Shown here: piece by piece, positions 1-32,234 of the stretch
How the letters are laid out: each line of letters begins with the position of its first letter
Position numbering within the stretch: the stretch's first letter is position 1
From: a bacterium
GTDB lineage: Bacteria; Vulcanimicrobiota; Vulcanimicrobiia; Eremiobacterales; Eremiobacteraceae
Direction: 5' to 3'
DNA: 32,234 bases
Assembly (NCBI GenBank): GCA_902812405.1
Contig: CADDZI010000028.1
Coordinates: 1-32,234, forward strand
The notes under the pieces: model-generated
Told to the model about the DNA's origin: nothing
What the model saw: the letters and a program-made list of their open reading frames with translations, nothing else
Databases searched by the model: none
Made by a program: the position numbers and the translations under genes

Positions 1-3
1 CGT

Positions 4-27
4 CGGCCGCGCAAGCGCGGCCGCTAC
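4..27 (-). repeat. REP element, minus orientation
   Basis: Perfect 9-bp palindrome (CGGCCGCGC, AA, GCGCGGCCG) followed by CTAC, so on the minus strand it reads GTAG plus hairpin. It lies 18 bp beyond the pilB stop codon. It belongs to the dispersed family found throughout the window. Confidence 0.85.
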
Positions 28-45
28 ACGATCTTCGCGCGGGCG

Positions 46-1728
46 TCAGTCGACCGCGACGCGCAATACTTCTTCCAGAGTCGTCACACCCTGTGCGACT
101 TTGATGAGCCCGTCGTGGTAGAGCGTGCGCAAACCCTGGCTGAGCGCCAGTGCTTTCAGGTCGGACGTGCTCGTGCGATCCAAAATCATGCGGCGCAGTT
201 CGTCGGTCATGACCACGAGCTCGTGGATGCCGGCCCGGCCACGGTAACCCGTGTTCGCACACGCGTCACAACCTTCACCGCGTACCAGCTGCAGATTGGC
301 CGTGGGAATATTGTACTCTTCAAATTTTGCCAGCATCGCCTTGACCGGCTTGACGTTGCGCGTGCACTGCGAGCACACCGTGCGCACCAGGCGCTGCGCC
401 ATGACGCCCTGTACCGACGACGCGAGCAGGAAGGGCTCGATGCCCATGTCGATGAGCCGCGTCACCGCCGACACCGAGTCGTTGGTGTGCAGCGTCGAGA
501 GCACGAGGTGACCGGTGAGGGCTGACTGCACGGCGATGAGCGCCGTCTCGTGGTCGCGGATCTCACCGACCATCATGACGTCGGGGTCTTGCCGCAAGAA
601 GGCGCGCAAACCGGTGGCAAAGGTCAACCCCACCTTGGGATGCACCTGCACCTGGTTGATGCCCTGGATGTTGTATTCGACCGGGTCCTCGATCGTGACG
701 ATCTTGATGTCCGGCCGGTTGATGGTGTTGAGCGTTGCATACAGCGTCGTCGACTTCCCCGAGCCCGTGGGTCCGGTGACCAGAATGACGCCGTTGGGTA
801 GGCTGATGAGCTTCTTCCACTTCTCGAGAATCTCCGGGTGGAAGCCCAATTGGTCGAGGTCCACCATGACGCTCTTGCGGTCCAGGATACGCATGACGAT
901 GGACTCTCCCCACAGGCACGGCAGCGAGGACACGCGCAGGTCGTAGCGGTCGCGCTTGATCGTCACCTGGATACGCCCGTCCTGCGGGATGCGCCGCTCC
1001 GCAATGTTCAGGTTGGCCATGATTTTGAAGCGCGATACGAGGGCCTGCTGCAGACTTTTCGGGGGGCTCATGACTTCGCGGAGGATGCCGTCAATCCGGT
1101 AGCGGACGATGAGGTTGCGTTCGAACGGTTCGATGTGGATGTCGGATGCCTTCTGGGCAATCGCCTGCGTGATGATGAGGTCGGCCAGCCGCACGATGGG
1201 TGCGTCGACCGTGACTTCATCCGGGAGCTGCTCTTGCTCTTTGACGACGTCCACCGCATCCGTCTCGCCGACGATCTCCTGCCACTTGCTGTCGCCCGAG
1301 TACGCGGTTTCGATGGCGCGGTCGATGTCGTCATAGTAGGAGAGAACCGGCTCCGGGACGAGCCCGGTACGCACGCGGATGTCGTCGAGCGCTGGCAGGT
1401 CGGTCGGGTCGGCCATCGCCAGCGTGATCTTGTTGTCCACCCGCCCAATGCAGATGAGGTGGTAGCGCCGGGCGACGGCTTCGGGAATGATAGCGGCCGT
1501 CTCGGGATCGACTTTGCGGTTGGACAGGTCGACGTAGGCCTTGCCCAGCTCTTCGGCGCGTGCCCACATGATCTCGCCCTTGGGCGCGACGCGCATCTCG
1601 ACGAGGACCTTCTCGAGGGGTTCGCGTTTGCTTTCGGCGGCTTCTTGTGCGCGCGTCAGCTGCTCGGGTGTCAGGCAGCCTTTTTCAATGAGTGCATCGG
1701 TAAATTTCTTATCAATGAAGTCGAGCAC
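46..1728 (-). CDS. pilB: PilB/GspE-family type IV pilus / type II secretion assembly ATPase
   Basis: Cytoplasmic hexameric ATPase that powers pilus or pseudopilus assembly. The 560 aa match the usual PilB/GspE length. An N-terminal MshEN/T2SSE_N-type region (about 10-150) is followed by the ATPase core: Walker A GPTGSGKST at 319-327, Asp box IEDPVEY at 346-352, Walker B region RQDPDVMMVGEIRD at 379-392, HTND at 414-417, and the zinc tetracysteine CSQC (452-455) with CDAC (487-490) typical of assembly rather than retraction ATPases. The start is GTG with GAGGGG eight to nine bases upstream. No pilC, pilT or pilin gene is in view on this side; the window ends just downstream. PilB and GspE cannot be told apart from one gene. 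The family assignment is very secure. Confidence 0.93.
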   Translation of the reverse strand: MLDFIDKKFTDALIEKGCLTPEQLTRAQEAAESKREPLEKVLVEMRVAPKGEIMWARAEELGKAYVDLSNRKVDPETAAIIPEAVARRYHLICIGRVDNKITLAMADPTDLPALDDIRVRTGLVPEPVLSYYDDIDRAIETAYSGDSKWQEIVGETDAVDVVKEQEQLPDEVTVDAPIVRLADLIITQAIAQKASDIHIEPFERNLIVRYRIDGILREVMSPPKSLQQALVSRFKIMANLNIAERRIPQDGRIQVTIKRDRYDLRVSSLPCLWGESIVMRILDRKSVMVDLDQLGFHPEILEKWKKLISLPNGVILVTGPTGSGKSTTLYATLNTINRPDIKIVTIEDPVEYNIQGINQVQVHPKVGLTFATGLRAFLRQDPDVMMVGEIRDHETALIAVQSALTGHLVLSTLHTNDSVSAVTRLIDMGIEPFLLASSVQGVMAQRLVRTVCSQCTRNVKPVKAMLAKFEEYNIPTANLQLVRGEGCDACANTGYRGRAGIHELVVMTDELRRMILDRTSTSDLKALALSQGLRTLYHDGLIKVAQGVTTLEEVLRVAVD

Positions 1729-2091
1729 GACGTTGGTCCCCTCGGCACGAAGAGCGCCGCACCACGCGGCGCACGCATGACTTATGGTTCAGTCATCGGT
1801 AGGCAGCGGTCCGCACCGGTATGACCGGCCTGCTCCCGGTGCTGCGGGTGATGGCTGTCACACTGTGATGCGCGCGGGCCGCCGACGGCGGCCAAGCATC
1901 ATCACATGAGACGAAGCCAGGCCGTGGCGGCCGCGACCGCATTGCGCAAGAGGTTGCGGCCACCAACTCAACAGAGGCTGGGGCAGTGCAGCCGGCGCTG
2001 GAAAAGGCAGGTGTGGTTCTTTAGCTCGAGCGTTCGGCACGGCACGTCCGAGACAGTCTCCGTAGGCGCTGGGAAAGGCAGGTGTGGTTCT
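1729..2091. other. Intergenic region with a duplicated gene end
   Basis: No credible gene is seen between pilB and the OstA-like gene. The stretch holds one copy (1994-2030) of a 37-bp direct repeat whose second copy (2065-2101) covers the last codons of the OstA-like gene. The rest is GC-rich with no recognisable signal. Confidence 0.6.
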
Positions 2092-2101
2092 TTAGCTCGA
2101 G
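1994..2101. repeat. 37-bp direct repeat, two copies 71 bp apart
   Basis: Copies at 1994-2030 and 2065-2101 are identical except for one base. The upstream-coordinate copy is intergenic; the other contains the terminal His-Ser-Ser-stop region of the OstA-like gene. The likely origin is tandem duplication of the gene's 3' end. Confidence 0.85.
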
Positions 2102-3144
2102 TGCGGCGCGGGCGACGGTGACCCGGGCGACGGTGACTCGGGCGACGGTGACGCCGATGGCCCGCCGCGCCGGAAGGGGAACGTGACCTTCACGCCGCCC
2201 AACGCTTTGAAATCCTGCGTCTGGGTATTGTAGAGGATCTCGGCGGCGTCGAAGGTACGGTCCGGCGGCTGCTCGCCGTGGACGCCCCCGGTCAGCGTCG
2301 CCACGTGGGTTGTGTCGTTGAGCCGCAGAACGGGGGCCACGAGCGTGCGATCGCCTTGCGCCAGGCGCACGTGGCCGGTTGCCGTGTACTGTGTTTTGAC
2401 GACGTCCAGCCGGTCGCACCACAGCGTGAGGGGCGCGCGGCGGCTCTCGCCCTGCCCTCCACCACTGTAACGGTGGACGACGACGTTGCCCGTCAGAAGC
2501 AGCGTACCGGCTTTGTTGTTGCCGACCGCCCGGTCGGCGCGAAAATCCATATCCGCGGTTGCCCCGGACAACGGCACCGGCACGTTCAGCGCTCCCGTGG
2601 CGAGATTGTACTGGAGCAGGGAGGTCGCGAGGGAGCGGTCGTTCTGTTGCAGGTGAACGTTGCCGCGAAGCAGGCCTTCGTGCGTCGTATCGTTGAGCTG
2701 CAAGTAGTCGCTTTGCAACCGGCGGGCGCCCTGCACGGCGACGACGTTTCCGGTGGCCGTATACACGGCGGGTTTGCTCCCAATGCGCAACTGATTGCAG
2801 GTCAGCGTCAAGGGCGGGCCCGGTGAACCGGCAGACGAGGCACGCCGGTGCAGGACAACGTGCCCAACGAGCGTCAGCTCCTGCGTCTGGTAGTTGCCGA
2901 ACGCTCTGTCCGCGCGAAAGTCGCCATCCTCGGAGACGCCTTTCACGGCACCGGGCACCACAAAGTCGCCGTTGGCGCGAAAGGTCCCCTCGGCAAAGCT
3001 GACCGTGAATTTTCCGATGGTTGCATCGGCGCGCGCGGGCATGCTGCAGGCGAGCACCAGCATGAGGATGAGGGACGCCGCGAGACCCGGCCCAATGCTG
3101 CAGGCTGGGAAGACCGGGTTGGGTGAGGCCGGGCCTGCACTCAT
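2092..3144 (-). CDS. OstA/LptA-like exported protein
   Basis: A 350-aa protein from the ATG at 3144. An N-terminal hydrophobic stretch (about 20-33) ends in PARA|DA, a plausible signal peptidase I site; VLAC at 30-33 is a weaker lipoprotein alternative. The mature part consists of repeated beta-type units such as DFRADRAxGN, LTGNVVVHR and LRLNDTTHxxxLxGxVH, the pattern of the OstA/LptA/LptC beta-jellyroll fold that carries lipopolysaccharide across the periplasm. The C-terminus is a Ser/Pro/Glu tail made by three 15-bp repeats (about 2107-2152). The frame stays open upstream; an ATG at 3306 would overlap the tsaC stop but adds an Arg-rich stretch before the signal peptide. The fold call is good. 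The exact role (LptA versus another OstA-domain protein) is inference. Confidence 0.72.
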   Translation of the reverse strand: MSAGPASPNPVFPACSIGPGLAASLILMLVLACSMPARADATIGKFTVSFAEGTFRANGDFVVPGAVKGVSEDGDFRADRAFGNYQTQELTLVGHVVLHRRASSAGSPGPPLTLTCNQLRIGSKPAVYTATGNVVAVQGARRLQSDYLQLNDTTHEGLLRGNVHLQQNDRSLATSLLQYNLATGALNVPVPLSGATADMDFRADRAVGNNKAGTLLLTGNVVVHRYSGGGQGESRRAPLTLWCDRLDVVKTQYTATGHVRLAQGDRTLVAPVLRLNDTTHVATLTGGVHGEQPPDRTFDAAEILYNTQTQDFKALGGVKVTFPFRRGGPSASPSPESPSPGSPSPAPHSS

Positions 3145-3295
3145 CGGCGCGCTGCCGCCGTCGTGTGGCGCCCGACTGCGGCGGAGGCGCCGGCGACATG
3201 CTTGAGCCCGGTCGTTCCGATTCGCCGCCCGCATCCCGCCGCGGCGATCGCAAGCCCGCGCCGCGTCGCTTCGAGCCTCTCCATAGGCAACATCA

Positions 3296-3952
3296 TCATC
3301 GCTCATCAGGAACGTGCGCCGGGGCGGCCGTAGTTCCCAAAACCCGCGCGATCTGTTCGGGCGAGACGGCTCCCACGCGCAGGATGACAGGTGTGTCGCC
3401 GGTGCAATCCACGATCGTGCTCTCTCGGCCGACCGGCGTCGGACCCGCCAAGACGGCAAGCGTCGCATCCGGCAACGACCCGAGTGCTTCTTCGGAACCT
3501 GTGAACGCCGGCGCACCCGAAGCGTTGGCCGACGTTGCCGCGAGTGGTCCGGCCGCCTCCAGGAGGCTGCGGCACACAGGGTGGCTGGGGCAGCGCAGCG
3601 AGATCGTCTCCAGACCGCAGGCTGAGCGCTCGTAGCGGCCGGGGCGCCGGCGCACGATGATCGCGACGGGGCCCGGCCAGAAATGCTCGATGCATCTCAT
3701 CGCCATTGCATTGAGGCCGGCAACGTAGGGCTGGGCCTGGCTGATGCCGCTGACGTGCAAGGCGAGTGGTTTGTTTGCACTGCGTCCCTTGGAGCGGTAA
3801 ATGGCTTCGACGGCGCTTTCGTTATCCGGATCGCAGCCGATGCCATAGACCGTCTCGGTCGGGAAGATGACCGTTCCGCCGGCGCGCACGCACTCTGCGA
3901 CTTCCGCCGCAAGCTGCGGGACGGATACGTCTTGAGCGCGCACAATCCTCAT
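3296..3952 (-). CDS. tsaC: L-threonylcarbamoyladenylate synthase (TsaC/Sua5/YwlC family)
   Basis: Makes threonylcarbamoyl-AMP from threonine, bicarbonate and ATP, the first step of t6A37 tRNA modification. The 218-aa protein has the YrdC-fold signatures PTETVYGIGC (31-40), the SKGR basic motif (54-57) and TSANASG (139-145). Its length fits the single-domain TsaC class plus a short C-terminal extension; it lacks the extra Sua5 domain. Starts at ATG 3952. In Bacillus the orthologue ywlC lies close to ywlE-rpiB-glyA-upp-atp, so its presence in this window (though displaced beyond mreB) fits the conserved neighbourhood. Confidence 0.92.
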   Translation of the reverse strand: MRIVRAQDVSVPQLAAEVAECVRAGGTVIFPTETVYGIGCDPDNESAVEAIYRSKGRSANKPLALHVSGISQAQPYVAGLNAMAMRCIEHFWPGPVAIIVRRRPGRYERSACGLETISLRCPSHPVCRSLLEAAGPLAATSANASGAPAFTGSEEALGSLPDATLAVLAGPTPVGRESTIVDCTGDTPVILRVGAVSPEQIARVLGTTAAPAHVPDER

Positions 3953-4007
3953 GTCCTATCCCGCTGGGAAGAGGAGGCGAGGGCCGCTTGCCGGTACGTC
4001 ACACAAC

Positions 4008-4196
4008 GTGTCGCGCATACGCCATCAGATCTTTCTCGTCGGCCTCATGCTGGCCTTTACCGCCGCTTCATCGGCCATGGCTCCGCTGGCAGCCGGCCAG
4101 CGCTTGCGCAGCCGGGCGGTCTTGCGGGGCAGGCGGCTCATGCGGCGCCTGGCGCTTGTGCAAGCCGCCGTCCGCCGAAACCACCGGGCCGCCTGA
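4008..4196 (+). CDS. Small Arg-rich putative exported protein
   Basis: Unrecognised 62-aa frame, divergent from tsaC. From the GTG at 4008 it begins with a basic n-region (SRIRHQ), a hydrophobic core (IFLVGLMLAFTAASS) and AMA, a good Sec signal shape, followed by about 38 residues very rich in arginine. Third codon positions are roughly 80% G or C, like the neighbours. An in-frame ATG at 3951 would extend it but overlaps the tsaC start. No clear Shine-Dalgarno sequence precedes 4008. A plus-oriented REP follows 33 bp after the stop. Without homologues this remains a prediction. Confidence 0.4.
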   Translation: MSRIRHQIFLVGLMLAFTAASSAMAPLAAGQRLRSRAVLRGRRLMRRLALVQAAVRRNHRAA

Positions 4197-4228
4197 GCGG
4201 CCCGCGTTCTCTCACGTAAACCCTGCAG

Positions 4229-4252
4229 GTAGCGGTCGCGCTTGCGCGACCG
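4229..4252 (+). repeat. REP element, plus orientation, downstream of RAYT gene
   Basis: GTAG followed by a perfect 9-bp stem CGGTCGCGC/GCGCGACCG with a TT loop. It lies 20 bp beyond the RAYT stop codon and opposes the REPs on the other side of that gene. Confidence 0.88.
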
Positions 4253-4271
4253 CCAGAAGCTCGCCCCTTAT

Positions 4272-4724
4272 TTATAGGTAAGGATCCGCCACCCCCATAA
4301 AAGGGTAGTCACCTGGATCTTTCACCAAACCCGCGCGTATCGGATTTCCGAGAAGGTACCGCACAACAAGTCCGGGTGGGACATGCGGCCGGACGATACG
4401 ATCGAAGTATCCGCGTTGCCACCGCAGACCAGGAACCATTCGCCGGATGCTTATTTTCATCATCGCGACTATCTGTGAAAGATGGCGTCCTCGGGTACGG
4501 ATGAACAGATGCACATGGTCGGGCATCACGCAGTACGCATAGAGCCAGAATGTCTGGCGAAGATGCTCTTCTCGAATTGCCGCCACTGCGTGCTGTGCGT
4601 TGACTGGATGCCGAAACCATGGCAGGCGGTTCTTGCAGCAGAACGTCACAAAGGCAGACGTCGGCCGGCGATAGTCGTGCCTCAGGTAACGGGGAGGTGT
4701 GCGGAAATCCACGCCGTCCTTCAA
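4272..4724 (-). CDS. rayT: REP-associated tyrosine transposase (RAYT, Y1/HUH family)
   Basis: Single-strand DNA transposase-like protein of the IS200/IS605 TnpA superfamily that in other genomes cuts and joins REP hairpins. From the TTG at 4724 the protein has 150 aa and GGAG sits five bases upstream; the frame is open to 4790, but that longer start falls inside a REP. The HUH motif MPDHVHLF (His70, His72), WQRGYFDRIVR (102-112) and YLLGNPIRAGLV (Tyr123 as likely nucleophile) are all RAYT hallmarks. All catalytic residues are present, so it may be active. It is bracketed by REPs at 4229-4252, 4780-4803 and 4835-4858, the arrangement expected of a RAYT with its cognate REPs. Confidence 0.88.
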   Translation of the reverse strand: MKDGVDFRTPPRYLRHDYRRPTSAFVTFCCKNRLPWFRHPVNAQHAVAAIREEHLRQTFWLYAYCVMPDHVHLFIRTRGRHLSQIVAMMKISIRRMVPGLRWQRGYFDRIVRPHVPPGLVVRYLLGNPIRAGLVKDPGDYPFMGVADPYL

Positions 4725-4779
4725 TAACGCTCCGACGAGAAACGTCAAGGGGGCGGGGGCAACGCTAGGGTGCTCCCGT

Positions 4780-4858
4780 CGGCCGCGCAAGCACGGCCGC
4801 TACAGGGCTACAGGCAAAGAAGAGACCCTTCCGTCGGCCGCGCAAGCGCGGCCGCTCC
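4780..4858 (-). repeat. Two REP elements upstream of the RAYT gene
   Basis: 4780-4803: CGGCCGCGC, AA, GCACGGCCG (one stem mismatch) then CTAC, i.e. GTAG on the minus strand. 4835-4858: perfect stem then CTCC, so the minus-strand tetranucleotide is GGAG instead of GTAG. Both tetranucleotides are known in characterised REP families. Confidence 0.87.
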
Positions 4859-4877
4859 GAAAGAGAGAGGGCCGGGT

Positions 4878-7139
4878 TTAGGAGCTCTTTGGGCGGCGAG
4901 GTTTGCGCAGGCGCAGGAGGCGCCCGTCTCCGGCGCGCAGCGTCATCGTCTCCCGCACCTCGCGCCCGCACACGTCGGCACCCAGGTGCAGGTTGAAGGT
5001 TCCGTCGCGATCCGTACCCACAAAGGTCGCCACTTGATGATCGTCGGCTAAGGCCACGTAAAACGGCGCATCACACTCGACGAAGCGGCTGACGTCTTCA
5101 TGGAAGATGAGGCAGTGCGACCGCGAGGCCACCGGAATCGAAGCGTACAGGGTGCGGCGGTAGTAAAAACACGAGAGGGTCGTCCCCATCACCGGGAGGT
5201 CGCGCACGCCGACCCACTTCCACTCCTCCGGCAGGTGCGGGTTGATGTGCAGACCATCGGGTGAGGGCTCCAGCCCCAGCGGCCCTTCGTACGCCAGCCA
5301 CAGGTACGTCGGCGGCATCCAGGGGCTCATCGCCATCCCGCGGCTTTTGAAAGTCTCGCCGGACAGGCGCTCCGGAAACATCCCCGGCATGACGTTCTGG
5401 TAGGCCTTCGGGTTTTCGACCTCGCTGATCTTCCAGATGTTGCGCATCGCCGAGACCATGCGCCGTGAGGAGTACGACTTGCTGCAGTACGCGACCCACG
5501 CCGTCAGGTTCGGCCAGATCCCGCCCAAGAGCTGCACCCCGTGGTCGGGGTCGTACTCCTGTTGCTTGCGACCGACCGTGCGCACCCCGAAGGGCGTCCA
5601 AAATTCCGGCGTGTAGAGCAGGTCCAAAATCTTGCGCTTACGCTCCTCGTCCGCAACCGCAAAGAGCACGGGAAAGATTTGGTCGCCGGTGATGTCGTGG
5701 TGGGGGACTCCCTCGGGATCGATATTGAGGAGGTACAAGCCGGTCTTGTCGCTGACGAGGCGCCGGTTGATGGTCTCTTTGAGTTGCTCGGACGCCGTCC
5801 GGTAGCGATCGGCGGTCTCCTGTTCACCCATGATGCGAGCCAGCGAGGAGGCAAGGCGCAGAGCTCGCGCGCACTCGACGTTGATCTCCGTGACCGCCCC
5901 CGAAATTTGGCTTTGCGGAATGATGTTGCGCCACCCCGAGATGCCCCACACGTTAGCTTCCAGCGAGTGTGCAAAGATGAGCCCATCTCGGATCTGCGAG
6001 AGGATCCACTCGCAGGCGCCGCGCACGACGGGCCACAGCCTCTCCAAGGTGGCCCGGTGATGGGTCACCGAGTAGTGGTGGTAGATGGCACAGACGATGA
6101 GCGGCGTGTCGTCGTTGATGTTGAGATCGTAGTCGGTCTTCACCGGAGGGTCGGCACACGCCATGATGTACTCGGTCACCTTGCCGCCCGGCTCGATGCC
6201 GTAGCGGGCGATCAACTCGAAGAGGCCGCGCGAGAAGTCGGGGGTAATGTAGTCCGACCCCAGAGCGTACCAGGCGGCGTCCCGGACGACGACGATGTCC
6301 TGCGAGGGATCGTTCGTGAAACCGTAGCCCGCCGGATACCGGTGCTGGACGCGGACCGTATTGATCTTCGCCCAGTCGACGGCCCGGTTGATGAGCGCGT
6401 CCGGCGTGCCGATGTAGCCTGTCTGGAGCAGTTTTTCGTAGAAAGCGTCGGCACTCTCGAAGGCAGTCTGCGCCGGCGGCAGCGTCGCGTAGGCTTGGAG
6501 AGCCGTTTGCTCGCCTTCGTTGCTGATTAACATCGCGAAGGCGACGCTCGTGCTGCCGACGGGCGGGACGCTGACGCGGTAGGTGCGCGAAAAGCCGCGG
6601 TCGGAGACGTAGGTGGAGACGGGCTCGGCCGTGCCGCCGAAGACCCGGACCTCCTGCGGACGGCCTATTGTCGGCGAGACGATGAGCCCATCCTGTTCGC
6701 GATTTGTGACGCGCTTGTTGCGCTGTGCCTGGTCGGGAACTTTGTAATTCCCAGGCCAGACGAACGCCGGATAGTGGACGTCGCAAATCACCGCCGCGTC
6801 CACGGCGTCGGAGGTCGGGTTGTCGAAGGTGACAATGACGTACAGTACTCCCAGCGGTTCGGTCATCGGCACGAAGGCGCGTTTGCGGACACCCAGCGCG
6901 CCGCAACGGTAGGAGGTTTCCTGGTACGCCTGCGCGTGGGTCGTCTCCAGCGGCACGGCGCGTTCGCCTCCCACGTACATGTGCGTCACCCAGCGCCCGC
7001 AGTAGAATTGGTTGTCGCGGGCGCTCCACAGGCTGGCGACGTCGGTCTGAGGCGTCAGCTTGACGAATTCCGTCAGGTTGCCGAAGGACGCTCCCGTAAG
7101 GAGTTTGTCGACGGCGTAGCGATAGGCGAAGGCGGGCAC
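4878..7139 (-). CDS. Six-hairpin (alpha/alpha)6 glycosidase-like protein
   Basis: A 753-aa protein resembling amylo-alpha-1,6-glucosidase / glycogen-debranching-type clan proteins. An N-terminal beta-sandwich region (about 1-250) is followed by a helical-barrel region with characteristic stretches: NDDTPLIVCAIYHHY, LWPVVRGACEWIL, SGAVTEINVECARALR, DPDHGVQLLGGIWPNLTAW and MAMSPWMPPTYLWLAYEGPLGL. A C-terminal beta domain ends near 753. The GTG start at 7139 follows an in-frame stop three codons upstream and has no Shine-Dalgarno sequence, so the N-terminus could be shortened or leaderless. No signal peptide is seen, so a cytoplasmic carbohydrate-active enzyme is likely. I cannot assign a GH family number or substrate. 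Confidence 0.65.
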   Translation of the reverse strand: MPAFAYRYAVDKLLTGASFGNLTEFVKLTPQTDVASLWSARDNQFYCGRWVTHMYVGGERAVPLETTHAQAYQETSYRCGALGVRKRAFVPMTEPLGVLYVIVTFDNPTSDAVDAAVICDVHYPAFVWPGNYKVPDQAQRNKRVTNREQDGLIVSPTIGRPQEVRVFGGTAEPVSTYVSDRGFSRTYRVSVPPVGSTSVAFAMLISNEGEQTALQAYATLPPAQTAFESADAFYEKLLQTGYIGTPDALINRAVDWAKINTVRVQHRYPAGYGFTNDPSQDIVVVRDAAWYALGSDYITPDFSRGLFELIARYGIEPGGKVTEYIMACADPPVKTDYDLNINDDTPLIVCAIYHHYSVTHHRATLERLWPVVRGACEWILSQIRDGLIFAHSLEANVWGISGWRNIIPQSQISGAVTEINVECARALRLASSLARIMGEQETADRYRTASEQLKETINRRLVSDKTGLYLLNIDPEGVPHHDITGDQIFPVLFAVADEERKRKILDLLYTPEFWTPFGVRTVGRKQQEYDPDHGVQLLGGIWPNLTAWVAYCSKSYSSRRMVSAMRNIWKISEVENPKAYQNVMPGMFPERLSGETFKSRGMAMSPWMPPTYLWLAYEGPLGLEPSPDGLHINPHLPEEWKWVGVRDLPVMGTTLSCFYYRRTLYASIPVASRSHCLIFHEDVSRFVECDAPFYVALADDHQVATFVGTDRDGTFNLHLGADVCGREVRETMTLRAGDGRLLRLRKPRRPKSS

Positions 7140-7195
7140 GAAGATTTACCGCGCGACGCCGGCGTAGGGCGGGCCGGCAAGGGGAGAGGTTCTTT

Positions 7196-7330
7196 CGGTC
7201 GCGCAAGCGCGACCGCTACGGATAGATGGCATCTTCTCGGGCGCGCAAAGGGGAGAGGTTCTCTCGGGCGCGCAAGCGCGACCGCTACGGATAGATGGCA
7301 TCTTCTCGGGCGCGCAAGCGCGACCGCTAC
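7196..7330 (-). repeat. Cluster of three REP elements with repeated spacers
   Basis: REPs at 7196-7219, 7265-7288 and 7307-7330, all ending CTAC (GTAG on the minus strand), plus a REP cut off after its first arm at 7237-7249. The spacer starting GGATAGATGGCATC occurs twice (7220-7248 and 7289-7317), so the cluster grew by duplication of REP plus spacer. It fills the gap between mreB and the glycosidase gene. Confidence 0.85.
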
Positions 7331-7354
7331 GCGCTAAGAGCGTGCGAACGCAGC

Positions 7355-8383
<1,029 letters not shown>

Positions 8384-9781
8384 CTAACCGCCTGGCTGCG
8401 TGCCCGGCGACCCGGCGGCCGGGCGGGCTCCGAACGCAGAAACGATGGCTGCCAAGTCCTGCGTTTCGCCGACGTGCGGCCGCAACGTCACTGGTTCCGC
8501 CGCGCTGATCCGGACGATCGCCGCGCCCAACTCGGCCAGGCGTTCCTCCAAGAATTCGTAGCCGCGGTCGATGTGTTCGAGTCCGCCGATCTCGCTCGTT
8601 CCCTGCGCGGCCAGGGCAGCTAAGACCAGCGCACCGCCGGCCCGGATGTCCGGAGCCTCGACCACCGCGTCCTTGAGGGCCGGGACACCGCGGATGGTTG
8701 CCGTTCGACCCGCAACCGTAATGTCCGCTCCCATGCGCGCCAGCTCGCTGACGTACACGAAGCGAGCGTCAAAGATTGTTTCCTCCACGGTCGAGGTTCC
8801 TTGCGCCAGCGATAGGTAGGCGACGATGAGCGGCTGCAGGTCCGTGGGGAAGCCGGGGTACGGTGCGGTCGTGACGTCGGTCGCCGTCCAGCGCCGAGGG
8901 GCCTGCACCCGTACCGACACCCCCTCGGCCGCCACCTCGGCCCCGGTCGCGCGCAGCACCTCCTGTAAGCTGGCCAGCATGGTGGGATCCAGACCGCGCA
9001 CGGTGACGTCGCCGCCGGTGATGGCGCCCGCCAGCAGGTACGTGCCGGCGACAAGCCGGTCGGGAATGATCGTGTACTCCCCGCCGTGCAGCCGGCGCAC
9101 ACCCTCGATGACGATGCTGGGCGAACCCTGGCCTTGGATGCGCGCGCCCATAGCTACCAAAAAGTCCGCCAGATCGACAACCTCCGGCTCGCGCGCCGCA
9201 TTCTCGATGCGCGTCGTGGCCTCGGCCCGTACCGCAGCCAGCATGAGGTTCTTGGTCGCTCCGACGCTCGGCTTGGCCAGCGGAATCGTCGTGCCGCGCA
9301 GCCTCCGGCCGGTCACGATGACCGAGCCGTGCTCCAAATCGACCGACGCTCCGAGCCGCCCGAAGCCGTCCAAGTGCAGATCGATGGCGCGCGGCCCAAG
9401 CACGCAACCGCCCGGCCGGGGCACTTCGGCTATGCCGAAGCGGCCAAGCAAGGCGCCCGTGATGTCGAACGACGCGTTGAGCTTACTGACCAGGGCATAG
9501 GGTGCGGTGTGCGAGGTCACAGACGTCGAGTTGATGACGAGCGTGCCACCCGGCTGCTCGCGGACGCGCGCGCCCAGGCTCTCCAAAATGTACGCCATGA
9601 CGTCGACGTCGGTGATGCGCGGCACCCGGTGCAAGACCACCTCGCCTTCGCACAGGATCGTGGCCGCCATGATCGGCAGCGCCGCGTTCTTCGCCCCGGG
9701 CACGGTCAAACTGCCCGCAAGGCGCCGGCCGCCTTCCACGACCAGCCGCGTGCGCAGTCCCGCCAGTGTCTCGGTCACCAT
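8384..9781 (-). CDS. murA: UDP-N-acetylglucosamine 1-carboxyvinyltransferase MurA
   Basis: First committed step of peptidoglycan synthesis: transfers enolpyruvate from PEP to UDP-GlcNAc. Length is 465 aa, about 45 longer than usual because of short N- and C-terminal extensions (the tail is Gly/Pro-rich). PGAKNAALP contains the conserved Lys31-Asn32, and RPGGCVLGPRAIDLHL carries the catalytic cysteine Cys126, the target of fosfomycin. One oddity: the usually conserved (M/I)RAS segment before the catalytic loop reads LNAS (100s region), with Asn in the arginine position. The ATG start at 9781 lies in a duplicated 23-bp sequence. It follows atpC by 58 bp and probably shares the atp transcript. 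Confidence 0.94.
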   Translation of the reverse strand: MVTETLAGLRTRLVVEGGRRLAGSLTVPGAKNAALPIMAATILCEGEVVLHRVPRITDVDVMAYILESLGARVREQPGGTLVINSTSVTSHTAPYALVSKLNASFDITGALLGRFGIAEVPRPGGCVLGPRAIDLHLDGFGRLGASVDLEHGSVIVTGRRLRGTTIPLAKPSVGATKNLMLAAVRAEATTRIENAAREPEVVDLADFLVAMGARIQGQGSPSIVIEGVRRLHGGEYTIIPDRLVAGTYLLAGAITGGDVTVRGLDPTMLASLQEVLRATGAEVAAEGVSVRVQAPRRWTATDVTTAPYPGFPTDLQPLIVAYLSLAQGTSTVEETIFDARFVYVSELARMGADITVAGRTATIRGVPALKDAVVEAPDIRAGGALVLAALAAQGTSEIGGLEHIDRGYEFLEERLAELGAAIVRISAAEPVTLRPHVGETQDLAAIVSAFGARPAAGSPGTQPGG

Positions 9782-9814
9782 GTGATAACCCGTGTCTCGG
9801 TCACCATGTGATAA
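9766..9814. repeat. 23-bp direct repeat over the murA start codon
   Basis: Identical 23-bp copies at 9766-9788 and 9792-9814 (period 26). Each contains CAT (ATG on the minus strand) and the next codons of murA. The 26-bp period puts the upstream ATG out of frame, so only 9781 opens the long frame. Confidence 0.9.
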
Positions 9815-9839
9815 TCGGAAGTTCCCGCAGCCGTCCCCT

Positions 9840-10277
9840 CTATGCCTGGTCGGGGCGCTGGGTTACATCTAGTCGTGCCTGCGCCCACGCCATCGCACGT
9901 CGGGCTTGGGCCTCCTCCGGCCCGCGCTTGCGCGCCAGCTCCTCCTGTGCGCTCCGCAGGTCGGCCCGGGCCTCCTCCACGTTGACTTCGTCGCGCGTCA
10001 GGGCAACGTCGGCCAACACGATTACCTTCTCGGGAGTCACCTGCATGAACCCGCCGGGCACGGCAAACGACAACCGTCCGCCTGCTTCCGCGGCGGCACC
10101 CTCCGCCTTCGCGACGGTCGCCTTCAGGACGCCCGGACGCAGCGTCGTCAGAAGCGGCGCGTGCTTGGCCAAGACGCCCAGGTCGCCCGCCGCGCCCGGC
10201 GCGACGACGATCTCGACGTCACCCTCGAAGCGCACGCCGCCCGGGGTGATGAGCGCCAGCTTGGTCGTCGCAGCCAT
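9840..10277 (-). CDS. atpC: ATP synthase F1 subunit epsilon
   Basis: A 145-aa epsilon subunit: N-terminal beta-sandwich (LALITPGGVRFEGDVEIVVAPGAAGDLGVLAKHAPLLTTLRPGVL) and C-terminal two-helix region with RAxxDLRxAQEELARKRG. It joins the central stalk and inhibits ATP hydrolysis in many bacteria. The ATG at 10277 lies 14 bp after the atpD stop. Last F1 gene of the operon, followed directly by murA. Confidence 0.95.
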   Translation of the reverse strand: MAATTKLALITPGGVRFEGDVEIVVAPGAAGDLGVLAKHAPLLTTLRPGVLKATVAKAEGAAAEAGGRLSFAVPGGFMQVTPEKVIVLADVALTRDEVNVEEARADLRSAQEELARKRGPEEAQARRAMAWAQARLDVTQRPDQA

Positions 10278-10291
10278 GCTACCGGTGCCCC

Positions 10292-12747
<2,456 letters not shown>

Positions 12748-12748
12748 A

Positions 12749-14248
12749 TCAGAAGCGCTTCTTGAACTCGGCGATCGCGGCGTCCAGCGCGGCCTTAGTT
12801 TCGGCCGTAATCTCCTTGCGCTCGGCGATGGTCCGCGGGATGTCCGGGTGCGCCGTTTCCAGGAACTCGAAGAAGGCGCGCTGGAAGCGGGCGATGCGTT
12901 CGGTCGGCACGTCTGCCAAGAAGTCGTTGACCGCCACGTACAGCTCGATGACCTGGCGTTCGAGCGGCAGCGGATCGAATTGCGGCTGCTTGAGAGTCTC
13001 GGTGATCTTCTCGCCGCGCGCGAGCTGGGCTTGGGTCGCCTTGTCGAGGTCGGAGGCGAACTTGGCAAACGCCGCCAGGTCGCGGTACTGCGAGAGCTCC
13101 AGACGCAGCTGCCCGGCCACCGCCTTCATCGCTTTCGTCTGCGCCGCCCCACCGACGCGCGAGACCGACAGGCCGACGTCGATTGCGGGCCGGATGCCGC
13201 TGTAGAAGAGGCCCGTCTCGAGGTAAATCTGACCGTCCGTGATCGAGATGAGGTTGGTCGGGATGTACGCCGAGACGTCGCCCTGTTGGGTCTCGATGAT
13301 CGGCAGTGCGGTCATGGAACCGCCACCCAGGTCGTCCGACAGCTTGGCGGCCCGCTCCAAGAGGCGCGAGTGCAGGTAGAAGATGTCGCCCGGATAGGCT
13401 TCCCGGCCCGGCGGGCGGCGCAGGATGAGAGAGATCTCGCGGTATGCCTGGGCGTGCTTGGAGAGGTCGTCGTAGATGATGAGCACGTCGCGCCCGGCAT
13501 ACATGAGTTCCTGACCCATGGCGCAGCCCGCATAGGGTGCGATGTAGCGCAAGGTGGCTGGGTCCGAGGCATTTGCGGCGACGATCGTCGTGTAGTCCAT
13601 GGCGCCGGCGTCGGTGAGAATTTTGTAGGTCTGCGCGACGGTGGACGTCTTCTGCCCGATCGCGACGTAAATGCAGATGACGTTCTTGCCCTTCTGATTG
13701 AGGATTGTGTCCAGGGCGATCGCCGTCTTGCCGGTTTGCCGGTCGCCAATAATCAGCTCGCGCTGACCCTTGCCGATGGGGATGAGGCCGTCAATGGCCT
13801 TCATGCCGGTCTGCAGCGGCTGGTTGACGGGTTGACGCTGAACCACCGACGGCGCCTGAGTTTCGATGGGACGCGTGCGGCTCGTGCTGACCGGGCCCTT
13901 GTCATCCAGGGGCTGGCCCAGCGGGTTGATGACGCGCCCGACCACCGCGTCGCCGACCGGCACCGAAACGATTCGCCCGGTGCGGCGCACCGTGTCGCCC
14001 TCGCGGATCTCTTCGTCCGAGCCCATGATGACGACGCCGACGTTGTCCTCTTCCAAATTGAAGGCGATGCCGAGTAGGCCGTTGGGGAATTGGACGAGCT
14101 CCCCCATCTTGACCGAGCGCAGTCCGTAGACGCGCGCAATGGAGTCGCCGGCCTCGATGACCGTTCCGACTTCGTCCTGGCGCGTCTCGATGTGCGCGCT
14201 GGCGATCTGCTGTTTGAGGATGCCTGCGATTTCGTCTGCGTTGAGCAT
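12749..14248 (-). CDS. atpA: ATP synthase F1 subunit alpha
   Basis: Regulatory nucleotide-binding F1 subunit, 499 aa, normal length. Walker [10 protein letters not shown] at 168-176, the signature [17 protein letters not shown], and the C-terminal helical domain are intact. The ATG at 14248 is preceded by a purine-rich AAGGAAGAGAG segment. The adjacent atpG starts one base after its stop, implying translational coupling. Confidence 0.97.
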
Positions 14249-14293
14249 GGTTGCCGAGTCTCTCTTCCTTTATAAGGGTCCGTGAGGGGTTCT

Positions 14294-14890
14294 TTAGGGA
14301 TGCGTGTTGGTCCCGGGTTTGCCGTTGGGCGAAGCGGTCATCCAGCGGTCGGTGACGGCCAGCAGGTGACGGCGCAGTTCCTCCAGGCGTCCGGCCACGC
14401 TGGCGTCGACGTAGCGGTCACCGACCTGAACGACAACGCCGCCTAAGAGGTCGGGCGCGAGTTTGGTGTGGGGGACGATCGTCGTCTGGTAGATGCCCGA
14501 GAGGCGCGCGGCCAGTTCCTGGAGGTGCGCATCGTCGAGCGGCAGCGCGGTGCTGATGGCGGCTATGGTCCGGCCGATCTCTTGGTCGTACAGCTCGTGC
14601 AATTGCCGGGCGATGATCGCCAGCAGGTTCTCGCGCCGCTTGCGGACGAGCAGCACGAGCAGGTTGAGGGTGACCTCGTCCACTTTTCCTTCGAAGGCGG
14701 CGCGCAGGGCGGCGGCCTTGGCATCGCGACCGACGACCGGGGAGGCGACGTAGGAGGCCAGATCGGGATCGCGCGCCAGAAGCTCGGCGATACCGTCCAT
14801 GTCGCGCATGACGGCCTCCAGGCAACCCCGCTCGCGCGCCAGAGCATAAGCGGCCTGTGCGTAGCGCAGGGCGATGCTTTCCTTAAGCAC
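14294..14890 (-). CDS. atpH: ATP synthase F1 subunit delta
   Basis: Peripheral-stalk cap protein (OSCP), 198 aa. The N-terminal helical domain begins LKESIALRYAQAAYALA and the C-terminal region includes KLAPDLLGGVVVQVGDRYVDASVAGRLEELRRHL, the family signature. The GTG at 14890 is chosen because GAGG lies six bases upstream and it overlaps the atpF stop by 8 nt; the longer open frame upstream runs antiframe through atpF and is not real. A 15-residue tail after RRHLLAV is slightly longer than usual. Confidence 0.94.
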   Translation of the reverse strand: MLKESIALRYAQAAYALARERGCLEAVMRDMDGIAELLARDPDLASYVASPVVGRDAKAAALRAAFEGKVDEVTLNLLVLLVRKRRENLLAIIARQLHELYDQEIGRTIAAISTALPLDDAHLQELAARLSGIYQTTIVPHTKLAPDLLGGVVVQVGDRYVDASVAGRLEELRRHLLAVTDRWMTASPNGKPGTNTHP

Positions 14891-15380
14891 GGCTGGCCTC
14901 CAGGTCGGCGATGAGGCGCTCGACGAGTTCTCGCTGGCGGGTTGCGTCGATTTCGCGCCGCGCAATTTCGCGCGCCCGGGCGTGCGCCTGTTCGACCGTT
15001 TCGGCGAGCAGTTCACGCCGCACGCGGTAGCGCTCGCGCTCCAGTTCGCCGGCGGCGTGGGCCAGGATGCGGGCTGCGTGCTCGCGCGCTGCTGCGCGCT
15101 CGGCCTCGATGAGGTGCGCCGCCTGTTGGCCTGCGACCTCGACCATGCGCGCGGCGTCGACTTTGGCCTGCTCGATGGCCACGCGGGCCGCTTGCAGCTC
15201 AGCCTCGCAGCGGGCATGGTAGGCCTTCGCATCCTCAACCGCCCGGTTCTGCGCCTCCTGGTGGGCGACGAGAGCCGGACGCAGGTAGCGAGCGTACACC
15301 CAGCCGATAATGCCCAGGAAGATCGCAAAATCAACGAGCTTGGCGATGAAGACCGTATCGTTGAAGTGTGGTACGAACAT
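14883..15380 (-). CDS. atpF: ATP synthase Fo subunit b
   Basis: 165-aa peripheral-stalk subunit: one N-terminal membrane helix (FIAKLVDFAIFLGIIGWVYARYL, about 11-33) and then a long alanine/arginine/glutamate-rich coiled coil to the end. It follows the b' gene by 3 nt and overlaps atpH. Together with b' it should form a heterodimeric stalk, as in cyanobacteria and chloroplasts. Confidence 0.9.
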   Translation of the reverse strand: MFVPHFNDTVFIAKLVDFAIFLGIIGWVYARYLRPALVAHQEAQNRAVEDAKAYHARCEAELQAARVAIEQAKVDAARMVEVAGQQAAHLIEAERAAAREHAARILAHAAGELERERYRVRRELLAETVEQAHARAREIARREIDATRQRELVERLIADLEASRA

Positions 15381-15383
15381 GAC

Positions 15384-15818
15384 CTAGGCCGCCCGTTCGG
15401 CGCCGGTGGCGCGGCGCACCATGCTGCGGGCGAGCTCCTCGACGAACGCCTGCTGCTTTTCGAGGGCTGCCGCCCGCTCAGCCGCCACCGTGGCGTGTGC
15501 CAGCTGCACGGCGGCTGCTGCGTCTTCAGCCGCTCGCCGCTCGATCTCGTGCGCCTGGGCAGCCGCCTCAGCCGCCGCGCGACGCATCGTCTCTTGGGTC
15601 TGACGCCGTGCCGCATCCAAGATCGCCTGCGCCTGCGCGCGCGCCTGTGCCGCCTGGGCGGCCAGGTCGTCAGCCTGCCGGTACAGCTGTGCGATGTACT
15701 GCTGACGGGCGTCGATCGAACGGCGAACCGGCCGGATGAACAGATAATTGAGCAGCACCCAGAACAGGATGAAGTTCAGGATTTGGACGAGGAAGGTGCC
15801 GTCGATCGAGAGCAGCAT
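15384..15818 (-). CDS. atpF': ATP synthase Fo subunit b'
   Basis: 144 aa: N-terminal membrane helix MLLSIDGTFLVQILNFILFWVLLNYLF followed by RPVRRSIDARQQYIAQ and an Ala/Gln-rich coiled coil. DGTFLVQILNFxxFWxxLNxxxxRPV is the typical b/b' family start. Lying between atpE and a second, divergent b gene, it takes the b' (atpG in cyanobacterial nomenclature) position. The b versus b' labels rest on gene order. Confidence 0.85.
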   Translation of the reverse strand: MLLSIDGTFLVQILNFILFWVLLNYLFIRPVRRSIDARQQYIAQLYRQADDLAAQAAQARAQAQAILDAARRQTQETMRRAAAEAAAQAHEIERRAAEDAAAAVQLAHATVAAERAAALEKQQAFVEELARSMVRRATGAERAA

Positions 15819-15855
15819 GTGCGTCGTGCCTGAGGTGCGGCCGCCTGAGTACCGG

Positions 15856-16140
15856 TTAGTGCTGAGTCAGCGGCAGGAGGCCGTGGAGAACGCCCAGCCC
15901 ACCGAAGCCCAGCACGAGGTAGAAGGCCAGCGCGATGCCGATGATCGGGAATGCCTCCAAGATGCCGACGCCCAGCAGGTAGAAGAAGAAAATGTTAGGG
16001 CGCGCCTCGGGCTGGCGGGCGATGGACTCGACGGCCTTGCTGCCGATGATGCCGTCGCCGATTGCCGAGCCGAACCCGGCGAAGCCGACGATGAGTGCGA
16101 ACCCGATAATGACTGCCGCAATCAGAATGGTGTTCTCCAC
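15856..16140 (-). CDS. atpE: ATP synthase Fo subunit c
   Basis: 94-aa rotor-ring proteolipid of two membrane helices joined by the polar loop AVESIARQPEARPN. The ion-carrying carboxylate is Glu62 in GILEAFPIIGIALAF. The helix-2 context lacks the Ser/Thr ligands that follow the Glu in sodium-type rings, so proton coupling is likely. Helix 1 reads GSAIGDGIIGSK: Asp29 occupies the place of E. coli Ile28, as in mycobacterial c subunits, where it contributes to the bedaquiline site. Confidence 0.96.
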   Translation of the reverse strand: MENTILIAAVIIGFALIVGFAGFGSAIGDGIIGSKAVESIARQPEARPNIFFFYLLGVGILEAFPIIGIALAFYLVLGFGGLGVLHGLLPLTQH

Positions 16141-16153
16141 GGATGTACTCCCT

Positions 16154-16885
16154 CTAGTGTGCCAGTGATTCTTGGGTTGGCGTAATCAAGTAGGCGATGG
16201 TCAAGAGTGTAAACACTGCAGCCTGAATGACGCCTACCGCCATGTTGAAGGCGAAGATGAAGAGTGGACCGATGTGGGCGACCGCCGAGATGGCACCCAG
16301 GTGCGCGTTGATGACACCCGCGACGACCAGCAAGAGGACTTCTCCGGCAAAGATGTTGCCGAAGAGCCGCATGGCCAACGTCACCGGGCGCGCCAGCTCA
16401 TCGATGATGTTGATGGGCAGCATGACGATGCCCAGCACCCACGGCTTGACGAAGAGGTGCTTGTAGTAGCCCAGGCCGTGGCGTTGGATGCCGACGAGTT
16501 GAATGAAGAGGATGGTCGTGACAGCCAGGGCTGCGGTCGTATTGAGATCGGACGTCGGCGAGCGGCCGATGAGCGGAATGAGGCCGACCTCATTCAGGAT
16601 TAGGATGAAGGTAAAGAGCGAGATGATGAAGGGCACGAAGGGCCGACCATTCTTGCCCAAGATGCTTGTCGTCAGTTCACCGACGTAGCTGACGAGCAGC
16701 TCCATGATGCTGTAGCGTTTGGACAGCACCGTAATGGGATGCGTGGCCGCGAGCAGGCCGAGCACGAGGACGACGATGCCCATGGCGAGCCAGGTGATGA
16801 TGACCGTATCCGCATGCACCGTGTTGAACGGCGCCGGCAGAAAGGGAAGATGCCACAGCGGATGGACGCCAGGTACTTCTTGCAT
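16154..16885 (-). CDS. atpB: ATP synthase Fo subunit a
   Basis: Membrane stator that forms the proton half-channels, 243 aa with five to six hydrophobic segments. The essential arginine is Arg173 in LAMRLFGNIFAGE; PINIIDELARPVTLAMRLFGN is the full signature. The ATG at 16885 lies 15 bp after the atpI-like gene. Length and motifs are normal for a compact bacterial a subunit. Confidence 0.95.
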   Translation of the reverse strand: MQEVPGVHPLWHLPFLPAPFNTVHADTVIITWLAMGIVVLVLGLLAATHPITVLSKRYSIMELLVSYVGELTTSILGKNGRPFVPFIISLFTFILILNEVGLIPLIGRSPTSDLNTTAALAVTTILFIQLVGIQRHGLGYYKHLFVKPWVLGIVMLPINIIDELARPVTLAMRLFGNIFAGEVLLLVVAGVINAHLGAISAVAHIGPLFIFAFNMAVGVIQAAVFTLLTIAYLITPTQESLAH

Positions 16886-16900
16886 CGCGAGTGTTGCCTT

Positions 16901-17332
16901 TTACCTCGCTGCGCCTGTGTCGGCGCAGTTCGAGAGGTTTTGTTGCCGATAGACGGCGATGGCCACTGCCAACGGTGCGACAAATCCGGCAAGGTATGCG
17001 AAGACATCGAACGGTGGCCGATGCCCGGCGACGAGCGCTGCGCCGGCGCCCGCCAGGAGGACGCGTGCCAAGGCCGCGATCGTCAAAAGTGGCAGGTAGC
17101 GAGGGCCAAATTTCGTTAACCGGTTGAAGCCTGCAGCGATGTGGAAGCGCGCCAGGTTGCCGACCAAGGTGCCCGCCGCGAATGCCAGCGCGGCCCAGGC
17201 GTGCCCAAAGGCGAGCAAGACCGGCGCCGCAGCGACGGCGAGCCCAAAGCTGCGCCAGGTAACAGCCGCCTGGAACGAGCGGACGTCATCCATATGAAGA
17301 GTGGGATTTCGCGCTCCCGCCGGCGATTCCAT
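16901..17332 (-). CDS. atpI: AtpI-like small membrane protein
   Basis: 143-aa protein with about four hydrophobic segments (SFGLAVAAAPVLLAFG, WAALAFAAGTLVGN, LPLLTIAALARVLLAGAGAALVAG, VFAYLAGFVAPLAVAIAV), immediately upstream of atpB. Position, size and topology match AtpI, which helps assemble the c ring and/or handles Mg2+; primary sequence is poorly conserved in this family. Start 17332 has AAGGG five bases upstream; an ATG at 17293 is an alternative. Confidence 0.75.
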   Translation of the reverse strand: MESPAGARNPTLHMDDVRSFQAAVTWRSFGLAVAAAPVLLAFGHAWAALAFAAGTLVGNLARFHIAAGFNRLTKFGPRYLPLLTIAALARVLLAGAGAALVAGHRPPFDVFAYLAGFVAPLAVAIAVYRQQNLSNCADTGAAR

Positions 17333-17391
17333 GCGCCCTTGGGCCCGCCTGGCTGGCCCCTGTCGCTCGCGCGCATCCCTACTGTTTATTC

Positions 17392-17474
17392 GTAGCGGTC
17401 AGCCTTGGCCGACCGTCGCGCTTGCGCGAAGCGAGCTCCTGCAGCGTTCTGTAGCGGTCGCGCTTGCGCGACCG
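17392..17474 (+). repeat. REP pair upstream of atpI
   Basis: REP at 17392-17415 with a diverged stem (CGGTCAGCC, TT, GGCCGACCG; one mismatch) and a perfect REP at 17451-17474, both with GTAG. Between them 17416-17431 is a REP-like palindrome without the tetranucleotide. Confidence 0.83.
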
Positions 17475-17576
17475 AGCGAACCTCCGGCCTCGCCTCCAAC
17501 CGAGATAAACTGGCGTTGTCTAAACACTTTGCCGAGCAGTGCGCAGAATTGAATCGCTGACAAGAAAAATACAATC

Positions 17577-17876
17577 CTATTTTTTGGGTGTACGCCAACC
17601 GTCACCAACTAACCCAAAGGCCGCAAGCACAGTAGCGCCCGCTCCCAAAGCGATCGGAATCCATGCCAGCATTTTTCCAGCCACCGTAAGACGTCTCCGA
17701 TGCCGATGCCCAGGGGTACTTGGCCCGTTCTCGCTCCGTTCCAAAATCGACGATGGACCAGCTTGCTCCAGCGACCGCCACCAATTTACAACAGCCACAA
17801 TCACGCCGGGGATAGCCCCCAAGTGCTCACTGAGCCGCATATCGCCCGGTCCACCTATGCCGCAGGATCCGTACAT
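17577..17876 (-). CDS. Doubtful small hypothetical membrane protein
   Basis: 99-aa frame from ATG 17876 with a possible hydrophobic segment near 20-32 (AIPGVIVAVVNWW) and a clearer one near 68-90 (GKMLAWIPIALGAGATVLAAFGLV), ending GWRTPKK. No Shine-Dalgarno sequence, less biased codon use than neighbours, no recognisable family. It could be chance. Confidence 0.25.
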   Translation of the reverse strand: MYGSCGIGGPGDMRLSEHLGAIPGVIVAVVNWWRSLEQAGPSSILERSENGPSTPGHRHRRRLTVAGKMLAWIPIALGAGATVLAAFGLVGDGWRTPKK

Positions 17877-18235
17877 ATCGGCCGGGTTGTTGTTCTAGGG
17901 TCTGAAAACTATTGCATCGCCTGCCTCAAGAAAGTCCGTGAGAGTTGATCAGATGCTTAAGGCCGCCTACTGCGCCCATAAGGGCTCGTAAAGTGCTGCT
18001 CATTTTGTGTGGCCTCGCTTTGCTCTAGAAAGCGGCGGCCGCATACGACGCAAAGAATAGACTTTAATAACCACTGAGGGCATGCATGAGACGCAGCGCT
18101 CGTGCAGCATCGCAGTGTTCGCGGCGAAACCACTGAACCGCGTCGCTTCCTGACCGTGGCCTGCTTGAGTCCGCGGTTATCGAGCTGATCGGCGGCCACG
18201 CGGTGGCGTCATCGTTCGCCGTCGTTTGATGTCTC

Positions 18236-18433
18236 CTACGTCGGGCGTGAAAACTGACGAAACAGCGACACGAGGCCGGCGACAAACCCGAGCAGGACGC
18301 CCAGCGGAACCGCCAGCTCCCAGTGCAGGTAGCGCTCGCCGAGCCACCCCAAGCCCAAGCCGACCGCCAGCGCGCCGACGATCGTCGCGCCCGCCGCACC
18401 GACCTGCGCCAGACTAGACGGATCCTTGCCCAT
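18236..18433 (-). CDS. atpZ: AtpZ/AtpI-type ATP synthase-associated protein
   Basis: 65 aa with two membrane helices: GAAGATIVGALAVGLGLGWLGERYLH and LAVPLGVLLGFVAGLVSLFRQF. The G-x-GxxLGxxLD-like hairpin followed by PxxxxxGxxxGxxxG is the AtpZ (F0F1 ATPase subunit, putative Mg2+/Ca2+ transporter) pattern. The start at 18433 overlaps the wecB stop by 20 nt, so translation is probably coupled to wecB. AtpZ usually directly precedes atpI; here a 900-bp gap intervenes. Confidence 0.75.
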   Translation of the reverse strand: MGKDPSSLAQVGAAGATIVGALAVGLGLGWLGERYLHWELAVPLGVLLGFVAGLVSLFRQFSRPT

Positions 18434-19646
18434 CCGAGACCGCCTGTACGCCACTTGCCACAGCCGCCGCCTGTGGCACGAACTCATCCGGCATCGGTCC
18501 GTGGCGTAAAAACGCCCACAGCGCCTCGACGATGCGGCGTGCGGCCTCACCGTCGCCGTACGGGTTGACCGCTTTGGCCATGGCCCGGTACTCGCGCTCG
18601 TCGTCTAGCAGACGCGTGAGGTGCTCGACGATACTCTCTTCCTCCACCCCAACCAGGCGCAGCGTGCCGGCCTCCACACCTTCCGGCCTCTCCGTGACGC
18701 GGCGCAGGACGATGACAGGAACGCCGAGCGTCGGGGCCTCTTCCTGCAGGCCGCCGGAGTCGGTCGCGACGAGCGTGGCGCGGGCGATCGTCGCCACGAG
18801 GCGGCGGTATCCAAGCGGGGCCACGAGGTGGACGCGCGGCAACCCATCCAGGTGGCGGCGCACCACCTCGACGACCGGCGGATTGGGATGCACGGGCCAC
18901 ACGAGCGACACGTCGGCATGCGAGCCCAACACCCGCACGAACGCGCGGCAGATGGCCTCCAGCGGCGCTCCCAAATTTTCGCGGCGATGCGCTTCGGCGA
19001 AGATCATCCGCGGCGTCGCAACCTCCAGTGCATCCTCCGGCCGCACCTCGCGGTGGATGCGCGCGAAGGCATCGATGACGGTGTTGCCCGTCACGACGAT
19101 CGACGCCGGATCTTTGCCTTCGCGCAATAGGTTGTCGCGCGCCCGGGGTGTCGGCGCAAAGTGGTAGGTGGCCAGCACGCCCGTCAGCCGGCGGTTCATC
19201 TCCTCGGGAAACGGTTCGTAGATCGTCGGCGTGCGCAACCCCGCCTCGACGTGGCCGACGGGAATCTTCTGGTAGTAGGCCGCCAGGGCCGCGGCGGTCG
19301 AGGTCGTCGTGTCGCCGTGGACGAGCACGACGTCCGGGCGAACGTCCTGGAGCACCGGTGCCATGCGTTCGACGACGCGGGCCGTGACGTCGGTGAGGGT
19401 CTGACCTTCGGTCATGACCGCCAGATCGTACTCGGCGCGGATGTCGAACAAGTCCAAGACTTCATCCAGCATTTCGCGGTGCTGCGCCGTCGCGATCGTA
19501 ATGCACCGGAAGCGCCGGTCGGCCTGCAGCGCAGCGATGACGGGCGCCATCTTGACGGCGTCCGGCCGCGTGCCGAACACGACGCCCACCGAGAGCGGGC
19601 ACATCACGGCGTGCGTCGCGCTCGGTATGGCCGGCCGGTCCGGCAA
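18414..19646 (-). CDS. wecB: UDP-N-acetylglucosamine 2-epimerase (non-hydrolysing)
   Basis: Interconverts UDP-GlcNAc and UDP-ManNAc for surface polysaccharide or teichoic-acid-type linkage units. FGTRPDAVKMAPVIAAL near the N-terminus, HVEAGLRT, PEEMNRRLTGVLA, VTGNTVIDA, HRRENLG and TDSGGLQEEAPTLGVPVIVLRRVTERPE are family signatures. The protein has 410 aa from the TTG at 19646, or 396 from the ATG at 19604; neither start has a clear ribosome site and the family aligns from about residue 16. It follows wecA by 7 nt (or 49) and overlaps atpZ. Confidence 0.94.
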   Translation of the reverse strand: MPDRPAIPSATHAVMCPLSVGVVFGTRPDAVKMAPVIAALQADRRFRCITIATAQHREMLDEVLDLFDIRAEYDLAVMTEGQTLTDVTARVVERMAPVLQDVRPDVVLVHGDTTTSTAAALAAYYQKIPVGHVEAGLRTPTIYEPFPEEMNRRLTGVLATYHFAPTPRARDNLLREGKDPASIVVTGNTVIDAFARIHREVRPEDALEVATPRMIFAEAHRRENLGAPLEAICRAFVRVLGSHADVSLVWPVHPNPPVVEVVRRHLDGLPRVHLVAPLGYRRLVATIARATLVATDSGGLQEEAPTLGVPVIVLRRVTERPEGVEAGTLRLVGVEEESIVEHLTRLLDDEREYRAMAKAVNPYGDGEAARRIVEALWAFLRHGPMPDEFVPQAAAVASGVQAVSDGQGSV

Positions 19647-19653
19647 CGCGCCA

Positions 19654-20679
19654 TCAGAAGACGTGGGGGCCGCCGGGCCGCGAGAGCGCGATCGCCAGGG
19701 CTCCCAGCAAAAAGCAGACGAGGTAGATCAGATTGACGACTTGACGCTGCGAGAGGCCGATGTCGAGCAGCCGGTGGTGCACGTGGCTGCGGTCGGCGTC
19801 AAACAGCGGGGCCCGCGTTGTAATGCGCCGCACAATGACCCGCGCGGTGTCCAAAATCGGCAGCGCCAGGACAATGAGCGGCACAAGCAGCGAGATGCCG
19901 ACCGCCACCTTCTCGGTTCCCATCACCGCCGCGCTGGCCAGCACGAATCCGATGAAGAGCGAACCGCCGTCACCCATGAAAATCCGCGCTGGATTGTAAT
20001 TGTACGGCAAGAAGCCGGCCGCCGCGCCGCCCAGCGCGCACATCGTGATGGCCACCAGGTACTGGTGGTGCCACCACGAGACGACGACCATCGTCAGCGT
20101 TGCAATAAGCGTGACGCCGGTGACGAGACCGTCTAGGCCGTCCATGAAGTTGATCGCGTTGACCATGCCGAGGTACCAAAACAGCGAAAACGGCACGGCC
20201 CACCATCCCAGGCTCACGTAGCCGACGTGGGGCAGCGTGAAGCCTTGGATCTCGAACCGGTAGAGGACGATCGTGATGAGGGCGACGACGAACTGCGCCG
20301 CAAACTTGGTCTGCGCGCGCATGCCCATGATGTCGTCCCACAACCCGACGCCGAGCATGAGCGTGCCGCCGAAGAGCAGACCAATGATCTGCGCCAGGTC
20401 GCGCGTGCCCAGGTAGTGGTGGATGACGTAGTTGTTCGTGAGCGCGACGTTGAGCATGGCAAACAGCGACAGCAAGAACCCGATGAAGATCGCGATGCCG
20501 CCCAAACGCGGTGTCGGCCGGGTGTGGACGCGGCGCTCGCCGTCGGGTTCGTCGAAGACGCCGACCGCAAACGACATACGGCGCACGAGCGGTGTCACGA
20601 CGGCGCAGGTCAGTGCGGCGAGAGCAAACGTCATGCCGCACAGCCAGTAGATGTTGAGGTTCAGGAAATGACCGCTCAC
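19654..20679 (-). CDS. wecA: Undecaprenyl-phosphate GlcNAc-1-phosphate transferase (WecA/TagO family)
   Basis: Integral membrane enzyme, 341 aa with about ten hydrophobic segments, that transfers a sugar-1-phosphate from a UDP-sugar to undecaprenyl phosphate to start glycan assembly. Motifs: GLWDDIMGMRAQTK (DDxxG), NAINFMDGLDGL, FMGDGGSLFIGF and the cytosolic HVHHRLLDIGLSQRQ (HxHH) loop that distinguishes WecA/TagO from MraY. The start is GTG, forming a 4-nt overlap with the comEB stop. Pairing with wecB suggests one surface-glycan pathway. Confidence 0.93.
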   Translation of the reverse strand: MSGHFLNLNIYWLCGMTFALAALTCAVVTPLVRRMSFAVGVFDEPDGERRVHTRPTPRLGGIAIFIGFLLSLFAMLNVALTNNYVIHHYLGTRDLAQIIGLLFGGTLMLGVGLWDDIMGMRAQTKFAAQFVVALITIVLYRFEIQGFTLPHVGYVSLGWWAVPFSLFWYLGMVNAINFMDGLDGLVTGVTLIATLTMVVVSWWHHQYLVAITMCALGGAAAGFLPYNYNPARIFMGDGGSLFIGFVLASAAVMGTEKVAVGISLLVPLIVLALPILDTARVIVRRITTRAPLFDADRSHVHHRLLDIGLSQRQVVNLIYLVCFLLGALAIALSRPGGPHVF

Positions 20680-21179
20680 GTCGTCGGGGGCGGTGCCGGC
20701 ATCTGTTCCAGTGCGATGCCGGCTTCGGCAAGCATGTCAAAGGCCGGCTGGTCCGGGTAGACCTCCATGTACACGATGCGGCGGACGCCGGCGTTGATGA
20801 GCAACTTGGCGCAGTTGACGCACGGATTGTTGGTGCAGTACAGTGTCGCGCCTTCAATCGAGATGCCGTGACGGGCGGCTTGCACGACGGCGTTTTGCTC
20901 GGCGTGGGCGGAGCGGGCGCAGTGCCCGTTGAGCAAGTCGCCGCCGCCCGTGTGGTCGCAGTGACGCAGGCCGGCCGGCGCACCGTTGTAGCCGGTTGCC
21001 AAAATGAGGCGGTTCTTAACGAGCACGGCGCCGACGGCTTTGCGCGAGCAGGTTGAGCGGGAGGCAACGGCGCGCGTTACCTGGCAGAAGTACTCGTCCC
21101 ACGATGGACGGCGTGCGACGGCGCCGCTGCCATTCGCCGCTGCAGCTTTCGAGGTATCGGTGACGGTCTCGTCCGTCAT
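20676..21179 (-). CDS. comEB: dCMP deaminase family protein (ComEB-like)
   Basis: 167-aa zinc-dependent cytidine/deoxycytidylate deaminase. The HAEQNA motif (92-97; His92 ligand, Glu94 catalytic) and PCVNC (119-123; Cys120 and Cys123 ligands) form the zinc site; the N-terminal SWDEYFCQVTRAVASRSTC block and GYNGAPAGLRHC are typical of dCMP deaminases. It would feed dUMP to thymidylate synthesis. ATG at 21179 overlaps the upp stop (ATGA). Confidence 0.92.
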   Translation of the reverse strand: MTDETVTDTSKAAAANGSGAVARRPSWDEYFCQVTRAVASRSTCSRKAVGAVLVKNRLILATGYNGAPAGLRHCDHTGGGDLLNGHCARSAHAEQNAVVQAARHGISIEGATLYCTNNPCVNCAKLLINAGVRRIVYMEVYPDQPAFDMLAEAGIALEQMPAPPPTT

Positions 21180-21910
21180 GCCGGCTGCCCCCTGCGGCGT
21201 ACGGCGCGAACTGCCGTGTCGGGTACGCGGCCGGCACCAGCTCCAAAGAGGCGATCGCCTGCATCACCCAATCCGGGGATGATGTAGCCGTGGTCGTTGA
21301 GGTGCTTATCGACCGCGCACACAAACGCACGCAGGCGCGGATACTCTGCAAACAACGTGCGCAAGCCCTCCGGCGCCGCGATGAGCGAGATGTAGCGCAA
21401 ATCGTGTAATGCCGCGCCCCGTTCGAGAAGCAAGCCGATCGTGGCGATAGCCGAGGCGCCGGTGGCCAGCATGGGATCCAAAATGAATGCCCGCCAGCCG
21501 GCAAGCTTGTCCGGCAGGTTGACGTAGTAAGGGACGGCCTCCAAGGTGTCCGGGTCGCGGTAGATGCCGACGTGCGCGACGGTTGCCTGCGGCATGAGCG
21601 CATGAAAGCCCGGCACGAGGCCCAAACCGGCCCGCAGGATGGGTACGAGGAGCGGCACGCGTGCGATGCTGCGTGCGTTGGCCCACGCCAGCGGCGTCGC
21701 CACTTTGGTTTCCGTCACCTCGAGGTCTGCGGTGGCGGGCCATGCCAGCAGCATCGCGAGCTCGCAGCACAGCTCGCGGAACTCCTTATTGGGCGTCGCC
21801 GCATCGCGCAGGCGGCCGAGCTTATCGGCCACGAGCGGATGATCGACGATCGTCAGATTGCCAAAATCGGGATGCGTCCGCAACCCGCACGCCGCGACGT
21901 GGTTGTCCAT
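21176..21910 (-). CDS. upp: Uracil phosphoribosyltransferase
   Basis: Pyrimidine salvage: uracil plus PRPP gives UMP. 244 aa from the ATG at 21910, which has GGAG six bases upstream. PRPP loop ILDPMLATGASA (143-154) and uracil-binding GYIIPGLGDAGDRLFG (209-224) are intact. The usual C-terminal GTK is replaced by an extra 22 residues. The frame stays open upstream into a 21-bp repeat array, where a GTG at 21949 is in frame; a GTG at 22113 overlapping the glyA stop would be in frame but for one missing base. Between glyA and comEB. Confidence 0.93.
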   Translation of the reverse strand: MDNHVAACGLRTHPDFGNLTIVDHPLVADKLGRLRDAATPNKEFRELCCELAMLLAWPATADLEVTETKVATPLAWANARSIARVPLLVPILRAGLGLVPGFHALMPQATVAHVGIYRDPDTLEAVPYYVNLPDKLAGWRAFILDPMLATGASAIATIGLLLERGAALHDLRYISLIAAPEGLRTLFAEYPRLRAFVCAVDKHLNDHGYIIPGLGDAGDRLFGAGAGRVPDTAVRAVRRRGQPA

Positions 21911-21932
21911 TGCCGGCTCCGTGGTTGTATTC

Positions 21933-22117
21933 TCGTCGGTGGCCGTCACAGCGTCGTCCGTTTCTGTCTCAGGGTCGTCCGTTTCTGTGGCCGCATCGTC
22001 GGTGTTTGTCTGAGCATCATCCGTGCCCGTCTCGGCATCGTCAATGCCACCTCGGCATCGCCGGTGCCTATCTCAGCCCTGGCACCTATTTCAGCATCGT
22101 CCGTGCCCGTCACGGCA
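21933..22117. repeat. 21-bp tandem repeat array between glyA and upp
   Basis: About nine degenerate units: seven are exactly 21 bp (21933, 21954, 21975, 21996, 22017, 22058, 22097), one is 20 bp (22038-22057) and one 18 bp (22079-22096). In the upp frame the units from 22037 downward encode an acidic heptad such as DDAETGT, DDAQTNT, DDAATET, DDPETET, DDAVTAT. The last unit contains the glyA stop codon. Confidence 0.9.
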
Positions 22118-23363
22118 CGCCGAAGCGAGATGTCAATTCGTACACCCGCGCGCGCAGCGCCTCCCGCTGCGTCCCGGACGCCACGTCATCCATCGCCGCA
22201 CTCATGATCGCCGCGATTTCCTCCATCTCCGGCTCGCGCAGGCCGCGGGTCGTCACAGCCGGGGTGCCCACGCGAATGCCGCTCGCAACGGCGGGCGGTT
22301 GCGGGTCAAACGGAATCGTGTTCTTGTTGACGGTAATGCCGATGCTGTCGAGGTACGCCTCGACGGCTTTGCCGGTGAGGCCCCGCACCGACACGTCGAC
22401 CAGCATGAGGTGGTTGTCGGTCCCGCCGGTGACGATTCGCAAGCCTCTTTGCTCGAGTGTGCGCGCCAGAGCGCGCGCGTTGGCGACGACTTGGGCCGCG
22501 TACTCTCGAAACGCGGGTTGCAGCGCCTCTCCGAATGCGACTGCCTTGGCGGCGATGATGTGCATGAGAGGACCGCCCTGGATGCCCGGGAAGAGCATCT
22601 TGGCGATGCCCTTGCCGCGCTCGGCGTCGCACATGATGGCGCCGCCCCGCGGGCCGCGCAGTGTCTTGTGGGTGGTCGTCGTAATGTAGTCGGCGTGACC
22701 GACCGGGCTGGGATGCAGGCCCGCGGCGATAAGCCCTGCGACGTGCGCGATGTCGGCGAGCAGCAGAGCACCGACCTCGTGCGCGATGTCAGCAAACGCC
22801 TGCCAGTCGGGGATGCGCGAGTACGCACTCCAGCCGGTAACGATCATCTTCGGCTTGTGCGCTTTGGCAATCGCGCGAATCTCATCGTAGTCGAACTGCT
22901 CGCTGCGGCGGCTGACGCCGTACGTGACGACGTTGTAGAGCTGGCCCGAGAACGACACCTTGCTCCCGTGGGTGAGGTGACCGCCGTGATCGAGCGCAGT
23001 GCCCATGATCGTGTCGCCCGGGCGCAGCGCCGCGAAGTACACCGTCATGTTGGCCTGTGCGCCTGAATGCGGTTGAACGTTGGCGTACTCAACGCCGAAC
23101 AGCGCCTTCAGGCGCGCGACCGCAAGGGTCTCGACGATATCCACGTACTCGCAACCGCCGTAGTAGCGCCGGCCGGGATAGCCTTCGGCGTACTTGTTGG
23201 TCATGACGCTGGCGGCCGCTTCCCGCACCGCCGGACTGACGTAATTCTCGGACGCGATCAGCTCGAGGTTGCGCTGCTGGCGTTCTTCCTCCAGGGCAAT
23301 GGCGCGGGCTACTTCAGGGTCGGTGCTAGCCAGCGACAGACTTTCCAGCAGGCGCGCGTTCAC
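22110..23363 (-). CDS. glyA: Serine hydroxymethyltransferase
   Basis: PLP enzyme converting serine and tetrahydrofolate to glycine and 5,10-methylene-THF; 417 aa, normal length. [37 protein letters not shown] (34-70), DHGGHLTHG (125-133), DIAHVAGLI (204-212) and the PLP lysine Lys233 in [14 protein letters not shown] are present. The GTG start at 23363 makes a GTGA overlap with the rpiB stop; the longer open frame upstream runs through rpiB and is spurious. The stop lies in the 21-bp repeat array. Confidence 0.97.
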
Positions 23364-23860
23364 GAGCCGTTCTCCCGGGCCACAACGCCGGCGTCGAGCG
23401 CATCGATGGCCGGGTAGTCGTCGATCTCGCGCACGCGGCGCTGGTGGCGCCCACCTTCGGCCTCCGTCGTCAGCCAGACGTCGAGGCACTCGCGGACCAT
23501 CTCCCAGCCCGTCAGACGTTCGCCAAAGCAGATGACATTGCAGTCGTTGTGCTGACGCGACAACTTGGCCGAGTAGGGCTCGGCGATCGACGCGGCGCGC
23601 ACGCCCTTGACTTTGTTGGCGGCCATCGCGACGCCGATGCTCGATCCGCAAACCAGCACGCCTCGATCGCACTCACCGCGGGCCACGGCTTCTCCGACGC
23701 GAAAGCCAATGAGCGGGTAGTCGACCGGGTCGGTCGAGTAGGTGCCGAAGTCGACGACCTCGTGCCCCAGCCCGCGCAGGTGCTCGGCGATCATACCCTT
23801 GTAGCCGAAGCCTGCATGATCGGCGCCGACGGCGATCCGGAAGGTTTTGGGGGAAGCCAC
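23360..23860 (-). CDS. rpiB: Ribose-5-phosphate isomerase B
   Basis: Interconverts ribulose-5-P and ribose-5-P. 166 aa; N-terminal [10 protein letters not shown] (12-21) with Asp14/His15, and [21 protein letters not shown] with the catalytic-position Cys71; [11 protein letters not shown] follows. The GTG start at 23860 has GGGAGGAG about 11 bases upstream, the best ribosome site in this operon, marking rpiB as the likely first gene of the glyA-upp-comEB-wecA-wecB-atpZ run. Confidence 0.94.
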
Positions 23861-23942
23861 AGAGCGTCGTTCTCCTCCCGTCCGGGGGCCGCCTTTTGGC
23901 GCCCGACGGCGCTTGCAATAAGGCGTCGCACCGCGGGGAACC

Positions 23943-24124
23943 GTAGCGGTCGCCCTTGGGCGACTGACGGAACGTGGCCTCTTGAACCGTAGCGGTCGCC
24001 GTTGGGCGACCGACGGAACGTAGCCTCTTGCAACGTGGGTCCAACGCGTTACGCCGTCTTCGGTCGCGCAAGCGCGACCGCTACACCAAAAGGCGCACTC
24101 CCCGCTCGCGCAAGCGCGGACCGA
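23943..24124. repeat. REP cluster upstream of rpiB
   Basis: Plus-oriented REPs at 23943-23966 (stem CGGTCGCCC/GGGCGACTG) and 23989-24012 (CGGTCGCCG/GGGCGACCG) share the following GGAACGT(G/A)GCCTCTTG spacer (period 46). A minus-oriented perfect REP lies at 24061-24084 and a decayed one at 24104-24124. The first copy shows a base-pair flip relative to the common form. The gap 23861-24145 holds nothing else recognisable. Confidence 0.85.
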
Positions 24125-24145
24125 GGAGAGGCTCTAAAAAAAGAA

Positions 24146-24631
24146 TTACTTCTTGGGACGATTACCAGCCTGGTGCATACGATCCAGCTGAGCGAAGATC
24201 GCATCCATCCCGGACGCCAGACGCTCCCGCAAGGCACGCACCTCCTCCACGCTGCCGCCGACCGGGTCTTCAACATCCCCGCCGCCGGCAACGTCGCCCC
24301 ACGCGACGACCTTCTCGCGCGAGCGGGGGAACGTCGTCTGCACGAGATCGCGCTGAGCCCCCGTCATGGTGACGACCAGCGTAGCTGCGGCAACCAGCCC
24401 CTCGTTGATACGCCGCGAACGATGTTCGTCCAGCGTGATACCAACCTCACGCAGCACCGCTTCGGCCACCGGCGCAGCCGGGAAACCGGGCAGCGCCTGC
24501 GTTCCGGCGCTCATGATCCGAACGCGATGTCCACGGCGCGCGGCTTCCGCCACGGCAAGTGCTTCGGCCATCGCGCTGCGGCACACGTTGTGCGAGCACA
24601 CAAAGAGAATCACAGGGCGGCCGCCATTCAC
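24146..24631 (-). CDS. Low-molecular-weight protein tyrosine/arginine phosphatase (YwlE-like)
   Basis: 161 aa from the GTG at 24631, chosen because AAGGA lies eight bases upstream and the family begins just before the P-loop. P-loop VCSHNVCRSA has the CX5R signature (Cys12, Arg18); the general acid Asp122 is in VEDPVGGS, where the usual DPF/DPW reads DPV. Its location next to rpiB-glyA-upp matches B. subtilis ywlE, an arginine phosphatase; substrate here is inference. It is separated from rpiB by a REP cluster. Confidence 0.88.
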   Translation of the reverse strand: MNGGRPVILFVCSHNVCRSAMAEALAVAEAARRGHRVRIMSAGTQALPGFPAAPVAEAVLREVGITLDEHRSRRINEGLVAAATLVVTMTGAQRDLVQTTFPRSREKVVAWGDVAGGGDVEDPVGGSVEEVRALRERLASGMDAIFAQLDRMHQAGNRPKK

Positions 24632-24731
24632 GGCTCGCGTCCTTCCGCGGCGCGCCGGGCGCGACCTGGCCGGCGTGCACAACCTCGCCGGTAACCCCGC
24701 CGGGCGACGCCACCTTCATGAACAACAGCCG

Positions 24732-25688
24732 CTATGGCACAGGGGAGGTATCGTGCAGCAAGCGCTCGACATCGTGGACGCCCGGCAGAGAGGGAATCGC
24801 GCCCTCGCGCTGACAGGCAAACGCTCCCGCGGCACACGCAAAACGCACGGCATCCTCGAGGAGCGTCTCCCATGGGTCGCGCTCTGCGCGCTGCAGACGC
24901 CATAGCAACGCCGCCATCGTGGCGTCACCCGCTCCCGTCGTGTCGACGACCCGCACCCGGGGGGCTGCGACACTGCCATGCCCGCCGCGGGCCGTGACGA
25001 ACTCCGCACCCTGTCCGCCGCGGGTCAGCACGACGGCGCGCGTGATGTCCGTGAGGAGCGTACGGGACGCCTGCTGCGCGTCCAGCCCGAGTAGACGCGC
25101 ATCATCGTCCGACAGTTTTACGAGGTTGGCCGCGGCGCACCCGGCAAGAGTCCAGTGCCGCATGTCTTCGGGAGACTCCCAAAGAGCGGGCCGGACATTG
25201 GGATCAAATGTAACGAGCGCGCCGGCTGAGTGCGCAGCCTTCGCCCCTTCCAGGCATGCCGTGCGTGCCGGATCTCGCGATAGGAGGACGCCGCCGAAGT
25301 GGAAGATGCGCGCGCGGCGGATGGTGTCCCAGGGCAGGTCGTCGACGGAGAGCAGGCTGTCGGCGCCCGGTGAACGGACGAACATGAAGTCGGGGCGGCC
25401 CTCTTCGTCGCGCGCGACGAACGCCAGTGTTGTCGCCGCATCGACGAGGCGCACGCCGTCTAGGTTGACGCCCTCGTGAGCCAAAGTACGCATGAGGTAG
25501 CGCCCGAACGGATCGCGACCGAGTGTCCCGACGAAACATACCTGCCCTCCCAGGCGTGCAAACCCCGCAGCGACATTAGCCACCGCACCGCCCGCAGCAC
25601 GCCGGAAGAGCTCGCTTGCCCCAATGTCGCCGACACGGGATTGAGCGACGAAATCGATGAGAGCCTCACCGGCGCAAACAAGCATCAT
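24732..25688 (-). CDS. PfkB-family carbohydrate kinase (fructokinase-like)
   Basis: 318-aa ribokinase-fold kinase. N-terminal CAGEALIDF, GGAVANVAAGFARLGG (33-48), VTFDPNVRPALW (159-170) and the anion-hole/catalytic signature DTTGAGDA (249-256, Asp255 as base) are all present. The pattern is closest to fructokinases (ScrK-type), but ribokinase-fold substrates cannot be fixed from motifs. It starts at ATG 25688 (or 25685) and is divergent from the TIM-barrel gene, 110 bp away, which may act on related sugars. Confidence 0.87.
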   Translation of the reverse strand: MMLVCAGEALIDFVAQSRVGDIGASELFRRAAGGAVANVAAGFARLGGQVCFVGTLGRDPFGRYLMRTLAHEGVNLDGVRLVDAATTLAFVARDEEGRPDFMFVRSPGADSLLSVDDLPWDTIRRARIFHFGGVLLSRDPARTACLEGAKAAHSAGALVTFDPNVRPALWESPEDMRHWTLAGCAAANLVKLSDDDARLLGLDAQQASRTLLTDITRAVVLTRGGQGAEFVTARGGHGSVAAPRVRVVDTTGAGDATMAALLWRLQRAERDPWETLLEDAVRFACAAGAFACQREGAIPSLPGVHDVERLLHDTSPVP

Positions 25689-25798
25689 CCACCTACCCGC
25701 TTGGCGCCACGGGAAAGCCGTCTCCCATCCCCGAAGCGCGGGCGGGCCGCCATGCTGGTATCTGGTTTCGCGCTCTCCCCGCCCACGTTGCCTCGCCG

Positions 25799-26611
25799 AT
25801 GAAAGTCTGTTGCAACTCGCACTCCTTCACCCGGGCGCTGGCCGCTGGCGATCTCACGCAGCTGGAGTGGATCGACCTATGCGCCAACGAGCTCGGGCTG
25901 GATGTAGAACCGGCGTTGTCTCATTTTCCCCGTACGGACGTCGATTACGTCGCGCAGATCAAAAAACTCTGCATCGACCGTGGTCTCACTGTTGCCGGCT
26001 TGCACCACGACCGAGCGATTGAGGCTCCGGCGACCGACGAGCATGTCGCGGCCCTGAAAGCGAGCCTCGACGTCGCGGTCGGGTTGGGGACGCCGCTCGT
26101 GCGGTGCGCCATCGCCCCGCAGGCGGATGCTGGACCGCCCACCTGGCATGCTTTGGTGTCGGCATTGAAGGAGGTCTGCCGGTACGCCAAGGAGCGCAAC
26201 GTCGTGCTCGCGCTCGCGCCGCGCACGGGTACGCCCGTTGCATCACCCACGCAGGCCAAACGGATGCTCAAGGAGTGCGATTCCGCATGGTTGCGATTGG
26301 CGCTTGATCTTCGCGCATTCGAGCCGGACCAGATTGAGGCGTGGATGGAGTCGTTCGAAAACACCGTTATTATTGTCGCGTGCCTTGGGCGCCCCAGCGG
26401 CACAGGCGCGGATAGGCGGGCGGACGGGGACCAGGCGGCCGCGGTCGGCTGGTTGCATCGACACCGCTACTGTGGCTTTCTGAGCCTCGAGTATGCTCAC
26501 GAAGGTCAGGGAAGCGAGACGGAGGGCGTTTCAGAATGCGCGGTGCGGCTGCAGCGTCTTGTGGCCCAGGAAGTCCTTCGAGCGCCTGCCCACGATACGT
26601 CGGATCCCTAG
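25799..26611 (+). CDS. Xylose isomerase-like TIM-barrel protein (sugar phosphate isomerase/epimerase family)
   Basis: 270-aa AP_endonuc_2/xylose-isomerase-like TIM barrel. The N-terminal KVCCNSHSF strand, AGLHHD, GTPLVRCAI, LALDLRAFEP and GFLSLEYAHEG follow the usual strand order. Asp170 and Glu231 could be metal ligands, but the strand that normally carries a Glu (LxxENH) reads LALAPRTG at 137-144, so one ligand appears lost. There is no Shine-Dalgarno sequence before the ATG. The stop codon TAG is the beginning of a REP element. Function unknown; enzymatic activity uncertain. Confidence 0.75.
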   Translation: MKVCCNSHSFTRALAAGDLTQLEWIDLCANELGLDVEPALSHFPRTDVDYVAQIKKLCIDRGLTVAGLHHDRAIEAPATDEHVAALKASLDVAVGLGTPLVRCAIAPQADAGPPTWHALVSALKEVCRYAKERNVVLALAPRTGTPVASPTQAKRMLKECDSAWLRLALDLRAFEPDQIEAWMESFENTVIIVACLGRPSGTGADRRADGDQAAAVGWLHRHRYCGFLSLEYAHEGQGSETEGVSECAVRLQRLVAQEVLRAPAHDTSDP

Positions 26612-26654
26612 CGGTCGCGCACACCTTTGCGTGGAGGTCGCGCTCGCGCGACCG
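26609..26654 (+). repeat. Interrupted REP at the stop codon of the TIM-barrel gene
   Basis: TAG CGGTCGCGC supplies the stop codon and the first hairpin arm; about 23 bp are inserted before the second arm TCGCGCGACCG. The tetranucleotide is CTAG rather than GTAG. Confidence 0.65.
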
Positions 26655-26704
26655 AGAGAACGTAACGCCATGCGGATCTTCACACCCAAGAGGCAACGTT
26701 CCAT

Positions 26705-26806
26705 CGGCCGCGCAAGCGCGGCCGCTACAGAACGTCCGCTCATCGGCCGCGTAAGCGCGGCCGCTACAGAACGTCCGCTCATCGGCCGCGCAAGCGCGGC
26801 CGCTAC
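26705..26806 (-). repeat. Triple REP array with 39-bp period
   Basis: Three REPs at 26705-26728, 26744-26767 and 26783-26806, each CGGCCGCG(C/T)... then CTAC, separated by identical 13-bp spacers (AGAACGTCCGCTC). The middle copy has T for C at the end of the first arm. It lies between the TIM-barrel gene and the 6S RNA terminator. Confidence 0.9.
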
Positions 26807-26835
26807 ATCCAAAATCCTCTGCGGGAAAGTGCAAC

Positions 26836-26857
26836 GGCCCGGTCGTGTGACCGGGCC
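26836..26857 (-). terminator. Possible intrinsic terminator after 6S RNA
   Basis: Perfect 9-bp GC-rich hairpin GGCCCGGTC/GACCGGGCC with a GTGT loop. On the minus strand it is followed by GTTGCACTTT, only partly T-rich, so termination is plausible but not certain. It lies about 15-30 nt beyond the 3' end of the 6S homology. Confidence 0.45.
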
Positions 26858-26869
26858 GGCTGCGTTCCC

Positions 26870-27069
26870 CAAAGTGCCGTTACCCGCCAGGGATTTGAAC
26901 CCGCTTCTCGCAGGTGGGTGCCGACCCGGCCTCCGTCAGGCTTCCCTCGCACGGAGGGCATGCGCAAGGAGGCTCGGAGTACCGCTCCCTTTTGTGATTG
27001 TGTTGGATCAATCACCAAAGACGAGCTCTCGCACACCCCAGGGAGCAGGCCCGCACAAGGCGGTGCCTC
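26870..27069 (-). ncRNA. ssrS: 6S RNA
   Basis: Regulatory RNA that mimics an open promoter and sequesters housekeeping RNA polymerase. Read on the minus strand, GCGGGCCTGCTCCCTGG matches the 5' part of the E. coli 6S central bubble (GCGGGCCAGTCCCCTG). At 26958-26944 a CCCTC-CGTGC-GAGGG hairpin followed by AAGCCTG parallels E. coli CTCGG-TCCGT-CCGAG-AAGCCT. The apical end forms GTGATTG/CAATCAC, and the 3' segment has GGGTTCAA as in E. coli. A promoter sits exactly upstream. The size is about 200 nt; ends are estimated to within 10 nt or so. Confidence 0.85.
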
Positions 27070-27075
27070 GCCATC

Positions 27076-27104
27076 ACCCTAGCACGGAGCCCGCCAAAAG
27101 ACAA
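27076..27104 (-). promoter_or_regulatory. Sigma-70-type promoter of the 6S RNA gene
   Basis: -35 TTGTCT at 27104-27099, 17-base spacer, -10 TAGGGT at 27081-27076. Transcription would begin near 27069, just where the 6S homology starts. Confidence 0.72.
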
Positions 27105-27361
27105 GTCTTGACAAGAGCCTTTTGAGCTCTCTCGCGCCGCGCTCCCGGGGCCGCGCTCAGCAGCTCAACAAGCGGCTTTGGCATATGGCTTGCGCCCGGG
27201 CCCGGCATCCCCGCAAACTGCGGCTCTTTCGCTCGACCACCGGGCCGGCGTGCGCACGCAACCACAGCGCTGGAGAATCCACGCAGTCCGCGTTACGCGC
27301 GGATGCGCGTCGCGGCACCCGTCATAACGAGGAAGTGCGGCGCCACGTGTCGGACCCAGAC

Positions 27362-28399
27362 ATGATGAACGTCAGCGCCGGCCGGCTCTCGGTGCGCCAT
27401 GAAACGCTCTCGCTGCACCTGCGTCACACGTTCCGCATCAGCCGCGCCGCGGAAGACGTCGCCCACACCCTCCTGCTGCGCTTGACGGCGGACGGGGTCG
27501 AGGCGCTGGGCGAGTCGGCGCCCGTCTCGCGCTACAACGAAAGCGCCGCCTCCGTCGCCGAGCAGCTCGACCGCGCCCCGCTCGCCTCCGCCGACCCTTG
27601 GTGCATCGATGATACGCTGAACCTGTTGCCGCCCAGCGCACGCGGGGCGCGCTGCGCTCTCGATCTCGCACTGCACGACCTGGCCGGCAAGCGCCTCGGC
27701 GTGCCCCTGTACCGTCTCTTGGGCCTGGACCCCGCGCGCGCGAAGCCGACCTCGTTCACGATCGGGCTGGCCAGCCTGGAAGAAACAGTCGCCAAAACCA
27801 AGGAGGCCGCGCATTTCCCCGTACTTAAGGTGAAATTGGACGCGCGGCGGCCGGTGGAGACGATGGAGGCCGTCCGCTCCGCCTACACGGGAATTGTACG
27901 CGTCGATGCCAACGAAGCCTGGTCGCCCCAAGAGGCCGTGGCGTTCCTGGCCGAGCTGCGCCGTTTCGACATCGAGCTGTGCGAGCAGCCCATCCCCGCC
28001 GGTCACCCCGAGCAGCTGCACTTTGTGCGGGAGCGTTCGCCGATCCCGATTTTCGTCGATGAAGATAGCCGCACGTCGGCCGACCTGGCGGCTCTCTACC
28101 GCTGCGTCGACGGCATCAACATCAAGCTGGTGAAATCCGGCGGTATCCGCGAGGCGCTGGCGATGATCCACACCGCGCGCTCGCTGGGGATGAAGATCAT
28201 GCTGGGCTGCATGATCGAGTCGTCGGTCCTAGCCACCGCGGCCGCGCACCTCACGCCTCTCGTCGACTACGCCGACCTCGACGGCCCGCTGCTTATCACC
28301 GATGACCCGTTCACCGGCGTGCGCTACGACGGAGCGCGCCTGGTCCTGCCGAACACACCCGGGTTGGGCGTCGCACCGCGCACGCCGGCGACGGTGTAG
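27362..28399 (+). CDS. Enolase-superfamily dipeptide epimerase / N-acyl amino acid racemase (AEE or DgcA type)
   Basis: 345 aa from ATG 27362 (GTG at 27347 or 27335, nearer to GAGGAAG, are alternatives; the open frame to 27122 is not supported). Muconate-lactonizing subgroup: KVK (156-158), metal ligands Asp182 (VDANEAW), Glu208 (ELCEQP), Asp233 (FVDEDS), and the second catalytic lysine in NIKLVKSGG (253-261). LGCMIESS and the C-terminal DxD (Asp305, Asp307 in ADLDGP) are typical of L-Ala-D/L-Glu epimerases, where DxD binds the free amino group of a dipeptide. The next gene is DUF1611; such pairs are known as the dgcA/dgcN D-glutamate module. The reaction is therefore either muropeptide dipeptide epimerisation or N-acetyl-D-Glu racemisation. 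Confidence 0.88.
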   Translation: MMNVSAGRLSVRHETLSLHLRHTFRISRAAEDVAHTLLLRLTADGVEALGESAPVSRYNESAASVAEQLDRAPLASADPWCIDDTLNLLPPSARGARCALDLALHDLAGKRLGVPLYRLLGLDPARAKPTSFTIGLASLEETVAKTKEAAHFPVLKVKLDARRPVETMEAVRSAYTGIVRVDANEAWSPQEAVAFLAELRRFDIELCEQPIPAGHPEQLHFVRERSPIPIFVDEDSRTSADLAALYRCVDGINIKLVKSGGIREALAMIHTARSLGMKIMLGCMIESSVLATAAAHLTPLVDYADLDGPLLITDDPFTGVRYDGARLVLPNTPGLGVAPRTPATV

Positions 28400-28409
28400 G
28401 CGCGCCGCC

Positions 28410-29516
28410 GTGAACGCCGCCGCGCGCCCCCCGCGCCGCCGCTACGTCGCCCTCACCGACGGGTTTCTCGCCGACCGCCATCATGCCAAAACCGCGCACG
28501 GCGTCTTGCGATACTCGCAGGATGAGGTGGTCGCCATCGTGGATCCGGCGTATGCGGGCATGCGCTTGTCCGACGTCGTGCCGGGCCTTGGGCGCGACGC
28601 ACCGATCGTCGCCGGCATTCGCGAAGCTTTGGCGTTCTCTCCCACGTCGCTCCTCATCGGCATCGCGATCTCCGGCGGCCGCATGCCCGAACAATTCCGG
28701 CGCCACATCCTGGCGGCCATCGATGCCGGCTTGGAAATCGTCAACGGCCTCCATGAATTTTTGAGCGACGACGAGGAGTTCGTCGCACATGCACGCGCGA
28801 GCGGTGCACGCCTGTGGGACGTCCGTCGCGTCCCTCCCGACATCCCGCTCTTCTCCGGAGCGGCGTACCGCGTGCCGCAGGTCGTGGTGCTGGCCGTCGG
28901 CAGTGACTGCTCGGTCGGCAAGATGACCGTCATGTTGGAGCTGGCCCGCGCCGCACGCGCCGCCGGCGACGGCGCGGAGTTCGTCGCAACCGGGCAAACC
29001 GGCATCATGATCGCCGGCCGCGGCATTGCGGTTGACCGCGTCATTTCCGACTTCATCACCGGTGCGTGCGAGCAGCTCGTGCTCTCGGTGGACCCGGCAA
29101 CACGCTTCACGCTCGTCGAAGGGCAGGGCAGCATCCTGCATCCGGCTTTCGCCCCGGTCACCTACGGGCTGCTCTTCGGTGCGGCACCCGATCTCTTGGT
29201 GTTGTGCCATGAAGTCGGCCGCGACCGCATTGACGGGTACGACGTACCCATCCCGGATCTGCGCACCTTGGCACGGCTGTACGAGGCGGCCATCGAACCC
29301 GTCAAGCCGGCGCCCTGCGTGGCGGTCGCCCTCAACACCGCCGCCGTCGGTGAGGAACAGGCTCGCGCGGCCATCCGCCGCGCCCGCGAGCTGGCCGGTT
29401 TACCCGCAGACGACCCGCTGCGCTTCGGCGGGGCGGACTTGTGGCAGGCCGTGCGTACCGCCGCACGGCGCACCAGCAAGTACAAGGAGCACAAGGAGGC
29501 CGCGCCGGCCCCATGA
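28410..29516 (+). CDS. DUF1611-family P-loop protein (DgcN-like)
   Basis: 368 aa from GTG 28410, ten bases after the epimerase stop. The N-terminal Rossmann-like half (about 10-150) includes AIVDPAYAG and LLIGIAISGGRMP; the C-terminal P-loop half begins VLAVGSDCSVGKMTV (Walker A-like GSDCSVGK 164-171), followed by FVATGQTGIMIAGRGIAVDRVISDFITGA. This is the DUF1611 family, whose member DgcN was described as a D-glutamate N-acetyltransferase acting with DgcA. Whether this protein uses D-Glu is inference from the adjacent epimerase. The TGA stop overlaps the ATG of the next gene. Confidence 0.87.
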   Translation: MNAAARPPRRRYVALTDGFLADRHHAKTAHGVLRYSQDEVVAIVDPAYAGMRLSDVVPGLGRDAPIVAGIREALAFSPTSLLIGIAISGGRMPEQFRRHILAAIDAGLEIVNGLHEFLSDDEEFVAHARASGARLWDVRRVPPDIPLFSGAAYRVPQVVVLAVGSDCSVGKMTVMLELARAARAAGDGAEFVATGQTGIMIAGRGIAVDRVISDFITGACEQLVLSVDPATRFTLVEGQGSILHPAFAPVTYGLLFGAAPDLLVLCHEVGRDRIDGYDVPIPDLRTLARLYEAAIEPVKPAPCVAVALNTAAVGEEQARAAIRRARELAGLPADDPLRFGGADLWQAVRTAARRTSKYKEHKEAAPAP

Positions 29517-31147
29517 GGCTCGTCGGGCGGGCGCCTGCGGTGCTGCTGCTGGGATGCGTCGCGCTTGCGATTGCCGCCTGCACGCGTGTGGGTGCGCCGG
29601 GCGAGCGTGCAAGCGGCGGGCGCAACCCGTGGACCATCCCGGGCGTCGTCCGGGTCGCCCTCACCGAAGAGCCCAATACGCTCGTGCGCATGTTTTCCAA
29701 TCAGGCTTCGGCAGACGACGTCACCGCTCTGCTCTTCGAGCCGTTCTTCCGCTACGACAATCACGAGCGCCCGGTGCCGGCGCTCGCGACGACATTTCCC
29801 ACACTGGCCAACGGTCTCATCAGCAAGGACGGACTGCGCATCACCTTTCCGCTGCGCAAGGGTGTGCTGTGGTCGGACGGCGTGCCGGTCACCGCGGCCG
29901 ACGTCATCTTCACGTGGCATGCCATCGTCGACGGGCGCAATCCGGTCGTCTACACGCAGGGCTACGACCGGATCAAGACGATCGTCGCCGACAACCCCTA
30001 CCGCGTCACGTTCGTCATGAAGCAGCCCTTCAGCCCGGCCGTCTACCTTTTCTCCGAAGGAACCTTCACGCCGCTGCCCGCTCACCTGCTGGCACACGAC
30101 GCCACGCTGAACAATATCCCGTACGACGCACACCCGATCGGCGACGGGCCGTTTGTGCTCAAGCGCTGGGTCCACGGGGCGGATCTCATCTTCGTGGCCA
30201 ATCCCCACTACTGGCGTGGGCCGCCGCACGTGCGCGAGATTGATATGAAAGTCATTCCCGACCCCACGACCCAGGTGAACGAACTGCGCACCCACGAGAT
30301 CGACTTCATCGACGGCGTCTCGGCGAGCCTCGTCGGCGACCTGGCCGGCATCCCCCATATCTGGATCCAACGCCAGCTGCAAGCCAATTACCGCCATCTC
30401 GACTTCAACTTGCGCAATCCGATTCTGGCGGACATGGCGGTCCGGCAGGCCATCGCGCGCGCGATCAACGTGCAGGCGGTCATCGACGACGTCTATCACG
30501 GCCTGGGTGTGCGGGCGTCCACCGATATTCCGCCGTTCTCGTGGGCGGCAACCGGCTTGCCGCCGATTCCCTACGACCCCGCCGCGGCCGCGCGGCTGCT
30601 CGACGCAGATGGCTGGCGCGTGGGTCCGGACGGCATTCGGCGCAAGAACGGACACCGCTTGAGTCTTTCCATTTCCTCGACGACGGATAACCGGCCCAAC
30701 GCCGATGCCGAGGCGCTCGTGGCGCAGCAACTGAAGGCCGTCGGGATTGATCTGACGGTCAAGAATTATGCCGGGCCGGTTTTGTTTGCCGAAGGCGGAC
30801 CGCTCTACGGCGGGCGCTACGACATGTCGTGGATCGTCAACACGGAAGCCGTCGATCCCGACAATCTGGCGGTCTGGGGTTGCGCCTACTTTCCGCCGCA
30901 CGGTGCGAATACGGATTTTTACTGTAATCCGGCGGTCGACCGCTACCTGCAAGCGGCCGAGACGACCTACGATCAACGGCAACGACGCGCCGACTACACC
31001 GCCGCCTGGCGCATCATGCTCCACGACGTGCCGTCGGACATCTTGTATTGGGAGCAGAACGTGCTGGCCGGCAACAGCGATCTGCACAACGTTAAGGCGG
31101 CGCCCGTCATCACCGATTTCTGGAACGCGTGGGAGTGGAGCATCTGA
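29513..31147 (+). CDS. ABC-type oligopeptide/dipeptide-binding lipoprotein (SBP_bac_5 family)
   Basis: 544 aa starting at ATG 29513 (ATGA overlap; AGGAGG 13 bases upstream). A lipoprotein signal peptide ends IAAC (Cys23). The body is a DppA/OppA-type family 5 binding protein: VVRVALTEEPNTLV, LFEPFFRYD, LRKGVLWSDGVPVTAADVIFTW, GDGPFVLKRW, NPHYWRG, VRQAIARAINVQAVI, AARLLDADGW. It captures peptides or related solutes outside the membrane. No permease or ATPase gene follows in the window, so it relies on components elsewhere. Confidence 0.92.
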   Translation: MRLVGRAPAVLLLGCVALAIAACTRVGAPGERASGGRNPWTIPGVVRVALTEEPNTLVRMFSNQASADDVTALLFEPFFRYDNHERPVPALATTFPTLANGLISKDGLRITFPLRKGVLWSDGVPVTAADVIFTWHAIVDGRNPVVYTQGYDRIKTIVADNPYRVTFVMKQPFSPAVYLFSEGTFTPLPAHLLAHDATLNNIPYDAHPIGDGPFVLKRWVHGADLIFVANPHYWRGPPHVREIDMKVIPDPTTQVNELRTHEIDFIDGVSASLVGDLAGIPHIWIQRQLQANYRHLDFNLRNPILADMAVRQAIARAINVQAVIDDVYHGLGVRASTDIPPFSWAATGLPPIPYDPAAAARLLDADGWRVGPDGIRRKNGHRLSLSISSTTDNRPNADAEALVAQQLKAVGIDLTVKNYAGPVLFAEGGPLYGGRYDMSWIVNTEAVDPDNLAVWGCAYFPPHGANTDFYCNPAVDRYLQAAETTYDQRQRRADYTAAWRIMLHDVPSDILYWEQNVLAGNSDLHNVKAAPVITDFWNAWEWSI

Positions 31148-32223
31148 GCGCGTCGGCGGCGCTGGCCGTCTCGCTGACGGTCTTGCGCTTGAGCACGCCG
31201 GTGCGCACGGACTATCGGTCGCCCGTGCACGAGGTGCCGGGCGGCTTCACGACGGCGGTCGTTTCCTGGAACGTCGCGACGCCGGGCGGTTCGTGGATTG
31301 AAACCTTCCTGCGCGCGCGACGCGGCGGGCGATGGACAGGCTGGTACGCGATGGGTGAGTGGAGCGCAAGCGACGGCGCACACCGGCATTCTGTCTCCGG
31401 GCAGGCTGATGCTGACGGACGTGTGGCAACTGACACTCTCCTTTTAACGCACCCTGTGGACGCATGGCAGGTTGACGTGCGCCTGCATGCCGGACCGCAA
31501 GGAGAGCAGCCCGCACTCACGCTGGTCGCGGTCACGACCGGGACGCAGACCGGCGGGACGCAGACCGGCGCGCCGAGCGCCGTGCAGTCCGGGGCACAGG
31601 CGAGTGGAAACGCAGCCGCCGGCGCAAGGGCCGGTTTGGTTGAGGGACGCCATCCGGCATGGGGCGTTGACCTCGATGTTCCCGAGCGAACACAGCGGGT
31701 GGATGAGTCGCCGGATGCGCTTGCCGGCGGCGGCGACGCGTGGTGCAGCCCGACCAGCATTGCGATGGTGATGGACTACTGGGCGCAACGTCTGCATCAC
31801 CCGCAGTGGAGCATCGCCCTGCGCAAGGTTGTTGAGGGAACCTACGATCCGGTGTATCAGGGGTGCGGCAACTGGCCGTTCAACGTCGCCTATGCTTCGG
31901 AGCACGGGCTTGCGGGTTGGGTCGAGCGCTTGCCGGGCTTGGATGCGGCAGAAGAGTACATAACGCGCGGCATACCGCTCGTGGCGAGCATCAAGGTGGC
32001 GCCAGGTGAACTTGCGGGGTCGCCGTATCGTCAGACGGCGGGCCATCTGCTCGTTGTGCGGGGGTTTACCGTCGCAGGAGACGTGATCGTCAACGACCCA
32101 TACGGGCTGCCGGGTCACATCCGGATTGTGTATCGGCGCGACCAATTTGCTCGGGTCTGGCTGGGCGGCTCGGGCGGTATCGTGTACGTGATTGCGCCGC
32201 CCCGCGCGTTGGCGTTCATGTAG
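31129..32223 (+). CDS. C39-like papain-fold peptidase (Peptidase_C39_2)
   Basis: 364 aa from GTG 31129, overlapping the binding-protein gene by 19 nt. N-terminal beta-rich domain (about 30-135: VVSWNVATPGGSWIETFLRAR, WYAMGEWSASD, VDGQ-like repeats) as in actinobacterial secreted C39-family proteins; a Thr/Gln/Gly/Ala linker (137-170) containing a 15-bp duplication; then the peptidase domain with VDLDVPERTQ, catalytic Cys206 in GGGDAWCSPTSIAMVMDYW, His306 in TAGHLLVVRGF and Asp323 in VNDPYG. It is not a bacteriocin-exporter C39 (no ABC domain). A weak N-terminal hydrophobic stretch may be a signal. The stop codon TAG is part of a REP. Role in peptide or peptidoglycan processing is inferred. 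Confidence 0.85.
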   Translation: MGVEHLSASAALAVSLTVLRLSTPVRTDYRSPVHEVPGGFTTAVVSWNVATPGGSWIETFLRARRGGRWTGWYAMGEWSASDGAHRHSVSGQADADGRVATDTLLLTHPVDAWQVDVRLHAGPQGEQPALTLVAVTTGTQTGGTQTGAPSAVQSGAQASGNAAAGARAGLVEGRHPAWGVDLDVPERTQRVDESPDALAGGGDAWCSPTSIAMVMDYWAQRLHHPQWSIALRKVVEGTYDPVYQGCGNWPFNVAYASEHGLAGWVERLPGLDAAEEYITRGIPLVASIKVAPGELAGSPYRQTAGHLLVVRGFTVAGDVIVNDPYGLPGHIRIVYRRDQFARVWLGGSGGIVYVIAPPRALAFM

Positions 32224-32234
32224 CGGCTGCGCTT
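32220..32234 (+). repeat. REP element truncated by window end
   Basis: GTAG CGGCTGCGCTT: tetranucleotide and first hairpin arm of a REP in plus orientation. Its TAG is the stop codon of the C39 peptidase gene. Confidence 0.7.

Follow-up and report, generated by a model that had tools for sequence, protein, structure and literature searches.

A putative REPtron in Candidatus Eremiobacterota: a RAYT gene bracketed by REP hairpins and its intergenic REP family

The closest described relatives of the locus reported here are RAYTs (TnpAREP) and the REP hairpins that accompany them. In the E. coli REPtron (Bertels group 2, Quentin subclass 2.2), a single chromosomal RAYT with the HUH-Y1 fold and its catalytic residues is flanked by REPs, and hundreds of intergenic REPs carry a GTAG foot. 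PDB entry 4ER8 represents the E. coli RAYT in complex with a REP hairpin. Group 3 (subclass 2.5) enzymes from Stenotrophomonas, Pseudomonas and Marinomonas have perfectly palindromic REPs and a WQ....D...R foot-contact pattern. Two surveys (PMC3733652, PMC6006769) describe subclass 2.4/2.7 TnpAREP from Cyanobacteria, Chloroflexi, PVC and others, in which a flanked RAYT is combined with a GTAG foot, a perfect stem of 6-13 bp and a TT/TY loop. These earlier described non-proteobacterial REPtrons show that the REP arrangement originally presented as a gammaproteobacterial one is not confined to that group. Finally, TnpA of IS200/IS605 elements (IS608, ISDra2) has the same fold, the HUH motif with its tyrosine, and recognizes hairpins with the help of a 5' guide tetranucleotide.

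We analysed a window of 32,234 nucleotides, which is the entire contig C28 of a 2.32-Mb genome (110 contigs, 97% complete). The host is a soil bacterium, and its family is part of the little-studied phylum Candidatus Eremiobacterota. All of the features named above for the E. coli REPtron are found in the window genome as well, but here the stem is perfect and lacks a bulge, the loop is TT and REP clusters are mostly head-to-tail. Perfect-palindrome REPs and the foot-contact pattern are shared with group 3, whereas the HuH and Y motifs of the window RAYT read DHVH and YLLGNP instead of DH[LF]H and YI[VI]ANP, and its family forms a separate clade. With the subclass 2.4/2.7 systems the locus has foot, stem, loop, flanked RAYT and a non-proteobacterial host in common; the phylum Eremiobacterota, however, is not named in the excerpted parts of both surveys (PMC3733652, PMC6006769). 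DHVH and WQ also agree with the Quentin subclass 2.7 pattern ([ND]HVH, WQ, YI[LR][NQ]NP, long canonical REP), but YLLGNP does not, and the tree described below contains no subclass 2.7 reference set. Our literature search found no paper on REPs in Eremiobacterota.

The gene is contained in an ORF on the reverse strand (4272-4790). Its probable start is a TTG at position 4724, a few bases after a GGAG, which yields a RAYT of 150 amino acids (4272..4724, (-)). With this start, the HUH histidines are H70 and H72 and the catalytic tyrosine is Y123, exactly as numbered in the original prediction of a complete RAYT. In an alignment of 25 RAYTs from many phyla, M67, P68, H70, H72, Y123, N127, R130 and Y140 were invariant. 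The protein reached 80.8 bits (E=8.6e-23, cut-off 80) against the NCBIfam model NF047646 (REP_Tyr_transpos) and 34.8 bits against Pfam Y1_Tnp. AlphaFold modelled it with a pLDDT of 90.8, and 4er8 was the top PDB match of this model (E=2e-8, ~21% identity in the structural alignment). A profile search with the window RAYT also returned 4er8 (E=6e-19). Furthermore, W102, Q103, D108, R109 and R112 align with W94, Q95, E/D100, H/R101 and R104 of the E. coli enzyme, which PMC6006769 gives as residues of the region reading GTAG. By family models, predicted structure and motif alignment to 4er8, the window protein is a RAYT/TnpAREP. It is the only Y1/RAYT gene detected by a whole-genome search, and no other Y1 transposase was found. 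The gene has a GC content of 56%, compared with 66% for the window, and was missed by a codon-usage gene caller trained on the window genome.

One REP (GTAGCGGTCGCGCTTGCGCGACCG, 4229..4252, (+)) lies downstream of the RAYT, and two lie upstream, both with one mismatch (4780..4803, (-), and 4835..4858, (-), the latter with a GGAG foot). These REPs face each other as inverted copies with their GTAG ends outward, in line with the bracketing by GTAG/GGAG hairpins in opposing orientations that had been claimed. By all the sequence tests applied here, the flanking hairpins are the cognate REPs of the window RAYT. Further copies were located at the contig start (4..27, (-)), in a head-to-tail cluster (7196..7219, 7265..7288 and 7307..7330, all (-), the second within a duplicated 69-bp unit), at 17451..17474 (+) and at 24061..24084 (-). 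Two copies with a variant stem stand head-to-tail at 23943..23966 and 23989..24012 (both (+)), and three form a head-to-tail array with a 39-bp period (26705..26728, 26744..26767 and 26783..26806, all (-)). At 17392..17432 (+), a compound REP is formed by GTAGCGGTCAGCCTTGGCCGACCG and, immediately after it, a TCGCGCTTGCGCGA hairpin. A degenerate REP with a GTGG foot and three mismatches occupies 26631..26654 (+), and a final REP (32220..32234, (+)) runs off the end of the contig; the TAG stop of ORF 31129-32223 comes from the GTAG of this REP. Of the 17 coordinates originally listed, 15 thus correspond to full copies, while 26609 marks a degenerate half copy just upstream of the real one at 26631, and 32220 is the truncated copy. 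Both ends of C28 lie in REPs, as expected where repeats break assemblies.

Compound double-hairpin REPs (GTAGCGGTCGGCCTTGGCCGACCG, then directly TCGCGCTTGCGCGA) occur elsewhere too, with ~12 of this stem type in 432 kb. Apart from the REPs, the window contains a 37-bp direct duplication and a 15-bp tandem repeat (1994-2101 and 2098-2152) around the 3' end of ORF 2092-3144.

REPs were counted genome-wide by matching the 24-nt core with up to 3 mismatches, and the reversed pattern served as control. GTAGCGGYCGCGCTTGCGCGRCCG was found in 352 copies in the 2.3-Mb genome, versus 0 for the control. The density of one copy per 2 kb that had been proposed holds for the window, but it exceeds the genome mean (one per 6.6 kb) about threefold. 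Each unit begins with a sharp 5' boundary at GTAG, continues with a hairpin of nine perfect stem pairs and a TT loop, and ends with ~16 conserved nucleotides 3' of the hairpin (A-C/G-A/G-GAACGT..CGCCTTG). The two stem arms covary: 30 double-changed cells were observed versus 8.3 in shuffles (0 of 500 shuffles were as high), and sliding the partner gave no more than 4. In DNA with a GC content of 66%, GC-rich palindromes might arise by chance. This explanation was rejected, given the empty reversed-pattern control, the stem covariation and the sharp boundary at GTAG.

Gene context was assessed in a 432-kb sample comprising five of the larger contigs and the window, with genes taken from a purpose-built caller. 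Within this sample, 75 of the 77 REPs (97%) were intergenic, although intergenic DNA accounts for 12.7% of the bases. Convergent gaps contained 4.3 REPs per kb, same-direction gaps 1.1 and divergent gaps 0.64. A marked bias of this kind, towards convergent and away from divergent gaps, would also fit hairpins that the host keeps as terminators or 3'-end mRNA stabilisers, with an incidental or past link to the RAYT. However, conservation extends to the unpaired GTAG foot and to the 3' tail, and terminators need neither.

The comparison with relatives covered the order, represented by 14 genomes in the resource, all of one family. RAYTs were detected in 10 of these 14 genomes (15 hits, one to three per carrying relative). 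In a phylum sample of 148 genomes, 12 were above the RAYT cut-off, 10 of them in the family of the window. A tree of 14 family RAYTs and 35 from other groups placed the family in one clade (98/97). At the majority of the other 14 RAYT loci in the family, the gene is flanked by hairpins whose GTAG or GGAG feet point outward, and the hairpin varies by genus. In our scan, a few family loci had REPs on one side only, and no flanking REP was found at L009, which is near a contig end. The automated scan also returned bracketed RAYTs in several more lineages of other phyla, where its misses are no proof of absence. Some RAYTs are broken: the second copy in G005 is frameshifted (L015, G005:C4), and the sole RAYT of G013 (L005/L022, G013:C191) has an in-frame TAG. 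A sequence titled Proteobacteria bacterium (L021, JAJPHJ010000041.1) carries a RAYT of the Eremiobacterota clade, and the title is probably wrong.

The inverted bracketing of the gene resembles the ends of an insertion sequence. RAYT and flanking REPs could accordingly form a transposing IS200/IS605-like element, with the solitary REPs as leftover ends. None of the window RAYT neighbours LptA, Sua5, glycosidase, MreB, MurA and AtpD was found beside a RAYT in the relatives examined, which would suit a mobile element, as would the two RAYT loci in genus g8; an uncertain PilB-like match beside the RAYT of one relative is an exception to the absent neighbour synteny. But the window genome has one RAYT versus 352 REPs, and unlike IS200/IS605 TnpA, the gene is single copy and scored below the IS200 cut-off (21.8 bits at a cut-off of 55, versus 80.8 bits with the RAYT model). 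In addition, the two RAYTs found in each of G011 and G012 share 61-62% identity and are diverged paralogues of long standing, not recent duplicates. We thus consider an IS200/IS605-like element very unlikely.

If the RAYT and its hairpins belong together as a REPtron, REP sequences should follow RAYTs between genomes. Five REP types were counted genome-wide (up to 3 mismatches) in the 14 genomes of the family, giving 239-520 copies at home and mostly 0 elsewhere. For the window REP these were 352 copies at home and 0-4 in the other 13 genomes. For the G001 REP, G001 itself had 239 copies and G013 had 12 related ones, with 0 elsewhere, and the G011/G012 REPs had 344 and 520 copies at home and 0 elsewhere. 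The G004 REP was found 311 times in G004 and 44 and 24 times in its congeners G003 and G005, and the G005 REP 481 times in G005 and 93 and 66 times in congeners. Reversed-pattern controls for the G001, G011/G012, G004 and G005 REPs gave 0. Stray matches of the relatives' REP types numbered 1-3 in G011 and were otherwise 0 away from the genomes named. Among those listed, the congener copies of the G004 and G005 REPs were mostly imperfect, as would be expected for decay after the matching RAYT was lost.

A second count was blind to sequence and scored GTAG-footed perfect hairpins per 100 kb. Genomes with a RAYT had ~6-25, versus 0 in G002, 0 in G006 and 2.5 in G008, which are without RAYT. G008 has a sparse REP family of its own (GKAGCGGTCGAATTYATTCGACCG and relatives; L155-L158, L195-L201), and no RAYT was detected there; this fits RAYT loss, and could also reflect an assembly gap. 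Over the 14 genomes, REP copy number therefore tracks RAYT presence, the check proposed with the original prediction, and it does so in REP sequence too, with G008 as a partial exception. Abundant REPs in relatives without a RAYT, which had been named as evidence against the link, were not seen: G002 and G006 have none, and those of G008 are sparse. Sparse REPs without a RAYT, as in G008, are what hairpins kept as terminators or stabilisers could produce. Yet REP-type hairpins are nearly absent without a RAYT, and between genera they are swapped wholesale, each still matching the copies that bracket the local RAYT. Retention by the host for such functions is thus an unlikely explanation.

Since the family RAYTs form one clade while their hairpins differ, the hairpin has been replaced repeatedly and the RAYT kept. 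At one orthologous site (L128 8776 in G012 versus L186 in G011), the REP stems of the two species differ in both arms at once, as would result from replacement at the site. No clean pair of REP insertion and empty site was found between G011 and G012 in one 20-kb stretch, where REP type and number differ instead. The nearest relatives of the window genome belong to other genera, and no REP-free orthologous site was found.

The arrangement of neighbouring REPs was predominantly head-to-tail. Among pairs no more than 130 bp apart in the 432-kb sample of the window genome, 30 were head-to-tail, 9 feet-outward and 4 feet-inward, and in four relatives 49 head-to-tail pairs were found versus 7 inverted ones. 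REPINs, whose mobile unit is an inverted doublet, call for mainly inverted pairs; here, 13 inverted pairs stand against 30 head-to-tail. Clusters in G004 comprise up to 12 units. Regular, CRISPR-like head-to-tail arrays with a period of ~34-50 bp were observed at G004:C59 69787-70083 and G004:C55 127308-127532. Duplicated flanks are present in about 10 of the 30 head-to-tail pairs, which are probably ordinary tandem duplications, and absent from the others. Insertion in the same orientation adjoining an existing REP would fit a single-strand, strand-specific reaction. PMC3733652 describes head-to-tail REP dimers as lacking or infrequent in most genomes, unlike the window genome, where head-to-tail pairs are the majority. 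This organisation has been little emphasised in REPIN-centred models.

The sister species G011 and G012 each carry two paralogues, RAYT a and RAYT b (L003, L008, L013, L014), from a duplication that predates their split (100/96 in the tree; 61-62% identity between a and b). In both species, the REPs flanking RAYT a have a GGAG foot and those flanking RAYT b a GTAG foot. The GGAG foot is absent from the foot variants quoted from PMC3733652 (GYAG, GYRG, GTRG, GTMG, GTGG). In the sampled DNA, the foot varies together with the preceding base, which is G or T, and with an inner stem pair that is either A-T or C-G: 23 REPs were of type GGAG/A-T, 21 of type GTAG/C-G and 2 of type GGAG/C-G. Genome-wide (up to 1 mismatch), GGGAG...AT was matched 137 and 251 times in G011/G012, and TGTAG...CG 121 and 185 times. 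RAYTs a and b are separated by 26 fixed differences, including position 112, the counterpart of the GTAG-contact residue R104 in E. coli. Both a copies have His there, whereas all other aligned family RAYTs, the two b copies included, have Arg. E. coli TnpAREP accepts no change of GTAG (PMC8266576).

The duplication may have given rise to a paralogue that reads GGGAG in place of TGTAG, along with a single altered stem pair, and this shift may rest largely on the exchange of Arg to His at position 112. RAYT foot specificity could then be re-programmed by natural divergence, and the family would amplify by inserting new REPs on the same strand beside those already present, which would yield head-to-tail arrays rather than REPINs. 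As the Arg/His switch is one evolutionary event, we offer this as a hypothesis only, at somewhat less than even odds. R104H was set aside as a predictor of GGAG feet at large. Pseudomonas lundensis (L053) carries His at this position, but the surroundings of its RAYT yielded no REP hairpin, so L053 provides no test of such a rule.

We interpret the locus as a REPtron, that is, a single-copy, stationary RAYT/TnpAREP with a family of short hairpins that it recognizes, and assign this reading a probability of roughly 0.87. Binding, cleavage, transposition and strand specificity are attributed to the window RAYT by analogy, and the expected steps are drawn from the E. coli, Stenotrophomonas and Marinomonas enzymes (PMC8266576). 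The RAYT would bind REP DNA in single-stranded form, on the strand that carries GTAG, for example in the lagging-strand template, and would cut beside the hairpin via Tyr123, with a metal held by His70 and His72. The cut would be expected at a nearby CT-type site, and the ends would then be rejoined. In this way, REP units made of the 24-nt core and the ~16-nt 3' tail may be copied or moved into intergenic DNA, where a new REP would often land by an existing one in the same orientation. Specific reading of the stem would provide each RAYT lineage with its own REP family, and the family would decay once the RAYT is lost.

How a RAYT recognizes its REP and whether RAYTs truly spread REPs are open questions in the field, and three enzyme/REP pairs have been compared in vitro (PMC8266576, 2021 NAR). 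The present findings add Eremiobacterota to the phyla with REPtrons, at the confidence given above. One bacterial family offers ~14 naturally matched RAYT/REP pairs within a single RAYT clade, with full replacement of the hairpin between genera. Relatives without a RAYT serve as controls, and two paralogues with different feet coexist in one genome. Thus, this family would allow direct tests of cross-recognition and of residue swaps between RAYTs.

Follow-up and report, generated by a model that had tools for sequence, protein, structure and literature searches.

Compensated base-pair changes in the stems of GTAG REPs set the two ends of REPIN units apart in an Eremiobacteraceae genome

Introduction

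What keeps a short hairpin paired while its sequence changes, and what could the hairpin be kept for? The question is raised by two repeat copies at 23943-24012 of the window, by which we mean the whole stretch of 32,234 nucleotides analyzed here (contig CADDZI010000028.1 of assembly GCA_902812405.1). The original prediction, drawn from the letters of this DNA, was that the stems of these REPs change from copy to copy with pairing kept, by a T-A to C-G change and an inner G-C to C-G flip. Two independent compensated positions would then argue that the hairpin itself is selected, either as a transposase substrate or as an RNA structure. REPs are common bacterial repeats, and the mode by which REP-associated tyrosine transposases (RAYTs) move them is unsettled. 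The GTAG REPs and the REPtrons, which combine such repeats with a RAYT gene, were the subject of Nunvar et al. 2010 (PMC2817692) and Di Nocera et al. 2013 (PMC3733652). Among the papers listed by our literature searches, none links the Eremiobacterota or Vulcanimicrobiota with REPs or RAYTs.

Results

The repeat and its copies

The canonical repeat is a 24-mer, GTAG-CGGTCGCGC-TT-GCGCGACCG, in which GTAG precedes a 9-bp stem closed by a TT loop. The genome has 306 copies with at most three mismatches and a reversed-pattern control has none. This copy number is probably a lower bound, because the REP seems to break the assembly. Contigs start or end at a REP in C38:1-24, C87:1-24 and C13:1-24, at the ends of C4 and C12, and at the first bases of the window. 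Most copies (301 of 322 sampled) lie outside the genes predicted by a simple codon-usage gene finder, in DNA that is 83% predicted coding. The family has what characterizes GTAG REPs: a palindrome of 20-40 nt after GTAG or a near variant, a high copy number and a mainly intergenic location. Copies with more than five mismatches were excluded from the covariation and orientation counts, and those with more than six from the analysis of doublets. The reversed control over 787 kb gave 3 chance matches at five mismatches and 19 at six, and the weakest copies therefore include some chance matches.

The window holds 16 convincing copies of the 24-base repeat (Table 1). A 17th candidate, located in an ORF at 943, leaves five positions unpaired. 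The REPs at 23943-24084 stand between genes for a ribose/galactose isomerase (RpiB-like) and a low-molecular-weight phosphatase. A 6S RNA at 26862-27047 on the minus strand (RF00013, 94.3 bits) adjoins the four-REP cluster at 26631-26806, and 21-base tandem repeats occupy 21933-22042.

Table 1. Repeats, repeat units and genes of the window
Feature	Position	Strand	Model
REP, C-G type, perfect, at contig end	4..27	-	
REP, 3' side of RAYT gene, canonical T-A stem, perfect	4229..4252	+	
RAYT gene (REP-associated tyrosine transposase), 172 aa, TTG start	4272..4790	-	PF01797, NF047646
REP overlapping 5' end of RAYT reading frame, C-G type at pair 4, T.G at pair 7	4780..4803	-	
Second REP 5' of RAYT gene, GGAG tetranucleotide, C-G type, perfect stem	4835..4858	-	
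REP, canonical, perfect, first of tandem trio	7196..7219	-	
REP, pair 4 broken (T.C)	7265..7288	-	
REP, pair 4 broken (T.C)	7307..7330	-	
REP, pairs 7 and 8 flipped (GC, CG), one unpaired position	17392..17415	+	
REP, canonical, perfect	17451..17474	+	
Ribose/galactose isomerase gene (RpiB-like)	23360..23860	-	
REP, pair 8 flipped G-C to C-G, G.T at pair 2	23943..23966	+	
REP, tandem duplicate of 23943 copy, pair 8 flipped, G.G at pair 9	23989..24012	+	
REPIN: two unlike hairpins, GTAG outside, 48-nt spacer	23989..24084		
Canonical REP, convergent partner of 23989-24012, 72 bp start to start	24061..24084	-	
Low-molecular-weight phosphatase gene	24146..24682	-	
Second REPIN: T-A type end 26631-26654 (+), C-G type end 26705-26728 (-)	26631..26728		
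REP, tandem extra, C-G type, period 39, one unpaired position	26744..26767	-	
REP, tandem extra, C-G type, period 39, perfect	26783..26806	-	

A RAYT gene flanked by the same repeats

The genome has a single match to PF01797, the Y1-transposase family, and it is in the window. The protein passes the NCBIfam model REP_Tyr_transpos (NF047646) by 0.8 bits (80.8 bits, cut-off 80), and its best PDB match is the TnpA-REP structure 4er8 (E 0.042). Its HUH motif has histidines 92 and 94, and its tyrosine 145 aligns with Y115 of Escherichia coli TnpA-REP, of which Y115F is a catalytic mutant according to a passage of PMC8266576. REPs lie on both sides of the gene with GTAG outside, the canonical type on the 3' side and the C-G type on the 5' side. 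With a RAYT gene encoding the HUH motif and the catalytic tyrosine, and inverted REPs on either side, the locus is, as far as its sequence tells, a REPtron as PMC3733652 and PMC8266576 use the term. The two types that flank the gene (C-G 5', T-A 3') are also the ones joined in 33 of the 55 convergent doublets described below. An insertion sequence of the IS200/IS605 kind is contradicted by the single gene copy and by a score of 21.8 bits against the IS200 model NF033573, which has a cut-off of 55.

Compensated changes in the stems

The copy at 23943-23966 reads GTAG-CGGTCGCCC-TT-GGGCGACTG and that at 23989-24012 reads GTAG-CGGTCGCCG-TT-GGGCGACCG, both on the plus strand. Relative to the canonical CGGTCGCGC/GCGCGACCG, both carry the predicted inner flip from G-C to C-G, at pair 8. 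Pairing is kept at that pair, but each copy also has one non-Watson-Crick position, G.T at pair 2 in the first and G.G at pair 9 in the second. These two copies are tandem duplicates, 93% identical over 46 bases, and thus represent one event. The T-A to C-G change is real and affects pair 4, but it is absent from 23943-24012: the copies of the window that carry it are those at 4-27, 4780-4803, 4835-4858, 26705-26728, 26744-26767 and 26783-26806.

Compensated double changes are in excess across the 322 sampled copies. Compared with the expectation for independent arms, they number 97 vs 34.87 at pair 4, 19 vs 1.71 at pair 7, 21 vs 1.95 at pair 8, 8 vs 0.43 at pair 9, 3 vs 0.54 at pair 5 and 1 vs 0.52 at pair 3; there are none at pairs 1, 2 and 6. 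A one-sided ascertainment gave a similar picture. Among 348 GTAGCGG sites in 787 kb, taken with the right arm ignored, 101 have a perfect 9-base right arm, vs 19.2 expected after redistributing the right sides over this set of sites; a perfect partner occurs, one or more times, for nine distinct left arms.

We also ran a custom, R-scape-like covariation test, whose null of 100 simulated alignments was tree-based, on 205 copies; 4 of 209 copies, close to the ends of stretches, were left out. The test found an excess of covariation, with pair 4 passing narrowly: its score of 171.6 is barely above the largest simulated value, 167.3. Pair 8 came second among all column pairs (E about 1.2) and pair 7 ranked fifth (E 9), and the remaining stem pairs were nowhere near significance among these copies. 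Of the two independent compensated positions that had been proposed, pair 4 is therefore solid, whereas pair 8 is rightly placed but rests on few events and fails the tree-based test when taken alone. Much of the covariation across copies is the product of a few founder changes multiplied via copying. Intermediates with one broken pair exist as well, e.g., T.G at pair 5 (one 24-mer, 4 copies) beside the T-A end state (2 copies).

Units with unlike ends

The typical unit is a convergent doublet, or REPIN, of about 95 bp: a GTAG-hairpin, a spacer with inverted-repeat ends, and an inverted hairpin-CTAC. The consensus of the spacer ends is near AGAGAACGTAACGCCTTG and its inverse, with some positions variable. 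The 1.42 Mb examined contain 55 convergent doublets within a 200-bp limit. Start-to-start distances are mostly 66-80 bp, and 39 doublets fall at 60-82 bp, so the doublets have the preferred spacing and the conserved spacer ends of REPINs.

The two REPs of a unit are usually of different classes. They are unlike in 44 of the 48 scorable convergent doublets, vs 29.4 expected on shuffling the same ends, a count that omits the 7 of 55 lacking intact pairs 4, 7 and 8. In the fresh stretches alone, fetched after the idea had been recorded, 17 of 18 doublets are unlike (11.0 expected, P 0.0018), in a set whose second batch came from contigs known to carry perfect canonical copies and thus favors these copies. 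The one convergent doublet of the first batch, drawn from contigs poor in REPs, points the opposite way (4 mismatches between, 5 within) and was retained.

Mismatches tell the same story when those between the two REPs are compared with those within their hairpins. Of the 55 convergent doublets, 51 have more of the former, one has fewer and three tie; the former prevail in 38 of the 39 spaced 60-82 bp and in 25 of 27 divergent doublets (2 ties). Among tandem pairs, 19 have more between and 14 more within, with 83 ties; those of the fresh set also tilt towards an excess between (9 vs 2, p 0.033). The excess is notable because point mutations should strike pairing within and between hairpins alike. 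When both hairpins of a 60-82 bp doublet are perfect, which is the case in 17, the ends always differ at two or more stem positions (17/17). One perfect canonical end is found in 32 of the 55 doublets and two such ends in none (4.6 expected, P 0.002). The 23989 copy, with its flipped pair 8, faces the canonical copy at 24061, and the 23943 and 23989 copies are thus one end of an unlike unit. That the ends of a unit are told apart by compensated differences goes beyond what had originally been predicted.

Predicted folding of the units

How would such differences affect the fold of a unit? We modeled 30 native units with DNA parameters, setting aside 9 of the 39 units because a hairpin in them has two or more unpaired positions. 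The long REP:REP hairpin is predicted to be favored over two separate hairpins by a mean of 4.8 kcal/mol. Making the ends equal raises this predicted preference to 18.2 or 16.9 kcal/mol, depending on the end used (paired tests, p 2e-6). Unlike ends would hence weaken the long hairpin by 12-14 kcal/mol and leave the small hairpins intact. Since the small hairpins stay intact in the folding model, the compensated changes would weaken the long form and not the substrate. The mean predicted probability of separate hairpins is 0.10-0.12 for native units and 0.000 with equal ends, and the clover is the favored prediction in 4 of the 30 native units. Within units, the spacer arms lack the covariation described for SBW25 REPINs, with 7.92 of 16 positions paired vs 8.25 with shuffled partners (P 0.91).

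RAYTs and repeats of the family

RAYTs were found in 10 of 14 genomes of the family (numbered here as G002, G003 and so on), 15 in total, with pairwise identities of 29-83%. All 15 have the HUH histidines and 14 have the tyrosine column, the exception being a gap in G009b, a two-frame match. At G009:C4 (L162, L164), the RAYT match is in two pieces in different frames, with the break between query residues 133 and 142; this is probably a decaying gene still beside REP-like hairpins. A G-tetranucleotide with a perfect hairpin of at least 7 bp is present in 27 of the 30 RAYT flanks and in at least one flank of all 15 genes, whereas the same combination occurs in 93 of 2000 260-nt pieces drawn at random from these genomes and in 17 of 2000 after shuffling. 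The stems beside the 15 RAYTs are of 13 types, because the orthologues of G003 and G010 share stems; those of G008b and G012 have a common core, GGCGGACC.

The REP of the window itself has 0-2 matches in each of 60 relatives, the same as the reversed control. When seven sister genomes are searched, each with one arm of its own stem pattern, the matches number 492 in G003, 325 in G010, 275 in G002, 210 in G005 and 185 in G012, with none in the reversed controls; G008 has 50 vs 11 in the control and G007 has 17 vs 2. Sampled stretches of the first five genomes all have an excess of compensated cells over the expectation for independent arms: 12 vs 3.6 in G003 (5 broken), 11 vs 3.3 in G010 (2 broken), 6 vs 0.45 in G012 (4 broken), 5 vs 0.3 in G005 (5 broken) and 3 vs 0.4 in G002 (9 broken). 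In G002 and G005, compensated changes do not form the majority of the stem variation. Together with the excess of covariation in the genome of the window, these counts indicate that the hairpin itself is kept. The compensated stem changes of the original prediction are confirmed and its interpretation is supported.

Pooled over the five sister genomes, mismatches between REPs exceed those within hairpins in 12 doublets and never the reverse, with 11 ties. G002 accounts for nine of these ties: 9 of its 11 doublets tie, with stems mostly equal, and many of its 22 listed units fold as a single long hairpin. Because G002 is mostly equal-stemmed, unlike ends are not needed everywhere. Examined by eye, the 22 units of G002 (L265-L294, L369-L374) include compact ones of 63-66 nt with equal stems and often with unlike loops, TTTAT vs GCTAG.

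G003 and G010 each have two RAYTs (L133, L141, L144, L131), one with GTAG...AGCT stems beside it and the other with GGAG...AGAT stems, and 3 of 4 convergent doublets of G003 have one end of each kind. It is conceivable that such a unit has one end for each of two transposases. Contigs C8, C9 and C10 of G005 (L375-L387) are lopsided in the strands of their REPs (15:1, 0:10 and 2:22), beyond the strand bias of their predicted genes (p 0.015, 0.007 and 0.003), and in C10 the REPs that lie between plus-strand genes are on the minus strand in 5 of 5 cases. Insertion into single-stranded DNA at the replication fork could yield one-stranded REPs, but GC skew has no consistent polarity, and the one-strandedness of these REPs is therefore not used as evidence.

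Discussion

Why the hairpin stays paired and the ends differ

We consider it probable that these GTAG REPs are non-autonomous partners of the RAYT, in which stem pairing is kept and the ends of a unit are driven apart for folding. Between the two options of the original prediction, a transposase substrate or an RNA structure, we favor the substrate as what keeps the hairpin, with a RAYT gene in the window and the same repeats on either side of it. The RAYT would need a folded single-stranded DNA hairpin beside GTAG, a requirement that we infer from the pattern of covariation and from published in vitro work on other TnpA-REPs. As reported in a passage of a 2021 study (PMC8266576), cleavage by the Stenotrophomonas maltophilia TnpA, which acts on a perfect palindrome, is affected or nearly abolished when the stem contains a mismatch, and swapping stem bases to their complements has no drastic effect. 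If the RAYT must find a folded hairpin, as we propose, changes that break the stem would tend to be dead ends, and compensated ones could keep being copied.

The same changes could have a second effect. Two equal ends would fold together as a single long REP:REP hairpin. Compensated changes would drive the ends apart, keeping the pairing of each end with itself and spoiling its pairing with the partner, and the balance would tip back to two separate hairpins that the RAYT can bind. More tentatively, we propose that the end hairpins are selected to be self-complementary yet mutually mismatched, so that a unit offers two RAYT substrates and not one long inert hairpin; we regard this as a serious possibility that falls somewhat short of probable. 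If true, compensated changes are the mutations by which separate folding improves and the substrate stays whole, and this would account for the preference for heterodimers. Counting against the proposal are the long fold still predicted for most native units, the mostly equal stems of G002, the spacer arms that do not covary within units and the frequency of broken pairs.

Unlike ends could also go back to one progenitor unit, with a T-A and a C-G end, that was copied many times, in which case the difference would be unselected and the pairing inherited. Part of the pattern may have this origin, since 33 of the 55 convergent doublets share the T-A x C-G combination. The covariation of pair 4 stems from few events on the tree (3 double changes on the same branch), and tandem copies are of the same type in 57 of 68 cases, both as expected from a founder. 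However, perfect canonical ends have several types of perfect compensated partner (CGGCCGCGC 15, CGGCCGCGT 3, CGGCCGTGC 2, CGGCTGCGC 1, CGGTCGGCC 1 and CGGTCGCCC 1), and unlike ends therefore arose more than once. They also differ at other pairs elsewhere, i.e., at pair 9 in G003 and G010 (C-G vs A-T) and at pairs 4 and 6 in G012, and the 5' and 3' stems are unlike beside the RAYTs G008a, G002 and G001. We thus find a single founder unlikely.

Another possibility is that unlike ends shield the unit from hairpin nucleases such as SbcCD and do not serve the RAYT. Di Nocera et al. suggested escape from nucleases in a passage where the preference of most families for heterodimers is said to have "no obvious explanation" (PMC3733652). 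The 12-14 kcal/mol that the long hairpin is predicted to lose with unlike ends would suit such an escape. Yet the genome of the window, which is 96.65% complete and whose lack of a match is for this reason weak evidence, has no SbcD match at E 0.001. The matches in 10 of the 14 family genomes are all below the family cut-off, and they include one in the equal-ended G002. A remote or unrelated nuclease could take the place of SbcCD. Escape from nucleases is in our view distinctly unlikely.

Mutation could in principle produce the compensated changes by itself. Quasi-palindrome correction copies one arm of a hairpin onto the other and generates such changes with no selection involved. The stems are short near-perfect palindromes, as this process requires, and the computed data cannot distinguish a double change made by templating from two changes selected in succession. 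However, correction across the long palindrome of a REPIN would equalize its ends, the opposite of what is observed, and intermediates with a single broken pair (T.G at pair 5) do exist. We regard templated mutation alone as improbable.

Finally, the hairpins could be kept as RNA, e.g., in the protection of mRNA 3' ends, attenuation or termination. A role as RNA has been argued for many REPs from GT pairs and location, in a part of PMC3733652. In the genome of the window, 134 copies lie between convergent genes (117 gaps) and only 13 between divergent genes (118 gaps), but the purging of insertions that land in promoters would just as well make copies scarce in divergent gaps. REPs follow the strand of the genes in the co-directional gaps of G003 (10 vs 1), G005 (21 vs 5) and, weakly, G012 (7 vs 3), and the preference in G003 and G005 could reflect either a role as RNA or strand-biased insertion. 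There is no such preference in the window's genome (50 same vs 51 opposite) or in G002 (5 vs 5). Moreover, G.T mispairs are not in excess over A.C among distinct copies (56 vs 52, p 0.39), 23800-24200 has no terminator-like site (a GC-rich hairpin followed by a T run), no Rfam family matches the 23943-24012 site, the sole Rfam match of the window being the 6S RNA, and a role as RNA would not account for the presence, on the flanks of a RAYT, of the very stem that is abundant in its genome. RNA-level selection is not supported in the genome of the window, and we hold it to be very improbable as what keeps the pairing.

The reading of the REPs as RAYT partners with ends driven apart has consequences beyond this locus. 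The family is a natural experiment, with 15 RAYTs at 29-83% identity, 13 hairpin types and 185 to 492 one-arm matches in each of five sister genomes. "Paired within, mismatched between" is a countable prediction for every REP-bearing genome, and it addresses a question left open in print, namely, why heterodimers prevail (as put in the passage of PMC3733652 quoted above).

Comparison with known systems

The family shares with IS200/IS605 elements a HUH single-tyrosine enzyme and hairpins at the ends, but it has one gene copy and hundreds of small copies without a gene. It is closer to the GTAG REPs and REPtrons as portrayed in parts of PMC3733652 and PMC2817692: GTAG before a short GC-rich palindrome, hundreds of mainly intergenic copies, a RAYT flanked by REPs, subfamilies with alternative complementary residues in the stem and a preference for heterodimers, there in most families. 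Heterodimers and alternative complementary residues were thus known. Unlike in those papers, stem differences from end to end are here weighed against mismatches within hairpins, and this within-versus-between test and its fresh sample are what we add.

Like the E. coli BIMEs made of y and z REPs, as described in a section of PMC8266576, the units join two REP types in inverse orientation into one mosaic element. The E. coli REPs have bulged stems and lengths of 35, 29 and 37 nt, whereas the stems described here are equal in length, mostly perfect and different by swapped base pairs. The REPINs of Pseudomonas fluorescens SBW25 resemble these units in being convergent doublets with complementary spacer ends, for which clover and long-hairpin folds were proposed; Bertels and Rainey 2011 suggested the clover, as opposed to the long hairpin, as the form on which RAYTs act (PMC3116915). 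The SBW25 elements are described there as symmetrical, with compensatory changes in the hairpin formed with the spacer. In the genome studied here, by contrast, the spacer arms do not covary, and it is in the REP stems that compensated changes set the two ends apart.
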